Source: Halanaerobiales bacterium (GTDB lineage: Bacteria > Bacillota > Halanaerobiia > Halanaerobiales > Halanaerobiaceae). Taken from it: a stretch of 64,000 nucleotides of DNA. Shown one piece after another: positions 1 through 64,000 of the stretch. The position numbers were made by a program, and so were the translations under genes. Numbering within the stretch: position 1 is the stretch's first letter; the number at the start of each line of letters is the position of its first letter. A model generated the notes under the pieces. The model did not search any database, was not told where the DNA came from, and saw only the letters and a list, made by a program, of their open reading frames with translations. The stretch is taken from contig JADQBT010000003.1 of the NCBI GenBank assembly GCA_016278485.1, forward strand, positions 1 to 64,000, written 5' to 3'.

Positions 1-45
1 GGAGTCTTCTTTCTATTTTTTTATACAATATCTCCAAAACTTATT

Positions 46-846
46 TTACACTAACATTTTTGTAGATAGTACATTTTTTGTGGCTTGAGTCATTGAAACA
101 TTTAAATCAAGATCTTCCATCATTTTCACAACATTAACTATTTCGTCATATTTACGTTTAATATGTCTATCATTTGACTCAATTAATCTATTTACTTCAC
201 TAATAAAACCATTAAGATACCAAGTTTTATCAATTGATTCAAGTACAATGTCTGTGATATGATAATGATCTGTTACTTTCATTAATTCCAATAATAATGC
301 TTCTGTACCTTTAGTATATATACTCCTACATAATTTGGTTGCAGAAGCCTGACCGGCTAACTCTCCAACATATTTTATATTCATACCTAAGTTCTTTAAA
401 TTTTTGAATATTTGTTTATTACCTAATCCACTTAAATAAATAGGCACCTTATGTTTAAAATTAATAACAGAACCCATGATTGCCCCATCAAAATAATCTA
501 CCATTTCTTCCTGGGCCAGTTCACCCTCTAGCTCCATATCAGCAGGAGAACTGGCAGTAAGGTCAATATATGCTCCATTTTTAATTAAAGGTATAAAATC
601 TTGGGCAACAGAAAGTGCAACAGAACAAGGCACTAAAGAAAAAACAATGTCTAAACCATTGATAAATTCTACTTTACTATTGTACAGTTCCACATTACTA
701 CTCTGAGCCAGCTTAATATATTTATCAATCTGATTATCATATGCTCGCAAGCCTTGATAACCCGAGGTAGTTAATCCATCAGATAAAGCTTGACCTGCCT
801 CACCAAAACCAATTATTCCTATCTTTGGTTTAAATATTTGCATCAC
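46..846 (-). CDS. NAD(P)-binding dehydrogenase of the DUF1932 / 6-phosphogluconate dehydrogenase-like superfamily
   Basis: The N-terminus has a Rossmann fold with a GxGxxG motif (GFGEAG, about residues 13-18). The C-terminal half carries the stretch ASATKLCRSIYTKGTEALLLE-like that marks DUF1932 proteins, related to 3-hydroxyisobutyrate dehydrogenase. By family it should oxidise or reduce a 3-hydroxy or 2-hydroxy acid with NAD(P) in the cytoplasm. It is the last gene of the operon that carries the first TTT transporter, so its substrate is probably the imported acid or a product of it. The start is either GTG at 846 or ATG three bases later, and an AAGAAGG-like site lies directly in front. The substrate is unknown. 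Confidence 0.8.
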   Translation of the reverse strand: MMQIFKPKIGIIGFGEAGQALSDGLTTSGYQGLRAYDNQIDKYIKLAQSSNVELYNSKVEFINGLDIVFSLVPCSVALSVAQDFIPLIKNGAYIDLTASSPADMELEGELAQEEMVDYFDGAIMGSVINFKHKVPIYLSGLGNKQIFKNLKNLGMNIKYVGELAGQASATKLCRSIYTKGTEALLLELMKVTDHYHITDIVLESIDKTWYLNGFISEVNRLIESNDRHIKRKYDEIVNVVKMMEDLDLNVSMTQATKNVLSTKMLV

Positions 847-858
847 CTTCTTTTCTCT

Positions 859-1839
859 TTATCCGATTACTTTACCCTCATTAATTACTACTTTATCATC
901 AAACTTGACAGTTGGATTACTAATCATTACATCATAATGAATATCTGCCTTAACATCTCCACCTAAATTATGACTAGTGCCAATACCTATATGACTACTT
1001 CCATAAACACCATGATCATTTAACATAGTACCATTAAAATCTTTTATTTCTGGATTTAGACCAAGTGCTATTTGAGCAATATTTAATACACCTTCACTGC
1101 CCAGACTTTTAAGTAAATCATCCAAATACTTAGCATCTTTACCTCCGGAAATACTCTTTATCATACCAGCTTCAATTTTCATGGTTATAGGTGCATCAAC
1201 CACACCTATGCCAAAGTTAGAAACTGCACCATCTATAACCACTACCCCAGATGCAGTATGCTCAGCAGGAGATATATTGGCCTCAATATTAGGAACAGAA
1301 GAATACATACCAGGTTCATCAACTATACACGCATGTGAGTTACCATTTCTTCCAGCCAGAGAAGCATAAAAATCTGTTCCACCTGGAGAAGTTATCCGTA
1401 TTTCTTCTGCCTCAGTAAAGTATCTTCCAAAACGCAAACATTCAGCTCGTTGTTTTTCAAAATCTGCTTTTATACCACCAATATACATCTGTTCTTCAAC
1501 AAAAGCTGACATAGCAAGTGCCCTAGCTCCATTAGCAAGAGCCTTATGAACTGCTTCAGAATGAGAAATAGATTTAGCAACTGGCATAATCAATAGATCT
1601 GCATCTAGCATGGCTTGAAAAATCATAGATGGTGGTTCCTGACCATCAAACTCATTTGGCATCATCACAGCAGTAACTGGTTCAACACCTTTTCCTAACA
1701 TAACTCCGTATAATAATTTAGCTATATTCAATCTTTCTGGATCGGTGATAATTAAAACTTTTTCTCCTTTTTCGACTCTAGCACAGGTATTCACTATTTT
1801 TTCTGCTCCCTGCATCATCAATACTTCTTTTCCTCTCAT
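859..1839 (-). CDS. M29 aminopeptidase T / NicX-like protein
   Basis: This 326-residue protein resembles the leucyl aminopeptidase (aminopeptidase T) family, which also includes the NicX ring-cleaving dioxygenases. The visible family features are the GGTDF segment, the acidic VDEPGMYSSVPNIEA region and a C-terminal DHGVYGSSHIGIG plus HYDVMI metal-site-like segment rich in His and Asp. The family binds a divalent metal; which reaction applies here is open. A NicX-type oxygenase would be odd in an anaerobe, so hydrolysis is more likely. It sits between TctA and the DUF1932 dehydrogenase in a tight operon. A GAGGAGAG site stands at normal distance from the ATG at 1839. Confidence 0.7.
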   Translation of the reverse strand: MRGKEVLMMQGAEKIVNTCARVEKGEKVLIITDPERLNIAKLLYGVMLGKGVEPVTAVMMPNEFDGQEPPSMIFQAMLDADLLIMPVAKSISHSEAVHKALANGARALAMSAFVEEQMYIGGIKADFEKQRAECLRFGRYFTEAEEIRITSPGGTDFYASLAGRNGNSHACIVDEPGMYSSVPNIEANISPAEHTASGVVVIDGAVSNFGIGVVDAPITMKIEAGMIKSISGGKDAKYLDDLLKSLGSEGVLNIAQIALGLNPEIKDFNGTMLNDHGVYGSSHIGIGTSHNLGGDVKADIHYDVMISNPTVKFDDKVVINEGKVIG

Positions 1840-1840
1840 A

Positions 1841-3343
1841 TTAAAAACTCTCCTCTATATTATTGGCTTCCCTATGATGTTTTATTGTTTTATGAATAAA
1901 TGGCCAAAGCACAGAAACTAATGCTAATCCTAAGAAAATAGCTGAAAATGGTCTTGTAAAAAATACAAGTGCATTATTATCGAAAATTAACATCGCTCTT
2001 CTAAAAGAAGTTTCAATTAACTCACCAAGTACTAAACCTAAAACAATTGGAGCCGGTGAAAATCCTGCTTTTTTTATTACAAAACCAACAAGACCTGCAA
2101 TAAGCATAATCCATACATCAGCAACATTATTACTTAGGGAGTATGAACCGATCAGACAAAGAACCATGACAATAGGATTTAGAATATAAATTGGTATCCT
2201 AGTTACCTGTGCAAAACCCTTTGCGCCTACCAGACCAACTACCAAAAACAATATGTTGGCAAGACCCATAGCTACAAATATTGAGTAGACGAACTTAGGC
2301 TGTGTCGCAAATAATAATGGACCTGGTCGTAGACCTTGAATCATTAGTCCACCTAGAATTACCGCTGTTGTTGAACTACCAGGAATACCCAGAGTCAATG
2401 TAGGAACCATAGCTCCACCTGTAGCAGCATTGTTTGCTGTTTCCGGAGCAGCTACACCCTCTAACAGACCAGTCCCAAATTTTTCTGGAGTTTTAGACCA
2501 TCTTTTTGCTTCATTATAACCAATAAATGACGCTACTGTTCCTCCTTCAGCTGGTAGAATTCCAACAAATGTACCAATAACTGCTGAACGAAGAATACTC
2601 CATTTCAAAGGCCATATTTCTTTAAAACTTGGTAAAAGTCCTGATATTGCAGTATTTGTATCATTTTTAACGTAAGATTCTGCCTGCCTAAAAATTTCTG
2701 CTGCTGCAAAAAGTCCGATCATGACTGGAATAAAACTAATTCCTGAAGTCATATTTACTGAACCAAATGTGAATCTTGGAAAACCGGTTAAAGCATCCAT
2801 ACCAACAGTAGCAAGAAAGATTCCAATAAAACCACCTATCATATTTTTTAATTCATTACCAGAAGAAATATTAGCAACCATACTCACACCAAATATTGCA
2901 AGACTAAAATATTCTGGATCAGCAAACCGCAGAGCAACATTAGCTACTTGAGGAGCAATAAATATTAAAACGACAACACTAAAAAGTCCTCCAAAACCTG
3001 ATGCAATTACTGCAGTGCCCAAAGCCTTTCCTGCATGCCCCTGTTTAGATAGTTCATAACCATCTAGAGTTGTTACTGCTGCAGCAGGAGTTCCAGGAGT
3101 ATTGACAAGTATAGCAGATATTGACCCACCGTATGTTGCACCACAATAAAGTGCGCTTAACATACCAATGGCAGGTATGGGATCCATAAAAAATGTAAAT
3201 GGAACAATCAATGCGGCACCCATAGTAGCCGATAAACCTGGTAAAGCACCTATGGTCATTCCAGATACAACACCAATAAGCACAGCTAAGAAATTTGCTG
3301 GTTGAAAGATTGCTTCTACACCTAACATAATTAATTCAAACAA
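1841..3343 (-). CDS. tctA: tripartite tricarboxylate transporter large permease (TctA family), copy 1
   Basis: A 500-residue protein made almost wholly of hydrophobic helices, the normal size for TctA. It has the two family signatures, GALPGLSATMGAALIVPFTF near the N-terminus and NTPGTPAAAVTTLDGYE after it, and a second pseudo-repeat (PAEGGTVASFIGYNEAKRWS). TctA forms the ion-coupled channel in the inner membrane and takes a carboxylate delivered by the TctC binding protein. It follows TctB and TctC in the order TctC-TctB-TctA. The substrate cannot be read from sequence; TTT systems carry citrate, tartrate, aromatic acids, sulfolactate and others. Confidence 0.93.
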   Translation of the reverse strand: MFELIMLGVEAIFQPANFLAVLIGVVSGMTIGALPGLSATMGAALIVPFTFFMDPIPAIGMLSALYCGATYGGSISAILVNTPGTPAAAVTTLDGYELSKQGHAGKALGTAVIASGFGGLFSVVVLIFIAPQVANVALRFADPEYFSLAIFGVSMVANISSGNELKNMIGGFIGIFLATVGMDALTGFPRFTFGSVNMTSGISFIPVMIGLFAAAEIFRQAESYVKNDTNTAISGLLPSFKEIWPLKWSILRSAVIGTFVGILPAEGGTVASFIGYNEAKRWSKTPEKFGTGLLEGVAAPETANNAATGGAMVPTLTLGIPGSSTTAVILGGLMIQGLRPGPLLFATQPKFVYSIFVAMGLANILFLVVGLVGAKGFAQVTRIPIYILNPIVMVLCLIGSYSLSNNVADVWIMLIAGLVGFVIKKAGFSPAPIVLGLVLGELIETSFRRAMLIFDNNALVFFTRPFSAIFLGLALVSVLWPFIHKTIKHHREANNIEESF

Positions 3344-3355
3344 TTTAACACCCCC

Positions 3356-3835
3356 TTAATAAAATAATGCATCTATGATGCCTTTTGGCATCCTTACAGA
3401 AAGTAGTTTATAGAATAACAGAAAAGCCCCTAATGTTACCAAAGTTGGTGTTAAAAACAACACTTTTAGCTTCCTCTGCCCCCAAATAATCAAAAATGAT
3501 AAAACAAAAAAGAAAATCGTTGTAAATCCTCCCAACAAAGTAAATGAAAACCCAACCAAAACTGAAATGACAATTGTTCCAATAAATCTTTTTCGTTTTT
3601 CATCCGGTACTTTTTTAACCTTTTTTTGTTCTTCCGGATAACGGTAAGCTTGATAGGCAAGTATTAAATTAAACATAACTATCAAAAGTAATATTAAGCG
3701 CGGGAAAAATCTCGGACCTAATCGGTTACCCTGATTTTTTGATTCCTGAATCATGAATGTTGAACCAAACAATAAACATGCTATAAGAATAAAAATTAAT
3801 GCTGTAAATAAGGTGGGATTTTTTTTCATGCGCAT
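3356..3835 (-). CDS. tctB: tripartite tricarboxylate transporter small membrane subunit (TctB family), copy 1
   Basis: This 159-residue protein has four predicted membrane helices: residues about 8-28, 43-63, 85-108 and 112-150. A basic, Lys-rich loop (EEQKKVKKVPDEKRKR) lies between the second and third. Size and layout fit TctB, the poorly conserved small partner of TctA in the inner membrane. It lies 12 bases upstream of tctA and is separated from tctC by a hairpin. Sequence conservation in this family is low, so the call rests on topology and position between tctC and tctA. Confidence 0.87.
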   Translation of the reverse strand: MRMKKNPTLFTALIFILIACLLFGSTFMIQESKNQGNRLGPRFFPRLILLLIVMFNLILAYQAYRYPEEQKKVKKVPDEKRKRFIGTIVISVLVGFSFTLLGGFTTIFFFVLSFLIIWGQRKLKVLFLTPTLVTLGAFLLFYKLLSVRMPKGIIDALFY

Positions 3836-3856
3836 TTACTCCTTTCTATACTTTGC

Positions 3857-3879
3857 CGGGGAGCTATCATTGCCCCCCG
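3857..3879 (-). other. intercistronic hairpin between tctC and tctB
   Basis: Bases 3857-3864 (CGGGGAGC) pair with 3872-3879 (GCCCCCCG) with one mismatch and a 7-base loop. It has no U-tract on the minus strand, so it is not a classic terminator. It may protect the 3' end of the tctC message or reduce read-through, giving more binding protein than permease. The second TTT operon has a hairpin at the same place. Confidence 0.6.
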
Positions 3880-3894
3880 ACTTATATTAATAAA

Positions 3895-4836
3895 CTATAG
3901 CCCTACATCCTCTATACCTTCAGCAAATACACTCCATTGTTTTTCAATAAATGTTTTGAATTCTTTTGCGTTCTTAACATTATATTCCATACCATTATCC
4001 TTTAAAAATTCTTGGTAGATTTCAGCTTGAGTAGCCTCAGCCAAAATAGATTCAATTTTACTTACAACTGCTGGATCTGTACCTTTCTTAACAGCAACTC
4101 CACGCCAGGTACCGAACTGAATATCATAACCTTCCTCTAGAGCGGTTGGTGTGTCAGGTAATATACCAAGTCTTTTATCACTCAAAGTAGCGATTACATT
4201 CAGATTATTTGCATCAACCTGGCCCATTATTTCTGATGGATTGGAAATAAATACATCGATCACACCACTTAAAGCAGCAACCATAACCTCAGCTCCACTT
4301 TCAAATACTATTGGGTCATACTTGACACCTGTTTTCTTGGCAAAAGTATTAATAGCAATATGATCATTTCCACCCAGATGAGTTAATCCCCACTTAAGTG
4401 TTCTTGATTTACCAACTTCTATAAGATCCTCAAGTGTTTTTATATCGCTTTTTTCATTTACAACTATTGTCTGGGGATCATGATTGAGCATAAAAACTGG
4501 TATCCAATCTTCGAATGTAGAATCAACCAATCCTCTTTCAGTTGTAGTAATTAAAGTGTTTGTAACGAATAACCAAGTATAGCCATCTGCTTTTGCATCT
4601 TGTACATATGACATAGCTCTAGCCCCACTGCCACCAGGCATATTTTTAATAACTAATGGGATTTCCATATCTTTACGAATTGGAATACCAACAGTTCTAG
4701 CAGTTGTATCAGAGCCACCACCAGGACTGGACCAGAGAATCCATTCAATTTCATCTTCCGGATAAGCCGCTAAACCCAGACTACTAACAGTCAACAAAAA
4801 GATTACTAATAAACTAAGAATCATGATTTTCTTCAA
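3895..4836 (-). CDS. tctC: tripartite tricarboxylate transporter substrate-binding protein (TctC/Bug family), copy 1
   Basis: A 313-residue periplasmic solute-binding protein. The N-terminus is a Sec signal peptide (MKKIMILSLLVIFLLTVSSL) ending near AAYP, with no lipobox Cys, which suggests a true periplasm. The mature part shows Bug-family features: the WSSPGGGSDTTAR ligand loop and NMPGGSGARAMSYV. It captures a carboxylate and hands it to TctA/B. It is the first transporter gene after the redox genes. A gap of 90 bases to the gene upstream carries no clear promoter, so it may be transcribed from further upstream. Confidence 0.92.
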   Translation of the reverse strand: MKKIMILSLLVIFLLTVSSLGLAAYPEDEIEWILWSSPGGGSDTTARTVGIPIRKDMEIPLVIKNMPGGSGARAMSYVQDAKADGYTWLFVTNTLITTTERGLVDSTFEDWIPVFMLNHDPQTIVVNEKSDIKTLEDLIEVGKSRTLKWGLTHLGGNDHIAINTFAKKTGVKYDPIVFESGAEVMVAALSGVIDVFISNPSEIMGQVDANNLNVIATLSDKRLGILPDTPTALEEGYDIQFGTWRGVAVKKGTDPAVVSKIESILAEATQAEIYQEFLKDNGMEYNVKNAKEFKTFIEKQWSVFAEGIEDVGL

Positions 4837-4926
4837 AATATATTACCCCCTTGATTTTTTTTGATATGTTCTCTCAGATCTTAACAACCAGCTCAGCTAA
4901 ACTTACCTCCTTTCAAAGAATTTAGC

Positions 4927-5571
4927 TTATGCTTCTATATGGTAAAGTGGCATAATTTCTTTAAGCATTATTGCTGCTCGTTCATGGTTAAAAATTCCAC
5001 ATATACATGGTTTAGCTAATACTACTGCTGCTTGGTCAATAGTCAATCTGCCTTTTTTTATTTTCGTTATCATTTCTTCTACCAAACCTGGTGCTACCAT
5101 TGCATGTCCGCACATAGTTGTAATTTTCCGAAAATTACTGTCTGGCAGATTCTCTACTGCACCATGTGTTCCCATTGCCAAATTAATAGAATGGGGATCA
5201 ACATTCATTTCAGACAGTACTTCTTTCACAAGAGATTGCAAACCACTAACTGTTACCGATAAACCCAAATCAGCTTCAATTACTCTTGTCAACACCTCCT
5301 TGAATTTTTCTCGACTATTAAAAACACACCTTATTCGCGAATTATTTTTTGTAGTGTCTTTGATTACTTGAACATCAATACCCGATAAAATATTCATTCC
5401 TTTTTCGTAACAGCCATAATTTGTTGGTCCTACATCAAAAACTATATCTATCAATTTTCTAATTTTTTCAGCAGCTCCCTTATCATTGTAAGTAATGGCC
5501 GGAGTGATTAATAGTAGGAAGTCATCTTTTAGACTTTCAACTGATCCTTCTCGATGTAATGTATGAGTCAT
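4927..5571 (-). CDS. protein of unknown function, Cys-containing, redox-operon partner
   Basis: I do not recognise the family of this 214-residue soluble protein. It has no signal peptide or membrane helix. Conserved-looking features are a YGCYEKG segment, TMCGHAMV and a C-terminal KPCICGIFNHERAA with closely spaced Cys and His that could bind a metal or cluster. It lies 5 bases from the ferredoxin-domain gene upstream, so both were probably inherited as a pair. An enzyme subunit acting on the imported acid is a guess from context alone. Confidence 0.6.
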   Translation of the reverse strand: MTHTLHREGSVESLKDDFLLLITPAITYNDKGAAEKIRKLIDIVFDVGPTNYGCYEKGMNILSGIDVQVIKDTTKNNSRIRCVFNSREKFKEVLTRVIEADLGLSVTVSGLQSLVKEVLSEMNVDPHSINLAMGTHGAVENLPDSNFRKITTMCGHAMVAPGLVEEMITKIKKGRLTIDQAAVVLAKPCICGIFNHERAAIMLKEIMPLYHIEA

Positions 5572-5576
5572 ATACT

Positions 5577-6305
5577 CTAAGCCTCCTCATCATTAAGTCT
5601 GCCGATGCCAATATTTATTTTAGCATTTGGCCTTGAACTGAAATTTGATTTTTCTAATTCTTCTTTTACTCTAATTTTCATTCCTTCATCATAGTTAGTT
5701 ATTAAATCCATCGTAAATACAGTATCAATCTCTTTACTAATGGTAGCTATAACTTCTAGACACTTCTTAAGTTCTGATTCTTTAATCGTAAATTCTACAA
5801 TTGCCGACAATACTCGTTCACCTAAAACCTTATCTTTTAATTTGCCCGTTTTTGTATCTTCCATTAAACCAGAAACTGGATTCTTTTCTTCAAATGTGTT
5901 AAATCCTTCCTTGGCAAGTGCCATCGTTATTTTTTCTAATTCACTAATTTTAGTTCCTACAGTGGGTCTACCAACTTCAAGACCGATTCCGAGTTCACCT
6001 TTTCTAAAGCGGTTTGTAACATCATTTGTTTTTACCTCTTCAGTACCTCTTCCCGGCATATTTGTCTCTTTATGATTTGTTGTTGGATCACTAAAAAATT
6101 TCCTGACAGAGCGGGGAAAATCAAAAACATCATCTGCTTCTTTTAAAGCATCAACAGGACAAATTTCTGAACGAAGACAAGTTCCACATTCAAAACAAAG
6201 ATCCTGTGAAATTTTACTTATTCCCTCGTGAAAATTTATTGCTCTAGCGGAACAGTATGGTTGACAACGACCACATCCAACACATTTGCTGGCAATAACT
6301 TTCAT
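5577..6305 (-). CDS. ferredoxin-domain protein with unknown C-terminal domain
   Basis: Residues 1-55 hold two [4Fe-4S] motifs: CVGCGRCQPYCS, and CFECGTCLRSEICP with a wider final spacing. The rest (about 90-242) is a soluble domain I cannot assign, with a GLEVGRPTVGTKISELEK segment. The start has an AGAGGTG ribosome site. It sits between the FAD/NAD oxidoreductase and the unknown Cys protein, so it probably passes electrons between the flavoprotein or CooS-like protein and another partner. The C-terminal domain may be the catalytic or docking part. Confidence 0.7.
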   Translation of the reverse strand: MKVIASKCVGCGRCQPYCSARAINFHEGISKISQDLCFECGTCLRSEICPVDALKEADDVFDFPRSVRKFFSDPTTNHKETNMPGRGTEEVKTNDVTNRFRKGELGIGLEVGRPTVGTKISELEKITMALAKEGFNTFEEKNPVSGLMEDTKTGKLKDKVLGERVLSAIVEFTIKESELKKCLEVIATISKEIDTVFTMDLITNYDEGMKIRVKEELEKSNFSSRPNAKINIGIGRLNDEEA

Positions 6306-6318
6306 CTTACACCTCTTT

Positions 6319-7536
6319 TCAAAATATATAGTTTGCTAATACATTATTTGGAGCCAATAGTTCTTCCTTATTTGTAACTAATTTTTGATTAACTATTAAC
6401 TGTTTTAAAAATCCGGCATTTTTTATATCACCGATTAAGACTGCTCCCACTAATTTATCAGCTGCAAAAAACAATTTTTTATATTCTTGCTTTAATTTAT
6501 TTTCATATTTAAATATTTTTAATTCAGGTAATTCCTCTACTTGACCCAGTGCTATCAATGGCAAAGCGAAAATATCAACTGCATTCATATTAATGTTACC
6601 AGAATAAGCAATAGCTTTTCCTGCCATATTTGAAGCTGCCGTAATACCCTGCAAAACGGCATCAGGCCAAATGGAATTTAGTTGTCTACACTGGTAAGCA
6701 ATATTATAACTTTCTATAACATCACCAGCTGCATAGATATCAGTTTCTTCAGTACTTAAATTATCATCTGTCAGAATACCCCAATCTACGCTAATTTTAG
6801 TTCCATCTATAAAATTAACGTTAGGACTAACTCCTTTACCAATGACTGCAAAATCGGCTTCGATATGACCAAATTCCAACTTCAATTTGAGTTTTTCTTT
6901 TTCTTCTTTAATTTCTATAATTTTTATGCCAGTTTTAATCTCAATTCCGTTCTTAATTAATTGATCCGCAATGATAGTAGCAGACTCTTGGTCAAGAACC
7001 TGAGATAATACCTGTTGTGAGCTAATTAAAATAGTGACATCAAGACCTCTTCGTCTAAGAGCCTGAGCCATTTTCAAACTAACAAGTCCACCACCCATGA
7101 TTACACACTTACCGCCAATATTTATTTTTTCATTAATTTTTTTTATATCAACAAGGGTCCGAACTGTATAAATTTTATCAGAATCAATTCGAGTTACAGA
7201 TGGCCTTTTCGGGTCACCGCCAGTTGCAATCAATAATTTGTCATATTCAATAATTTTACCATTACTTATTTTGACCGTTTTACGCTTTTTATTTATAGAA
7301 ACTACTTTAACATCTTCATAATAATTTACATTTTCTTGCTTAAAAAAATCATTATCATAAATGTAAAGATCCTTTTCTTCAATTTTATTTTCCAAATAAA
7401 ATGTCGTCAAAATTCTGGAATAAGGAGGATTTGGCTCACCATTAATCAATGTTATTTCTGGTTCAGGAAGCAACTTATCTAAATACAAGGCTGCATTTAT
7501 ACCAGCCGGACCACAACCACTAATGACAAATTTCAT
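6319..7536 (-). CDS. FAD-dependent pyridine nucleotide oxidoreductase (rubredoxin/ferredoxin reductase-like)
   Basis: A 405-residue two-dinucleotide-binding-domain flavoprotein. The FAD motif GCGPAGINAALYL is at the N-terminus, an NAD(P)-binding GGGLVSLKMAQALRRRG follows mid-protein, and the FAD-closing IYAAGDV comes later. It should move electrons between NAD(P)H and an iron-sulfur protein. The start at 7536 is preferred because GGAGG lies at proper distance before it; a more upstream ATG overlaps that site. It is encoded next to the CooS-like protein and the ferredoxins, as NADH-linked reductases often are beside CODH genes. Confidence 0.82.
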   Translation of the reverse strand: MKFVISGCGPAGINAALYLDKLLPEPEITLINGEPNPPYSRILTTFYLENKIEEKDLYIYDNDFFKQENVNYYEDVKVVSINKKRKTVKISNGKIIEYDKLLIATGGDPKRPSVTRIDSDKIYTVRTLVDIKKINEKINIGGKCVIMGGGLVSLKMAQALRRRGLDVTILISSQQVLSQVLDQESATIIADQLIKNGIEIKTGIKIIEIKEEKEKLKLKLEFGHIEADFAVIGKGVSPNVNFIDGTKISVDWGILTDDNLSTEETDIYAAGDVIESYNIAYQCRQLNSIWPDAVLQGITAASNMAGKAIAYSGNINMNAVDIFALPLIALGQVEELPELKIFKYENKLKQEYKKLFFAADKLVGAVLIGDIKNAGFLKQLIVNQKLVTNKEELLAPNNVLANYIF

Positions 7537-7554
7537 TATTAATACCTCCATCTA

Positions 7555-8823
7555 TCACTTTAAAATACCTGTGATCTGTTCAAGTGAATATCCTTCAGAT
7601 TTTATTTTTAAATTTTTATTTTCCTGATTAAGCATCTCTTTGAACTCTGCGAAAGGTGGAACTAAAGCTTTTGACAACACATAAGTATTAATACCCTGTA
7701 ATGATAAATAAACTGCCTGTGTCATTGCCTTCATTTGACTTAATTCTGGAAATATAGCTACAACCTCTTTATCAACACCATAATGATTAGCAACCTTTTT
7801 AAAAGTAGGTGTAGTAAAACAGCTACCTAAATAGTAGATTGGGTCACTAGCAGAAAAATATTTATTTAGACCCATCGCAGCACATCCACTTGTCAACACC
7901 GTATAACCGGATTGAAGTAAATGCTCTGTTACTTTAAATAATTTATAATCTTGAGAATTCCTTATATTATTACATCCTGCCACTAAAGCTATTTTTTTAG
8001 CCTGCTTAAGCCCAGTTTCGTAATCAGTACTGAATTGAAAATCTAGATTATCGAGTTCACTCATTTCATCACTTTCAATACTATCAATCATCTCTTCCGA
8101 GAAATCATTTTCATAAACAAATGGTATCTCATACTTTTTAGCCAGATTTTTAAGCGCAGGTTTTCCACATCCTGATCCAACTAATAATAAGTCTGGGAAG
8201 TTAGTCATTAATATAAATTCCTGACTTCCATAATTGGTAATCGGTTTAACTCCAGGATAGTAATATTCGTTTAAAAGAGAATATAATGAAATATCATTTC
8301 TTTTCTTTAACTGTTTTAAGGTATTTGCTGATATTAAGCCTGAAAGAACTACTTTCTTTTTGCCAGGTTCAAACTTTGCAGAGATATCTTGCTGATCTTC
8401 TTTTAAATCGAGTTTATCAAAAGATTTTTTTAATAATGTATTTAATTTATTTAATAAAACTGTTCTTTCTAAATTCATACCTCCATTTAACCAGTTATTT
8501 AACTCCCGATATTCTTTATTTAGAGTCCAATCTTCAACTACATAATTGACTGGTGCTAATCCAGATAAAAGCTGAACTGCCAAATTTTCTGTAGCAATAG
8601 TCAAACCATCTCTACCACAGCTTCCATATTTAGCATTGTTTTCAAAAGGATCTATGCGGCAAGGACCTTGCCAACACTTTGTACAACAAAGACCTAGTTC
8701 TCCAAAACCACAATGGGGCAGATTATCTTCATGCATATCCCAGGTTAAATCTATATTTTTTTTCTTTGCTGCAAGAACATATTTATCTGCAAGAGGGTCA
8801 ATTGATTTTTTTCTTATTTTCAT
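7555..8823 (-). CDS. short CooS-like protein (mini-CooS type, Ni-CO dehydrogenase/HCP superfamily)
   Basis: This 422-residue protein aligns to CO dehydrogenase CooS but is about 200 residues short. Cys38, 46, 47, 50, 55 and 69 have the exact spacing of the D- and B-cluster ligands of CooS (39, 47, 48, 51, 56, 70 in Carboxydothermus CODH-II, from memory). Later come Cys219, GCNN Cys284, SGC Cys314 and GSC Cys335, which match only part of the C-cluster ligand set; the region that should hold the C-cluster His and one Cys is shortened. The B/D wire is kept while the Ni-Fe site must differ. CO oxidation is therefore doubtful. It lies between a CooF-like ferredoxin and a flavoprotein. Confidence 0.78.
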   Translation of the reverse strand: MKIRKKSIDPLADKYVLAAKKKNIDLTWDMHEDNLPHCGFGELGLCCTKCWQGPCRIDPFENNAKYGSCGRDGLTIATENLAVQLLSGLAPVNYVVEDWTLNKEYRELNNWLNGGMNLERTVLLNKLNTLLKKSFDKLDLKEDQQDISAKFEPGKKKVVLSGLISANTLKQLKKRNDISLYSLLNEYYYPGVKPITNYGSQEFILMTNFPDLLLVGSGCGKPALKNLAKKYEIPFVYENDFSEEMIDSIESDEMSELDNLDFQFSTDYETGLKQAKKIALVAGCNNIRNSQDYKLFKVTEHLLQSGYTVLTSGCAAMGLNKYFSASDPIYYLGSCFTTPTFKKVANHYGVDKEVVAIFPELSQMKAMTQAVYLSLQGINTYVLSKALVPPFAEFKEMLNQENKNLKIKSEGYSLEQITGILK

Positions 8824-9335
8824 TATTTATTATTCCTCCCTTTTATATATTTTTTAAGATTATTAGAAGTTCGTTTAACTTTTATTTCTCTTAAATCATC
8901 ATTACTTTCTACATATTTTAAAGCGCCAGTTGGACAGGAATCTACACAGACAGGAAAATCCATAAATGTACAAAGGTCACACTTGTCTGCCTTTTTTTCT
9001 TCTAAGACATTAATAGCTGCAAAGGGGCAGACCATTACACACATCCAGCATCCTACACATTTATTTTTATCTATAACCACTTTGTCTGTATTCTTTGTAA
9101 AATATATTGCTCCCGATGGACAAGCTTGATAACAGGGAGCATCTTCACATTGCCTACACTGTACTGGAAGATTTTCCTCGCCATTTGTTTGAACATCAAT
9201 TCTTGATTTTGGAGCAGGACTTTCCAACACGGCTTTAATGAAATCTTTACTTTTAGATACTCTAATCGTAGCACATTGAAGTTCACATGTCTTACAGCCA
9301 ACACATAAATCTATATCAACAAGGATATTTTTCAT
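8823..9335 (-). CDS. CooF-like polyferredoxin, four [4Fe-4S] motifs
   Basis: A 170-residue electron-transfer protein of the CooF/HycB/DMSO reductase-B type. Cys motifs occur as CVGCKTCELQC, CRQCEDAPCYQAC, CVGCWMCVMVC and CDLCTFMDFPVCVDSC, enough for four cubane clusters. The start at ATG 9335 has a clean AAAGGAGA site; an open frame extends upstream but has no ribosome site. It overlaps the start of the CooS-like gene by one base and is the first gene of the operon. By analogy with CooF it should carry electrons to or from the CooS-like protein. Confidence 0.87.
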   Translation of the reverse strand: MKNILVDIDLCVGCKTCELQCATIRVSKSKDFIKAVLESPAPKSRIDVQTNGEENLPVQCRQCEDAPCYQACPSGAIYFTKNTDKVVIDKNKCVGCWMCVMVCPFAAINVLEEKKADKCDLCTFMDFPVCVDSCPTGALKYVESNDDLREIKVKRTSNNLKKYIKGRNNK

Positions 9336-9383
9336 GAGTATTCTCCTTTCTTTAAGTCTAATAGTTATAATATTAATAGGTAC

Positions 9384-9398
9384 ATTGGTTGAACCAAT
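9384..9398. promoter_or_regulatory. palindromic operator candidate ahead of the ferredoxin/CooS-like/TTT operon
   Basis: ATTGGTTGAACCAAT is a perfect 7-bp inverted repeat around one central base, 49 bases upstream of the first start codon. The half-site resembles TGGT-N-ACCA sites of GntR/FadR-type repressors. AT-rich -10-like elements (TATAAC) lie on both sides on the minus strand, but I cannot fix the promoter. No GntR gene lies in this window. Confidence 0.6.
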
Positions 9399-9464
9399 AT
9401 AGTTATATTTCTCTAATTCGCTATAGATCAAATAATTCCTGCATTATTTTTAAAATTTTCAAAA

Positions 9465-10463
9465 TTATTTTACTAGAAAGAATTCAGGTCTGATGTTTCC
9501 TACTTTATTACCTAGATGATCATAAATTACTGAGTTATAAAAACGATTTAATTTTTTCAATTCTTGATTATCGATTAATTGATATTGTTTTAAAATTTCC
9601 AGTACAACTGGATAAGTCGATTTAAGATTGCCATCTTCTATTTTAATAGCCACACCCTTATCCTTAACTCCAAAACAGAAAATACCATCAGCACCGGATT
9701 TTGCTAAGATATCTACTTTTATAGTTTGGGTTAAAATTGTCCCAAATCGATCAGAACCAGCCACTAGAACTGGATATTTTCTCATTGCTCTGCTAATAAT
9801 TTTTGCTGCATTCTGATACTTGCTAACTAATTCAATTGGATTTACCAATCTATAATAAGAATATGCAAGATTCTTAATCGGCAATCCAAAGACAACCACT
9901 CCACAACCATCAATACCTTGATATATATCTTTCACAGAATAATCTGCTATTTCTGCAATCGTTTTTAATAATAATTGCTGAACTGGATGATCTTTTTCGT
10001 AGTAATTTGCAAGATCCCAACCATAAAATTTACATAATGCAAGCTGGGCTGCATGTTTACCAGAACACGCATTATAAGCGGCTGTTAATGGCCTACTATT
10101 TTTACGTAGATTTTCCCGGGCTTTACGACTAAAGGGAGGATGAACACCACACTTTAGATCATTAACGCTCAAATCTAATTTCTTTAAAATACTTTTCAAT
10201 AATCTGATATGTACTTCTTCACCACTATGGGAAGCAGCCATTAAGGCAATTTCCCTTTCCGAAATATTATACTTTTTAGCTGCTCCACTCATTATTACCG
10301 GTAAAACTTGAATTGGTTTAGCCGCTGATCGATAGTATACATTTTTATATTGATCTCCAACCTTTGAGTTAATCTGCTGATTTTTCCCTACAACAACTAT
10401 TTCCCCACGATGAATATTTTCTAATAATTTTCCCCTATATTCCTTTACTAAAATCTCTGACAT
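9465..10463 (-). CDS. L-asparaginase II (ReAV/AnsA-type, serine-lysine enzyme)
   Basis: A 332-residue cytoplasmic amidohydrolase of the asparaginase_II family (Rhizobium etli type), unrelated to AnsB. Visible motifs are YRSAAKPIQVLP (Ser-x-x-Lys dyad), the ACSGKHAAQ segment and DGCGVVVFGLP, whose Cys and Lys residues bind metal in the known enzyme. It would convert asparagine to aspartate and ammonia; some relatives may act on other amides. The ATG at 10463 follows GGGGTGG and overlaps the end of the dehydrogenase gene by 16 bases. Aspartate would feed the fumarate/malate pool used by this region. Confidence 0.85.
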   Translation of the reverse strand: MSEILVKEYRGKLLENIHRGEIVVVGKNQQINSKVGDQYKNVYYRSAAKPIQVLPVIMSGAAKKYNISEREIALMAASHSGEEVHIRLLKSILKKLDLSVNDLKCGVHPPFSRKARENLRKNSRPLTAAYNACSGKHAAQLALCKFYGWDLANYYEKDHPVQQLLLKTIAEIADYSVKDIYQGIDGCGVVVFGLPIKNLAYSYYRLVNPIELVSKYQNAAKIISRAMRKYPVLVAGSDRFGTILTQTIKVDILAKSGADGIFCFGVKDKGVAIKIEDGNLKSTYPVVLEILKQYQLIDNQELKKLNRFYNSVIYDHLGNKVGNIRPEFFLVK

Positions 10464-11422
10464 GATTCCACCCCATCATTATTAACTAAATTATCTACTT
10501 TCTTGCCAGCAAAGTAATTAATAATAGTATCAACTACTTTCTTAACCATTTTACCCCTTGTTTCAACTGTTGTTGAACCAATATGTGGGGTTAAAACAAC
10601 ATTAGATAATTTTTTTAACTCACCCGAAACAATTGGTTCATTACGATATACATCCAGAGCAGCTCCGGCAATTTTTTTGCTTTTAAGAGCATCTATCAGA
10701 GCATTTTCATCAACTACTCTACCTCTTGAAACATTAATTAAATAAGCATCTTTTCTCATTAACTCCAATTCTTTTGTTGAAATATAATTTTCAGTTTCCG
10801 CTGTTAATGGTAAATGCAAAGATATATAGTCACAACTTTTTAATAATTCCTCTTTAGAAAGATAATGAGCAAAGTCTATCTCATTCCTGCGCTGCCGATT
10901 ATGATAAAAAATTTCCATTTGAAAGGCCTGGGCCAGCCTTGCCACTTCCAGACCAATATTTCCTAGGCCAAAAATACCCAATTTCTTATTTCTTATTTCA
11001 TGGCTGAGCAATAAATATGGATGCCAGTTATGGTCGTTTGCAAAGCGGATATATTGGTCAGCTTCAACTATCCTTCTACTCAATGCAAGCATTAACGCCA
11101 GGGTATGTTCTGCTGTAGCAGAAGTAACGAGCCCTGGTAAATTAGCAACCGCTATATTATTAACTGTTGCTGCTTTTAGATCAATATTATCAAAACCAAC
11201 ACCAAAAGAACAGATCAATTTGAGATGATTAGCTTCATTGATTAACTCTGCAGTTATTCTGGTTCGCATTGCAATAACAGCTGTCACTTCTCTTAAATGC
11301 GTTTTAAGTTCAACCTGATTAAATTCTTTACCTTGCTCTGGCATAATGATTTCCATGACTGATTTTAATCTTAATAAATTTGTGTCTTGTAGATGTTTAG
11401 TAATTAATACTTTTTCCTGCAA
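10448..11422 (-). CDS. D-isomer-specific 2-hydroxyacid dehydrogenase (SerA-like)
   Basis: A 324-residue NAD-dependent dehydrogenase. It has the NAD-binding motif LGIFGLGNIGLEVARLA, the LINVSRGRVVDENALIDAL signature and the catalytic LTPHIGSTT segment with its His. Arg and Glu partners are expected in GVGFDNID and ALDVYRNEP. There is no ACT domain, so it is shorter than full SerA. It probably interconverts a 2-oxo and a 2-hydroxy acid for the catabolic block. It starts at TTG 11422 with GGGAGAG in front and overlaps the asparaginase gene. A sulfolactate-type dehydrogenase is possible by family but unproven. Confidence 0.87.
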   Translation of the reverse strand: MQEKVLITKHLQDTNLLRLKSVMEIIMPEQGKEFNQVELKTHLREVTAVIAMRTRITAELINEANHLKLICSFGVGFDNIDLKAATVNNIAVANLPGLVTSATAEHTLALMLALSRRIVEADQYIRFANDHNWHPYLLLSHEIRNKKLGIFGLGNIGLEVARLAQAFQMEIFYHNRQRRNEIDFAHYLSKEELLKSCDYISLHLPLTAETENYISTKELELMRKDAYLINVSRGRVVDENALIDALKSKKIAGAALDVYRNEPIVSGELKKLSNVVLTPHIGSTTVETRGKMVKKVVDTIINYFAGKKVDNLVNNDGVESCQRF

Positions 11423-11440
11423 ATTTAACTCTCCCTTCTA

Positions 11441-12727
11441 CTAACCTAATAGCATAATTTGCATAACACCCGCCAGCAACATTCCACCTAAAGGGAAAAG
11501 AAGAAGCTGATAGATTTTCCCCATTTCAGCATCAAAATACTCCTGAGTTAAAGCTAAACATAAATGCAAAGGGGAAATCAGATAACCTAAAACAATCGCT
11601 GTTAAAAGAAGTGCAATATAGGGACCCTCAAGACCTACCGGAAATAACGGTTGAAAAATTGCAAGCAAAATACCAGTTGCTGCTACATGAACACCAGTTA
11701 TATAACCTGAAATTAGTCCTAACAGTAAGATTATTAAAAATAATGGTATTCCCAGATTACCTAAACCACCAGCAATTACATTTATTACACCTGAGCTTTC
11801 CAGAGTAGTTTTAAATATCATAACTCCCAGAATAATAAAAACCAGCTTATATTTAATTCCTTTACTAAAAAAAAGATAAAAACGTTCTTTAAATATCTTC
11901 AACTTATTTCGAGCCGGCCAATTATTTATGACAGCAACACAAACACCTATTAAAACGGCAAGCGGAAAATATAGCTTAACCACTAAAGCTAAAAACAATG
12001 TAACGAAAATTGGCAAAAAGGCCTTAAAAAAATCAATTAAGTTCTCAGCTAAACTTTTATCAGAGAAATAATCTTGATCTATCATTTCTACATCCCTAAA
12101 AAAAACAACAAATGAAATTATGAGACCGGTTACCATAATCACGAAATTATATTTTATAATAGACAATGCACTAATTTCCATGAAACTACTAGCCAATATA
12201 ATCGAAGAAAATAGCGGATAAATAAAATAACCAATATGACGATAAAAAAGATTAACGGCTGTTTTTTTATTCTTATCAAGTCCAATTTTGTCCCCACTTT
12301 CATTTACCATCGGAGCGGATAAAATTGCCCCACCTGGAGCAGAAAGTGTACCTATTAAAGCTGGTAAAATTATACTTAATAGGCGACCATCTTTAAAAAT
12401 GTTAATACAGGCTTCAATCATCTTTTTCAAATCTCCCGTAAGATCCATTAAATAGCCAAGTCCACTAATTAAGGAGACCACTAGCATCAACTGAAGCGTG
12501 GTCGGTTCCTGGATAGTTATTAAAATATTTCCCAAAAAATCTTTTACCCCTAAACCACTAAAGAAATTTAAAATTATAGCGCCAAATAATAATGACATCC
12601 CCATATTATATTTTTTGAATATCATAAATACTGCCAGACTAAAGCCAATTATTAAGCCAATTACATTTATTATAATCACCTTCTTTTTTTTAGAAAAGGA
12701 TGAACTTAATCTTATCTTTTTAAGCAC
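11441..12727 (-). CDS. DUF401 family (TIGR00529-type) integral membrane transporter
   Basis: A 428-residue polytopic membrane protein with about 10-12 hydrophobic helices. The segment ALIGTLSAPGGAILSAPMVNE and the C-terminal LTAIVLGYLISPLHLCLALTQEYF are the features I associate with the DUF401 family, a group related to anion and organic-acid permeases of the IT superfamily. Its substrate is unknown. It lies between the UxaA-like lyase and the 2-hydroxyacid dehydrogenase, which favours a hydroxy acid. The GTG start has only a closely spaced AAAGG in front, so the exact start is uncertain. Confidence 0.72.
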   Translation of the reverse strand: MLKKIRLSSSFSKKKKVIIINVIGLIIGFSLAVFMIFKKYNMGMSLLFGAIILNFFSGLGVKDFLGNILITIQEPTTLQLMLVVSLISGLGYLMDLTGDLKKMIEACINIFKDGRLLSIILPALIGTLSAPGGAILSAPMVNESGDKIGLDKNKKTAVNLFYRHIGYFIYPLFSSIILASSFMEISALSIIKYNFVIMVTGLIISFVVFFRDVEMIDQDYFSDKSLAENLIDFFKAFLPIFVTLFLALVVKLYFPLAVLIGVCVAVINNWPARNKLKIFKERFYLFFSKGIKYKLVFIILGVMIFKTTLESSGVINVIAGGLGNLGIPLFLIILLLGLISGYITGVHVAATGILLAIFQPLFPVGLEGPYIALLLTAIVLGYLISPLHLCLALTQEYFDAEMGKIYQLLLFPLGGMLLAGVMQIMLLG

Positions 12728-12739
12728 ATCCTTTTAATA

Positions 12740-13915
12740 TTAACTACAATAATTTAAAACTCGTGGAATATTAAATAATTCGTCATGACCAAGAATTTCA
12801 GCTTTGCTTTCTCTTCCAGATGCTACTTGCTGCACAAAATCAAAAATAATTTCACCCATGGTATTGATGTTTTCTATACCACTTATAATTTTTCCTGCAT
12901 TTATATCTAGATTAAACTGCATTTTTTGATAAGTTTCGTTATTTCCTGTAATTTTAATGACAGGTGCGATTGGAAATCCAGTTGGTGTGCCACGACCAGT
13001 TGTAAATAGCACTATCTGGGCCCCGCCTGCAACCAATCCGGTTGTAGACTCACCATCCTGGCCCGGGGTATCCATAAAATTAAGTCCTTTGGCTTTTAAC
13101 TTTTCAGCAAATTTAATTACACCATTGATAGGTGCTGTTCCTGTTTTATGAATATTTCCTAATGCTTTTTCTACAACTGTGCTTACACCACCAGCAAAAT
13201 TTCCAGTAGAAATTAAGGCTGATCGATGCTGGTATTTATCACTAGCTGTAGAACGTGCCAATTCTCCCTCTGTTCTTTTAATTGAAAACAATAATTTTTC
13301 GGAAATTTCTTCTGTAGAACATCTTCGCACAAGTATATGTTCTGCGCCAAGAAGTTCGGTAGTTTCACTAAAAATAGAAGAGCCTCCTGCTTCCACCAAT
13401 AGATCCGAAGTCCTACCAATAGCTGGATTGGCAGCAATACCTGAACTTGCATCTGTACCTCCACATTCCAGGCCAATAATCAATTCAGAAATATCAATTT
13501 CTTCTCTCCGATAATTACTAACAACTCCTTCAAGCTTGTATAATTTTTCAATTCCAGCTGCTACTGCTTTAAGTGAATCTCCTTCTTCTTGAATAACTAC
13601 ACTCGCAACTTCTTTACCAGTTGCTTTTACTGCCTGATAAAATTCAGCTGGTGTAAACCGTTCACAACCCAGACCTACAATTAACACTCCACCGATATTT
13701 GGGTGAGTAGCCAAATTTTTTAACGTTCTGGCTGTCTGTTCAAGATCCTCTCCTACCTGGCTACAACCAACTGAATGGGTTAAACATACAGCATCTTTGA
13801 TACTTAAAGCAATTTGTTCAGCAACCTTATTGGCACAAAAAACCGAAGGTATAACAGCTAAATAATTTCTAACCCCAGCTGAACCGTCGGATCTTCTATA
13901 TCCCATAAATTTCAC
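12740..13915 (-). CDS. UxaA/GarD/SuyB-family lyase, large subunit
   Basis: A 391-residue homologue of the C-terminal part of altronate and galactarate dehydratases and of sulfolactate sulfo-lyase SuyB. It opens with GYRRSDGSAGVRNYLAVIPSV and has the Cys segments LTHSVGCSQVGED, VGLGCERF and LECGGTDASSGIAANPAIG that characterise the family, which uses a metal centre. The small SAF-domain subunit is a separate gene overlapping by one base. The pair eliminates water or another group from a 2-hydroxy acid. The substrate is unknown. Confidence 0.85.
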   Translation of the reverse strand: MKFMGYRRSDGSAGVRNYLAVIPSVFCANKVAEQIALSIKDAVCLTHSVGCSQVGEDLEQTARTLKNLATHPNIGGVLIVGLGCERFTPAEFYQAVKATGKEVASVVIQEEGDSLKAVAAGIEKLYKLEGVVSNYRREEIDISELIIGLECGGTDASSGIAANPAIGRTSDLLVEAGGSSIFSETTELLGAEHILVRRCSTEEISEKLLFSIKRTEGELARSTASDKYQHRSALISTGNFAGGVSTVVEKALGNIHKTGTAPINGVIKFAEKLKAKGLNFMDTPGQDGESTTGLVAGGAQIVLFTTGRGTPTGFPIAPVIKITGNNETYQKMQFNLDINAGKIISGIENINTMGEIIFDFVQQVASGRESKAEILGHDELFNIPRVLNYCS

Positions 13916-14211
13916 TATTTATCACCAGCTTTCATTCTACCTCGGTCTGAAATAATATTATGATTATGAATCCAGCTTCCCCTGCTAATATTTTCTTTTG
14001 CGATTCCGATTATTTCACCATATTTAATGATTTTATCATCTACTGCAAAGTCTGCAAGAGCTACCTTATGTCCAAAGGGAATAGCTTCTTTCAAATTATA
14101 TTTTTCATCTTTAAAATAAAAATAGTCATCAGCTATAGCCTCAGATAAAATTACAACCACATTATCTTTCTCACTTATCTGCAGAATATTTATCTCTTTA
14201 ATTTTGATCAC
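13915..14211 (-). CDS. SAF-domain small subunit of UxaA/SuyA-type lyase
   Basis: A 98-residue SAF domain protein corresponding to the N-terminal domain of UxaA. It shows [26 protein letters not shown] and ends [12 protein letters not shown], the usual signature with conserved His. The GTG at 14211 is preferred as start because AGGG lies six bases upstream and the longer frame would run deep into the preceding gene. It overlaps the dehydratase stop by 14 bases and the large subunit start by one, so the three are probably translated together. Confidence 0.82.
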
Positions 14212-15883
14212 TCTTTTCCCTATATTTAAAGATTGCACCTTCACTTGAGTCACTAACAAACCTAGCATAAGTTTGTAAAAAACTATTTTCAGGTACTTTT
14301 AAAGGAACCTTTTCCCAATTTTCTCTTCTCTTCTTTAACTCATTCTCAGCTACTTTTAATTCTAATTTTCTTTCTGGAATATTGATCTCAATTAAATCTC
14401 CGTTTTTAACAAAGGCAATATTTCCACCTACAGCAGCTTCTGGAGAAATATGACCAATACAGGGGCCTCTTGTGGCACCTGAATATCTTGCATCAGTAAT
14501 CATCGCAACAGAATTACCAAGACCCATACCTACAAGTATTGCAGCTGGTAATGATAATTCTCTCATCCCAGGACCCCCAGCAGGACCTTCATACCGAATA
14601 ACCAATACATCTCCAGGTTTTACCTGGCCTGATAACAATAATTCTTTAACTTCTTCTTCAGAATCAGCTGTTACTGCTGGTCCGGTATGGACTAGCATAG
14701 CTGGGTCTACTCCACTCTGTTTAACAATGGCACCTTTTTCTGCTAAGTTTCCAGTTAAAACTGCTAGACCACCTTCTAGTGCAAGTGGTTGGTCAGGTGA
14801 CTTAATAACTTCGCCAGGATTAAATGTTATTTTATTTAATTCTTCCCGTAGTGTATTACCAGTTATAATCGGATAATCACTAAAAATTTGGTCTGAAAGT
14901 GCTTTCAAGACTGCATATACTCCACCAGCTTTATCAAAATCAGTCATATTATATTTTGAAGCAGGCTTAAACTTAGCTAATAACGGTGTAGTCTTACTAT
15001 ACTCATCAAAAATTTTCAAAGGTAGTTCATAACCAATTTCTACAGCTAGAGCCTGCAGATGCAAAATGGCATTTGTAGAACCTCCTACTGCCATCAAATA
15101 TCTAATCATATTTTTGATAGTTTTTTTGTTAATCATCTCTCGAGCCGTCATATTTTTTTTAACTAATTCCACAGCTATTTTGCCTGTTTCTTTTGCTTTA
15201 TGAAATCTTAAAGAATCAACAGCCAACATAGTAGAAGATCCGGGTAAAGATAGGCCTAGTGCCTCCACAAAGGTACTCATCGTCATGGCAGTTCCCATCA
15301 TAGAGCAAGTTCCCACAGAAGCACAGGTTGTTGATTCTATTTGATAAAACTCTTCTTCAGTAATTTCACCCGCTTTTACTCTGCCCATCGCCTCTTTAAT
15401 ATCACAAGTAACAAAATCTTCTCCTTCAATTTCTCGAGAAAGCATTACTCCACCCGTTAAAAAGACTGTTGGTAGATCCAATCTTGCTGCTGCCATCAGC
15501 ATACCTGGTACAATTTTATCACAAGAACATAGCATCACTAATCCGTCATATTGCTGAGCCTGAACCATTAACTCAATTGAAGCTGCAATAATATCTCTTG
15601 ACGGCAAAATATAATGCATCCCTTTACCTTGAGCTACTGCATCACATGGAGCAATTGTATTAAACTCAACCGGCATTCCTCCTGCTGCATAAATACCCTC
15701 TCGCACATACCTGGCCAGATCGCGCAGATGATAATGAGCCGGATTACTTTCGCTAAAGGAGTTTACTATTGCGATCTGAGGTTTTTTTAAATCTTCATCT
15801 GTATACCCCATTGTCCGATACATCGCCCGTGCATATGCACCTGTGATACCTTCCATAAGGTTTTGACTTCTTAGTTTACTCAT
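14198..15883 (-). CDS. ilvD: IlvD/Edd family dihydroxy-acid dehydratase
   Basis: A 561-residue iron-sulfur dehydratase of normal length. Likely cluster Cys are in [18 protein letters not shown] and [27 protein letters not shown] and the [18 protein letters not shown] signature are also present. The family removes water from 2,3-dihydroxy acids. Here it overlaps a UxaA-type lyase and no other branched-chain amino acid genes are near, so a catabolic sugar-acid or hydroxy-acid role is more likely than valine and isoleucine synthesis, but both remain possible. The start has GAGGTGG in front. Confidence 0.83.
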
Positions 15884-17182
15884 TTAAACCACCTCAGGTT
15901 GATATTTAACAATCATCCTATGTGAATATAGTAAAATTGCTATTTTTGCATCATCACCATAGTCTATTAAAGCATTATCGATTGCATTTTGCGCTGTGAC
16001 AGCTGTATCCATGTGAATTTTTTTGAAAACATCTTCTTCTAAACAAGACTCTGCCATCACAACATTATAATCTGATAATACCTGAGCGACACCATATGCT
16101 CTATGGTGGCCTGGCTCAAAATCTTCATATTTACCAACAACCTCAACTACCTCTTCTGGAGAAGAAAATTGGGCCATAGTATCATAATAAACATGATTAT
16201 AGATGCCATCTTCCATCGGAGAGACCATTATTAATCGTCCACCTTTTTTAATGCAGGGATCCTTTACAGCAGATCCAGCGACAGCACAAATTCCCATTGC
16301 AGAGACATGATAAAGATTAGAATCTTTTGGATAACCACTGGCAACAACAAGAATATCTGCTTTATCTGGCACATTTACCGCAAACATTTCTTTAACTGAA
16401 CTTACAATATCACGATGCGCTTTTTCAACAGCACCAGCTTGCAAATAAAATAATTGTTCTTCTTCATTCATCACACCATTAACCAGAAAATCAACTCCAG
16501 CCATTTCTGCCATTTCTAGACTTGATAAATAAAAAGGATTATTTTCGATAATGCCAAAACTAGCCTGGGGATGATCAATTATAACTGGCCTATGCGTTGA
16601 ACTAATAGTCTCACCACTAGCAATACCCACTGAGATCATCTTGCCTCCACCACTAAAACCTGCAAAAGGATGCGGAAGAACGGTACCAAGAACAATCTTA
16701 AAATCACTTTCGTAAAATTCTTTATTAATTTTTACAGGATGTCCGAAACTTGTGGTTCCTAAATCGACCATCTCACTGTCAAAAGCACTATGACATACTG
16801 CTTTAATTTTACCGTAAAGTTCACCTAATTTATCTTTTATTTCATTTTCATAGGCCGGCCGATGTGATCCGGGGCCAATCATGACTGTGATTTGTTCTTC
16901 CTGGAGACCAGCAGCTTTTAATTCTTCAATGATATACGGCAAAGCTTTTACCTCTATATTTGGTCGCGAATGATCAGTAATGGCAATCATAGCATTTTTC
17001 TTTTCCTTTGCAATTTCCCGTAGAGGAGGTGTTCCCAATGGATTTTGCAGAACAGCTGCAAAAGCTTTTTTCTCATCATCAATTGGCTGGCGTTCCTTTG
17101 TTGCATAAACACCTAGCAAATTTTTATCAGCAATTTCAACTGAGATAGTTTCATTTTTGCCATAAGGTATTTTCACTTCCAT
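15884..17182 (-). CDS. LarA-family nickel-pincer racemase/epimerase, copy 1
   Basis: A 432-residue homologue of lactate racemase LarA. The expected catalytic and cofactor residues are visible: His in MIGPGSHRP, His in LPHPFAGFSGGGK with the Lys that binds the nickel-pincer nucleotide, and His in SSTHRPV. LarA relatives racemise or epimerise 2-hydroxy acids, malate included. It lies one base from the dehydratase and two from malic enzyme, so a D-to-L hydroxy acid step feeding those enzymes is a fair inference. Cofactor genes larB, larC and larE are not in the window. Confidence 0.87.
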   Translation of the reverse strand: MEVKIPYGKNETISVEIADKNLLGVYATKERQPIDDEKKAFAAVLQNPLGTPPLREIAKEKKNAMIAITDHSRPNIEVKALPYIIEELKAAGLQEEQITVMIGPGSHRPAYENEIKDKLGELYGKIKAVCHSAFDSEMVDLGTTSFGHPVKINKEFYESDFKIVLGTVLPHPFAGFSGGGKMISVGIASGETISSTHRPVIIDHPQASFGIIENNPFYLSSLEMAEMAGVDFLVNGVMNEEEQLFYLQAGAVEKAHRDIVSSVKEMFAVNVPDKADILVVASGYPKDSNLYHVSAMGICAVAGSAVKDPCIKKGGRLIMVSPMEDGIYNHVYYDTMAQFSSPEEVVEVVGKYEDFEPGHHRAYGVAQVLSDYNVVMAESCLEEDVFKKIHMDTAVTAQNAIDNALIDYGDDAKIAILLYSHRMIVKYQPEVV

Positions 17183-17183
17183 T

Positions 17184-18413
17184 TTATTCGCCCCTTATTT
17201 TTTCTGTGGCTCTTTTAAAAGCTTCCTCATAAGATAAGTTAATTCTAGCGACTCCTGTTTCAACAGCAGCCTGAGCTACTGCAGCTGCAACATGTGGTCC
17301 TACCCGAGTATCAAATGGTTTTGGTATTACATACTCCGAATTTAGTTCAGCCTCACTGACAAGCTCAGCCAAAGCATCTGCTGCCGCTAGTTTCATTTCC
17401 ATATTGATTTCCCTGGCCATAACATCCATAGCTCCTCTGAAAATACCAGGGAAAGCCAGTACATTATTGATCTGATTTGGATAATCCGAACGGCCTGTAC
17501 CGACAATTTTAGCTCCACCTTTAAGCGCAAGTTTTGGATCAATCTCTGGATTTGGATTTGCCATAGCAAAAACAATTGGATTATTTGCCATGCTTTTTAC
17601 CATATCTTCTGTTAATACATCAGCAACTGAAACCCCCAGAAATACATCTGCGTTCTTGCAAATTTCCGCTAAATCGCCTTTTTCTAAATTTGGATTAGTT
17701 ATTTCAGCCATCTGCTCTTTACTTATATTTAAATTTTTTCTGCCTTTATAAATTGCTCCTCTACTATCCAATAAAATTACATTTTTAGCACCTTTTTTGA
17801 TAATTATGCGGGCCAGACTAACTCCTGCTGCTCCAGCACCATTAATGACAACTTTAAGATCTTTAAATTCTTTATCTACTATTTTAAGTGAATTAATTAA
17901 AGCACCCAGGGTAATAATTGCTGTCCCGTGTTGATCATCATGGAAAACTGGAATTGGGAGTTCTTGCTTTAATCGATCTTCTATTAAAAAACACTCCGGT
18001 GCTTTAATATCCTCTAAATTAATGCCACCGAATACAGGCTCCAACCGCACTACTGTTTTAATTATTTCCTCTGGATCTTCTGTATCCAGACAAATTGGAA
18101 AGCCATCCACCCCACCAAACTCCTTAAATAATACTGATTTTCCCTCCATAACGGGAATCGAAGCGCGTGCACCAATATTACCTAAACCTAAAACTGCAGT
18201 ACCATTAGAAACTATGGCAACAAAATTACTTTTATTTGTATATTTATAGACATCATCACTATTTTTCGCAATTTCCAAACAAGGGTAAGCAACACCTGGG
18301 GAATAGGCAAGTGTTAAATCATCTTCATCATTTACCGCCACCTTAGTAGCTACTTTTAATTTACCTAAGTTATCTTCATGAAACTTTAACGCTCGATTTT
18401 TTAAATCATCCAT
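17184..18413 (-). CDS. NAD(P)-dependent malic enzyme
   Basis: A 409-residue short malic enzyme, the common size in Firmicutes and lacking a phosphotransacetylase extension. Features are LAYSPGVAYPCLEIAKN, the metal site region PECFLIEDRLK, HDDQHGTA, the NAD-binding NGAGAAGVSLARI and LDSRGAIYKGR, and MANPNPEIDP. It decarboxylates malate to pyruvate. The LarA-like genes on either side suggest use of D-malate after racemisation or of malate made from succinate and fumarate. Confidence 0.93.
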   Translation of the reverse strand: MDDLKNRALKFHEDNLGKLKVATKVAVNDEDDLTLAYSPGVAYPCLEIAKNSDDVYKYTNKSNFVAIVSNGTAVLGLGNIGARASIPVMEGKSVLFKEFGGVDGFPICLDTEDPEEIIKTVVRLEPVFGGINLEDIKAPECFLIEDRLKQELPIPVFHDDQHGTAIITLGALINSLKIVDKEFKDLKVVINGAGAAGVSLARIIIKKGAKNVILLDSRGAIYKGRKNLNISKEQMAEITNPNLEKGDLAEICKNADVFLGVSVADVLTEDMVKSMANNPIVFAMANPNPEIDPKLALKGGAKIVGTGRSDYPNQINNVLAFPGIFRGAMDVMAREINMEMKLAAADALAELVSEAELNSEYVIPKPFDTRVGPHVAAAVAQAAVETGVARINLSYEEAFKRATEKIRGE

Positions 18414-18425
18414 TAATGTTCACCT

Positions 18426-19676
18426 CTAATTTTTAAATTTAGGTAGCGTTGAAATTCCGTAAGGAATAACAAGCACTTTGGCATCCTCACCTATTTCAGC
18501 TATAGCATCTGTCACAGCCTGATTTAGATCATCATAATTATTTATAAAAAGCTTCTCTTTAATTGCATTCGGCAAATCAGAAATTAAAGATATCTGGCTT
18601 TCTTTGTGAATCATCGCAATCCGGGAAGCCTTATGTCTGCCAAGAATAAAATTATTTTTCAATTCCTCAATTAAATCTTCCGGACTAAGACCACTAGTTA
18701 GAGCATCAGCAAAATGATCTTCACCTAATCCATCTTCACATTTAGCAGCAATTATTATTTTTCCACCTTTTCTCACAGCAAGACTAGCATTTTCCATTGC
18801 TTTATGTGTCTGATAAAGATCAATGTCCTTTGGCATCCCGCCAGGAGTAGTAACAACAATATCTGCCAATTCATTTATTTCACTTCCATAAATATTTTCG
18901 ATATATTCTTTTCCCACTCGGTGGGCTGCAGTCACCTCACCGGCCACTACTTTAATTACCTTTTTACTACTATTTAAAACAGCATTAACCATAAAATTAA
19001 TACCTACCATTTCGCCAATTTCTTCTATTTCTTCGCGAACTGGATTGCCTTCAATCTGTCCCCCCCTGGCTAGTGGGTCCAAAAATCTCTGATGGTTTTT
19101 CATAATAGTAAGGGGGCTACATACACCAGGGGCCAGTGCTTTGGCTCCTCCACTAAATCCTGCAAAATAATGATATTCGAGGTTTCCCGTGGCAATTAAA
19201 AAATCTGCTTCTAAAACCTTAGCAAATATTTCAACCTCTGTACCTCTTTTGGTAGTGCCAATATATTTACACCTATCTACATCATGGTCAAGACACTCTA
19301 TTCTATTGTAAATATCCTCTCCTACCAACTTTTTCATTTCAAGCGGGGTTTGTTTTCTGTGTACACCCAGTCCAAAAACAATTTTAATATTTTCATCCTT
19401 AACTCCTGCCTCATTTAATTCTTCAACAATTGGTGGAACAAGCAAATAGGAAGGAGCCGGACGAGAAACATCACTTGCCAGAATAACTACTGTGTCCTCT
19501 TTTTTTACAAGATTTTTAAGCTGTTCGCTTTTAATTGGCTCAGCAAGAGCCCTTTTAACTTCTGCTACCGGATCTTTTAATGATTCAACATCTTCCGGTA
19601 ATATCTCTGCCAGCAAATTTTTATTTGGAATATTTACTTTTAGTTTTTCTAATCCATATTTTAAATTAAAATTCAT
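18426..19676 (-). CDS. LarA-family nickel-pincer racemase/epimerase, copy 2
   Basis: A second LarA homologue, 416 residues and clearly diverged from copy 1. The key residues are His in GLGVHRK, His in EYHYFAGFSGGAK with the cofactor Lys, and His in MKNHQRF. Two different copies in one operon imply two substrates or two stereocentres, for example lactate or malate and 2-hydroxyglutarate; this is inference. It lies 12 bases after sucD and 12 before the malic enzyme gene. Confidence 0.87.
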   Translation of the reverse strand: MNFNLKYGLEKLKVNIPNKNLLAEILPEDVESLKDPVAEVKRALAEPIKSEQLKNLVKKEDTVVILASDVSRPAPSYLLVPPIVEELNEAGVKDENIKIVFGLGVHRKQTPLEMKKLVGEDIYNRIECLDHDVDRCKYIGTTKRGTEVEIFAKVLEADFLIATGNLEYHYFAGFSGGAKALAPGVCSPLTIMKNHQRFLDPLARGGQIEGNPVREEIEEIGEMVGINFMVNAVLNSSKKVIKVVAGEVTAAHRVGKEYIENIYGSEINELADIVVTTPGGMPKDIDLYQTHKAMENASLAVRKGGKIIIAAKCEDGLGEDHFADALTSGLSPEDLIEELKNNFILGRHKASRIAMIHKESQISLISDLPNAIKEKLFINNYDDLNQAVTDAIAEIGEDAKVLVIPYGISTLPKFKN

Positions 19677-19688
19677 CAGCTAGTCGCC

Positions 19689-20561
19689 TCAATTCAGAAT
19701 TTTTTTACATAAAGTCGGAATATCTGTTAATTTTTCAGCGATTTCTATCTTTGCTTCTGTTAAAACTTGTTTTTTATATTCGGCACTACCCTCTCCACCT
19801 GGTGAGACAATTGCACCTGCATGGCCCATTCTTTTTCCTTCAGGAGCTGCTTCACCTGCAATAAAAGCAATGACCGGCGTTTTCATATTATCTTTAATAT
19901 ATGCTGCAGCTTCTTCTTCATCAGAACCACCAATCTCACCAATCATGACCACAACTTTTGTATCTGGATCCTCATCAAACATAGGAAGCAGATCTTTAAA
20001 TGTTGCACCTTGAACTGGATCTCCACCAATTCCTATTACCGTTGACTGACCAATTTCTTCTGCAGATAAATTATTTACTGCTTCATAAGAAAGAGTTGCA
20101 CTTCGTGAAATAAGACCAACACTACCTTCTTTATAAATAGTATCTGCCATAAAACCAACTTTTGATTTATTTGGTGAAATAATGCCTGGTGTATTAGGTC
20201 CAATTAATATACAATTATTTTTAAATGCATAGTTTCTACAATAAAGCATATCGTGAAAAGGTATTCCTTCAGCAACTGCCACTACAATTTTTAAGCCAGC
20301 ATCAATAGCTTCCAGAACAGCATCTTTAGTAAATCTAGGTGGTACAAATAAGATACTAGCATCTGCTCCTGTTTTATTGACAGCTTCCTTAACAGTATCA
20401 AAAACAGGCAGTCCATGTACATCTTCTTCACTTTTACCGGGGCTAACCCCAGCTACTACATTTGTTCCATAAAGTTTCATCAATTTTGCGTGAAAACTTC
20501 CCTCACGGCCAGTAATTCCTTGAACAATAACTTTTGTATTTTTATCTATTATAATGCTCAA
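19689..20561 (-). CDS. sucD: succinate-CoA ligase (ADP-forming) alpha subunit
   Basis: A 290-residue CoA-binding subunit. It has the Rossmann segment VQGITGREGSFHAKLM, the GPNTPGIISP and SATLSYEA loops and the active-site His in GRMGHAGAIVSPGGEGSA that is phosphorylated in the reaction. With SucC it turns succinyl-CoA, ADP and phosphate into succinate and ATP. It overlaps sucC by four bases. Beside korABCD it gives the ATP step of 2-oxoglutarate fermentation. Confidence 0.95.
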   Translation of the reverse strand: MSIIIDKNTKVIVQGITGREGSFHAKLMKLYGTNVVAGVSPGKSEEDVHGLPVFDTVKEAVNKTGADASILFVPPRFTKDAVLEAIDAGLKIVVAVAEGIPFHDMLYCRNYAFKNNCILIGPNTPGIISPNKSKVGFMADTIYKEGSVGLISRSATLSYEAVNNLSAEEIGQSTVIGIGGDPVQGATFKDLLPMFDEDPDTKVVVMIGEIGGSDEEEAAAYIKDNMKTPVIAFIAGEAAPEGKRMGHAGAIVSPGGEGSAEYKKQVLTEAKIEIAEKLTDIPTLCKKILN

Positions 20562-21703
20562 CCTACTTCACCACCCTGAATTGCTTTAACTACATTTTCC
20601 ACAACTTCTTCTAGATCAGTTGCCGCATTCAGCCCAGCACACTTTAAAATCTCTATACCCTGATCTCTATTTGTGCCCTGCATTCTACAAACTATTGGAA
20701 TAGAAGCAGGAACCTCATTTAGTGATTCACTTACTCCCTGTGCTATTTCCTCACATCTTGTTATGCCGCCAAATATATTAAACAAAATTGCTTTAACATC
20801 ACTATCTTTTAAAACAACTTTTACTGCTCTTTTTACTTTTTCAGCTGTTGCACCACCACTTAAGTCAAGTATATTTGCGGCAGTTTTGCCGTGTCTTTGT
20901 AATGAGTCAAGTGTTGAAATGGCAAGTCCTGCACCATTACTAATAATAGCAACATCACCATTTAATTTGATAACAACAAAACCTTCCTGCCTACCGATTA
21001 GTTCTAACTGATCTTCTTTCTTTTCATCCCACATATCAAGTAATTTTTCTTGTCTATATCTTGCATTATCGTCCATTTCCAATTTTCCGTCCAAAGCTTT
21101 AATTCTACCATCTTCTAAAATTGCTAGTGGATTAATTTCAACTAAAAGACAATCATAGTTTTTATAAACAAAGTATAATTTTTTGACAATAGGTATTAAT
21201 TTATTGAGTAAATTTTTATCAAAATTTAAAATTTTGGCAATTGGTGTTAAATGAAATCCCTGTAATCCTAAAACTGGGTCAATATCAATTGTGACTATTT
21301 GATCCGGATTTTCTGCTGCCACCTCTTCTATATCCATACCACCAGAACGGCTAAAGATTAAGGTATCTGTTTTCTTAGTTCTATTTAAAGTTAAGCCCAG
21401 ATATAATTCCTCTTTGATTTCCTGCTGTGCTTCAACTAATAGTCTCTCAACTATTTCACCTTTTATTTTTTTATTAAAAAGTTCTACTGCTAATTCCTCT
21501 ACTTCTGTTTTATTACTGGCAAACTTAATACCTCCAGCTTTACCTCTACCTCCTACATGAACCTGTGCTTTTAATGCAACCTTATAATCAAGTTCTGCTG
21601 AAATTCTTACAGCTTCTTCAACTGATAAAGCAACCTTTCCAACTGGTATTTCTATTTCATTATCAGCAAATATTTGTTTAGCTTGGTATTCATAGATTTT
21701 CAA
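20558..21703 (-). CDS. sucC: succinate-CoA ligase (ADP-forming) beta subunit
   Basis: A 381-residue ATP-grasp subunit starting IYEYQAKQIFADNEI after the initiator. It shows QVHVGGRGKAGGIKFA, the metal-binding EINPLAI and the C-terminal phosphohistidine loop GGITRCEEIAQG. The start at TTG 21703 is chosen because AAGGAGTG stands eight bases before it and protein homology begins there; the longer frame runs into korC. The ribosome site lies in the last codons of korC, which suggests coupled translation. Confidence 0.94.
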   Translation of the reverse strand: MKIYEYQAKQIFADNEIEIPVGKVALSVEEAVRISAELDYKVALKAQVHVGGRGKAGGIKFASNKTEVEELAVELFNKKIKGEIVERLLVEAQQEIKEELYLGLTLNRTKKTDTLIFSRSGGMDIEEVAAENPDQIVTIDIDPVLGLQGFHLTPIAKILNFDKNLLNKLIPIVKKLYFVYKNYDCLLVEINPLAILEDGRIKALDGKLEMDDNARYRQEKLLDMWDEKKEDQLELIGRQEGFVVIKLNGDVAIISNGAGLAISTLDSLQRHGKTAANILDLSGGATAEKVKRAVKVVLKDSDVKAILFNIFGGITRCEEIAQGVSESLNEVPASIPIVCRMQGTNRDQGIEILKCAGLNAATDLEEVVENVVKAIQGGEVG

Positions 21704-21710
21704 TATATTT

Positions 21711-22280
21711 TCACTCCTTATCTTTAGCGGCTGCTTGTGCCATCTTAACTCCCAAGGCAAAAGCTTTTAAATTCATTTCTATCACACTAGTCGGTATTCT
21801 TTTCTTAATTGCTTCAATAAATAATTGATGATCAACTAAATTACTTAACTCAGCCATTGCACCTAGAAAAGCAATATTTGTTGGCAAGATACTATCAAAT
21901 TCTTCTTTAACCTTATTAGTAAAAGGCAGCAAATATATATTATTACTCTTAAATTTTGGTATCTCTGTTACCAGAAATGAATCTATAATAACAAGTGCAT
22001 TTTCTTTAATATCTTGATAATATTTATCACATGACTTTTGAGAAATTGCTATGAAAATATCAGGTTCTGATACGGCTAGATCTGTTATTTCTTCTTTACT
22101 AGCTATAATTTCTCCTCTACTTGCTCCACCACGTGCTTCAATACCATGTGACTCTCCCTGGATAACATTGTAACCGGCTGCCACCAATACATCAGCAAAA
22201 ATGATGCTTGCTAAAACTAAACCCTGTCCACCTGAGCCACTAAATCTAACCTCTAGTTGTTCTAATTCTTTTAAACTCAT
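21711..22280 (-). CDS. korC: 2-oxoacid:ferredoxin oxidoreductase gamma subunit
   Basis: A 189-residue gamma subunit of the 2-oxoglutarate/2-oxoacid:ferredoxin oxidoreductase. It begins with EVRFSGSGGQGLVLASIIFAD, the CoA-site glycine loop of the family, followed by GESHGIEARGGASRGEI. It completes the KorDABC complex with the overlapping korB. In Clostridia and archaea this subunit combination usually oxidises 2-oxoglutarate; the adjacent sucCD supports that. Confidence 0.93.
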   Translation of the reverse strand: MSLKELEQLEVRFSGSGGQGLVLASIIFADVLVAAGYNVIQGESHGIEARGGASRGEIIASKEEITDLAVSEPDIFIAISQKSCDKYYQDIKENALVIIDSFLVTEIPKFKSNNIYLLPFTNKVKEEFDSILPTNIAFLGAMAELSNLVDHQLFIEAIKKRIPTSVIEMNLKAFALGVKMAQAAAKDKE

Positions 22281-23101
22281 ACTGACTCACCTTCTTCTTT
22301 AAAACCTGCTAAGCGGTCATATGTCTCAACATATTCTGGTCTTTCTTCTTTTAATAAGATACCTCGCAGTAATTTTCCCGCTACCTCTTCTTCTGTCATT
22401 TTTTCTGCCTGTTTTTTACTCACAGTAAGATTTTTTAAATGTTCTACTAAAACAGATGGCTTTTTCATATTGTTTCTTCTACCAAAATGGGTAGGACAAG
22501 TTGTAAATACTTCTACTAAAGAAAATCCCTTATGGGTAATAGCAGAAGCAATTAGATCTTTTAATTCTCTAACATGATATACGTCACCTCTGCCCACAAA
22601 AGAAGCTCCTGCCCCCTCGACCAGTTTACAAACATCTAGCTGGTTTTCAATCATACCAAAAGGAGCTGTAGAAGCAAACCTACCTCCTTCTGTTGTTGGT
22701 GCATATTGGCCACCTGTCATTCCATATATTTCATTTGTAGCTACAATAGCTGTAATATCAAGATTCCTTCTCGCCGTATGAATTAAATGATTCCCCCCAA
22801 TTGCTGATGCATCACCATCTCCCATAAAAACTATCACATTCAAATCAGGATTGGCTAGTTTTACACCAGTAGCATAACTTAATGCTCTTCCATGTGGAGT
22901 TCTAATTGATGGGAAGTCAAGATAAACAGGTAATCTTCCTGCACATCCAATTGCACAAACCATCACTGTTTTATTTTTATCTAAACCCAGTTGCTCAATT
23001 GACCTGATCATGGCCGCCCAAGCTGTTCCATGAGTACATCCAGGGCAGGCAAAATGAGGCATTTGATCTGTTCTGAGATATTTATCCAATTTACTCATCA
23101 T
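22277..23101 (-). CDS. korB: 2-oxoacid:ferredoxin oxidoreductase beta subunit (TPP-binding)
   Basis: A 274-residue subunit that binds thiamine diphosphate and a [4Fe-4S] cluster. The Cys in FACPGCTHG and AIGCAGR are cluster ligands, and GDGDASAIGGNHLIHTARRN is the TPP/Mg motif. It performs decarboxylation of the 2-oxo acid with electron transfer to ferredoxin KorD. It lies between korA and korC with a 4-base overlap to korC. Confidence 0.94.
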   Translation of the reverse strand: MMSKLDKYLRTDQMPHFACPGCTHGTAWAAMIRSIEQLGLDKNKTVMVCAIGCAGRLPVYLDFPSIRTPHGRALSYATGVKLANPDLNVIVFMGDGDASAIGGNHLIHTARRNLDITAIVATNEIYGMTGGQYAPTTEGGRFASTAPFGMIENQLDVCKLVEGAGASFVGRGDVYHVRELKDLIASAITHKGFSLVEVFTTCPTHFGRRNNMKKPSVLVEHLKNLTVSKKQAEKMTEEEVAGKLLRGILLKEERPEYVETYDRLAGFKEEGESV

Positions 23102-23110
23102 ATATCCCCC

Positions 23111-24244
23111 TTAAGAACTAATTTCCAAAATTTTATGATAGAGATCATCGACACTAATATGCCCACTGTCTACTCTATTTAATTGTACTACTTCTGCCTT
23201 TCCTTCAATAGCTTGCCTTACAAGCCCTGCCGTCTGCCCGAGATTCATTTCTGCAACAATAATTTTATCCATTCTTTCCGCAACCTCTCTTACTTCCTTT
23301 TCTGGGAAAGGCCAGATTGTAATAGGTCTAATTAATTCCACTTCTATACCAGCTTTTTTTGCCTTCTTTATGGCACCTTTTGCGGGTCTAGTGGTAGAAC
23401 CGAAAACAAATAAAGCTATTTTTGCAGATTCATTTTTTTCATTTTCCACTATTACAATATCATCATAGTATTTATCCAGTTTAGAATTAATTCTTCGTAC
23501 ACAGGCATCTATTGTTTCAGGTGATAAATCAGGAATTCCATTTTCTCCATGAATCATACCTGAAATATTATACCTATATCCACCTCCAAGTGGTGGCAAA
23601 ACAGGTATGCCAGTTTCATCCATACGATAAGGAAGATATTCAGCCTGTGGTGCTACATCTGTCCTTCTATTTATCACTTCTAATTCTTCTTTTTTTGGTA
23701 TAATTACACTTTCCCGCATATGAGCAAGTAATTCGTCCATTAATATTACAACAGGCACCATATACTTTTCGGAAAAATTAAAAGCCTTAATGGTTATCTC
23801 ATAAGCTTCCTTAACTGAACCCGGCATCAAAGCAATCCGAGGACTATCCCCATGTGACCCCCATTTAGTCTGCATTATATCTGCCTGATGTGGCTTGGTT
23901 GCCCCGCCTGTACTTGGACCAACCCGCTGAGCATTGTAAATAACGATTGGTACTTCTACCATAGCTGCATAACCTAAATTTTCCTGCATTAGACTAAAGC
24001 CAGGGCCACTTGTTGCGGTAATGGACTTTTTCCCAGCAGCAGAGGCACCAATAATTGCTCCTATACTAGCAAGTTCATCTTCCATTTGAATAAAACGACC
24101 ACCATGAGAGGGTAACTTTTTGGCCAATATTTCAATTACTTCTGTAGAAGGAGTAATTGGATATCCGGCGCAAAACTTTACACCAGCGGCCAGGGCTCCT
24201 TCTGCAACAGCTTGATTACCCTGCATTAATACTTTATCTTTCAT
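23111..24244 (-). CDS. korA: 2-oxoacid:ferredoxin oxidoreductase alpha subunit
   Basis: A 377-residue alpha subunit. The N-terminal pyrimidine-binding domain has GVKFCAGYPITPSTEVIEIL and QMEDELASIGAIIGASAAG, with the Glu expected for TPP activation, and the SGPGFSLMQENLGYA segment. It joins KorB, KorC and KorD to make acyl-CoA, CO2 and reduced ferredoxin. Specificity for 2-oxoglutarate over pyruvate or branched acids is inferred from the sucCD neighbours. Confidence 0.94.
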   Translation of the reverse strand: MKDKVLMQGNQAVAEGALAAGVKFCAGYPITPSTEVIEILAKKLPSHGGRFIQMEDELASIGAIIGASAAGKKSITATSGPGFSLMQENLGYAAMVEVPIVIYNAQRVGPSTGGATKPHQADIMQTKWGSHGDSPRIALMPGSVKEAYEITIKAFNFSEKYMVPVVILMDELLAHMRESVIIPKKEELEVINRRTDVAPQAEYLPYRMDETGIPVLPPLGGGYRYNISGMIHGENGIPDLSPETIDACVRRINSKLDKYYDDIVIVENEKNESAKIALFVFGSTTRPAKGAIKKAKKAGIEVELIRPITIWPFPEKEVREVAERMDKIIVAEMNLGQTAGLVRQAIEGKAEVVQLNRVDSGHISVDDLYHKILEISS

Positions 24245-24246
24245 GC

Positions 24247-24435
24247 TTAATCCTCCTCAATTTCAATTGCTAGATCAGGACAGCGGATCTCGCATAATTT
24301 ACAGGAAATACATGCATTGGCATCCACAACTTTTAATTTACCTGAAATATCAAGTTCAAGCACATTTGTCGGGCAAAAGTCTACACAGATGCCACAACTT
24401 TTACACCAATTTGGTTCAATAATTATTTTAGTCAT
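24247..24435 (-). CDS. korD: 2-oxoacid:ferredoxin oxidoreductase delta subunit (2[4Fe-4S] ferredoxin)
   Basis: A 62-residue ferredoxin with two standard motifs, CKSCGICVDFCP and CISCKLCEIRCP. It is the electron-transfer subunit of KorABC, encoded two bases before korA, and overlaps the end of the second tctA gene by four bases. That overlap ties the transporter and the oxidoreductase into one transcript. Confidence 0.92.
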   Translation of the reverse strand: MTKIIIEPNWCKSCGICVDFCPTNVLELDISGKLKVVDANACISCKLCEIRCPDLAIEIEED

Positions 24436-25955
24436 ACCTTTGCCCCTCCTGAATTTCCATTATTTTTACTTTTTCTTTCCCGATAGAAGGAATAAAAAGC
24501 AAAGAAGAAAGAACCTGCAATCATAATAATTAATATCCAGTTAATTAAACCTTTAAATAAGATAGCGGGATTACCTGCACTCATCAATAGTGCTCTTCGT
24601 ACGTTTGACTCAGCCATTGGTCCCAGTATTAAGGCAAGTACCGCTGGTGCAGAATCAATATTAAGTTTACGCATCAAATAACCTAGCAGGCCAAAACCGA
24701 GCATAAGCCCAGCATCAAAAAGACTGTTCTGAATTGCATATGAACCAACAATACTCATTACAATAATAATCGGTCCCAGAATACTGGTTGGAATCTTAAC
24801 AACATTTACAAATAGATTTGCTCCATAATAACCAAGTACTAACATAATAAAGTTTCCGACTAAAATAGCCCCCATAAACGAATATACAATATCAGCATTT
24901 TGAGCAAAGAGTCTTGGACCTGGGTTTAATCCCTGAATTAAAAGCCCACCGATTAAAACTGCTGTTACTCCATTACCCGGAACACCTAAAGTCAAAAGTG
25001 GAATTAATGAACCACCGGTTACACCATTATTAGCAGCTTCAGAAGCAGCTACTCCTTCACTATAACCTGTACCATATTTTTCTGGATGTTTTGACCATCT
25101 TTTTCCTTCGTTATAACCTACATAAGAAGCAATATTTGCTCCTGCACCAGGAATAATGCCAATGATTGTACCTAAAATACTTGACCTTATATATGTCGGC
25201 CAAATTTCTTTAATTTCTGCCCATATTTCTTTAATTGATATAATTCTATCTCGTTTCATAATACTAATACCTTTACTCAATTCACCACTTTCTAATGTCT
25301 CCAATACCTGTGGTATCGAATAAAGTCCAATCAAAAGAACAATAACCTGTACCCCACTTAATAAATTTATATTTCCAAAAGTAAATCTGGCTGTACCAAC
25401 AAGTGGATCCATTCCAATTGTACCAACAAATAGTCCCAGAGCTGCTGAAATAAACCCCTTAATAGGATTATCTGCAGATAGAGTAACAATAATTGAAAGA
25501 CCAAATAAAGCAACCCAAAAATATTCTGAAGGACCAAATTCTAAAGCAATCATTGCTAAAGGCGGAGAAATAAATAAAAGAGCCAGTGCACTAATTACAC
25601 CACCGACTACAGAAGAAGTGATTGATATTTTAAGAGCTTTATCTGCGTCTCCATTCACTGTCATCGGGTATCCATCTAGAGTCGTAGCTACTGAAGCAGG
25701 TGTTCCAGGAACTCTAATTAAAATTGCGGAAATAGAACCTCCATAGATAGCGCCAATATAAATACTTCCCAATAAAATAAGCCCATAAGCTGGTTCCATA
25801 GCAAATGTTATTGGTATTAGCAAAGCCACCCCCATCGTTGCGGAGAGGCCAGGCATCGCTCCAATAGTAATCCCTCCGGCAACACCAAAAACCATTAAAA
25901 ATATACCATAGAAACTAAATATTGTTGAAAAAGCTTCCAGTAAAGAACCCCACAT
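24432..25955 (-). CDS. tctA: tripartite tricarboxylate transporter large permease (TctA family), copy 2
   Basis: A 507-residue polytopic permease with both family signatures, GAMPGLSATMGVALLIPITF and RVPGTPASVATTLDGYPM, and the second repeat PGAGANIASYVGYNEGKRWS. Only moderately similar to copy 1, so it is not a recent duplicate and probably carries a different acid. It overlaps korD, which suggests the imported acid ends up as a 2-oxo acid for KorABCD. Confidence 0.93.
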   Translation of the reverse strand: MWGSLLEAFSTIFSFYGIFLMVFGVAGGITIGAMPGLSATMGVALLIPITFAMEPAYGLILLGSIYIGAIYGGSISAILIRVPGTPASVATTLDGYPMTVNGDADKALKISITSSVVGGVISALALLFISPPLAMIALEFGPSEYFWVALFGLSIIVTLSADNPIKGFISAALGLFVGTIGMDPLVGTARFTFGNINLLSGVQVIVLLIGLYSIPQVLETLESGELSKGISIMKRDRIISIKEIWAEIKEIWPTYIRSSILGTIIGIIPGAGANIASYVGYNEGKRWSKHPEKYGTGYSEGVAASEAANNGVTGGSLIPLLTLGVPGNGVTAVLIGGLLIQGLNPGPRLFAQNADIVYSFMGAILVGNFIMLVLGYYGANLFVNVVKIPTSILGPIIIVMSIVGSYAIQNSLFDAGLMLGFGLLGYLMRKLNIDSAPAVLALILGPMAESNVRRALLMSAGNPAILFKGLINWILIIMIAGSFFFAFYSFYRERKSKNNGNSGGAKV

Positions 25956-25977
25956 AAGTTAATTGCCTCCCTAATTA

Positions 25978-26418
25978 TTATATTTGTGCTAAAATACCTA
26001 ACGGTAATGGTACATTCAAAAATAATCTAAAAACAAGATACAAAAATGCTGTAAAAATAAGTGGATATAGGAATAATACCTTGCGATTTTTATAACCTAA
26101 AAATATAGTCAGGCTAAATAAAAAAAGTGGAGTTATAATAAAATAACCTATATATTCTATTAATAAAAAATATAATATCGTAATACCAATGATTATACTT
26201 ATCCGCTTACTATTAATTTTTTCTTCTTTTTCTTGATTCTTATATAACCCCATCTTAGTGGAAATATATAAAGCAATTGATAATACAAAGCCACCCATAA
26301 AAATGCTTTTACTAAAAGCCCCAGCACCCATGGGATATGTCCGAGCAACCATATAACCAGCAATGCTTAAAATCATAATTACAACGGCAGTAATTTTGTC
26401 TTTTACAGCCATCTTCAT
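25978..26418 (-). CDS. tctB: tripartite tricarboxylate transporter small membrane subunit (TctB family), copy 2
   Basis: A 146-residue protein with four or five hydrophobic helices and a charged KNQEKEEKINSKR loop between them, as in TctB. It lies 22 bases before tctA and is preceded by a strong hairpin after tctC. The ATG start has GAGGAGGAAAA in front. The assignment depends on size, topology and position. Confidence 0.87.
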   Translation of the reverse strand: MKMAVKDKITAVVIMILSIAGYMVARTYPMGAGAFSKSIFMGGFVLSIALYISTKMGLYKNQEKEEKINSKRISIIIGITILYFLLIEYIGYFIITPLFLFSLTIFLGYKNRKVLFLYPLIFTAFLYLVFRLFLNVPLPLGILAQI

Positions 26419-26450
26419 CTGTTTTCCTCCTCATCTTCGCTTAATTTAGA

Positions 26451-26473
26451 GGGAGAAGCTTTTAGCTTCTCCC
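26451..26473 (-). other. intercistronic hairpin between second tctC and tctB
   Basis: GGGAGAAGCT (26451-26460) pairs perfectly with AGCTTCTCCC (26464-26473) across a 3-base loop. No strong U-tract follows on the minus strand. It lies right after the binding-protein gene, matching the hairpin in the first TTT operon, and probably stabilises the tctC message or lowers downstream read-through. Confidence 0.75.
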
Positions 26474-26489
26474 AAAATTTCAACTTGTC

Positions 26490-27446
26490 TTACCAATTAA
26501 ATATCTTGTGTAATGCTTTAATATCTGTATTGTATCTGTCAACCAGTTTCTGAGCATCACCGAGAAGCTGAATATCAAGTGGCTGTTGTGCTTTTGTTGC
26601 TTTTTCTACAAACTCTGGATCATTAGCTGCCTTTTCAGCTGCTTCTGCCAGAACCTGAATGATTTCTTCTGGAGTACCAGGAACAACAGAGATACCTCTA
26701 CTAGAACCAGAAATAACATTATAGCCAAGCTCTTTAAAAGTAGGAACGTCAGGAAGATCAGCATATCTTTCTTCTGACATTACAGCAAGAACTCTCATTT
26801 GGCCAGAATCAACAAATTGTACTGCTTCACTTGCATTAATTGCTGAACCCATGATATGTCCACCTAATAAGGCAGTTCTGTTAGGTGCAGCACCAGTAAA
26901 TGGTACAGGAGTAAATTTGGCACCTGTTCTATCTTGCAACATCAAAGTTGCAATGTGGTCATCTCCACCGATACCAGAGTTACCAATTGTAAGTGATGCT
27001 GGATTTTCTTTAGCATAATTAATGAATGCTTCCAGATCTGGAAATCTATCATCATCTGCTTTTACAGCAATAACACCCGGATCAGTTACAAGGTTAATCA
27101 AAGGAATAAATTCTTCCACTGTATATTTTGTTTCTCTCATCAGAGGATTAGAAACAAAATGAGGTAAGTTTGTAAAACCAATGGAATATCCATCAGGTTT
27201 TTGGTTATATAACCAAGTTATACCAATTTCAGCATTTGAACCTGGTTTATTAAGAATTGCAATACTTGTCCCCAAATATTTTTCTAAATATGGAGAAAAC
27301 AATCTAGCAATAACATCAGTTCCACCACCGGCTGAAAAAGGTACCATCATTGTAACAGACTTGTTTGGATAATCCGCTGCCAAAACACCACTACTTAGAG
27401 TAAGAACTAAAACTGCTAACAAAATAAATACTGTAATACGTTTCAT
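26490..27446 (-). CDS. tctC: tripartite tricarboxylate transporter substrate-binding protein (TctC/Bug family), copy 2
   Basis: A 318-residue periplasmic binding protein with signal peptide MKRITVFILLAVLVLTLSSG and cleavage near LAADYP, again with no lipobox Cys. The Bug motifs MVPFSAGGGTDVIAR and NKPGSNAEIGITWL frame the ligand cleft. AAAGGAGGAAAAT precedes the ATG. It should bind the acid that enters the KorABCD-SucCD path. It is the first gene of that transcription unit, with 89 bases before it. Confidence 0.92.
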   Translation of the reverse strand: MKRITVFILLAVLVLTLSSGVLAADYPNKSVTMMVPFSAGGGTDVIARLFSPYLEKYLGTSIAILNKPGSNAEIGITWLYNQKPDGYSIGFTNLPHFVSNPLMRETKYTVEEFIPLINLVTDPGVIAVKADDDRFPDLEAFINYAKENPASLTIGNSGIGGDDHIATLMLQDRTGAKFTPVPFTGAAPNRTALLGGHIMGSAINASEAVQFVDSGQMRVLAVMSEERYADLPDVPTFKELGYNVISGSSRGISVVPGTPEEIIQVLAEAAEKAANDPEFVEKATKAQQPLDIQLLGDAQKLVDRYNTDIKALHKIFNW

Positions 27447-27535
27447 AAAATATTTTCCTCCTTTTAATTTTCCACCTAATTATCAACTAGAATAACAAAA
27501 CCCGAAAAATAGTTTCACCTCCCTATAATGATTAT

Positions 27536-27904
27536 TTATTTTCTCTTAATTTCTCTTGTTGCTATGAGTTTACAGTTTAGGTCTGCTGGATTTTCTAGTA
27601 GAACATCGCCGACCATTACCGGGGCTTTAACTTCAAATGTTTTAAGAATTTCCATAATACTCATTATCTTCTCTAATGGTATCGGTTCATCAGTTTTTAC
27701 GCTGACAAGATCAGAATCTCCACCTTTTACCAGAATGGATGATGTAAGGGTTCTAACAGGATTTTCAAATTCCTGTTTTGCATAATCATTACCTTTTGAA
27801 CATGTTGCACCATCAATCCCCTGGATCTCCTGGCTTGTATAAGTTATTTTTATATCACATCCATTTGGACAGAGTATACATGTTATCTCTTTTTCCTTAA
27901 TCAC
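27536..27904 (-). CDS. DUF1667 protein, small Cys-rich partner of GlpA-like flavoproteins
   Basis: A 122-residue soluble protein with CILCPNGCDI and a later ATCSKG, the Cys pattern of DUF1667, which may hold a cluster. DUF1667 genes are typically found after a GlpA-like FAD protein and an NAD/FAD oxidoreductase in anaerobes, exactly as here, so it is probably the third component of that dehydrogenase. It starts with the last base of the oxidoreductase stop. Confidence 0.82.
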   Translation of the reverse strand: MIKEKEITCILCPNGCDIKITYTSQEIQGIDGATCSKGNDYAKQEFENPVRTLTSSILVKGGDSDLVSVKTDEPIPLEKIMSIMEILKTFEVKAPVMVGDVLLENPADLNCKLIATREIKRK

Positions 27905-29148
27905 TATTCAACCACCACCTTTATTGAAGCAGTTTTAAGTGATAACAACTTTTCTTTCGCTAAATTAATTTTAATCATTTCGGATGGATTAACTTTTTTA
28001 AATGTATTTTTAGCTATTAATTCATTATTATTTAATATTTTGATAGTCTTATCTGAGGCAGGCTTTTTAACTCGCATTGAAAATTCCAAATCTTTACCTA
28101 ATGTTATAAGCTGTGGAATTACATAATTGATTCCATCACCTGCTTCTACAAAGATATTATTTTTTCTCCATTTATGCCCACTTTTAATGTACTTTGCAGC
28201 GGCCTGGCCTGCATTTTCTGCTTCATCAGATACATAATCGACCAGATCATGGATATGCAGTACATTACCACAGGCAAAAATTCCAGGTACATTTGTTTCC
28301 AAATTATCCTTTACCAGAGCTCCTCCGGTAATATCATCTATTTGCACATCTGCCTGTTTCGATAATTCATTCTCTGGAATTAACCCTACTGAAAGAATCA
28401 GTGTATCGCATTCAATTTCATACTCTGAACCAGGTATTGCTCTTAAATTTTCATCCACCTCTGTCACTATAATTGATTCAAGTCTATCTTTTCCTTTTAC
28501 ATCAATGACTGTGTGACTTAATTTGAGGGGAATGTTAAAATCAATCAAGCATTGATTAATGTTTCTATTTAATCCATTTGAATACGGCATAATTTCTAAT
28601 ACTGCTTTTACATTTGCTCCCTCAAGTGTTAAGCGACGAGCCATAATTAAGCCAATATCACCTGAACCCAGGATAACTATATTGTTACCCACTTTTATAT
28701 TTTGTAAGTTCATTAAGTTTTGAGTTAGACCCGCAGTATAGACTCCAGCCATTCTTTCGCCAGGAAGACTAATACCACCTGCAGTTCTTTCTCTACTTCC
28801 CATAGCCAATACTACTGCATCTGCTTTAAATTCCAAAATGCCAATTTCCTCATTTATTACTTTTAGATACTTTTCAGCTCTTAATTCAGTAACAATTGTA
28901 CTAGTCATAATCTCAATCTTTCTTTCCTGGACCTTTTTTAAATAACGATATGCATATTCGGGTCCAGTCAAAATTTCTTTAAATTTATGCAATCCAAATC
29001 CATCATGGATACACTGGTTTAAAATCCCTCCAGCTCTTTTCTCTCTTTCAATAATTAAAATATCTCTAATGCCATTATCATAAGCTGCCAGGGCAGCAGC
29101 TAAACCAGCTGGTCCAGCTCCAATGATTACAAGTTCTCTTTTCATCAT
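27904..29148 (-). CDS. NAD(P)/FAD-dependent oxidoreductase, middle component of GlpA-like set
   Basis: A 414-residue flavoprotein. It has the FAD motif VIIGAGPAGLAAALAAYDNG, an NAD-binding VILGSGDIGLIMARRLTLEG and the closing GIFACGNVLHIHDLVDYV. Cys residues of the disulfide reductase type (GILNQCIHDGFG) do not form a CxxC pair. It should take electrons from the GlpA-like subunit and pass them to NAD or a quinone/ferredoxin. The ATG at 29148 overlaps the upstream stop as ATGA. Confidence 0.83.
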   Translation of the reverse strand: MMKRELVIIGAGPAGLAAALAAYDNGIRDILIIEREKRAGGILNQCIHDGFGLHKFKEILTGPEYAYRYLKKVQERKIEIMTSTIVTELRAEKYLKVINEEIGILEFKADAVVLAMGSRERTAGGISLPGERMAGVYTAGLTQNLMNLQNIKVGNNIVILGSGDIGLIMARRLTLEGANVKAVLEIMPYSNGLNRNINQCLIDFNIPLKLSHTVIDVKGKDRLESIIVTEVDENLRAIPGSEYEIECDTLILSVGLIPENELSKQADVQIDDITGGALVKDNLETNVPGIFACGNVLHIHDLVDYVSDEAENAGQAAAKYIKSGHKWRKNNIFVEAGDGINYVIPQLITLGKDLEFSMRVKKPASDKTIKILNNNELIAKNTFKKVNPSEMIKINLAKEKLLSLKTASIKVVVE

Positions 29149-30611
29149 TTTTCCCACCCCTTTGCCTGTCCTGCAAATAGATTAGAGCTATTCCCAGTTA
29201 ACTGAATTTGCTCAAGATCCATGTTAAATTCTTCCTGCATTATCTTTACTATTCGAGCCATACAATAGCCACCCTGACATCTCCCCATGGTAGCTCTGGC
29301 CCGATATTTTACACCTTTTAAAGTCGTAACACCAAGTGGATTATGCAAAGCATCTATTATTTCTTGTCTTGTAATATTCTCACATCTACAGACAAGTTCC
29401 CTATAACCCGCATTTTCTTCGGCAAGTATTTTTTGCTCTGCAAGCGGTAGTTCACTAAATTTGGTAATGCCAGTTCTCTTTTTATTAAAAATTTCCTTAT
29501 TTTTTAAATTTTCCATCTTATCGATCATTTCTACTACATATTTGGCAATACCAGGAGCAGATGTTAAACCTGGTGATTCTATCCCAATTAAGTTTATAAA
29601 ATTATCATAGCGAGGACTTTTTTCAATAACAAAATCAGTAAATCCACCGATTTCTGGTGGAACAATTTTGCTTCTAATGCCTGAATAACTTCTAATCACC
29701 ATATCCTGTGATATTTTAGGAAGAAAATCCCTAGCTTCTTTAATTAATTGTTCCATTACATCTTTAGTAGTCGCTTTATTATCTACACAATCAATATATT
29801 CATTACTGGGACCAATTAAAATATTCCCATCAACTGTTGGTGTTAAATGAATACCATAACCTCCTGCATTTTCCGGAGGGACAGGATAAACCAAATGTGA
29901 AAGAAGACTAGAAGAGTTTTTATCAAGCACATAGTATTCGCCTCTACAGGGATATATTTTATATCTATCTTCACCTGAAAAAGATGCAATATCATCCGAA
30001 TATAGTCCTGCTGAATTAATTACATAATCTGCTCTTATATTTTTTTGGTTTGTTTTAATTAGAAATTTTCCGTTAATTTTATTTATTCCTAATACTTTCG
30101 TATTTAACTTGATTTCTACACCATTTTGAAATGCATTTTCAGCCAATGCAATTGTCAATTCATAAGGACTGGTAATAGCACTATTTGGAGAATACATGGC
30201 AGCTTTACCGTCTATATTTGCTTCCATTTTTTTTATAAAATCTTCACCTACAATATTTAACTCTGCTCCATTCTTAGAGCCAATATATTGTAAGTTATAT
30301 AACTCAGCAACTTGTTTTTTGTCAACTGCTACCACTAGTTTTCCTACTTTTTTATAAGGCACATCCAGATCTGCACATAATTCTTCAAAATGACTATTTC
30401 CATACATACAAACATCAGCCTTTAAAGATCCTACAGGAGCAGTAAAACCAGCGTGAACAACACCACTATTACTATTACTAGCACCCTGACCAACATCACT
30501 TTCCATTTCTAGTAGTACTGTATTAATGCTATATTTACTTAGTTCCCTAGCTATGGCAGTTCCTACCACACCACCTCCTATTATTGCAATATCATAGTTT
30601 TGAGTATCCAA
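29145..30611 (-). CDS. GlpA/LhgO-like FAD-dependent dehydrogenase with C-terminal BFD-type [2Fe-2S] domain
   Basis: A 488-residue DAO-family flavoprotein. Residues 8-40 hold IAIIGGGVVGTAIARELSKY, and near residues 405-460 CRCENITRQEIIDALHNPLG plus GRCQGGYC give the four Cys of a bacterioferritin-associated-ferredoxin-like domain. Relatives oxidise glycerol-3-phosphate or L-2-hydroxyglutarate. Next to a 2-oxoglutarate:ferredoxin oxidoreductase operon the hydroxyglutarate option is attractive, but glycerol-3-phosphate dehydrogenase sets of Firmicutes have the same three-gene layout, so the substrate stays open. Confidence 0.82.
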   Translation of the reverse strand: MDTQNYDIAIIGGGVVGTAIARELSKYSINTVLLEMESDVGQGASNSNSGVVHAGFTAPVGSLKADVCMYGNSHFEELCADLDVPYKKVGKLVVAVDKKQVAELYNLQYIGSKNGAELNIVGEDFIKKMEANIDGKAAMYSPNSAITSPYELTIALAENAFQNGVEIKLNTKVLGINKINGKFLIKTNQKNIRADYVINSAGLYSDDIASFSGEDRYKIYPCRGEYYVLDKNSSSLLSHLVYPVPPENAGGYGIHLTPTVDGNILIGPSNEYIDCVDNKATTKDVMEQLIKEARDFLPKISQDMVIRSYSGIRSKIVPPEIGGFTDFVIEKSPRYDNFINLIGIESPGLTSAPGIAKYVVEMIDKMENLKNKEIFNKKRTGITKFSELPLAEQKILAEENAGYRELVCRCENITRQEIIDALHNPLGVTTLKGVKYRARATMGRCQGGYCMARIVKIMQEEFNMDLEQIQLTGNSSNLFAGQAKGWEK

Positions 30612-30880
30612 AACTAGCCCTCCTATTCATTTTCTTTGTATCTTTACAAAAACTATACAAATAATTTAATAATAGTTATGAAAATTGTTTGAATCTTTTG
30701 TCTTGCAACACTATAATAAATTAAATATCGCTAATTTGCATTTCAGATATTGCTATAAACTCTTCTATACAACATATATTGCTGTATTTTTAGTTATTAT
30801 TTATTATAAAAAGGACTTTTTGTCTTAATTTAGAAATAGAAAGAATAATACTAATAAAATTTTTTAGGGAAGGAATAACT
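30612..30880. promoter_or_regulatory. divergent intergenic region with plus-strand promoter candidate and palindrome
   Basis: On the plus strand TTGAAT (30689-30694) and TATAAT (30712-30717) are 17 bp apart and could drive the MFS-araC pair with a leader of about 150 bases. An inverted repeat TTTGTATCTTTACAAA at 30635-30650 lies just upstream of the GlpA-like start and could be an operator or a small RNA hairpin. TTTTGTCTT occurs twice (30696, 30818), perhaps AraC half-sites. I see no small gene here. Confidence 0.5.
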
Positions 30881-32065
30881 ATGAAGAAGAAGAAAATGCT
30901 GATTTTAGCCATTCACGTCCTATTAGTCACTCAGACATACTTTTTTCTGCCATTAATTCCTATTTACGCTAAAAAGTTCGGTATTGCTCAGTTTTTAATA
31001 GGACAAGCAATATTTTTCTATAATCTACCAAGCGGTTTTACCAAAATTTATATTGGTTACTTAATTGACAAAATAGGAAGTAAAAATATACTTATATTGA
31101 CAAATATTATCTTTGTAGCTGGCTTGTTTTTTTATTTTTTCCCGGGGAATTTTGCAATGCTTGCTGTTGGTCAGTTTTTAACTGGTACCAGTCGAGCCGC
31201 TTTTATGGCTGCTACTTCCTTTTATTTTTCAGAAATGGACGAAAATTCACGCGGAAAGAACCTGGGCATTAGAACTGCTGGAATAGGGGTTGGATTTTTT
31301 ATAGGTCCTTTACTTGGCGGGATAGTAAGTGACCAATGGGGATATTTATCACTTTTTTATATACTCTTTCTTACATTTATATTTAACGTTATTATTCTAA
31401 TTAATCTACCCACGATTAGAATTAAACCTAAAATTAAAGCAAAGAAACTTAATTTTTTTAGTGAAGCTAAATTATTACTTGGAAATTTAAATTTTCTTGT
31501 TGTTATCTTGAGTGGATTTACTATTTCAATCATCATGGTCATAACTGATAACTATCTTCCACTTTATCTTGATGATATAAATCTTTCTATTAAAGCAGCC
31601 GGACTAATTTTAAGCATCAAAGGAGTATCCCAAATAATATTTGGGCCTATAATGGGTACCCTTTCTGATAGATATGGCAGAAAAATATTTGTCTATGCTG
31701 GCATAATCTTACCCTCTTTTAGCATTTTACTTCTACCCTATCTAAAAAATTTCTTTCTTTTAATAATTGCTGTATTTTTAATCTCTCTTGGCTTTACCGT
31801 ATTAAATCCAATTCTAAATGCACTGGCAGCTGAAGCTACTGATTTCACTAAAAGAGGATTTTCTATAGGACTATGGCAATCAAGTGTAAGCTTTGCTACA
31901 ACAATATTTGCCTTAATGTTTGGATATATATATAGTTACTTTAACTTGAAATATATATTTGTTTTTTCTTCCATCTTCTTAGTTTTTTGTTTAGGGTGTA
32001 TCTATCTTATTAATTATATCATAAATAAAAATAAATCTGCTAATCATGCAAAGGAGGTCGTTTAA
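30881..32065 (+). CDS. MFS transporter
   Basis: A 394-residue protein with twelve predicted helices in two halves. The loop after helix 2 has GYLIDKIGSKNI and the matching C-terminal loop has GTLSDRYGRKIFVYAG, the classic MFS motif A. It could export a drug or metabolite or import a sugar or acid; the sequence does not decide. The start follows GGGAAGGAA. It is followed without a gap by an AraC-type regulator that probably controls it. Confidence 0.9.
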   Translation: MKKKKMLILAIHVLLVTQTYFFLPLIPIYAKKFGIAQFLIGQAIFFYNLPSGFTKIYIGYLIDKIGSKNILILTNIIFVAGLFFYFFPGNFAMLAVGQFLTGTSRAAFMAATSFYFSEMDENSRGKNLGIRTAGIGVGFFIGPLLGGIVSDQWGYLSLFYILFLTFIFNVIILINLPTIRIKPKIKAKKLNFFSEAKLLLGNLNFLVVILSGFTISIIMVITDNYLPLYLDDINLSIKAAGLILSIKGVSQIIFGPIMGTLSDRYGRKIFVYAGIILPSFSILLLPYLKNFFLLIIAVFLISLGFTVLNPILNALAAEATDFTKRGFSIGLWQSSVSFATTIFALMFGYIYSYFNLKYIFVFSSIFLVFCLGCIYLINYIINKNKSANHAKEVV

Positions 32066-32932
32066 GTGCAAGAAATTGAAAATAAAAGAAATTCAACTCG
32101 TAGTTTTTTAGTAAAAGACTTTAAAATTGCTCACAGAAAAACACCTTCTACAGTAAAGGTTTATAAACATTATCATAATGCTTACGAAATTCTCGTACAA
32201 AATAACGGTACTGGAGAATTCTTTATAAAAGATAATAATTATGTTATGGAACCCAAAACATTATTTATCATTAATGAATTTGATATTCATCGGACTATAG
32301 TTAAGAAAGGACTAAAAACCTATGACCGATTTGTAATTCAAATAAATCCAAAATTCCTTAACAGTTATTTTAACTATATTGAAGATGATTTTAAGCCAAT
32401 TGATATCTTCAAAGAAAATATTAAATGTATTAAACTAAATGACAACGAACATAAACGTATTAAATACCTGTCCGAAAAAATTATTTTAGAATTAACCAAA
32501 AAAGAAGCTGGTTATCAGTCAATAATACATGCTCACCTTTTAGAAATGTTTGTTTTTATTAACCGTCTAATCAAAAATAAAAATTATGATATTGTTACTG
32601 AAAAAGGTAAAAAAGAAGCTAGACTCCAAAAAATAATATCATATATTAACAATAATTATAAAAATGAAATAACTCTTCAGCAAATTGCCGAAGAGCTTTA
32701 TATTAGCAAATATTATTTAAGTCACTTTTTTAAAGATAAAACTGGCTTTACAGTTATTGAATTTTTAAATAATAAAAGAATTATTGAAGCGCAAAAACTC
32801 CTTAATAATACAGATCAAAATATTACTGATATTGCTATTAGCAATGGGTTTAACTCTTTAAATCATTTTGAAAGAACTTTTAAGAATATCAATGGGATAA
32901 CAGCTAGCCAATATAGAAATATGTTAAATTGA
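32066..32932 (+). CDS. AraC-family transcriptional regulator with cupin sensor domain
   Basis: A 288-residue regulator. Residues about 20-110 form a cupin-like sensory domain (HYHNAYEILVQNNGTGEFF and VMEPKTLFIINEFDIHR), and residues 185-288 form the double HTH: LQQIAEELYISKYYLSHFFKDKTG and DIAISNGFNSLNHFERTFKNINGITASQYR. It begins with GTG directly after the MFS stop, with AAAGGAGG in the MFS end. It likely senses a sugar or related ligand and acts on the divergent promoter region. Confidence 0.92.
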   Translation: MQEIENKRNSTRSFLVKDFKIAHRKTPSTVKVYKHYHNAYEILVQNNGTGEFFIKDNNYVMEPKTLFIINEFDIHRTIVKKGLKTYDRFVIQINPKFLNSYFNYIEDDFKPIDIFKENIKCIKLNDNEHKRIKYLSEKIILELTKKEAGYQSIIHAHLLEMFVFINRLIKNKNYDIVTEKGKKEARLQKIISYINNNYKNEITLQQIAEELYISKYYLSHFFKDKTGFTVIEFLNNKRIIEAQKLLNNTDQNITDIAISNGFNSLNHFERTFKNINGITASQYRNMLN

Positions 32933-32986
32933 CTAATTTGACAATAAAATTATTATTTCCTATAATTTATTAATAGGAGGGGATTA

Positions 32987-33481
32987 ATTATCAGAGTAGA
33001 GAGAATTGATGATATTAACCCAAAACTTCTCAGGAAATTAGTCGATTTAGAAGAGAGAACCTTTGCCGAGGGAGGCCTCAGGCGTTGGGAATTGGTCCCG
33101 ATCATTAAACATGGACGATTATTTGTTTTATTTGATCAGGAAAAACCAATAGGTACACTTGAATTAATGGCTGACTGGGATGATTCCGAAAAGGCATATA
33201 TTTATGGTTTAGCTATTGATCCGGAATACCAGAATAGGGATTTAGGAACTAAACTATTTAAATATGGGCTATGCAAACTTGTTGAAGAAGGTTTTTCAAC
33301 TACGACTTTAACGGTGGATCCAGCTAATAGAGCAGCTATCCATCTTTACAAAGACAAACTAAATTTTAAAATAGTAGACCAGCAAGAAGATATCTATGGG
33401 CCAGAAGCAGATCGTTTATTTATGGAAATGGATCTAGCAGAATTTGCTGAAAACAAAAAAGATGTTCGTAAAATTGCTTAA
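32987..33481 (+). CDS. GNAT acetyltransferase with apparent ATT start codon
   Basis: A 164-residue GNAT protein if translation begins at ATT 32987. The acetyl-CoA motif is IDPEYQNRDLGTKLFKYGL, followed by DPANRAAIHLYKDKLNFKIV. The frame opens at 32966 after a stop, and no ATG, GTG or TTG appears until TTG 33092, which would cut off about 35 residues of good coding sequence and has no ribosome site. AGGAGGGG at 32975-32982 stands at right distance from ATT 32987 (or ATC 32990). It ends 4 bases into the convergent fumarase gene. The acceptor substrate is unknown. Confidence 0.78.
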   Translation: MIRVERIDDINPKLLRKLVDLEERTFAEGGLRRWELVPIIKHGRLFVLFDQEKPIGTLELMADWDDSEKAYIYGLAIDPEYQNRDLGTKLFKYGLCKLVEEGFSTTTLTVDPANRAAIHLYKDKLNFKIVDQQEDIYGPEADRLFMEMDLAEFAENKKDVRKIA

Positions 33482-34866
33482 TGTGGATTAGCCATTTTGA
33501 TAGGCTTGACTAGTTCATCGAACTCATCAGCAGTTAAATATTCTAAGTTAAGTGCCGCCTTTTTCAATGAAATATTTTTTGCTTGCGCCAGCTTGGCAAT
33601 TTCTGCTGCTTTATCATAACCTAGTACTGGGTTTAACGCAGTAACTAACATCAAAGAATTTTTAACATTGCTTGCCAACTGTTCTTTATTAACAGTAATA
33701 CCACTTAAACATCTTTTTGTAAATGAATCAATTCCATCGGCTAAAAGCTTAATGGATTGTAATAAATTATAAATAATAACAGGCTTACAAACATTCAACT
33801 GGAAATTTCCGCTACTGCCTGCAAAACTTATTGCTAGATCATTTCCCATCACATGTACACAAACCTGATATAATGCTTCCGCCTGAGTAGGATTAATTTT
33901 TCCTGGCATAATAGAGCTACCTGGTTCATTGGCTGGAATCATAATTTCAGCCAGTCCTGCTCTAGGTCCAGAAGCCATCCAACGTATATCATTTGCAATT
34001 TTCATTAAAGAAGTAGCAATCGTTTTTAAAGAACCACTAACTGCTACCAAGTTATCATGGGCAGCAATGTTAACCCCTTTTTCTTTCCTAACATAGAACT
34101 TCATCCCTGTTAATGAAGAAAGCTCTTCCACCATCAATTCCGCAAAACCTTTTTTAGTATTTAGACCAGTTCCTACAGCCGTTCCACCGATAGGAATTTT
34201 CCGTACATTTTCCATGATATTAATTAATACCTTACGGCCTTCATTAATTTGCGCTGCAAATGTTGCAAATTCTTGTCCGCATGTAATAGGGGTGGCGTCC
34301 ATCAGATGAGTACGACCTACTTTGGTAATACCTTGAAATTCTTTTGCTTTTTTTAATAACTCTTTTTCAAAATTATTTAATATTGGTAATAAACAATTTT
34401 CCATCCTTTGCATTGTAGAAATTGCCATTGCCGTGGGAAAAGTATCATTAGATGACTGTGACATATTTACATCATCATTAGGATGCAAGGGATATTTTTC
34501 ACCTGGCCTATTTCCAGCTATAATAGCTGCTTTGTTACTTATGACTTCATTAACATTCATGTTTGTCTGAGTCCCTGAGCCCGTCTGCCAGACTGGTAGA
34601 GGAAATTCTTCTATTAATTCACCACTTATTAACCCATCAGCTGCCTTAATTATCAACTGTTTCTTATAATCAGATAATAAACCTAAGTTATTATTTACTA
34701 TTGCTGCTGCTTTTTTTATATAACCATAAGCAGAAATTAGATCTGCTGGCATTTTCTCGTCACCAATAGGAAAATTTTCTTTAGCCCGAACTGTCTGTGC
34801 ACCATATAATGCTTTTTCTGGAACCTGAACCTTGCCTAAAGTATCACTCTCAAAACGATAATTCAT
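33478..34866 (-). CDS. fumC: class II fumarate hydratase (FumC), aspartase possible
   Basis: A 462-residue member of the fumarase/aspartase superfamily. It has GSGTQTNMNVNEVISN near the N-terminus, KVGRTHLMDATPITCGQEF mid-protein and the signature GSSIMPGKINPTQ. It interconverts fumarate and malate in the cytoplasm. An aspartate ammonia-lyase is the nearest alternative, and the motif pattern favours fumarase slightly. It joins the succinate/malate chemistry of the previous block although it sits at the end of the activase operon. Confidence 0.87.
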   Translation of the reverse strand: MNYRFESDTLGKVQVPEKALYGAQTVRAKENFPIGDEKMPADLISAYGYIKKAAAIVNNNLGLLSDYKKQLIIKAADGLISGELIEEFPLPVWQTGSGTQTNMNVNEVISNKAAIIAGNRPGEKYPLHPNDDVNMSQSSNDTFPTAMAISTMQRMENCLLPILNNFEKELLKKAKEFQGITKVGRTHLMDATPITCGQEFATFAAQINEGRKVLINIMENVRKIPIGGTAVGTGLNTKKGFAELMVEELSSLTGMKFYVRKEKGVNIAAHDNLVAVSGSLKTIATSLMKIANDIRWMASGPRAGLAEIMIPANEPGSSIMPGKINPTQAEALYQVCVHVMGNDLAISFAGSSGNFQLNVCKPVIIYNLLQSIKLLADGIDSFTKRCLSGITVNKEQLASNVKNSLMLVTALNPVLGYDKAAEIAKLAQAKNISLKKAALNLEYLTADEFDELVKPIKMANPH

Positions 34867-34884
34867 ATTGCCACCTCCAAAATT

Positions 34885-35883
34885 TTAACTACCTGTCTCT
34901 TGTTGTTCTCTTTTTTTATGATTGATTTGATCAGACCACTTACCACAACGGTCTCCCGTCATAGCTATAGTCTGTCCGTTTGCCTGTACTTTAATAACCT
35001 CACAACTATTTGCACAACCTTCACAGTTAAAACTAGTTGTTTCAAAACTATCTTTTGTAATATTAAAACCTTTAAAAGAAGTATTTTTACCAGTTTTTTT
35101 AATTTCTGCCTTGGCTAACTGAGCAATACCAATTGCCCCCATGACATTATAGTGCTCTGGTATAATAATTTTTTCACCAACCTCTTCTGCAAATGCTGCT
35201 TTGATACCCAGATTTGCAGCAACTCCACCTTGAAAAATATATTTCCCTTGCAAATTACGGTTACGTACTAAATTATTCATATAATTTCTGACAAGAGCAC
35301 GACAAAGTCCTTTTATGATTTCAGACTTGGTAAACCCATATTGTTGTTTTGATATCATATCCGACTCAGCAAAAACAGTACATCGTCCGGCGATACGAAC
35401 ATCTCTCTTAGCTTGTAAAGCCAGATCACCAAATTCTTCGATTGGTATTCCTAATCTTTCGGCCTGATGGTCAAGGAATGAACCCGTCCCAGCCGCACAG
35501 ACTGTATTCATAGCAAAATCTGTAGCAATACCATCTTTAACAATAATCAATTTGGAATCCTGACCACCAATTTCAAAAATTGTTCCTGTCTCTGGATAAA
35601 AATATGTTGTTGCCATCGCATGAGCAGTAATTTCATTTTTTACAATATCGGCTCCTAAGATATAGCCAACTAACTGACGTCCACTACCAGTCACACCAAC
35701 ACCATCAATTTTTATTTTATTATTTAATTTTATTCTTAGTTGCTGAATTCCATCTTTAACAAGTTCAACTGGTTGCCCTGAATTTCTTGTATATAATTTA
35801 AATAAAATTCTATTTTCCTCATCAATAGCTACTATATTAATACTAACAGAACCAATATCCACACCTAGATAAATGTTACCCAT
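34885..35883 (-). CDS. BadF/BadG/BcrA/HgdC-type ATPase (acyl-CoA dehydratase activase family)
   Basis: A 332-residue ASKHA-fold ATPase. The phosphate loop is GVDIGSVSINIVAID, the bridging cluster Cys are in NTVCAAGTGSFLDHQ and AGRCTVFAESDM, and the second phosphate region is FQGGVAANLGIK. A C-terminal extension carries CEGCANSCEVI and GDRCG, which is not part of minimal HgdC. The family uses ATP to drive low-potential electrons into a partner dehydratase or reductase. Here the partners are two DUF2229-type genes, not HgdA/HgdB. Confidence 0.87.
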   Translation of the reverse strand: MGNIYLGVDIGSVSINIVAIDEENRILFKLYTRNSGQPVELVKDGIQQLRIKLNNKIKIDGVGVTGSGRQLVGYILGADIVKNEITAHAMATTYFYPETGTIFEIGGQDSKLIIVKDGIATDFAMNTVCAAGTGSFLDHQAERLGIPIEEFGDLALQAKRDVRIAGRCTVFAESDMISKQQYGFTKSEIIKGLCRALVRNYMNNLVRNRNLQGKYIFQGGVAANLGIKAAFAEEVGEKIIIPEHYNVMGAIGIAQLAKAEIKKTGKNTSFKGFNITKDSFETTSFNCEGCANSCEVIKVQANGQTIAMTGDRCGKWSDQINHKKREQQETGS

Positions 35884-36970
35884 GCTTAATCTTCCTTTCC
35901 TCTAAGCTTTTTTGTTGTCTAACCATATCCAAAAATGCTTCTACTCTTGTTAAAATATTTGCTTCAGCAATTTGTTCATCAATGGAAATTGATAAGATAG
36001 GGATATTTAAGTCTTTTGCTATCTTATCCAGCATACTCTGAGAAACTAACTCAGGCAGGCAACCAAAAGGTTTTAAATGAATAACTCCATGGAAACCTCT
36101 ATCTTTATAATCCACTATCCTACCTACCGACTCTTGCGCATGCCCTCCAATACCAATCTTGATATATTGTTGGCCCTTAGCCTTAATTTTAGTGCTTTCA
36201 CCAAAAAAAGGAAGGAATGTATCATCAATCCAGTCAGATAGATAATGTGATCTTTCTACTTCAACCCCAAAACTGTTTAACTTCTCTTCAATATAATTAT
36301 TTATAGACTCCTCCATAACAACATAAATTTCACCAATAATTCCAATTTTTATTCTATCTTTATCTGCCGGTAAATGAATTGACAAAGAGTCAAGGTCAGC
36401 TTTAACCTTTGTCTCAACAAACTCTATCTCATCAATTGTATTTATTTTATTAAACTCTTCTTTAGCTTTTTTCCAGATTAAATCAACCTCACCATTTGGA
36501 GAATAAGCTCTTTTTTGCTCTACAATTTTTTCTACATTATCAATTGCTTTGGCAAGCTTATAAATTATTTTTAGATTGCGCCAGAAATTAAACCAGGATT
36601 TTTTTGCTTTAATTTTTTTGAGATTTTCCATAAATTTTGACCAATTATCTTGAGGTGCGTTAAAAATTATAAAATTAACTTGATGACCAAAATCATCTAA
36701 AATTTTTTTGTGTAATTCACCATAATAACCTGCCCGACAAGGTCCATGCCCTCCACTTGTTACAATTGTATCAGCACCTGCTTCTATTGCTTCCAAATAA
36801 GAACCCATGATTACTTTAAAGGGAAAACAGGCAAATTCCGGACTGTGTTTTACACCTAAATCAATTGTTTTTTTACTAGGACGCGGCGGCATTATTATTT
36901 CGTGATCAAAAAGTTCAAATAACTTTGCAAAAATTAAAGTAGTACCCATATGGGGAAAAGTTATTTTCAT
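35876..36970 (-). CDS. DUF2229 / HgdB-like activase-associated protein, first
   Basis: A 364-residue protein of the family often fused to BadF-type domains in long 2-hydroxyglutaryl-CoA dehydratase activase homologues. Cys-containing segments SPEFACFPFKVIMGS, SGGHGPCRAGYYG and HLKPFGCLPELVSQ could bind a cluster. It overlaps the BadF gene by eight bases. It is probably the electron-accepting or substrate-side partner; the reaction is unknown. Confidence 0.75.
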   Translation of the reverse strand: MKITFPHMGTTLIFAKLFELFDHEIIMPPRPSKKTIDLGVKHSPEFACFPFKVIMGSYLEAIEAGADTIVTSGGHGPCRAGYYGELHKKILDDFGHQVNFIIFNAPQDNWSKFMENLKKIKAKKSWFNFWRNLKIIYKLAKAIDNVEKIVEQKRAYSPNGEVDLIWKKAKEEFNKINTIDEIEFVETKVKADLDSLSIHLPADKDRIKIGIIGEIYVVMEESINNYIEEKLNSFGVEVERSHYLSDWIDDTFLPFFGESTKIKAKGQQYIKIGIGGHAQESVGRIVDYKDRGFHGVIHLKPFGCLPELVSQSMLDKIAKDLNIPILSISIDEQIAEANILTRVEAFLDMVRQQKSLEERKIKHG

Positions 36971-36982
36971 GATTATACACTC

Positions 36983-37939
36983 CTATGATTTCTTTAATTT
37001 AAGCAAATCTACAAATGCTTCAATCCTGGTTAAAAGATGACTTTCACCTGTTTGCTCATCAATTCTCAGAGTCATAAAAGGTTTATTAGCCTGATTCGCA
37101 TCAATTTCCAAAAATGATCCGAGTATTGAATCAGGACCACAGCCAAAAGCTGATACATAAATAATTCCATCTATATCAGGCGATTTTAAAAAATGATAAC
37201 CAGCTCCTAATAATTTATTAGTAAACTCCCAGAACATAGGTTTAGGGAAAAGCTTAACTTCCTGTTCAATTATTTGGCTATCTACCATTTCAAAAGTAAC
37301 TATGTTGATTCCCATTTCTCTTAAATGTCTTAAAAGATCCATATTAATAAAACGATCATAAATATTATAAACATAACCAATTAAAGCAATTGTTAAAACC
37401 TTTTTATCAATATTTACCTGCAATTGTGTTTTCCTATGCTCTTGCCAATGAGAATTAGCCTTTTGCAAAGCCCAAAATAACTTCCATTTACTTATATTAA
37501 GTTTATCTGCCATGCCCAAATAATTTTTAAATCCTGCTAAACTATCATCCTTTGCAGTAATCTGATGTGTTAAAATTTTATTTTCAATTTCCGGTATTGA
37601 ATTTTTAATCATATCAGGTAAGCCGAGAAATTTTGGACAAAGGAATATGTTTTTTTTGATACTAATAATCCTTGGTATATAAACATAATCCACACCTTGA
37701 TTAATGAGATCTAGTACATGACCAATATATACTTTTATCGGAACACAAATTTCAGAGATGGAGTATTTTATACCTTTATCTAACTGTTCTCGTGACGTAT
37801 AATTGGATACTATTAATTCAATATCTAGCTCTGAAAATAACTTTTCCCAAAAAGGATAGTAAAAATAATATAATAATGCACGTGGTATACCCAATTTTAA
37901 CTTTCCCATGTTGTAACAACTCCTGCTTCGATTATTCAT
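36983..37939 (-). CDS. DUF2229 / HgdB-like activase-associated protein, second
   Basis: A 318-residue relative of the preceding protein. It has GIPRALLYYFYYPFW at the N-terminus, the Cys segments SEICVPIKVYIGH, FLCPKFLGLP and YVSAFGCGPDSILG, and the shared ending TGESHLLTRIEAFVDL. The start is uncertain: ATG 37939 has AGGAGGGGG inside a hairpin, while ATG 37909 begins closer to the conserved domain and has AGGAG ten bases in front. It should form a complex with the other DUF2229 protein and the BadF ATPase. Confidence 0.73.
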   Translation of the reverse strand: MNNRSRSCYNMGKLKLGIPRALLYYFYYPFWEKLFSELDIELIVSNYTSREQLDKGIKYSISEICVPIKVYIGHVLDLINQGVDYVYIPRIISIKKNIFLCPKFLGLPDMIKNSIPEIENKILTHQITAKDDSLAGFKNYLGMADKLNISKWKLFWALQKANSHWQEHRKTQLQVNIDKKVLTIALIGYVYNIYDRFINMDLLRHLREMGINIVTFEMVDSQIIEQEVKLFPKPMFWEFTNKLLGAGYHFLKSPDIDGIIYVSAFGCGPDSILGSFLEIDANQANKPFMTLRIDEQTGESHLLTRIEAFVDLLKLKKS

Positions 37940-37943
37940 AATT

Positions 37944-37980
37944 ATTCCCCCTCCTCTAAAGATATTAGAGAAAGGGGAAT
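37944..37980 (-). promoter_or_regulatory. hairpin that buries the ribosome site of the DUF2229 operon
   Basis: On the minus strand ATTCCCC (37980-37974) pairs with GGGGAAT (37950-37944), and CTCTAA pairs with TTAGAG inside, leaving a 5-base loop. The AGGAGGGGG ribosome site of ATG 37939 is in the 3' arm. No U-tract follows, so it does not look like a terminator of the upstream cstA gene. Confidence 0.55.
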
Positions 37981-37998
37981 ATATAATAAGTTAATATT

Positions 37999-39615
37999 TT
38001 AGATATTGACACCAGGTGCTTCTTCATCAATTCTTAAATGTTTATAAGCACGACTTGCTAACACAACTGCTAAAACAAATAATAAAACACCTAGTAGTGC
38101 TAAAATAATATTTCCACTGGCAAAATTGCTTGTAACTAAAAAGACCAATGCCGTTAATGTTACCGCAAACATAAATATCATCGGAATGATGATGTTTAAA
38201 TTATTAATATTATTTTTAGCCAGCCAGACTGCTAATGAAAGTAATGCCAGAGCTGCTAGCATTTGATTTGCAGAACCAAAAATCGGCCAAATTGTCTGCC
38301 ATTGCCCAGAAAATGCCAGTGCTGCTGCACTAGCAACAGTAATTGCAGTTGCTAGATACATATTAGAAGCCTTACTATCTGTACTTTCATCATCAGTAAA
38401 ATATTCCTGAAAGATAAAACGTCCTAATCTTGTAGCTGTATCAAGGGTTGTCATTGCAAAAGCAGATACTGCTAAAGCAGCAAAACTCATTCCGACTTTA
38501 AATGGAATCCCAAAATTAGTCATGAAATTACCAATCCCATTTGCAAATACATTTACTGGACCACCATTTGCAAGTAAATTTGCTGATTGATCCCCTGTTA
38601 TAACTGCAGCCGTGATTAAGGCAATCACAGCTAAAAATGACTCTATTAACATTCCTCCATAACCTATTGCCTGCGCATCAGTTTCTCTATTTAATTGTTT
38701 AGAGGTTGTTCCAGATGAAACCAATGAATGAAATCCTGAAATTGCTCCACAAGCTACAGTAACAAAAAGAACTGGGAAGAGATAACCTGATGATGTGTTA
38801 AATCCTGTAAATGATGCAAGCTCTAATTGTGGCCCTCCAATTACAATTCCAAAAAAGCCTCCAATTAAAAGTGCATATAATAAAAAAGAGTTCAGATAAT
38901 CACGAGGTTGCAATAGAATCCAGACCGGAGTTACAGAAGCAATGAATATATATACTAAAAAAATTAATAACCAGGTATTTACTGATAAAACTATTGGAAA
39001 ATTTAATCCAATCCAGACTGCCAAAAAGAGCAATATGACTCCAATTACTGTCAAAACCCCTAATGAAAGTGCAGACCTCTGGCGTATAAAACCAAATACA
39101 ATTGCCAGGACAATAAATAATAGAGATGCCGTCGCTGCTGATGGAGTAGAATTAAATGTCTGAGCAACAATAACCATGAAAGCACTAATTATCAAAACCA
39201 AAGTTAGCCAGGCAAAAATACTAAACAGTTTCTTTTCAGTTCTACCGACATTACGATTAATAACTTCAGCAATCGATCTTCCTCCATTACGAATAGAAGT
39301 TACCAAAGAACCCATATCATGAACTGCACCTAAGAAAATACCTCCAATTATAATCCATAAAAATACAGGTAACCAACCAAATACCGACGCAGCAATAGGA
39401 CCAATAATTGGTGCAGCTCCGGCAATTGAAGCAAAGTGATGTCCTAATAAAACTGGCCGATTAGCTGCCACATAATCTATCCCGTCATTTATTTCATGTG
39501 CTGGTGTAAGATTGTCGTCACTAAGTCCCCAGGCTCTTTTTAAATATCCACCATAAGTAAAATAAGCTATCACAAATAAAACAACTGAGGTAATTAATAA
39601 AACAGCAGAATTCAT
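37999..39615 (-). CDS. cstA: carbon starvation protein CstA family transporter
   Basis: A 538-residue membrane protein with many helices. Family features are AANRPVLLGHHFASIAGAAPIIGPIAA near residue 50-77, VHDMGSLVTSIRNGGRSIAEVI, GFHSLVSSGTTSKQLNRETDA and TLDTATRLGRF. CstA-type carriers import pyruvate or peptides under carbon limitation. Pyruvate import would fit next to the hydroxy-acid and malic enzyme genes, but no regulator (such as a BtsS/R pair) is adjacent. Confidence 0.92.
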   Translation of the reverse strand: MNSAVLLITSVVLFVIAYFTYGGYLKRAWGLSDDNLTPAHEINDGIDYVAANRPVLLGHHFASIAGAAPIIGPIAASVFGWLPVFLWIIIGGIFLGAVHDMGSLVTSIRNGGRSIAEVINRNVGRTEKKLFSIFAWLTLVLIISAFMVIVAQTFNSTPSAATASLLFIVLAIVFGFIRQRSALSLGVLTVIGVILLFLAVWIGLNFPIVLSVNTWLLIFLVYIFIASVTPVWILLQPRDYLNSFLLYALLIGGFFGIVIGGPQLELASFTGFNTSSGYLFPVLFVTVACGAISGFHSLVSSGTTSKQLNRETDAQAIGYGGMLIESFLAVIALITAAVITGDQSANLLANGGPVNVFANGIGNFMTNFGIPFKVGMSFAALAVSAFAMTTLDTATRLGRFIFQEYFTDDESTDSKASNMYLATAITVASAAALAFSGQWQTIWPIFGSANQMLAALALLSLAVWLAKNNINNLNIIIPMIFMFAVTLTALVFLVTSNFASGNIILALLGVLLFVLAVVLASRAYKHLRIDEEAPGVNI

Positions 39616-39628
39616 ATAAACATCCCCC

Positions 39629-40156
39629 TTACATTTGAGTAGACATTATTTCCTTGATTCTGGTCGGAGTATAGAAGTTTTTAATCTCATCTCCTTTCTT
39701 GTTACAATAAACTTCTTCCTGGGCCAGATCAACAAAAACAAGTCTCACATCACAAAAGCCCTTAAATCCAAAAGCAAATGTACGTGAATACTTGTAATTG
39801 GACACTTTATCCAGCAAGTTTTCTGAAAAACCCTTTTCGGAAATTTCTATATATGTAAGATAACTCTGTCGATGTTCAGTATCTGGCTTAACTAATTTGT
39901 TGATAGCTTTATTAAAAAAATCTTTCTGATAAGGCAGCTCTTCTTCTCTGATCGTATTATTAATTTTCAATAAAATATGTTCATGATCTTCATAACTCCA
40001 AATTTTTATACCCTTGGCTGCAAAATATTTTTCATTTTTTTGCAGATACAACCCATAAAGATCAAAATTTTGCCCTAATAAATTAATATTTTCTTCAATA
40101 TCAAAATAACCTTCATAAAAAATTTTTATGCCTTTTAAGTAATCTTTACTCAACAC
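39629..40156 (-). CDS. hypothetical protein downstream of a small membrane-protein gene
   Basis: A 175-residue soluble protein with no signal peptide, helix or motif I recognise. It has an acidic, aromatic-rich composition (SYEDHEHILLKI, SYLTYIEISEKGF, FGFKGFCDVRLVFVDL). It is encoded 13 bases upstream of cstA and in the same direction, so it may be co-expressed with the carrier. No function can be given. Confidence 0.6.
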   Translation of the reverse strand: MLSKDYLKGIKIFYEGYFDIEENINLLGQNFDLYGLYLQKNEKYFAAKGIKIWSYEDHEHILLKINNTIREEELPYQKDFFNKAINKLVKPDTEHRQSYLTYIEISEKGFSENLLDKVSNYKYSRTFAFGFKGFCDVRLVFVDLAQEEVYCNKKGDEIKNFYTPTRIKEIMSTQM

Positions 40157-40169
40157 TTAAATCACCCTA

Positions 40170-40811
40170 TTAATATTTATTTAAAATATCTTTATTCTTT
40201 TCAATTAATTTACTAATTATAGCTTCAAAACGTGATGGCCTTTTTGTTTTTAAATATATAAATCCAATAGTTGCAGTCAGAATTGCACCTACTAAAACAA
40301 CAATTAAATCTAACATTGTATCCACGAGCCCTGATTTTTGCATATTCAATTTAAAAAATATATCCATACTAAACTCAAATATTTCCCAAATTACACCTAC
40401 AGTAACAGAAAATCCAACAGCAAAAATCGATATGAATAAGGGGCTTAATACGATATTGACTTTTTCTTCTTTATTTAAAATATATACAATTATATAACCA
40501 ATAAAACCAAAAATTACCCCTGCCAGAGTATGTAACAATAAATCCCACCACCAGAATCTAAGATAATACTCTCTTAATTCACCCATATAGAGTGCAGCAA
40601 AAATAAATAAAATCATAATAAATTGTAATGCAGAAGGAATATATATATAATTTCTTTCAGAAAGAAAGTTTGGTAAATAGATTAAAATTAAAGCCAACAA
40701 AGAAGTAAAGATATTTAACCAATTACCTGAAACTATGTTGCCAATTGCCGCACTAATTAATAATAATTTAAATATAACCACAGTATAATGTTGTATCTTT
40801 TCGTTATCCAT
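40170..40811 (-). CDS. polytopic membrane protein, DUF2238/YjdF-like
   Basis: A 213-residue protein with about six helices. The segment RFWWWDLLLHTLAGVIFGFIGY and later VGVIWEIFEFSMDIFF with LVDTMLDLIVVLVGAIL resemble the DUF2238/YjdF group of inner-membrane proteins, whose function is unknown. It lies 13 bases before the hypothetical gene and may head the cstA transcript, following a terminator of the upstream kinase gene. Confidence 0.65.
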   Translation of the reverse strand: MDNEKIQHYTVVIFKLLLISAAIGNIVSGNWLNIFTSLLALILIYLPNFLSERNYIYIPSALQFIMILFIFAALYMGELREYYLRFWWWDLLLHTLAGVIFGFIGYIIVYILNKEEKVNIVLSPLFISIFAVGFSVTVGVIWEIFEFSMDIFFKLNMQKSGLVDTMLDLIVVLVGAILTATIGFIYLKTKRPSRFEAIISKLIEKNKDILNKY

Positions 40812-40866
40812 TGCTCACACTCCTTCCTCAAAAAAGTCTAGCTATGCATACTACTTCTATATAAAG

Positions 40867-40906
40867 TAAAAAAAATCCTGCTATCAATAAATATTAACGG
40901 CAGGAT
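40867..40906 (-). terminator. intrinsic terminator of the PfkB kinase gene
   Basis: On the minus strand ATCCTGC (40906-40900) pairs with GCAGGAT (40881-40875) and a run of eight or nine U follows (40875-40867). It lies 35 bases after the kinase stop and before the membrane-protein gene. Confidence 0.85.
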
Positions 40907-40940
40907 ATATATTCTTACTATTATATTATTTTAAAATAAC

Positions 40941-42071
40941 TTAAATTGTTTGGGGTACTTTTTCAAATACCTCCAGATATTCATATAATTCTTCAATATT
41001 GGGTGGATAACCATTTGTTACATAGTGACTTGTAGTAGCATTTGCAATAAGCAAAATCAATTCAGGTTGGTCTGTCAATAACTTTGCATAAACAAGACCA
41101 GCATTAAAATTATCTCCTGCTCCAGTTGTAATTGCAGGCGAAACACATTTTACTTGTCTCATGGAAACTGTACCATTTTCATTTGCTATACTTGCAAACT
41201 CAGGGGTATGTACAACAAGATCATTAACATGCATTTTTTCTCTAACTTCAACTAATTTTTCAATAATTTGTTCATTATTAGTTATATTTATTCCAACAGC
41301 CTCAGCTGTAGCAATCAACTCTGGTCTATTTAAACTAACTATTATATCAACTTGGTCTGCTACTTCTTTGAAAACAGCAAATGAATCGAGCAATTTCTGT
41401 GGAGCTCGCTTTTTCACATTTCCAAAATCAAGGAATACTTTTTTCTTGGCTCCCTCTGAATCTGCTGCTATCTGGGCTACTTTTTTCATTATATCGTCAA
41501 AAGCTAAAATATTAGACCAGTAACCTTGTCCGATTATATCTGATTGTTGAATATTTTTAACTAATTTATCTTCACCATATCTATTACTTAATTTTTCCCA
41601 ATTAGTTTCCAGCATATTTTCTACAACAGAGAACATAAATTTTCCATCATGAAATTCAAAAATATTAGAATAACAAGGTTCTCCTCCTGAATATAACTGG
41701 GTATTTTCTGATCTTAACTCATCAAATGTTTCCTTAACACCTTTTTCCCCAAATAATCCAAATATATTTGTCTTTACATTCAACACTTTTAGAGTTCTTC
41801 CTACATTTGTGGTAAAACCACCACCACGTTGATATTTCTTTTTCATCTCTAGACTAGAAGCGCTCCCTGCAACTGAGTTGATTTTATCAGCCAATTCAGT
41901 CATAGTCGTCATAATATCATATTCATCTATACTCTTGCGCTCACTTATCAAAGTCCATACTATATCTAAATAACCATCCCATCCTAGCATAACTTTGCCA
42001 CTTTGGTTGTTTTTTAATAAGTCGCGTACAGAAGATATTTGCTTAGTTAAATTTTTTCTCATAAACTCCAT
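40941..42071 (-). CDS. PfkB-family carbohydrate kinase of unknown specificity
   Basis: A 376-residue ribokinase-fold kinase. The N-terminal GWDGYLDIVW replaces the usual G-E motif, RGGGFTTNVGRTLKVL is the sugar-binding Gly region, and TTGAGDNFNAGLVYAKLL holds the catalytic Asp and anion hole. It is longer than standard ribokinases by about 60 residues. It is a single-gene unit with its own promoter and terminator. The substrate could be a sugar, nucleoside or phosphosugar. Confidence 0.83.
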   Translation of the reverse strand: MEFMRKNLTKQISSVRDLLKNNQSGKVMLGWDGYLDIVWTLISERKSIDEYDIMTTMTELADKINSVAGSASSLEMKKKYQRGGGFTTNVGRTLKVLNVKTNIFGLFGEKGVKETFDELRSENTQLYSGGEPCYSNIFEFHDGKFMFSVVENMLETNWEKLSNRYGEDKLVKNIQQSDIIGQGYWSNILAFDDIMKKVAQIAADSEGAKKKVFLDFGNVKKRAPQKLLDSFAVFKEVADQVDIIVSLNRPELIATAEAVGINITNNEQIIEKLVEVREKMHVNDLVVHTPEFASIANENGTVSMRQVKCVSPAITTGAGDNFNAGLVYAKLLTDQPELILLIANATTSHYVTNGYPPNIEELYEYLEVFEKVPQTI

Positions 42072-42118
42072 CTATTACACCCTCTTTATGATAAGTTATT
42101 TTAAACCTTTTAAATGTA

Positions 42119-42146
42119 ATTTTAACAGATTAGATTTAATTGTCAA
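42119..42146 (-). promoter_or_regulatory. sigma-A promoter candidate for the PfkB kinase gene
   Basis: On the minus strand TTGACA (42146-42141) and TAAAAT (42124-42119) are 16 bp apart, about 48 bases before the start codon. Confidence 0.7.
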
Positions 42147-42232
42147 TATTATTAAAAAGATTCGTTAAAAATAACAATAATACGTTAAATCTTTAGTAAA
42201 ACCACAAAAAGAGTAAACTGTTAATTTTTCCC

Positions 42233-42261
42233 TTGACATTGTTTATAATTATTTATATAAT
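42233..42261 (+). promoter_or_regulatory. consensus sigma-A promoter of the acetyltransferase gene
   Basis: TTGACA (42233-42238) and TATAAT (42256-42261) are separated by exactly 17 bp, a full match to the sigma-A consensus. Transcription would start near 42268 and leave a 25-base leader containing GGGGGAG. Direct repeats CGTTAAA lie upstream between the two divergent promoters (about 42164 and 42183). Confidence 0.85.
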
Positions 42262-42292
42262 TTAAAAAATTATTGGAAAAGGGGGAGTAAAA

Positions 42293-43102
42293 TTGAAAAT
42301 TAAAAAACTAACTGAAAACGATCGAACCATCACTGAAAAGTTTTTAAATCAAGAGTCTCAGTTTAATATCTTTTTAATTGGTGATCTAGAAACACATGGT
42401 ATGCAAACAGATTTTATGCAATTTTGGGGATCCTTTTCAGATCAAGCTAGATTACAAGGGGTTTTATTAAAATACTATGGTAGCTTCATACCTTATTCCT
42501 ATCATGACAATACTTTAAAAGAATTTGCAAAAATTATTAATAACCATTCAGATGCAAAAATGTTATCTGGTAAAAAAGAAATCATTGAAAAAATAAAAGA
42601 GTATTTTTCTGATGAAAAAACAGGAAAAATAAGAGAAGAATTTTTTCTGGGTCTTAATCAATTAAATATCAATAATAAACCAGCCAACATTACAAATGTA
42701 AAGAAAGCTACTATTAATGATGTTGATCGGATTCTTGATATGTTAGATTCAGTTGAGGAGTTTAGTGATTTGAAATCAAATAGAGAAATGAAAAAAAATG
42801 AAATGAAAAAAGGATCAACTAGACTTTATTATTTTGAAAATAAAAATGGGGATATTATCTCAACCGCATCTTCAACAGCTGAAAGTAGTAATTCTGCTAT
42901 GATTGTTGGTGTAGCAACTAGATCAGAATATCGCAGACAAGGTTATGCCTCAAAATGTGTTTATCAACTCAGTGCTGATCTACTTCAGGATAATAAAAAA
43001 CCCTGTCTATTTTATGATAATTATAAGGCAGGTAAAATTTACCGCAGATTAGGTTTTGAAGATCTGGGTGGTTGGACAATGATAAATATTAATAATCCTT
43101 AA
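42293..43102 (+). CDS. GNAT-family acetyltransferase
   Basis: A 269-residue protein with a C-terminal GNAT domain. The acetyl-CoA loop is GVATRSEYRRQGYASKCVYQ, followed by FYDNYKAGKIYRRLGFEDLGGW. The N-terminal 130 residues have the FLIGDLETHG motif found in two-domain GNAT proteins. It starts at TTG 42293 with GGGGGAG in front. The acceptor is unknown. It is monocistronic and convergent with the KAS III-like gene. Confidence 0.85.
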   Translation: MKIKKLTENDRTITEKFLNQESQFNIFLIGDLETHGMQTDFMQFWGSFSDQARLQGVLLKYYGSFIPYSYHDNTLKEFAKIINNHSDAKMLSGKKEIIEKIKEYFSDEKTGKIREEFFLGLNQLNINNKPANITNVKKATINDVDRILDMLDSVEEFSDLKSNREMKKNEMKKGSTRLYYFENKNGDIISTASSTAESSNSAMIVGVATRSEYRRQGYASKCVYQLSADLLQDNKKPCLFYDNYKAGKIYRRLGFEDLGGWTMININNP

Positions 43103-43139
43103 TTTTAGCTTTACCCCGGTTTGTTGGCAGAGGTCTTTC

Positions 43140-44153
43140 TTACCCCCACTTAATCGTAATAGCACTCCAGGCATAACCAATTCCCTCACTAACAAAAGTA
43201 ACGAGATCTCCAGATTTTACCTTACCTTCAATCCGGGCTAAATCTAATGAAACAATTTGATCGTTTTGTCCCATATGACCATAATCTTCTAAGTAGATTG
43301 TCTTGTCTTCAGTCAGATTAAGTTCTTTAACAATAAAATTATGGCTAGCTCGTTTCATATGTGGTACAGCTAAATAATCAAGATCCTGAAGTGTATAACC
43401 ACTCTTTTGCAGAGAATCAATAATTACACTTCTTAAATTCCTAAAAGATATTTCAGCCAATTTTTCAAACATGAAATCTTTATCAACTACATTATAATAA
43501 TGCTCTTTATTCTTAATCGATTCTGCAGTTAAAGGTTTTTTAGTCCCCCCAGCAGGGACAATTACAGTCTCAGCTAAAGAACCGTCATTAATAAATGATG
43601 AACTCAATAGTCTATTTTTTTTGTATGCTTTTTTTATGAGCATAGCTGTACCACTAGCACCCAGGCTATACATAAAACTCAGCTGAGGATTCTGATAATC
43701 AACCAAGTCTCCATTACGATATCCACCGGCCAAGAGCACCATATTAATATTATCATTAGCTCTCATCATATCCTGAGCCAGTTTCATCGCCAAAATTGTC
43801 GTCCCTGAGCCCAAGCCTAGATCGAAAGACCAGGCTTTTACTGCACCAATGTCATATTGCAGTTTTATGCCAGCTGTCCAATTAGGATAATCTTTATATT
43901 CTCCCCCTGTCCAAATTATTAAATCTATATCCTGGGGACTAATTCCAGCTCTTAAAATAGCTCTCTCTGCTGCCCGAGCAGCCATATAACTAACATGGTC
44001 ACGAGGTCCTGGCACAGGTTTTTTCAAAATACCAAATTCTTCTTCAATTACTTTTTTGGAAAGTCCTGTCTCATTAGCGATTTTTTGAGAATCATGAGAG
44101 TGATTGGGCATATATATTCCCAGACTTAAAATTCCTACCTCAAGGTTTTCCAC
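43140..44153 (-). CDS. KAS III (FabH)-like thiolase-fold protein with Ser-His-His triad
   Basis: A 337-residue thiolase-fold protein of FabH length. Where FabH has its nucleophile Cys (DVSAACAG-type) this protein has DLGLGSGTT, giving Ser116. His265 (VPHMKRASH) is kept, and the FabH Asn in YGNTS is His293 (YGHMGQ). It may make or hydrolyse an acyl product by another route or use the fold for ligand binding. It starts with GTG after AAGGAG (11-base spacing) and follows a promoter with tandem TGTAACT repeats. No ACP or fatty-acid genes are nearby. Confidence 0.78.
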   Translation of the reverse strand: MENLEVGILSLGIYMPNHSHDSQKIANETGLSKKVIEEEFGILKKPVPGPRDHVSYMAARAAERAILRAGISPQDIDLIIWTGGEYKDYPNWTAGIKLQYDIGAVKAWSFDLGLGSGTTILAMKLAQDMMRANDNINMVLLAGGYRNGDLVDYQNPQLSFMYSLGASGTAMLIKKAYKKNRLLSSSFINDGSLAETVIVPAGGTKKPLTAESIKNKEHYYNVVDKDFMFEKLAEISFRNLRSVIIDSLQKSGYTLQDLDYLAVPHMKRASHNFIVKELNLTEDKTIYLEDYGHMGQNDQIVSLDLARIEGKVKSGDLVTFVSEGIGYAWSAITIKWG

Positions 44154-44187
44154 AAAACATTCATCTCCTTATATTTGTCCCAATACA

Positions 44188-44221
44188 ATTATATTATCAA
44201 ATAGTTACAATTGAGTTACAA
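44188..44221 (-). promoter_or_regulatory. promoter of the KAS III-like gene with tandem SARP-type operator
   Basis: On the minus strand TTGTAACT occurs twice (44221-44214 and 44210-44203) with an 11-bp period. TATAAT (44193-44188) follows after 9 bp, and there is no good -35. SARP regulators of streptomycetes bind 11-bp-spaced direct repeats at this distance from the -10 box. A matching pair lies at 47505-47524. Confidence 0.72.
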
Positions 44222-44231
44222 GATGAACTCT

Positions 44232-47200
44232 TTAAGAAATCACTTCTTGAAAGTAGGCTTCAATATCCGCCATTGGATCAACCTGAAGTTCTCTATAAAT
44301 AACATCTTTATATTTATGATATGTCTTAATAGCCATTGACCTGTTTTTCATTTGCTGGTAAGCTTTCATCTTGAAAAAATAAGCCTGTTCCCAACAATTA
44401 TCAATATCTAGAATCTTATTAGCTATTTTAATTGTTCTTTCATATTTTGCTAGTTCAAAGTTATATTCCAACAATTTAGTAGCTGTATTTAAAAATAAAT
44501 TTCTTAATCTTTCTCTCTCATTTCTGGCCCATTCTATATATAAATTGCTAGCTAAAAAATCACTTTCATATAATTCTACAGCTAATTCATAATACTCCAT
44601 TTGATGAGAAAAATCTGATTCATTATTACCATAGGCAATTAACTCTTCAAATTCCTCCACATCATAAATATAACCAGATTTCTCATTAAAACCATAACTA
44701 GAACTTCTTCTTTTTATAAAAAATGGTTTTTGTCTTGGTTTGCGATCAGGTTCAAGTGCTTTTTTGAGGGCATTTAATGTTACCTTAAAATTGCGTTTGG
44801 CAGTTTTCTCATTACTACCAGGCCAGAGCAAATAATAAATTCTTTCTTTTGGTATATACTCTCCTTTTTGAACTAAAAAGAGTAAAAACAACTCTCTGGC
44901 TTTTTCTCTTTGCCATTCTTTAGTAGTAATTTCTTTCTGACCTCGCCAGACCTTAAGGTTACCGAAACTTTTTATATATAAAGAATAACCGGGATGGTTT
45001 TCCGTCTCAGATAAATTTAATTCTTCAATTAACTTTTTAATATAATCAAGATTTGTATCACCATCATAGGCTTCTAACAAGACTGGAGCAAAAATATTAG
45101 GATCCCTAACTCCAAATAGAGTTGGTTTTAAGAATAAATAATCATATCCCCCCGCTTCAGATAATTCAAATAAATCAGTAATATAGAGAGGCAATTGCAC
45201 CCAATCTTCTAGTTGATATGCAATCAAGGATAACCACATTTTAGTAACAGCTAGACAGTAGTTATCATTTGAATTTTTGAAATATTTGCTTGCTTCATTA
45301 AATATTTCTTCTGCTTCCTGTAGATCATTTGCAAAATAATAATTTATACCAATTGATATTTTTAATAAACCTGCTAACCACTCATCCCCTGAGTTTTCAC
45401 TAATTTCAAATCCTTCTTCTCCATATTTTATTCCCTGATAAGGATCACCATAATATCCTTCTACCAGTGCTAATCCCATAAGAGGCTCTGCTTTCCCTCT
45501 ATTTATCTTTAACTTATCAATAATTTCCAAAGCTGATTTATAGGCATTTCGTGCTTTAAATATATTATACCTTCCACTAATTTGGTAGGCATGACCTAAT
45601 CTCATATAAGCTACCGCCTCATTAAAGGGTGATTTAATTTCACAAGGTTGAAGACCCTTCTCAGCAGCTTGTCTAGCCTCTTCCGGCTTACCTTCAAAAC
45701 TTGAAATTAAAGAAAGAATTAGAATTGAAGCTCTATGCGAACGCGGTATTAATGGCCCATTTTTTTCATCATTTATTTTTTTATTAAGCATTTCCTTTGC
45801 TGCTTGCAAACGACCAGTTCTCAACTTAACCCGTGCTTTCAAGTTATTATGAAAGACGTAACTATCACTTAATTTTTCAGCCCTTTTTTGAAAAACCTCT
45901 GCTTCTCGCAACTGGCCCTCATTGGCCTTGTTTTCAGCTAGCAATTTAAGTAAAACAGTTTCTTCCCAAAGATTTTCCTCATCACGCAATTTAATTGCTT
46001 CTTTGAGATAACGATCAGCTTCAGCAGGCTCAATCGTATCCAAATAAACCATCGCCAACTTTTGTAATACTCTGCTCAACTTTAGTTTTTCCCCATTTTC
46101 TCTAAAAAATCTTTCTGCTTTTTGATATATTTTTATTGAAAGATTAAAATTATTCCTCAATCGATACACATCACCAAGATAAATATATAAGTCAGGATAA
46201 GACTGGTATATTTCTTCAGGAATTTCTTCAAGTCCAGCCTGTAATGAATCCAACCTTCCTAGTTTAATCATTTTGTCAGCTGACTCTTCAATTAAGCCAG
46301 CCGCACGATAAAAATCCTTAGATTTTAAACTATGATATATTGCTAAGCCAATAAAATTCAATTCTAAACAAATATCCGCTACTTTTTGATGTAGATCTTC
46401 ACTCGAATATTTTTCGCGAGCCTGATTGCGCAAAAAATCATGAAATAAAGGATTATAACGGTATTCTTGACTACCGTGTTTATGCAAAAAAAGTCCTTTA
46501 TCTACTAATTTTTGTAAAATATCACTACTATTATTAATATTAAGCAATCTATTACAAACTTCTGATTTAAGGTATTTCAAAACAGATGTTTTAATTAAAA
46601 ACTCTTTAATCTGATCTTCATGTTTTTCCAGAACATCATAAGCTAAATATTGAAACAGAATATCAAGCGAACCTGTTTTTAGTGTAAATAGATCTTCAAT
46701 CGGAATACCATTAACTAGGCCATGACCAATTAAATCAAGTCCCATCACCCAGCCTTCTGTTTTTTGCCAGACTCGTTTAATTTGTATTTCATCAAGCTTT
46801 TGCTTATATTTGTTTTGAAAAAAATTTACTATTTCACCTTCAGACAGGGAAAGTAGTTCTTCGGTAATTAATAATACCTTATCTTTAATAATCCAGCGTG
46901 GCCAATCTTTAAAAAGTAATTTTTCTCTACTAGCAATTACTAAATGTAATCTTGGTGGAAGCATATTAATAAAATAAGCCATCAAATGATTTATTTGTTC
47001 ATTATGTGTAAGTAATTGATAGTTATCCAGAACCAAAAAAATATCTGTAGAAACATTTTGTAATAAATTATTAAATAAAATGTCTATAATCTGAAAAAGA
47101 TCTAACTGTGAATCTTCCCCCTTAGTTAAAATTTTTCTTGCCTGCTCAGCTAAATCAGGTTCTTGAAAACTAAAGGCAGATAAAATATTCAACAAAAAAA

Positions 47201-47432
47201 TAGGCGCATCTGTATCAAGTTCATCAATACTATACCAAAAAACTTGCCTATTCTCAATGCGATTAAAATAATATGATAAAACTGTGCTTTTCCCAAAACC
47301 AGGTCCAGCTTTAACAACTGTTAAAGGATAATTAGCAACTTTATTTAATTTATTATTAAGGCCTTGATCAATAAATAGTTCCCCTTTAATCTCGGGGGGA
47401 ATAAACTTTGTCTTCAATACAAGATCTTTCAA
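44232..47432 (-). CDS. MalT/LuxR-type STAND regulator with C-terminal SARP (wHTH-BTAD) output
   Basis: A 1066-residue regulator. The N-terminus follows MalT: FIPPEIKGELFIDQGLN, Walker A KAGPGFGKST (about residues 41-50) and a Walker B VLDNYQLL. TPR-like helical repeats fill about residues 330-800. The last 250 residues hold a winged helix (LPGSNEKTAKRNFKVTLNALKK-like, about residues 870-900) and a BTAD domain ending REWARNE-like to the C-terminus. The DNA-binding part is thus of SARP and not LuxR type. It should oligomerise on ATP and a ligand. It begins at TTG after GAGGTGAT. Likely targets are the genes at 44153 and 47558. Confidence 0.88.
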   Translation of the reverse strand: MKDLVLKTKFIPPEIKGELFIDQGLNNKLNKVANYPLTVVKAGPGFGKSTVLSYYFNRIENRQVFWYSIDELDTDAPIFLLNILSAFSFQEPDLAEQARKILTKGEDSQLDLFQIIDILFNNLLQNVSTDIFLVLDNYQLLTHNEQINHLMAYFINMLPPRLHLVIASREKLLFKDWPRWIIKDKVLLITEELLSLSEGEIVNFFQNKYKQKLDEIQIKRVWQKTEGWVMGLDLIGHGLVNGIPIEDLFTLKTGSLDILFQYLAYDVLEKHEDQIKEFLIKTSVLKYLKSEVCNRLLNINNSSDILQKLVDKGLFLHKHGSQEYRYNPLFHDFLRNQAREKYSSEDLHQKVADICLELNFIGLAIYHSLKSKDFYRAAGLIEESADKMIKLGRLDSLQAGLEEIPEEIYQSYPDLYIYLGDVYRLRNNFNLSIKIYQKAERFFRENGEKLKLSRVLQKLAMVYLDTIEPAEADRYLKEAIKLRDEENLWEETVLLKLLAENKANEGQLREAEVFQKRAEKLSDSYVFHNNLKARVKLRTGRLQAAKEMLNKKINDEKNGPLIPRSHRASILILSLISSFEGKPEEARQAAEKGLQPCEIKSPFNEAVAYMRLGHAYQISGRYNIFKARNAYKSALEIIDKLKINRGKAEPLMGLALVEGYYGDPYQGIKYGEEGFEISENSGDEWLAGLLKISIGINYYFANDLQEAEEIFNEASKYFKNSNDNYCLAVTKMWLSLIAYQLEDWVQLPLYITDLFELSEAGGYDYLFLKPTLFGVRDPNIFAPVLLEAYDGDTNLDYIKKLIEELNLSETENHPGYSLYIKSFGNLKVWRGQKEITTKEWQREKARELFLLFLVQKGEYIPKERIYYLLWPGSNEKTAKRNFKVTLNALKKALEPDRKPRQKPFFIKRRSSSYGFNEKSGYIYDVEEFEELIAYGNNESDFSHQMEYYELAVELYESDFLASNLYIEWARNERERLRNLFLNTATKLLEYNFELAKYERTIKIANKILDIDNCWEQAYFFKMKAYQQMKNRSMAIKTYHKYKDVIYRELQVDPMADIEAYFQEVIS

Positions 47433-47504
47433 AATAGATCACCTCTATTTTTAATTTCATTATTAATATTTCTATAAAATTATAAGATTACCTGCAAAAA
47501 TATT

Positions 47505-47541
47505 CTGTAACTTAACTGTAACTTCGTATTGATATTATAAT
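47505..47541 (+). promoter_or_regulatory. promoter of the alpha/beta hydrolase pair with tandem SARP-type operator
   Basis: CTGTAACTT occurs at 47505-47513 and 47516-47524, again an 11-bp period. TATAAT follows at 47536-47541. No -35 consensus is present, so activator-dependent transcription is likely. The shared core TGTAACT is the same as in the promoter of the KAS III-like gene. Confidence 0.72.
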
Positions 47542-47557
47542 TTAGGAAGGTGATAAA

Positions 47558-48364
47558 ATGCCATATCAAAATATTAATGGAGTCAAAATTCACTACAAAC
47601 TGGATGGGAGCGGTTCTGAAACAATTGTTTTATTAAATGGGATCATGATGAGTACAGCTAGTTGGCAAGATTTTGTACCTATTTATACAGAAGAAAATAA
47701 CTATCAATTATTAAGAGTTGATTTTAGAGATCAAGGATTATCCGAAAAACAAACAGGCGAATATAATATTAAAATTCATGTAGATGATCTAAAACAACTA
47801 CTAGATAAGTTAGAAATAAAAAAGATCCACTTAGTTGGAATCTCTTATGGTGCCATGGTCGGAATTTTATTTGCTAACAAGTATCAAAACATGTTATCTT
47901 CTTTAATTTTAAGCAATACAGAAGCTAAAGTAACAAATTATTTGCAATCCGTTAGCAATATTTGGGAAGAAGCAGCTAGGTTGAATGATGGTTTTAAATT
48001 TTTTGATATCAGTATGCCTTTAATTTATTCCGATTACTTCTATAATAATAACAAAGATTGGCTAAAAGAAAGAAGGGATCAATTAGGCAAAGCACTAAAT
48101 AAAGCTTGGTTTGAAAGTTTAATCAGATTGTCTAAAAGTTCTAAGAAATTTGATAGCATGCATCTTTTAGCAGATATTAAGTGCCCAACTTTATTAATTG
48201 GTGGGACCAGAGATATATTAACACCAGTTTATGAAATGGAAAAAATGTATGAAAAAATACCAAATGCCAAGATGTTAATCATCAAGGATGCAGGTCATGC
48301 CTCCTGTTATGAAAAAACAACTGAGTTTAATGCTGCAGTATTGGGTTTCATAGCTGTTAATTAA
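47558..48364 (+). CDS. alpha/beta hydrolase, first
   Basis: A 268-residue alpha/beta hydrolase without signal peptide. The nucleophile elbow is GISYGAM with Ser, the acid is in GGTRDILTP and the base in DAGHASCYE. It belongs with the esterase/lactonase-like enzymes that include the 3-oxoadipate enol-lactonase and quorum-signal lactonase groups; the substrate is unknown. AGGAAGGTGA precedes the ATG. Its promoter carries the SARP-type repeats, which links it to the regulator encoded on the other strand. Confidence 0.88.
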   Translation: MPYQNINGVKIHYKLDGSGSETIVLLNGIMMSTASWQDFVPIYTEENNYQLLRVDFRDQGLSEKQTGEYNIKIHVDDLKQLLDKLEIKKIHLVGISYGAMVGILFANKYQNMLSSLILSNTEAKVTNYLQSVSNIWEEAARLNDGFKFFDISMPLIYSDYFYNNNKDWLKERRDQLGKALNKAWFESLIRLSKSSKKFDSMHLLADIKCPTLLIGGTRDILTPVYEMEKMYEKIPNAKMLIIKDAGHASCYEKTTEFNAAVLGFIAVN

Positions 48365-48392
48365 ATTATAAATATGTAAAGGGGTGAATGAA

Positions 48393-49286
48393 TTGGAAAT
48401 TAAACTGAAATCTACTGCTCTTAAAAATGGTGAAACAATAGCATATCGGGAAAGGTCAGGCGGAAATAAAAAATTAATATTAGTACACGGGAATATGACT
48501 TCTTCAAAACATTGGGATCTATTTATGGAAAACATTGATGAAAAATACAAACTATATGCAATTGATATGCGAGGATTTGGTGCTTCAAGTTATCATAAGT
48601 CAATTGATTCTCTACATGATTTTGCAAAAGACCTAAATTTGTTTGTAGAAAAACTTAATTTAACTCAATTCTCGCTTATGGGTTGGTCTACAGGTGGTGG
48701 AGTTGTGATGGATTATGCTGCTGATCATCCAGATCAAGTAGAAAAACTAATCCTCATGGAATCTGTCGGCACAAGAGGTTATCCAATCTATAAGAAAGAT
48801 GAAGACGGCCAACCAATTGTAGACGATTTACTTAAAACAAAACAAGAAATAGCAAATGATCCAGTACAGGTGAAGCCAGTTTTAACAGCTTATGAAAATA
48901 AAGACAAAAAAACCATGAAAATGATCTGGAATGCTGCAATCTATACTAATAATCAGCCTGACCCAGCACATTTCGATGAATATTGTGAAGATATGTTTAC
49001 CCAGCGCAATTTGGTGGATGTCGACTATGCTCTGGCCCATTTTAATATCAGCGATGAACATAACGGTCTGGAAGCAGGAAATAATAAAGCGACTCGCATA
49101 GAGTTGCCTGTCCTTGTCCTATGGGGAGAAAATGATAAGGTTGTTTCAGAGAAAATGCAGCAAGATATTGTTAAAGATATTGGTGAAAACGCCGAACTAG
49201 TTTATCTTAAAAATTCTGGCCACTCACCTATTATTGATAATCTAGATCAGCTCCTTGAAAAAGTCACTGACTTTTTAGAAAAATAG
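48393..49286 (+). CDS. alpha/beta hydrolase, second
   Basis: A 297-residue alpha/beta hydrolase, only distantly similar to the first. The oxyanion HGNMTSSKHW, nucleophile GWSTGGG, acid GENDKVV and base SGHSP are all visible. Residues about 140-210 form a large cap domain. TTG 48393 is the preferred start because AGGGGTG lies six bases ahead; a GTG at 48384 is embedded in that site. It is cotranscribed with the first hydrolase and ends at a bidirectional terminator. Confidence 0.87.
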   Translation: MEIKLKSTALKNGETIAYRERSGGNKKLILVHGNMTSSKHWDLFMENIDEKYKLYAIDMRGFGASSYHKSIDSLHDFAKDLNLFVEKLNLTQFSLMGWSTGGGVVMDYAADHPDQVEKLILMESVGTRGYPIYKKDEDGQPIVDDLLKTKQEIANDPVQVKPVLTAYENKDKKTMKMIWNAAIYTNNQPDPAHFDEYCEDMFTQRNLVDVDYALAHFNISDEHNGLEAGNNKATRIELPVLVLWGENDKVVSEKMQQDIVKDIGENAELVYLKNSGHSPIIDNLDQLLEKVTDFLEK

Positions 49287-49292
49287 TAATCT

Positions 49293-49335
49293 ATATAAAT
49301 AACCCTGCTAATATTCCGTGCAGGGTTATTTATAT
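49293..49335. terminator. bidirectional terminator between hydrolase and araD-type genes
   Basis: ATATAAATAACCCTGC (49293-49308) pairs with GCAGGGTTATTTATAT (49320-49335), 16 bp with an 11-base loop and U-rich ends on both strands. It separates two convergent transcripts. Confidence 0.85.
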
Positions 49336-49337
49336 AT

Positions 49338-50042
49338 TTAATCTGTTTTTTGTCCATAATAAGCATTTTCACCATGTTTACGCAAAAAATGTTTATCAAG
49401 TAGTTTACTACTAATTGGAGGAGTAGTATTATCAATTTGTTTAGTATAAAATGCCAAACGAGCTACTTCTTCCAGTACAACTGCATTTTCTACAGCTTTG
49501 ATCGAATTTTCACCCCAAGTAAATGGTCCATGATTATTAACAAGTATTGCTGGCATATTAAGGGGGTCTATTCCTTGCATCTTATCTATAATCAATTGAC
49601 CAGTAAATTCTTCATAATCATTGGCAATTTCCTTATCTTCCATTATTTTAGTACATGGGATTTCTCCATAAAAATAATCCGCATGAGTTGTCCCTAAGGC
49701 TGGAATTCCATTTCCGGACTGTGCCCAAGTAGTCGCCCAGGGTGAATGAGTATGACCGACGCCACCAATTTGAGCAAATTTTTTGTATAGTTCAAGATGT
49801 GTTGCCGTATCTGAAGATGGGTTTAAATCCCCTTCAACCTTTTCTCCTTTTAGATTAACTACTACCATTTTATCTGCTGTTAATTCAGCATAAGGGACTC
49901 CACTAGGTTTAATGACAATCAAATTTCGTTTTCTGTTAATACCACTGATATTACCCCAAGTAAAAGTAACTAAATTATATTTTTTTAATAACTGATTTGC
50001 TTTTAATACTTCTTGTTTTAATAATTCTAGCAAAGGATTCAC
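49338..50042 (-). CDS. araD: class II aldolase/epimerase, L-ribulose-5-phosphate 4-epimerase-like
   Basis: A 234-residue AraD-type protein. It shows TWGNISGINR, KPSGVPY, SSDTATHLELYK, and the metal-binding GHTHSPWATTWAQ and TTHADYFYGEIPC His residues, with VNNHGPFTWG late. It would epimerise or cleave a ketose phosphate at C4. In this operon the polyol dehydrogenase and FGGY kinase would deliver that ketose phosphate, and D-xylulose 5-phosphate is the likely exit. It is the last gene of the operon and overlaps the kinase by 4 bases. Confidence 0.87.
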   Translation of the reverse strand: MNPLLELLKQEVLKANQLLKKYNLVTFTWGNISGINRKRNLIVIKPSGVPYAELTADKMVVVNLKGEKVEGDLNPSSDTATHLELYKKFAQIGGVGHTHSPWATTWAQSGNGIPALGTTHADYFYGEIPCTKIMEDKEIANDYEEFTGQLIIDKMQGIDPLNMPAILVNNHGPFTWGENSIKAVENAVVLEEVARLAFYTKQIDNTTPPISSKLLDKHFLRKHGENAYYGQKTD

Positions 50043-51580
50043 TCCTTTATTTGATGAATCGCTTTCATATTATCTTTAATATTTAAATATATTTCTTTGT
50101 ATTGTTTATAATATTGATCATATATTTTTGTTTTATCTAGGTCTGGCACTATTGCTTCTTTAAAATCTAACCAGTCTATAATAATCTTTGGATCATCAAA
50201 TACACCTACTCCAATACCTGCTAATAATGCATCACCAAGCGGAGCTTCAACATCGTTTTTAATTATACGAACAGGATGACCTGTTACGTCAGCAAATATC
50301 TGTGGCCAAATCGTTGATTTAGAGACTCCACCAACCAAAATAATTTCTTTATCAAGTTTGGCGTCTGTATTGGATACTAACTCCATATTGTGCCTTAAAG
50401 CATATGCAACGCCCTCCATGAAAGCTTTAAATAAGTGTTCGCGTGTATGATATAAACTTAACCCAATAATTGTTCCACGAGCATTACTATCCCAGATTGG
50501 ACTCCTTTCTCCCATGAAGTAAGGTAAAACAAGCAATCCTTCTGAACCTGCAGGAATATCTTTAGCCTTCATTTCCAAAAGTGTATATGCATTTATTTCA
50601 ATCTCATCTTCAAGCGAAAGTTCTAATTTACCAAACTCATCTCTAAACCAGCGAACTAAGGCTCCAGCAGTACTAGATCCACCAAAAGTATAAATCTTAT
50701 TCATAGACTCAATCGAATGTGGCATTGAGACTAAACCCTCGGATAAATTGGCTTTTTCTGTTACAAATCCCCAGCACATTGATGTTCCTGTCATTGCAAC
50801 ATGGTTTCCCTCAGTTAAAGCACCTGCTCCAAGAGTTGCTACTGGAGCATCTACACCACCAGCCATAACAGGGGTATCTGCTGATAGACCAACATATTCA
50901 GCTATCTCTTGTTCCAAGTTAGCCACAATTTCAGTACAACTTACAAGTCTTTCTGGCATAAATTTGTATGGAATACCGAGATCAACCATCATTTCCTCAG
51001 ACCATTTTCTCTTTTTCAAGTCAAAAACACCACCAATATTTCCTGCGGAAGATAAATCAACAGCAATTTCTCCTGTTAATTTGTAAACAATATAATTAGC
51101 AGGTGGAATAAAATGCTTGATCTTTTTCCAAATTTCCGGGTAATTATTCTTAATCCAGAGTATTTTTGTAAAACCGAAATATGAATTAACATGATTACCC
51201 GTAATTTCAAATAATTTATCTAAATCAATATTATTCTTAACCCATTCAACCTCTTTTTCTGCTCTCCGGTCCATCCATATCAAACAAGGATGTAGAGGTT
51301 CATTATTTTTATCAACAGGAATACCAGAACCCCCATAAAGACTACTTACAGCTATTCCTTTAACTGAGTTACTATCAACACCTGATTTTTCAACCACGTC
51401 TTTTATAGTATCTAAAGTTGCTTGCACCCATACATTAGGCCATTGTTGGGCCCAAGAAGGACGGGGTGTCTCTACTTCATATCCCTGATAAGAATGAGAC
51501 AGCACTTTTCCATTCTCGTCAATAAGGACCGCTTTTGTACCCTGTGTTCCAATATCAACGCCAATTAAATAGCTCATCAT
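50039..51580 (-). CDS. FGGY-family carbohydrate kinase (xylulokinase-like)
   Basis: A 513-residue sugar kinase. The N-terminal GVDIGTQGTKAVLIDENGKVL is the phosphate-1 loop, GGVDAPVATLGAGAL and GTSMCWGF are the second phosphate region, and EGVAYALRHNMEL with LVGGVSKSTIWPQIFADVTG is the FGGY C-terminal signature. It phosphorylates a ketose made by the adjacent dehydrogenase. Length fits xylulokinase more than ribulokinase. Substrate not determined. Confidence 0.88.
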   Translation of the reverse strand: MMSYLIGVDIGTQGTKAVLIDENGKVLSHSYQGYEVETPRPSWAQQWPNVWVQATLDTIKDVVEKSGVDSNSVKGIAVSSLYGGSGIPVDKNNEPLHPCLIWMDRRAEKEVEWVKNNIDLDKLFEITGNHVNSYFGFTKILWIKNNYPEIWKKIKHFIPPANYIVYKLTGEIAVDLSSAGNIGGVFDLKKRKWSEEMMVDLGIPYKFMPERLVSCTEIVANLEQEIAEYVGLSADTPVMAGGVDAPVATLGAGALTEGNHVAMTGTSMCWGFVTEKANLSEGLVSMPHSIESMNKIYTFGGSSTAGALVRWFRDEFGKLELSLEDEIEINAYTLLEMKAKDIPAGSEGLLVLPYFMGERSPIWDSNARGTIIGLSLYHTREHLFKAFMEGVAYALRHNMELVSNTDAKLDKEIILVGGVSKSTIWPQIFADVTGHPVRIIKNDVEAPLGDALLAGIGVGVFDDPKIIIDWLDFKEAIVPDLDKTKIYDQYYKQYKEIYLNIKDNMKAIHQIKE

Positions 51581-51595
51581 CTAATTCCCCCAAAA

Positions 51596-52672
51596 CTATG
51601 GTTTTAATAAGACTTTAATAGAATCTTTATTATGCGCTTTATTGAGTGCTTTTTCAAAATCATCTATTTTATATTTTGCTGCTATATAACCCTCTGCAGA
51701 TAACAACTTGCGTTCAAGAAGATCAATTACAACTGGATAAGTGTATGGTCCCAAGTGTGACCCTCTAATATCTAATTCTTTACGATCACCAATTACACTC
51801 CAGTCAGTAGTAGTTTCTTTTCCAAACACACTAAATTCTACAAAAGTACCTAATTTTCTAATCATTTCTAAGCCTTGTTTTACTCCAGAAGGAGAACCAG
51901 TCGCTTCGATATAAACATCACAGCCATACCCATCTGTCAATTCTTTAACTCTCTTAATGGCATCTTCTTCTGTAGGGTTAATCACTAAATCTGCACCATG
52001 TTTTTTAGCTAGTTCCAATCTTTTATTATTGATATCAAGTACAATCAATTTTTTTGGAGTTTTTAACTTGATCAACTGTGTCATACTTAATCCTAATGTT
52101 CCAGCACCAGCTAAAACTACAACATCTTCAAATTCTATTTCAGCACGTTGAACAGTATGAACTGCACAGGCCATAGGTTCAATCAAACTCGCCTCTTCAA
52201 ATGAGATTGCTTCTGGAATTTTATAAATTTTAGAAGTATTACTGATCTTCATATATTCTGCCCATGCTCCATCTGCAACATCTTTTTGAAAGCCATATAT
52301 ATTGTGCACTTCACACATCCAGTATTGACCTCTTTGACAGAATCTACATTCTCCACATGGATTAATTTGATCTGTTGTTACTCTATCTCCAATTTCTACT
52401 TGATGCTTTTCTGCTGCCCCTTCTCCTAATTCAACTACTGTTCCAAAAAACTCATGACCTGGAATTACCGGTGCTTTCATCCAAGGATCATCTCCGCCCC
52501 AATACATGTCTGAACCATGGTAAGCTTTTAAATCACTTCCACAAATACCACAAGCACTTATTTTGATAATTACTTCTTCTTTTCCAGCAACAGGCCTGTC
52601 AACTTCTTCTACTCTAAAATCTTCTGCCTTATACGCTACTACGGCTTTCATTTTCTTCGGTAGATTAGTCAT
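51596..52672 (-). CDS. zinc-dependent polyol dehydrogenase (erythritol/L-threitol dehydrogenase-like)
   Basis: A 358-residue medium-chain dehydrogenase. Catalytic zinc ligands are in CGICGSDL and PGHEFFG, structural zinc Cys in CGECRFCQRGQYWMC, and the NAD site is AGAGTLGLS. The inserted YWGGDDPW segment after the first zinc ligand and the RGQYWMC pattern resemble erythritol/threitol dehydrogenases. It oxidises a polyol to a ketose for the kinase. Tetritol, pentitol or another alditol remain options. Confidence 0.85.
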   Translation of the reverse strand: MTNLPKKMKAVVAYKAEDFRVEEVDRPVAGKEEVIIKISACGICGSDLKAYHGSDMYWGGDDPWMKAPVIPGHEFFGTVVELGEGAAEKHQVEIGDRVTTDQINPCGECRFCQRGQYWMCEVHNIYGFQKDVADGAWAEYMKISNTSKIYKIPEAISFEEASLIEPMACAVHTVQRAEIEFEDVVVLAGAGTLGLSMTQLIKLKTPKKLIVLDINNKRLELAKKHGADLVINPTEEDAIKRVKELTDGYGCDVYIEATGSPSGVKQGLEMIRKLGTFVEFSVFGKETTTDWSVIGDRKELDIRGSHLGPYTYPVVIDLLERKLLSAEGYIAAKYKIDDFEKALNKAHNKDSIKVLLKP

Positions 52673-52686
52673 AATAATTCCTCCTC

Positions 52687-53658
52687 TTATTTTTTCTTTT
52701 TAGAACTGAAATAGATAGCCAATACAATAATTAGACCTTTAAATACCCTTTGTACATAAGGTGAAACCCCAAGTAGATTTAGGCCATTATTTAACACCCC
52801 TAATATTAATGCTCCAATGATTGTACCTATAATACTTCCACGTCCACCTGCAATATCGGTACCACCAAGCACAACTGCTGCAATTGCATCAAGTTCAAAT
52901 CCAATACCAGCCATAGGCTGGCCAGACATCAAACGGGATGTTAAAATAATACCACTTGTTGCTGCAGTAAATCCACTTATAACATAGGCAAAAATTTTAT
53001 ATTTTTTCACCTTAATACCTGATAATCTCACTGCCTCTTCATTACCACCAATTGCATAAATATATCGACCTAAAGGTAATTGGTTTAAAAGCAAATAGGC
53101 AATAGCATAAACAATTAACATTATTAAAACAGGCACTGGAATAATATTAAATAGATAACCTCTTCCTAAAATAGAAAAACTACTTGGCAAACCTGAAAGA
53201 GGATAACCTCCTGTATATAAAAGTGCCAATCCTCTGGGTACTTCCATCATAGCTAGAGTAACAATAATAGGTGGCATTTTAGCAAACGATATTAATGAAC
53301 CATTAATTAAACCAAATAATGAGCCTACTAATAAAGCAAATAAAATTGCTAGTACTGGGTTCCAACCCCAATCCGCCATTGAGGCAGCCATCATCGTTCC
53401 TGATAATGCCATAACAGAACCAACTGAAAGGTCAATTCCTGAAGTAAGGATTACAAATGTCATACCAACAGCTATAATTGCATTAATGGATATTTGTCTT
53501 GCCACATTAATTAAATTCCTTGAAGTTAAAAATTGCTCACTAAAAATTGACATTAAAAGACATAAAACTAAAAAACCAGCAAATGTTAAAAATTCAGGTT
53601 TTTTTATCAATTTTTTTAATCGTACTGATTTACTCTTGTTCTGATTTTGCGCTATCAT
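52687..53658 (-). CDS. sugar ABC transporter permease (RbsC family)
   Basis: A 323-residue permease with eight to ten helices. It has the family features GMTFVILTSGIDLSVGSVMALSG and AVVLGGTDIAGGRGSIIGTIIGAL. Two copies form the channel for the sugar or polyol brought by the binding protein. The ATG at 53658 has GGGGGG in front and overlaps the ATPase gene by 29 bases, suggesting coupled translation. Confidence 0.92.
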   Translation of the reverse strand: MIAQNQNKSKSVRLKKLIKKPEFLTFAGFLVLCLLMSIFSEQFLTSRNLINVARQISINAIIAVGMTFVILTSGIDLSVGSVMALSGTMMAASMADWGWNPVLAILFALLVGSLFGLINGSLISFAKMPPIIVTLAMMEVPRGLALLYTGGYPLSGLPSSFSILGRGYLFNIIPVPVLIMLIVYAIAYLLLNQLPLGRYIYAIGGNEEAVRLSGIKVKKYKIFAYVISGFTAATSGIILTSRLMSGQPMAGIGFELDAIAAVVLGGTDIAGGRGSIIGTIIGALILGVLNNGLNLLGVSPYVQRVFKGLIIVLAIYFSSKKKK

Positions 53659-55156
53659 ACTCTGTCCCCCCGGTCGCATAATACATAATTTCTTCTTGGG
53701 TAATTTGACCTTTATTATCTAATATTGCATTTATCTTACCTTTGTGCATTACCATAATGCGATCACTCACTCCAAGCACTTCTGGTAATTCTGAAGAAAT
53801 CATGATAATAGAAATACCTTCATCTATCAATTTATTCATTAATTTATAAATTTCCACTTTTGCTCCGACATCAATACCTCGGGTAGGTTCATCAAATATT
53901 AGTACTTTCGTTTCTGTACCCATCCATTTTGCCAATACGACTTTTTGTTGATTCCCACCGCTTAAATTTTTTACTTCCTGTTCCATACTGGGTGTTTTTA
54001 TGTTTAGATCATTAATTAACTGAACAACTTTTTGTTTTTCAGTTTTTTTATCTAAAAAAAAGTTTTGTTTTAACAATTTCCTCAAACTTGCTATCGAAAT
54101 ATTTTTTTTCACACTTAAGTCAAGTATTAAACCCTGTGATTTTCTACTTTCAGGTATTAGTCCTATTCCCACTTCGAGAGCATCTGCAGGAGAATTTATA
54201 TCAACTTTTTTTCCCTCAATATTTATATCCTTTTGATATACCTTGTCTGCGCCAATAATTGAACGCACCATTTCTGTGCGGCCTGAACCAACAAGTCCAG
54301 CGACACCTAATATTTCACCACGTCTTAAATTAAAATTAATTTCTGAATCTGATTCGTTCCGTTGTAAACCTATCACCTCTAAGACTGTATCATTTGTGTC
54401 GGTTTCATAATCTCTAGATGGAAAAGCATCCTTAATATCTCTACCAACCATCATTCTTATAATTTTATTTTCATCCAAATTACTAACTTCTTCAGTTCCA
54501 ACCCACTCACCATCTCTTAAACAAGTCAAGCGATCACCTATTTCAAAAACTTCTTCTAAATGATGAGAAATATATATCATGGTAGTCCCATTATCTTTTA
54601 AATTTCTAATCAAATTGAAAAGTAGCTCTGTTTCGTTTTTTGTTAAAGTAGCAGTAGGTTCATCAAGAATTAGAATACTATCATTAATTGATACTGCTTT
54701 AGTAATTTCAATAAATTGTTGCTCTGCAACACTAAGCTGACTTACAGGAACATCTAAATTAATATCAACATCAAGTTTTTTTAATAAGTTTTTTGCTTCT
54801 TTTTTCATTTTCCTTTTAGCTAAAATACCATTTTTTATTATTTCTCTACCCAAAAATATATTCTCAACTGCATTCAAATATGGTATTAAACTAAATTCTT
54901 GATAGATAATACTAATACCTGCATCTTGAGCTTCTTTTGGATTATTAAATTTGACTTCTTCATCATTCATATAAATCAAACCGTTATTCGGTTGGTATAC
55001 ACCAGATAAAATTTTCATCAAAGTTGACTTACCAGCCCCATTTTCTCCAATTAGAACATGTACTTCACCTCTTTTGATGTTAAAACTAACATCATTAAGA
55101 GCTAAAACTCCTGGAAAACGTTTTGTAATATTTTTAATTTCTAAAATATTATTCAA
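53630..55156 (-). CDS. sugar ABC transporter ATPase with two nucleotide-binding domains (RbsA family)
   Basis: A 508-residue double ATPase. The first domain has GENGAGKSTLMKILSG, the RbsA-type signature LSVAEQQFIE, ILILDEPTATL and switch His in YISHHLEE. The second has a degenerate Walker A (GLVGSGRTEM), LSGGNQQKVVLA and LIFDEPTRGID. It powers RbsC. TTG 55156 is the best start, six bases after GAGGTG. Its first domain is the apparent parent of the ABC domain of the histidine kinase at 57188. Confidence 0.93.
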   Translation of the reverse strand: MNNILEIKNITKRFPGVLALNDVSFNIKRGEVHVLIGENGAGKSTLMKILSGVYQPNNGLIYMNDEEVKFNNPKEAQDAGISIIYQEFSLIPYLNAVENIFLGREIIKNGILAKRKMKKEAKNLLKKLDVDINLDVPVSQLSVAEQQFIEITKAVSINDSILILDEPTATLTKNETELLFNLIRNLKDNGTTMIYISHHLEEVFEIGDRLTCLRDGEWVGTEEVSNLDENKIIRMMVGRDIKDAFPSRDYETDTNDTVLEVIGLQRNESDSEINFNLRRGEILGVAGLVGSGRTEMVRSIIGADKVYQKDINIEGKKVDINSPADALEVGIGLIPESRKSQGLILDLSVKKNISIASLRKLLKQNFFLDKKTEKQKVVQLINDLNIKTPSMEQEVKNLSGGNQQKVVLAKWMGTETKVLIFDEPTRGIDVGAKVEIYKLMNKLIDEGISIIMISSELPEVLGVSDRIMVMHKGKINAILDNKGQITQEEIMYYATGGTEYDSAKSEQE

Positions 55157-55176
55157 AATAGACACCTCATTTTGAG

Positions 55177-55206
55177 AGGGTTCACTCTATTTATAGAGTG
55201 AACCCT
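55177..55206 (-). other. intercistronic hairpin between rbsB-like and rbsA-like genes
   Basis: AGGGTTCACTCTA (55177-55189) pairs perfectly with TAGAGTGAACCCT (55194-55206) around TTTA. There is no strong U-tract after it on the minus strand. As with both TTT operons it stands right after the binding-protein gene and is expected to raise the binding protein over the membrane parts. Confidence 0.8.
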
Positions 55207-55255
55207 AATTATCAATATCTAAAAGAAAATAACTTAATTTCAAAAAGAAACTATT

Positions 55256-56173
55256 TTACCAGCTAAATCCTTCTGCAGTTTCATCATTTAATAGCTTTAC
55301 TTCAACAGGTACATGAGCTGGTATTTTTTCTGCGCCCCAATATTTAGCTAAAGCAATACCAAGACCAATTCTTACCTGATCACGAGGGAACTGAGCACTT
55401 GTTGCTTGAAAAATATCTCCATTCAAAATAGCTTCTACAGCTTCTGGGTGTCCATCAACACTATACAGATAAACATCCTTGCCTGAACTCTGAATAGCAG
55501 CTAAGGCACCAAGTGAACCTGTATCATTTACACTAAAAATTGCATCTAAATCAGGATTAGCTTGTAACATGTTTTCAACAACAGACATTGCTTTAGCTCT
55601 TTCTTGACGACCATTTTGAACATCTACAATTTCAATATCTGCATATTCTTCCATAGCTGCTTTAAATCCTCTTACACGTTCAAGGATAGGCACAACAGGA
55701 ATACCATCTAAAATTGCTACTTTTCCTTTACCATCAATATCTTTGGCCATTTCCATTCCGGCTTTATAACCAGCATCATAGTTTTTTGAACCTACAAAAG
55801 AGTCTAATGGTCCATTAGCTTGTGCATCAATTGCAACAACAATTACTCCGGCTTCTTTAGCTTCTATTACTGCAGTTTCAATACCAACTGAATCTGCTGG
55901 GTTCAAGAGCAGAACATCAATACCTTTCATAATCATATCTTCAATGTCACTAATTTGCTTATTTACATCATGACGAGCATCAGTATAATATACTTTAGCA
56001 CCAATTGAATCTGCTGCTTCAAGGAGCGCTTCTTTCATAACTATAAAATACTGATTATTCATTTCCTGAAAAGCCATACCTATTACTAGTTCATCATCAT
56101 CCTGAGCTAATCCAATACCACTAAACAAAGTAATCACCAAAGATAAAGCTAATAATATTACTAATTTTTTCAA
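55256..56173 (-). CDS. sugar/polyol ABC transporter substrate-binding protein (RbsB family)
   Basis: A 305-residue type-I periplasmic binding protein. The signal peptide MKKLVILLALSLVITLFSG ends near GLAQDD with no lipobox Cys. The mature protein starts GMAFQEMNNQYFIVMKEALL and has the hinge region typical of ribose-type proteins (AIDAQANGPLDSFVGSKNYDAG, SVNDTGSLGALAAIQ). It starts at TTG 56173 with AGGAGG. It is first in its operon and lies after the hexaloop leader, so its expression should be set by antitermination. Confidence 0.93.
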   Translation of the reverse strand: MKKLVILLALSLVITLFSGIGLAQDDDELVIGMAFQEMNNQYFIVMKEALLEAADSIGAKVYYTDARHDVNKQISDIEDMIMKGIDVLLLNPADSVGIETAVIEAKEAGVIVVAIDAQANGPLDSFVGSKNYDAGYKAGMEMAKDIDGKGKVAILDGIPVVPILERVRGFKAAMEEYADIEIVDVQNGRQERAKAMSVVENMLQANPDLDAIFSVNDTGSLGALAAIQSSGKDVYLYSVDGHPEAVEAILNGDIFQATSAQFPRDQVRIGLGIALAKYWGAEKIPAHVPVEVKLLNDETAEGFSW

Positions 56174-56341
56174 AATAATAACCTCCTGATTTTTTTTGAA
56201 TTTTGCTATTTAAATCATAATACTTGGAATAATTATGAATTTATAAGCTTATTATATTCCGGAAGAATTAGGATTTACACCCCCCTTATCTATGACTCTT
56301 ATAATCTTGTAAAAAATGCAAATTTGTTTAAAAATAATTAA

Positions 56342-56406
56342 AAGCCTTGCATTATATTTCTTCACCCTAAAGATAAACTTCGGATAAGGAATATAATGCA
56401 AGGCTT
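56342..56406 (-). terminator. conditional terminator in the polyol ABC operon leader
   Basis: Minus-strand bases 56406-56390 pair perfectly with 56358-56342 (17 bp, AAGCCTTGCATTATATT with its complement). The loop of 31 bases can form a small inner stem. The downstream tract UUUUAAUUAUUUUU is U-rich but broken. Its 5' arm shares bases 56406-56400 with the second hexaloop hairpin, so only one of the two can form. Confidence 0.82.
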
Positions 56407-56448
56407 CTTCGCCTTTAAAATAATGTACCACCATCAGCACATTATTTT
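56400..56448 (-). promoter_or_regulatory. tandem hexaloop hairpins, candidate ANTAR binding site and antiterminator
   Basis: First hairpin: minus-strand AAAATAATGT (56448-56439) pairs with ACATTATTTT (56426-56417), extended by GU, CG and UG pairs to a hexaloop GAUGGU. Second hairpin: AAGGC (56415-56411) pairs with GCCTT (56404-56400) around hexaloop GAAGAA. Both loops have G at position 4, as in known ANTAR sites, but G and not A at position 1. The hairpins are nearly contiguous and the second overlaps the terminator. Confidence 0.72.
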
Positions 56449-56475
56449 TATTATTATTTTATATTTTCTAAATTT

Positions 56476-56504
56476 ATTATAAACTAACAAGTAGCAAAAA
56501 TCAA
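56476..56504 (-). promoter_or_regulatory. sigma-A promoter of the polyol ABC operon
   Basis: On the minus strand TTGATT (56504-56499) and TATAAT (56481-56476) are 17 bp apart. Transcription would start near 56469, about 20 bases before the first hexaloop hairpin. Confidence 0.75.
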
Positions 56505-56583
56505 ACTAGTCTTAATTAAAATTTTAGTATTATAGGTTATTATCTCATTCTAAGACTCAATTAAACAATTTTTCTTGCAATTC

Positions 56584-57165
56584 TCAATTTAAATAATCAG
56601 CCATTTTTAATATTTTTTTGGCTATTTCCACTAATTTCATATTTTTAACTTGACTCTTTTTTTGTAAATGCTTCATTGCCTCAGCCTCAGAAAGGGATAA
56701 AGTTTCCATGAGTATCCCTTTAGCTTTTTCAATAAATTTTCTGTTTTCTAGAGCTAGTTTTGTATTATTTAATTCACTACTAAGGAACTCAAATTCTTTA
56801 AATCTTTGCATTGCAACTTGTATAGCTGGTTTTAATTCATTAATTTCAATAGGCTTAACTAAATATGCAAAAACTCCTACTTGGCTTGCCTTCCTAATTA
56901 ATTCTGTATCAGAATAACCAGTTACAATAATACTAGGTATTACTATCTTTTCATTAATCTTTTTAATAGCCTCTATTCCATCAAGATAGGGCATATTAAT
57001 ATCAATAATAATTAAATCAGGACTCTTTTCAAGTGCAAGTTCTACTGCTTCTTTACCATTCATAGCTTCTCCAACTATTTTATGGCCTAATTCTTCCAAA
57101 TTTGCTTTGATACCCATCATCACCAGATATTCATCTTCAGCTAGTAATATTTTTAATTTATCCAT
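56584..57165 (-). CDS. response regulator with ANTAR RNA-binding output domain
   Basis: A 193-residue regulator. The receiver domain starts KILLAEDEYLVMMGIKANLEELG; the phosphoacceptor is the Asp in LIIIDINMPYLDG, with the Thr/Lys pair in VTGYSD and LVKPI. Residues about 120-193 are an ANTAR domain (RKFIEKAKGILMETLSLSEAEAMKHLQ with IAKKIL). ANTAR proteins bind paired hexaloop hairpins and stop terminator formation. ATG 57165 follows AGGAGGG; the longer frame would overlap the kinase. It lies right after its kinase and right before a leader of the expected kind. Confidence 0.92.
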   Translation of the reverse strand: MDKLKILLAEDEYLVMMGIKANLEELGHKIVGEAMNGKEAVELALEKSPDLIIIDINMPYLDGIEAIKKINEKIVIPSIIVTGYSDTELIRKASQVGVFAYLVKPIEINELKPAIQVAMQRFKEFEFLSSELNNTKLALENRKFIEKAKGILMETLSLSEAEAMKHLQKKSQVKNMKLVEIAKKILKMADYLN

Positions 57166-57187
57166 ATAAACCCTCCTAAAAACATAA

Positions 57188-59029
57188 TCAACTAAATGGA
57201 ATGATAACTTTAACTTCCGTACCATTATTATTACATATTGCTATCTCACCTTTGAATTCATTCGTAATAATTGAATATACAATATTCAAACCGAGAGATA
57301 ATGACTTTTCTAAATTAAAATTTTCTTTTATTCCTATACCATTATCTTTGATAATTAAAACTACTTTGCCATTATCATTATAACATAATATCTCAATTTT
57401 ACCTTTTTTCCTACCTTTAAAAGCATGTTCATAACAATTAGCTACTAGCTCATTAATAATTAAAACAATAGTAGTTGCTTTATTATATGGTATAAATATA
57501 TCTTCCAAATCAAGTATAATAACAATATCTTTATCAAGAGCTGGATAAGATGCAAATTTGAGTACTTTATTTACAATTTCTTTTAAATTTATAATACTTC
57601 TTCCCATTTCATCTTGCGCTAAGAGATCATGAACAGCTGCAATACTTTTAATTCTAGCCATAATATCATCAAGAATATTCAATACTGAATTATAATCAAT
57701 ATCCTTATTTATAAATTGTTTTTGGATTGAAACTAAACCAATAATGGACTGTAAATTATTTTTAATACGATGATGGCTTTCTTGCAAAAGAGCGGAACGT
57801 CCCATTAATCTAGTATCTTCAATAGCAATCGCGGCTTGTCTAGCAAAAGTTGATAAATATTTCCATTCCCGTTCAGAATATATATATATCTTATTATAGT
57901 ACAATTGTATTACACTTGCTAATTGAGTACGAATTAAAACTGGAGCAAAAATAACAGTTTTGACTCCTTGACTCTTATTTTTAAAAATAGTTTGAAAATC
58001 TTTATCTCTTTCAGTAGTATAATAAAATTTATTATTTTTTACAATTGAAAAAACTTTATCATTTTTTAGCTCAGGCACACTATTATTTTTCTTCTTAAAA
58101 TTGACCTGATCAATAATAGTTTCAGTCTTTTCGTCTATCAAATTAATTACACAACTATCTGCTCCCATAATTTTTGTCACATGTTCTGCTAAAAATATCA
58201 AAACATCTTTTAATTCATATTCAGATGTTAAAAATTCAGCTGCTTTAAAGATTGAGTCAAGTACTTCAGGAGCTTCATCACCACTGCGTTCTATTCGATT
58301 ATCATAAATACCTAAAAATAAATTTAATAAATTTTTAGGATTCTTTTTAGCCTGTTCAGAATCAAGCACACCAGCCAGTTTACCTTTTGTAAGCACAGCA
58401 ATTTTATCAGCAACTTTTAGAGCCTCTTCCCACTGTTTAGTTACATATATTACTGTCTTACCATTTTTCTTGAATTTATCAATTATTTTATATAACTTTT
58501 GAATTGTATCTACACTCAAATCAGTTGTTGGTTCATGTAACACCACAACTTCTGGGTCTCTCATGAATAATTTTACTAACTCAATAACTTTCTTCTCTTC
58601 TGGTGTTAAATTACTTACAATTTCATCTTGATTAATTTCAATATCAAAATAATTCAAATATTTCTCTGCTTTCTTATTAACTTTTCTCCAGTTAATAAAT
58701 GGCCATACTTTAAATGTCGGAAAACTAATTAAAGATAAATTTTCTGCAACAGATATTTTATTTACTAATGATGATTTTTCAAATACAAATGCAAAATTTC
58801 CATCACGCAACTCTTTACTTAAAACAACTCCTTTATATAATAGTTGCCCTTGATAATCATCAATAATTCCAGATAAGACATTAATAAAGGTAGTTTTACC
58901 AGACCCAGTTTCACCTACTAAGGAAAAAACTTCTCCTTCTTTTATCTCTAAATCAATATCAGATATAATGGTCCATTTTTTATCAAAAGTTGTCAACTTA
59001 TCTATTTTAAAAATAATATTAGCATCCAT
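57188..59029 (-). CDS. histidine kinase with degenerate ABC-ATPase sensor domain, GAF and HisKA_2/HATPase
   Basis: A 613-residue fusion. Residues 1-240 resemble the first ATPase domain of RbsA: Walker A GETGSGKT (39-46) is intact, but the Q-loop Gln is Glu84, the signature is NLTPEEKK (140-147), Walker B reads VVLHEPT with His165 for Asp, and the switch His is Lys198 (YVTKQWEE). A GAF domain follows (about 255-405), then the HisKA_2 box SHHRIKNNLQ (phospho-His about 420), the N-box ELVANCYEHAF and G-box DNGIGI. It is cytoplasmic, with no membrane helix. ATG 59029 follows AAGAAGG. It should phosphorylate the adjacent ANTAR regulator. Confidence 0.92.
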   Translation of the reverse strand: MDANIIFKIDKLTTFDKKWTIISDIDLEIKEGEVFSLVGETGSGKTTFINVLSGIIDDYQGQLLYKGVVLSKELRDGNFAFVFEKSSLVNKISVAENLSLISFPTFKVWPFINWRKVNKKAEKYLNYFDIEINQDEIVSNLTPEEKKVIELVKLFMRDPEVVVLHEPTTDLSVDTIQKLYKIIDKFKKNGKTVIYVTKQWEEALKVADKIAVLTKGKLAGVLDSEQAKKNPKNLLNLFLGIYDNRIERSGDEAPEVLDSIFKAAEFLTSEYELKDVLIFLAEHVTKIMGADSCVINLIDEKTETIIDQVNFKKKNNSVPELKNDKVFSIVKNNKFYYTTERDKDFQTIFKNKSQGVKTVIFAPVLIRTQLASVIQLYYNKIYIYSEREWKYLSTFARQAAIAIEDTRLMGRSALLQESHHRIKNNLQSIIGLVSIQKQFINKDIDYNSVLNILDDIMARIKSIAAVHDLLAQDEMGRSIINLKEIVNKVLKFASYPALDKDIVIILDLEDIFIPYNKATTIVLIINELVANCYEHAFKGRKKGKIEILCYNDNGKVVLIIKDNGIGIKENFNLEKSLSLGLNIVYSIITNEFKGEIAICNNNGTEVKVIIPFS

Positions 59030-59047
59030 ATCATAACCTTCTTTCAT

Positions 59048-59161
59048 ATTGTATAATTATATCAAACTTATCTATCGATTGAAAAGAAATATAACAATTT
59101 TCTTAAAAAAATTATAAATGAGTTTAAGAGTATTTTGACGCTATCTCTTTATGTAAATTTA
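59048..59161 (-). promoter_or_regulatory. promoter region of the kinase-ANTAR gene pair
   Basis: On the minus strand TATAAT (59061-59056) lies about 27 bases before ATG 59029; the -35 is only a weak TTTCAA (59084-59079) at 17 bp. No hairpins of note are found in the short leader, so the pair is probably expressed constitutively at a low level. Confidence 0.5.
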
Positions 59162-59190
59162 TTGACAATTTACAAACGTTATAATATAAT
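59162..59190 (+). promoter_or_regulatory. consensus promoter of the GDPD-DUF47-Pit operon
   Basis: TTGACA (59162-59167) and TATAAT (59185-59190) are 17 bp apart. Transcription would start near 59197, giving a leader of about 140 bases with the terminator at 59240-59289. Confidence 0.82.
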
Positions 59191-59239
59191 GAATTTACTA
59201 ATATAATATTAATTTAAAAAAGGTCATAGAAATGGAGAA

Positions 59240-59289
59240 AGGCCTATTTAATGCTTAGGGATAGCTATGCGTTAAATAGGCCTTTTTTG
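59240..59289 (+). terminator. leader terminator (attenuator) ahead of the GDPD gene
   Basis: AGGCCTATTTAATGC (59240-59254) pairs with GCGTTAAATAGGCCT (59269-59283) in a 15-bp stem with one GU pair; UUUUUU follows. It lies between the promoter and ATG 59340. AGGTC at 59221-59225 could pair with GGCCT (59241-59245) in a competing stem with a 15-base loop. It is not an ANTAR-type pair of hexaloops. Confidence 0.8.
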
Positions 59290-59339
59290 CTTTATAAAAA
59301 TAGATAAAGATATGACAAAAAATCGTGTGGTGACAATCA

Positions 59340-60074
59340 ATGCAAACATACATATTAGGCCATCGTGGAGCCTCAGGTGCTTATCCAGAAAACACAATAG
59401 CCTCTTTTCAAGGTGCAATTAATATGCATGCCGACGGTGTAGAATTTGATGTGCAACTTAGCAAAGATGGTAAACCAATCGTTATTCATGATGAACTTTT
59501 AGATAGAACAACAAATGGTTCAGGATTAGTCAAAGACTATACCTTATCAGAGATAAGGAAATTGGATGCCGGAAAATATTATAGTCATCTATTTCAAAGC
59601 CAAAAAATACCCACTCTTAATGAAGTTTTAGCAATAGTTCAAAATTTAGCTGTAATTAACATTGAATTAAAGAACTTTTATAACTATCCTCGCCTAGAAG
59701 AAGAAGTTTTGCAATCAATAAAAAGTTATGATATAGTTGATAAAACTATAATTTCATCTTTTAATCACCATAGTCTTCTTAAGTTTAAAGATCTCGAACC
59801 AGAAGTAAAAACTGGGGCTTTGCTTGCAGCAAGATTAATTGATCCAGTTAAATATTGCAAATCACTAGGTGCAGATGCAATACATGCATACTATTTAAGT
59901 ATTACTCCAGAAATAATAAAAAATGCTCACCAGAACGGCTTACAAGTGAATGTTTTTACAGTAAATAAAGAATCTGAAATTATATATCTATTAAAAGAAA
60001 AAGTAGACATGATAATAACAGATTATCCGGATCAAGCTAAATCCATCATAAAAAAACAGGAGGAAAGATCATGA
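59340..60074 (+). CDS. glycerophosphodiester phosphodiesterase
   Basis: A 244-residue cytoplasmic GDPD enzyme. GHRGASGAYPENTIASF holds the catalytic His, EFDVQLSKDGKPIVIHDE the metal ligands and second His, and NIELKNF the later Glu/Lys. It splits glycerophosphodiesters into glycerol-3-phosphate and an alcohol. The only ATG in frame follows a stop; the ribosome site GTGGTGA is weak, which fits tight control. It overlaps the DUF47 gene by four bases and so is linked to phosphate uptake. Confidence 0.92.
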   Translation: MQTYILGHRGASGAYPENTIASFQGAINMHADGVEFDVQLSKDGKPIVIHDELLDRTTNGSGLVKDYTLSEIRKLDAGKYYSHLFQSQKIPTLNEVLAIVQNLAVINIELKNFYNYPRLEEEVLQSIKSYDIVDKTIISSFNHHSLLKFKDLEPEVKTGALLAARLIDPVKYCKSLGADAIHAYYLSITPEIIKNAHQNGLQVNVFTVNKESEIIYLLKEKVDMIITDYPDQAKSIIKKQEERS

Positions 60075-60724
60075 AAAAACCTTTTTTTAATCATTCTAAA
60101 GAATTAGAAGTAGAGATTAGTAAATATCTTGACCTGGTTGACCGATCAACTCTTCTTTTTAAGCAAAATGTCAATCGCTATCTTAATAAAAACTATCATG
60201 ATTTCGAAGAAAATATTGATGAAATTTTACAAGCAGAAAACGATGCTGACCAATATCAAAAAGATATTAAATACAAGTTATATAAGTATATGTTAATACC
60301 GGAATCAAGAGCAGATGTATTATCATTATTGGAAAGAATGGATAATCTTGTTGATTTAACTAAAAAAGTAATTGTACAGTTCTCAATCGAAAGACCTGAA
60401 ATTCCAGTCTCTATTGAAGATGATTTCAAAGAATTAACAGAGCAATCAGTAGCTTCTGTAACTGAACTTGTTAGAGCTGTCAGAGCATTTTTTGAAGAAA
60501 TCAGTATGGTTAACGATTATATAAATAAAGTACATTTTTATGAACATGAAGCTGACAAATCTGAGGAAAAAATAAAACGCAAAACATTCTCCAACCAGAA
60601 TATCGATGAATTTAGTAAAAAAGTACATATTCGATATTTTTCAGAAAAAATTGCTCTCTTATCTGATGAAGCAGAAACCATCAGCGAATTTTTGTCTGTT
60701 GCTACAATAAAACGTTCTATCTAA
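60071..60724 (+). CDS. PhoU-like DUF47 protein, Pit accessory factor
   Basis: A 217-residue all-helical protein with the DUF47/PhoU-like pattern of paired helical repeats (DEILQAENDADQYQKDIKYKLYK, and HEADKSEEKIKRKTF). It has no membrane helix. DUF47 genes are found directly upstream of pit transporters and appear to regulate or assist them. AGGAGGAAAG precedes its ATG, which overlaps the GDPD stop. Confidence 0.88.
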   Translation: MKKPFFNHSKELEVEISKYLDLVDRSTLLFKQNVNRYLNKNYHDFEENIDEILQAENDADQYQKDIKYKLYKYMLIPESRADVLSLLERMDNLVDLTKKVIVQFSIERPEIPVSIEDDFKELTEQSVASVTELVRAVRAFFEEISMVNDYINKVHFYEHEADKSEEKIKRKTFSNQNIDEFSKKVHIRYFSEKIALLSDEAETISEFLSVATIKRSI

Positions 60725-60748
60725 CTTTTCCAGTCAGGGGGCATTTAT

Positions 60749-61804
60749 ATGTTAAGGACATTATTTTTTATCTCCAGCGGTATATTTCTCGGCTGGTCAC
60801 TCGGCGCAAATAATGCGGCAAACATATTTGGAACAGCCGTAGCTACAAAAATGGTACGCTTTAAAACTGCTGCTTTAATCACAAGTATTTTTATTGTTTT
60901 AGGTTCCGTTATCAGTGGTTCCGGTGCAACTGAGACATTAGGTGCACTTGGGGCAGTCGATACACTACCTGCAGCTTTTATAGTTGCATTATCTGCAGCT
61001 GTTTCTGTATTTTGGATGACAAAATTTGGTCTTCCAGTCTCCACATCCCAAGCAATTGTTGGTGCTATAATTGGTTGGAACTTTTTTGTTGGTGCTAGTA
61101 CTGATCCTGCTATATTAAGTAAGATTGTAGGCACCTGGGTCTTAAGCCCAATTTTTTCCGCAATTATTGCTGTAATCTTCTACTTTATTATTCAATATAT
61201 TATTAAGAATTATAAAATTCATTTATTACGTCTTGACCACTATACAAGAATTGGATTGATAATTGTTGGTGCTTTCGGTGCTTATAGTCTTGGCGCTAAT
61301 AATATTGCCAATGTCATGGGGGTTTTTACTAAATCAATACATTTTGGTTCAATTGAAATTGAGGGAATAATGGATTTAGGCAGTACCCAAGTCTTATTTC
61401 TGATAGGAAGTCTTTCTATTGCCCTTGGGGTTTTTACTTATTCTAAAAGAGTAATGATGACTGTTGGTAAACAAATATTTAAAATTTCACCAGTAGCTGC
61501 TTTTATTACTGTGCTTTCTAGCTCAACAGTCCTCTTTCTTTTTGCTTCAAAATCTCTCAAAATGTGGTTAACTTCGCATGGATTACCATCTTTCCCATTG
61601 GTACCAGTATCTGCTTCACAAGCAGTTGTAGGTGCGGTAATTGGGATTGGCCTTGCAAAAGGTGGAAGAAATATAAATTACAAAAAACTATTAAATATTG
61701 CCTTAGGTTGGATAGTCACCCCAATACTAGCTATATTAGTCTGTTATATTGCTCTATTTTTCATGCAAAACGTATTCATGCAACCTATATCTTTAGCAGG
61801 TTAA
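60749..61804 (+). CDS. pit: low-affinity inorganic phosphate transporter (Pit family)
   Basis: A 351-residue membrane protein with about ten helices and the two inverted Pit repeats: WSLGANNAANIFGTAVATK near residue 14 and SLGANNIANVMGVFTK near 180, each with the paired GANN motif, and VSTSQAIVGAI and VSASQAVVGAV. It carries phosphate with a cation. It is cotranscribed with DUF47 and GDPD, both concerned with phosphate. The stop overlaps the end of the convergent gene by three bases. Confidence 0.92.
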   Translation: MLRTLFFISSGIFLGWSLGANNAANIFGTAVATKMVRFKTAALITSIFIVLGSVISGSGATETLGALGAVDTLPAAFIVALSAAVSVFWMTKFGLPVSTSQAIVGAIIGWNFFVGASTDPAILSKIVGTWVLSPIFSAIIAVIFYFIIQYIIKNYKIHLLRLDHYTRIGLIIVGAFGAYSLGANNIANVMGVFTKSIHFGSIEIEGIMDLGSTQVLFLIGSLSIALGVFTYSKRVMMTVGKQIFKISPVAAFITVLSSSTVLFLFASKSLKMWLTSHGLPSFPLVPVSASQAVVGAVIGIGLAKGGRNINYKKLLNIALGWIVTPILAILVCYIALFFMQNVFMQPISLAG

Positions 61805-62628
61805 AACATCTGATTACGATCAAGAGTATTTATTTTTAATTTTTGCAGAACCCAATCTTCCCAATCATACTTAAAATCAGGCTGACTTGATAGATATAAA
61901 AGCCAGTCTTTTTTTAATTGAGAAAGACTTTTATTATAATATTGGTTATATAATTGGTCCAGTTCATCATTTATTTGATAATCATTATAGAGTTGTAAAA
62001 AAACTTTTTCTCCATATTGCTCAATTAAAAATGTAATATATGAATGGCTCATTAATGTAAATGAAAGTTCATTATCCACTACACCTGACGGCTTACCAAT
62101 TGCTTCAAATGCCCGTTGACTTAATTTATCAACAAACTGTTTTGAGAGTGGAATAATTGGAGCTCCAAAATTATAAAATGATGAATTTTGACCATAGTAA
62201 TCTTGTAAGTAAGCTGCTAGACCTATTGTCAGCGAACCATTTCTTTTTGTGACAAGTCTTGTTAGCAAATTAATAAAAGGTGGGTACCCCAACTGATAAA
62301 GATCTTCGTTAATAAGGATTATCTCACGCTCTACTATATAAGATCTAAACTCTTTAGATGGTTTTCTGGTTGTGCCAATTTTAATCGTCTTTTCCGGTAT
62401 AGCAAAATTTATTTTATTATTAAGCAATTTTAGTTTCTGGTCAAGCTGATGCAATAGTTCTTCAGCCTTATCTTGATTTTCTTCATTTATCTCTAATCTG
62501 CGCCAATGTTCTTCAGTTAAAGAAAAATACTGTGATTCATAATGCCTATCAAATATGAAAAAATAACTTTTTACCAATAAAGGAATCAACAAAATAATTA
62601 GTAAAATCCAGTAACTTTTTTTAATCAT
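61801..62628 (-). CDS. membrane-anchored or exported protein of unknown function, peptidase_MA-like
   Basis: A 275-residue protein with a signal anchor (KKSYWILLIILLIPLLVKSYFF) and no lipobox. The rest is hydrophilic, with FINLLTRLVTKRNGSLTIGLAAYLQDYYG and SHSYITFLIEQYGEKVFLQLYN resembling the peptidase_MA-like fold. The HExxH zinc motif is missing, so it is not an active gluzincin. The ATG at 62628 overlaps the kinase stop. Function unknown. Confidence 0.7.
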   Translation of the reverse strand: MIKKSYWILLIILLIPLLVKSYFFIFDRHYESQYFSLTEEHWRRLEINEENQDKAEELLHQLDQKLKLLNNKINFAIPEKTIKIGTTRKPSKEFRSYIVEREIILINEDLYQLGYPPFINLLTRLVTKRNGSLTIGLAAYLQDYYGQNSSFYNFGAPIIPLSKQFVDKLSQRAFEAIGKPSGVVDNELSFTLMSHSYITFLIEQYGEKVFLQLYNDYQINDELDQLYNQYYNKSLSQLKKDWLLYLSSQPDFKYDWEDWVLQKLKINTLDRNQMF

Positions 62629-63460
62629 AATCCACTCCTTTATGTATCCCCAGAGAACCAACTAATTGACAATATTCTGCAGCAGTTTTAGTTGCTCGTT
62701 GCATTATTTTATCTATTATTTTCACTGAAATCTCTTTTCCAGCAAATATTTTATTATTTATCAACTCGGTCAAAAAAGCAGCAATATATGCATCGCCAGC
62801 ACCAAGACTATCCACTACATTTATAGGCAAAGCAGATTGATGATAAAAAACTCCTTTATAATAAAGTAAACTTCCCTCACTACCCATCAACATAATAGTT
62901 AATTGCGGCCCCTTTTCACTGGCCCAACTTAAGAAATTGCGAACATCCTCCCCACCTGTTTTCGTAAAGAACGCGAAATCAACACATTCTAAAACACGCT
63001 CTAAGTATTTAAGCTCTCTATAAAAAGAAAAATCAAAAGATACGTTAGTCTCTCTTTTTATGCGAGGTAGGTAACGCTCAACATAACTATAAACAGTAGT
63101 ATGAACTAATTTAGCAGAGCAAATTTCTCCCATATCACTTGAGTTTAACTGTAAGTTTTTATAAACACCTTTATCAACTTCATCTATTTTAGTTACACTA
63201 TCTAACTCTCTAATTTTTGCAATAGCATTCATCCCATTTCTTGTAACACAAACTGGACAGTCAACTTTTTCGTTTCTAAGTGTCTCTTTTAAAAAATCTC
63301 CCGCTTCATCACTTCCAAAAATACCATGATAAGCAGATTCTACTCCTAATCTCCTAGCAACAACTGCTACATTCAAAGCACTACCACCAGCAGATATTAA
63401 TTTTCTATCAATATAATAATCCGCTACATTATCTCCTACAGAAAAAAGTTGATAACTCAT
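62621..63460 (-). CDS. PfkB-family kinase, fructoselysine 6-kinase (FrlD)-like
   Basis: A 279-residue ribokinase-fold enzyme. It begins YQLFSVGDNVADYYI and has SAGGSALNVAVVARRLG and the catalytic VVDSLGAGDAYIAAFL. The SVGDN-VADYY start and length resemble FrlD kinases of glycated amino acids more than ribokinase. No fructoselysine deglycase or transporter gene lies in the window, so the substrate is open. Confidence 0.82.
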   Translation of the reverse strand: MSYQLFSVGDNVADYYIDRKLISAGGSALNVAVVARRLGVESAYHGIFGSDEAGDFLKETLRNEKVDCPVCVTRNGMNAIAKIRELDSVTKIDEVDKGVYKNLQLNSSDMGEICSAKLVHTTVYSYVERYLPRIKRETNVSFDFSFYRELKYLERVLECVDFAFFTKTGGEDVRNFLSWASEKGPQLTIMLMGSEGSLLYYKGVFYHQSALPINVVDSLGAGDAYIAAFLTELINNKIFAGKEISVKIIDKIMQRATKTAAEYCQLVGSLGIHKGVDYD

Positions 63461-63495
63461 AAACCACCCTCACTTCTCTATCTATTATAATACAT

Positions 63496-63909
63496 TTAAG
63501 GGCTTAATTCATTATTTTTTATTCCTTTTATTCGAAAATTAATATCCGCATAACCATATCTCTCTAAAATATCCATCAATTGAATAATTGCCTGAAAATC
63601 TGTTTTCTGATCTGCATAAAAAGCTAGTTCTTTCCTTTTGCTTGCTGAAAGGGACTGTAGCTTTTTTTCTAAGATAATTTCAGTTATTTTATTACCATTA
63701 AAATAATAATTATTTTCCGCATCAACAGAAATACTCATCGCCGTATTTTTCGTGCTGGTAACATAACTTTCTGGAAGATTAATTGTACGAACAGGTTCAT
63801 TAATATTCAAAGTTGAAGAAACCAAAAAAAATATTAACAGTAAAAACACCACATCTATCATCGGAGTCAAATTAATAGCAAGGTTTTCTTTTTTTATTTT
63901 ATATTTCAT
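63496..63909 (-). CDS. exbD: biopolymer transport protein ExbD/TolR
   Basis: A 137-residue protein with one N-terminal helix holding the conserved proton-path Asp (LTPMIDVVFLLLIFFLVSS) and a periplasmic domain starting INEPVRTINLPESY. It works with ExbB/TolQ to energise an outer-membrane process, so it supports a diderm envelope. It overlaps the exbB-like gene by 11 bases. Confidence 0.9.
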   Translation of the reverse strand: MKYKIKKENLAINLTPMIDVVFLLLIFFLVSSTLNINEPVRTINLPESYVTSTKNTAMSISVDAENNYYFNGNKITEIILEKKLQSLSASKRKELAFYADQKTDFQAIIQLMDILERYGYADINFRIKGIKNNELSP

Positions 63910-64000
63910 AATTATTGACCTCTGAAGATTCTTTTAGAAAATTTAATAGTTCTATTTTTCTTTTTTCTAAATGTGTGGCAATATTATCTAATCTACTTAT
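63899..64000 (-). CDS. C-terminal end of an ExbB/TolQ/MotA-like proton channel subunit (cut by window edge)
   Basis: Thirty-three residues and the stop are visible, reading SRLDNIATHLEKRKIELLNF near the edge and ending SSEVNNYEI. Its frame is open to the window end. The position overlapping exbD and the charged helical tail fit ExbB/TolQ. The identification rests on the partner gene. Confidence 0.65.
   Translation of the reverse strand: MSRLDNIATHLEKRKIELLNFLKESSEVNNYEI

Follow-up and report, generated by a model that had tools for sequence, protein, structure and literature searches.

A soluble histidine kinase with a degenerate RbsA-type ATPase domain as putative sensor of a sugar importer probably controlled by antitermination in Halanaerobiales

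We describe a two-component system of a Halanaerobiales bacterium that we are inclined, by a modest preference, to read as one that tracks a transporter and uses antitermination to control its own importer. Support is good for the output half: we hold it very likely that a kinase/regulator pair controls the transporter operon by antitermination. The input half is a degenerate ABC-ATPase domain at the N-terminus of the kinase. Whether this domain senses the transporter by contact is evenly poised in our judgement, and its docking on the permease is something that we infer. The window, i.e., the whole stretch of DNA that we analysed, has 64,000 nt (assembly GCA_016278485.1, contig JADQBT010000003.1, positions 1 to 64,000, forward strand). 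The kinase and its parts are as follows:

57188..59029 (-): sensor histidine kinase of 613 aa, ABC-like + GAF + HisKA_2 + HATPase_c (ORF and Pfam)
58310..59029 (-): degenerate ABC-ATPase sensor domain of the RbsA N-domain type, residues 1-240 (profiles, alignment, tree, model)
58889..58915 (-): Walker A motif GETGSGKTT, residues 39-47, intact (sequence and homologue alignment)
58535..58537 (-): Walker B Asp replaced by His165, catalytic Glu166 kept (sequence and homologue alignment)
58436..58438 (-): switch His replaced by Lys198 (sequence and homologue alignment)
57818..58213 (-): GAF domain, residues 273-404 (Pfam)
57194..57781 (-): HisKA_2 (ESHHRIKNNL) and HATPase_c kinase core (Pfam)

The start at the ATG of position 59029 is favoured over the in-frame ATG at 59047 by an AGAAGG seven bases 5' of it. 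Pfam profiles match ABC_tran at residues 23-169 (E = 1.7e-21, 77.7 bits), HisKA_2 at 417-491 (54.7 bits, cut-off 22.3), and HATPase_c at 518-612 (36.1 bits, cut-off 26.4). With its phospho-acceptor domain, its HATPase_c domain, and the intact motifs ESHHRIKNNL, NELVAN, DNGIGI, and SLGLNIV, the protein is a HisKA_2 sensor histidine kinase. We found no transmembrane segment in it (maximum 19-residue hydropathy of 1.51), and the kinase is predicted to be soluble.

The best curated ABC models for the first domain are nearly all of two-domain sugar importers, matched over their N-terminal domain, and include XylG-type, AlsA, AraG, and RbsA models (1e-34 to 3e-29). The tree that we built comprises 27 ABC domains of kinases and 28 domains of transporters (midpoint-rooted, for drawing only). 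The kinase domains form one clade (100/99) whose nearest rows are RbsA N-domains; the RbsA C-domains form a separate clade. In the AlphaFold model (14-sequence alignment) this domain has an ABC fold, with pLDDT mostly of 80-91, and solved ABC ATPases match it with a TM of about 0.8 by target length. The placement of the domains in the full-length model is uncertain (pTM 0.43). Profile, fold, and tree position thus agree on an ABC fold of the RbsA N-domain lineage. A sequence-only reading of the region had proposed an RbsA-like ABC ATPase domain of about 240 residues at the N-terminus. Pfam, the curated models, and the tree bear this out, and the fold that the proposal implied is present in the model and matched by solved structures.

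The changes listed in that reading relative to the neighbouring RbsA can all be seen in the protein: a Q-loop Gln to Glu84 substitution, those of Walker B and the switch, and an intact Walker A. The signature motif is LTPEEKK, and its counterpart in the RbsA N-domain, LSVAEQQ, is likewise non-canonical. An active ABC ATPase has a Walker A Lys, a Walker B Asp, a catalytic Glu, and a switch His; the window protein has K45 and E166 but H165 and K198. We counted these residues by eye in 31 aligned homologues. The Walker A Lys is kept in 15 and lost in 16 of them, and the Walker B Asp is kept in 6 and lost in 25, with His as the most frequent replacement. The switch His is lost in 30/31 and kept only in L038, a distant and otherwise canonical member, which is also the single homologue (1/31) with all four residues. 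As family traits, therefore, the losses of the switch His and of the Walker B Asp stand, whereas Glu84 (the closest relative has Gln) and the intact Walker A are not general. Because the Walker A Lys is lost in half of the family and all checked residues are kept in 1/31, the ABC domain of these kinases is, as judged from its residues, a pseudo-ATPase. Some homologues without Walker A still pass the Pfam cut-off for the ABC domain; by the same alignment, catalysis has decayed and the fold has been retained.

The pattern of conservation points in the same direction as a role in protein docking would. At Walker A (residues 41-49), the kinases have a mean identity of 0.27 and the RbsA proteins one of 0.95; over the ABC domain the two values are 0.30 and 0.48. 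The stretches conserved in the kinases are those after the Q-loop (0.36), around Walker B (0.40), at the catalytic Glu (0.93), and in the WEEA helix that follows the switch (0.53). In MalK, the coupling helix of the permease is received by a groove of which the segment after the Q-loop is a part, and the conservation of this segment in the kinases would fit a docking role. The earlier proposal that the domain binds nucleotide and does not hydrolyse it may hold for the window copy, but it cannot be a shared mechanism because half of the family lacks the Walker A lysine. We rejected nucleotide sensing as a general mechanism, since Walker A decays across the kinase family.

The architecture had been thought rare or undescribed. 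It is not a one-off: the 31 homologues of our comparison come from Halanaerobiales, other Bacillota, and Bacilli, and all of them retain the ABC domain (31/31); "undescribed" stands for the open-access literature that we searched. The same protein is present in 14 of the 121 related genomes searched, the window genome included, mostly as open frames of 615-690 aa. Further members, distant ones included, were identified among 399 genomes sampled evenly across the phylum. A scan of public genomes added members in Halalkalibacter, Mesobacillus, Gracilibacillus, Fredinandcohnia, Christensenella, Butyricicoccus, Claveliimonas, and Faecalicatena, and in several metagenome genomes. The same gene set recurs in Halanaerobiales, other Bacillota, and Bacilli. 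The genome G025 carries more than one ABC kinase copy, and its copies adjoin different Rbs-type operons. In the tree, these copies group with homologues of other genomes that have the same kind of operon as a neighbour: L039 falls with the window type, and L031 with the Halanaerobium-family clusters L033 and L037.

Two members of the family are damaged. The third G025 copy (L039 7184-8970) is broken, its frame ending shortly after the start of HisKA_2, and a fragment of the operon dehydrogenase comes next, as would result from a deletion of the genes for the regulator and the transporter. In the homologue of G019 (L027 7566-9419, L122), the ABC domain is interrupted by an in-frame TAG stop; the surrounding cluster is otherwise intact.

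Next to the kinase, the window encodes a response regulator, an RNA leader, and a transporter operon:

56584..57165 (-): response regulator with receiver and ANTAR RNA-binding domain, ANTAR at 56608-56760 (Pfam)
56476..56504 (-): sigma-70-type promoter of the transporter operon, TTGATT-17-TATAAT (sequence)
56422..56446 (-): ANTAR-type hairpin P1, core U-G-AUGGU-G (covariation and covariance model)
56400..56415 (-): ANTAR-type hairpin P2, its 3' arm lying within the terminator 5' arm (covariation and covariance model)
56330..56404 (-): intrinsic terminator with arms at 56390-56404 and 56344-56358 and a U-rich tract after them (folding)
55256..56173 (-): RbsB-like sugar-binding protein (Pfam and curated models)
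53630..55165 (-): RbsA-like double ABC ATPase (Pfam and curated models)
52687..53679 (-): RbsC-like permease (Pfam and curated models)
51596..52672 (-): zinc-type alcohol/polyol dehydrogenase of the operon (Pfam and curated models)
50039..51580 (-): FGGY pentulose kinase of the operon (curated models)
49338..50042 (-): L-ribulose-5-phosphate 4-epimerase of the operon (curated models)

The regulator exceeds the Pfam cut-offs for both Response_reg (91.4 bits) and ANTAR (63.7 bits), as befits an ANTAR response regulator. Since the two genes are adjacent and the genome has a single ANTAR protein and a single HisKA_2 kinase, both at this locus, the kinase and the regulator are very probably a cognate pair. 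The zinc dehydrogenase, the FGGY kinase, and the L-ribulose-5-phosphate epimerase encoded in the operon make a pentose or a pentitol the likely substrate of the importer. Elsewhere in the window, 44232-47432(-) encodes a 1066-residue protein that, by eye, resembles a MalT/STAND-type NTPase with an extended region of repeats and a SARP/BTAD-like C-terminus. A FabH/HMG-CoA-synthase-like gene (43140-44153) adjoins it, and the two may be a separate regulatory pair.

An Rfam scan of the leader region gave nothing above the gathering score, and for this reason the motif was identified by comparison among the leaders of homologous clusters. Several leaders escaped a regular-expression search for tandem hairpins, and we used a covariance model in its place. 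The order promoter-P1-P2-terminator is common to most leaders of homologous clusters, most of which have a similar promoter 5' of P1. In the window, the hairpins (at least 3 bp each, 56400-56446) are separated by a linker of about 6 nt, i.e., they have the tandem arrangement of ANTAR RNAs. The terminator overlap of such RNAs is also present, as the 3' arm of P2 (56400-56404) lies within the 5' arm of the terminator (56390-56404). The terminator form has the lower fold energy (-46.5 versus -38.0 kcal/mol with P2 formed), so termination would be the default. The leaders of L029, L030, and L032 are long (about 900 nt), with an extra P1-like hairpin 5' of the P1-P2 pair and further hairpins 5' of the transporter gene.

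The pairing is strongly supported by covariation. Across 21 aligned P1-P2 elements, 86.9% of the cells are paired, compared with 73.0% in shuffles, a control that ignores kinship, and with at most 50% in slid structures, a control that allows for kinship but for which the structure was drawn from the same sequences. The covariation score is 0.528 versus 0.248 in shuffles, and none of the 500 shuffles scored as high. By eye, position 1 of the loop core is A in 42/42 loops, the third base is always G, and position 4 is G in 30/42 and A in 12/42; the window has G4 in P1 and A4 in P2. With the U-G pair closed, the A becomes the second base of the loop, and the register thus depends on this closure. 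The published rule for ANTAR RNAs is one of hexaloops with A1 and G4 (PMC3369931, PMC8164766). The P1-P2 element fits this rule in part and is, by its loops, ANTAR-type and not a strict member.

The covariance model finds one site in the window genome at E up to 0.5, and this site is in the leader (37.3 bits, E = 1.8e-5). In most kinase-bearing relatives the best match is at the kinase/transporter locus. Whole-genome searches of G351 and G402, which are distant and have the kinase, gave no significant match, and none of 10 genomes lacking the kinase has a match better than E = 0.2. Several elements were recovered outside the set used for the model. The one in G042 (L161, 45.6 bits) lies directly before an RbsB-RbsA-RbsC operon, at the end of a contig that appears to continue the broken kinase contig. 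Weak elements (16-20 bits) in L047, L128, and L129 are correctly placed before transporter genes. In L042, a second element (8820-8867(+), 47.0 bits) lies directly 5' of the kinase gene, which suggests that the kinase is autoregulated in this organism. A weaker element in L049 (8133-8190(-), 25.7 bits) precedes a divergent gene and may be an additional target of the regulator.

We then compared loci of at least 6 kb with adjacent genes for a HisKA_2 kinase and an ANTAR regulator. The stretch fetched for each locus includes a gene for an RbsC-type permease in 27/27 loci whose kinase has the ABC domain and in 0/40 loci whose kinase lacks it (Fisher p = 2.4e-19; L026 was scored positive via its companion contig L161), a comparison confounded by descent in that the ABC kinases are one clade and the controls are mostly from other phyla, chiefly Chloroflexota. 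Four Bacillales controls likewise lack an RbsC permease. A link of L057 to an amino-acid-type importer was rejected because an RbsC-type permease lies on its other side. Together with the kinship to RbsA N-domains, these counts give strong genomic support to the core idea of the sequence-only reading, that of an ATPase-mimic sensor tied to the neighbouring transporter. The linkage alone would also arise from a pair that merely regulates that operon. Beyond the kinase core, distances between ABC domains correlate with those between RbsA proteins (partial correlation 0.37, p = 0.002) and between permeases (0.28, p = 0.01), and the kinase core tracks neither of them beyond the ABC domain. We give this test little weight because the response regulator, a control, correlates with the permease beyond the kinase as well (0.28, p = 0.0175).

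In the mechanism that we propose, the pseudo-ATPase domain would recognise the RbsABC-type importer from the cytosol, and the most likely dock site would be the permease groove used by RbsA. Two ABC domains would be present in a kinase dimer, as many as in one RbsA. Through the GAF linker, kinase activity would follow the occupancy or the working state of the importer, and the phosphorylated ANTAR regulator would bind P1 and P2 in the transporter leader. This would hold P2 formed and, because the terminator needs the 3' arm of P2, block termination and allow read-through into rbsB-rbsA-rbsC and the pentose/polyol genes. Phosphorylation-driven binding of P1-P2 and the block of the terminator are proposed on the precedent of EutV/EutW; phosphotransfer, RNA binding, importer docking, and the direction of the signal are all putative here. 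The more specific scenario, in which the two pseudo-ATPase domains of a dimer compete or alternate with RbsA on the permease so that occupancy leads to phosphorylation and antitermination, is conceivable, if a little short of an even chance.

Other roles of the ABC domain can be envisaged. It could be a scaffold or a dimerisation remnant of an old fusion, with the GAF domain as the real sensor, which would read a sugar or a metabolite of the cytosol. Binding of small ligands is common among GAF domains, GAF/PAS sensors occur in the PdtaS-type HisKA_2 kinases whose partners are ANTAR regulators, and the ABC domain is the least conserved part of the kinase (mean identity 0.33, versus 0.41 for GAF and 0.49 for the kinase core). 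We nevertheless regard this as unlikely: the domain is kept in 31/31 homologues, in some of them above the Pfam cut-off despite the loss of Walker A, and it is tied to an RbsC-type permease in 27/27 loci, although a pure scaffold need not track one transporter class; kinase/ANTAR pairs without the domain have 0/40 such transporters nearby. Tracking of one transporter family is also something that an energy sensor would not need. That the domain binds ATP/ADP and reports the adenylate state to the transporter operon would suit the intact Walker A of the window protein, the Lys in 15/31 homologues, and the highly conserved catalytic Glu, but it is made very improbable by the loss of that Lys in 16/31 and by a Walker A identity that is lower than the mean of the domain (0.27 versus 0.30) and far from that of RbsA (0.95).

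The domain might, instead of docking on the permease, pair with RbsA in a mixed nucleotide-binding sandwich and may also throttle transport directly. The window copy has the intact Walker A for it, and the C-domain of RbsA could supply the signature motif. Such a sandwich needs the Walker A that half of the family has lost, and we consider it improbable. The slightly better tracking of RbsA than of the permease (0.37 versus 0.28) would favour it, but RbsA and permease distances are correlated at 0.95 and the two are inseparable.

Several known systems resemble this one in part. PdtaS is of the HisKA_2 type and has GAF/PAS sensors; we know of no ABC domain in PdtaS/PdtaR and of no transporter linked to it. 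The kinase of BceABS senses in which working state its ABC transporter is, and BceS-type kinases are membrane proteins bound to a different class of ABC transporter. To our knowledge, most transporter-linked kinases contact the transporter within the membrane. The BceABS ATPase (PDB 8g4c) is among the structure matches of the window ABC domain; unlike in BceABS, the window kinase is soluble and carries its own copy of the nucleotide-binding domain. The association of a cytosolic kinase with an ANTAR regulator is shared with PdtaS/PdtaR of Mycobacterium (PMC8131098). A transporter-derived domain is shared with the SLC5/STAC histidine kinases (CbrA, CrbS), but these fuse a whole membrane symporter domain, whereas the window kinase has the ATPase subunit of an ABC importer (PMC9100948).

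EutW/EutV, the ethanolamine two-component antitermination system of Enterococcus faecalis, also consists of a histidine kinase and an ANTAR regulator with a dual-hairpin RNA overlapping an intrinsic terminator (PMC3369931), and phosphorylation-dependent antitermination is the expected logic for the window system too. The window system differs in its sensor (ABC-ATPase-like domain and GAF), in its target (an RbsABC-type importer operon in cis), and in its loops (A-N-G-R, not strict A1/G4). There is no ethanolamine or nitrogen link, the downstream genes being those of a sugar importer, a dehydrogenase, a pentulose kinase, and a ribulose-5-phosphate epimerase. The available text of a study of actinobacterial ANTAR RNAs predicts such RNAs in sugar-uptake transcripts, often overlapping ribosome-binding sites or start codons, and reports no ABC-domain kinase (PMC8164766). 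Our search of the open-access literature found no published account of a histidine kinase with an ABC-ATPase-like sensor. ANTAR two-component antitermination was already known, ANTAR RNAs had been predicted near sugar transporters of actinobacteria, and transporter-derived domains had been described in kinases; new, within the literature searched, is the ABC-ATPase-like domain as an unusual input to an ANTAR-paired histidine kinase.

Earlier ANTAR targets in Bacillota were described as mainly nitrogen genes (PMC3369931), and the system described here gives ANTAR regulation a clear carbohydrate role in this phylum. With one kinase, one regulator, and one RNA, the window cluster is simple for bench testing. 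It combines, within a small and portable gene set, a pseudo-enzyme with putative transport sensing and with antitermination at the RNA level. In this family, the sensor appears to be a transporter subunit that has been copied and disarmed, so that the input could be the state of a protein and not a ligand.
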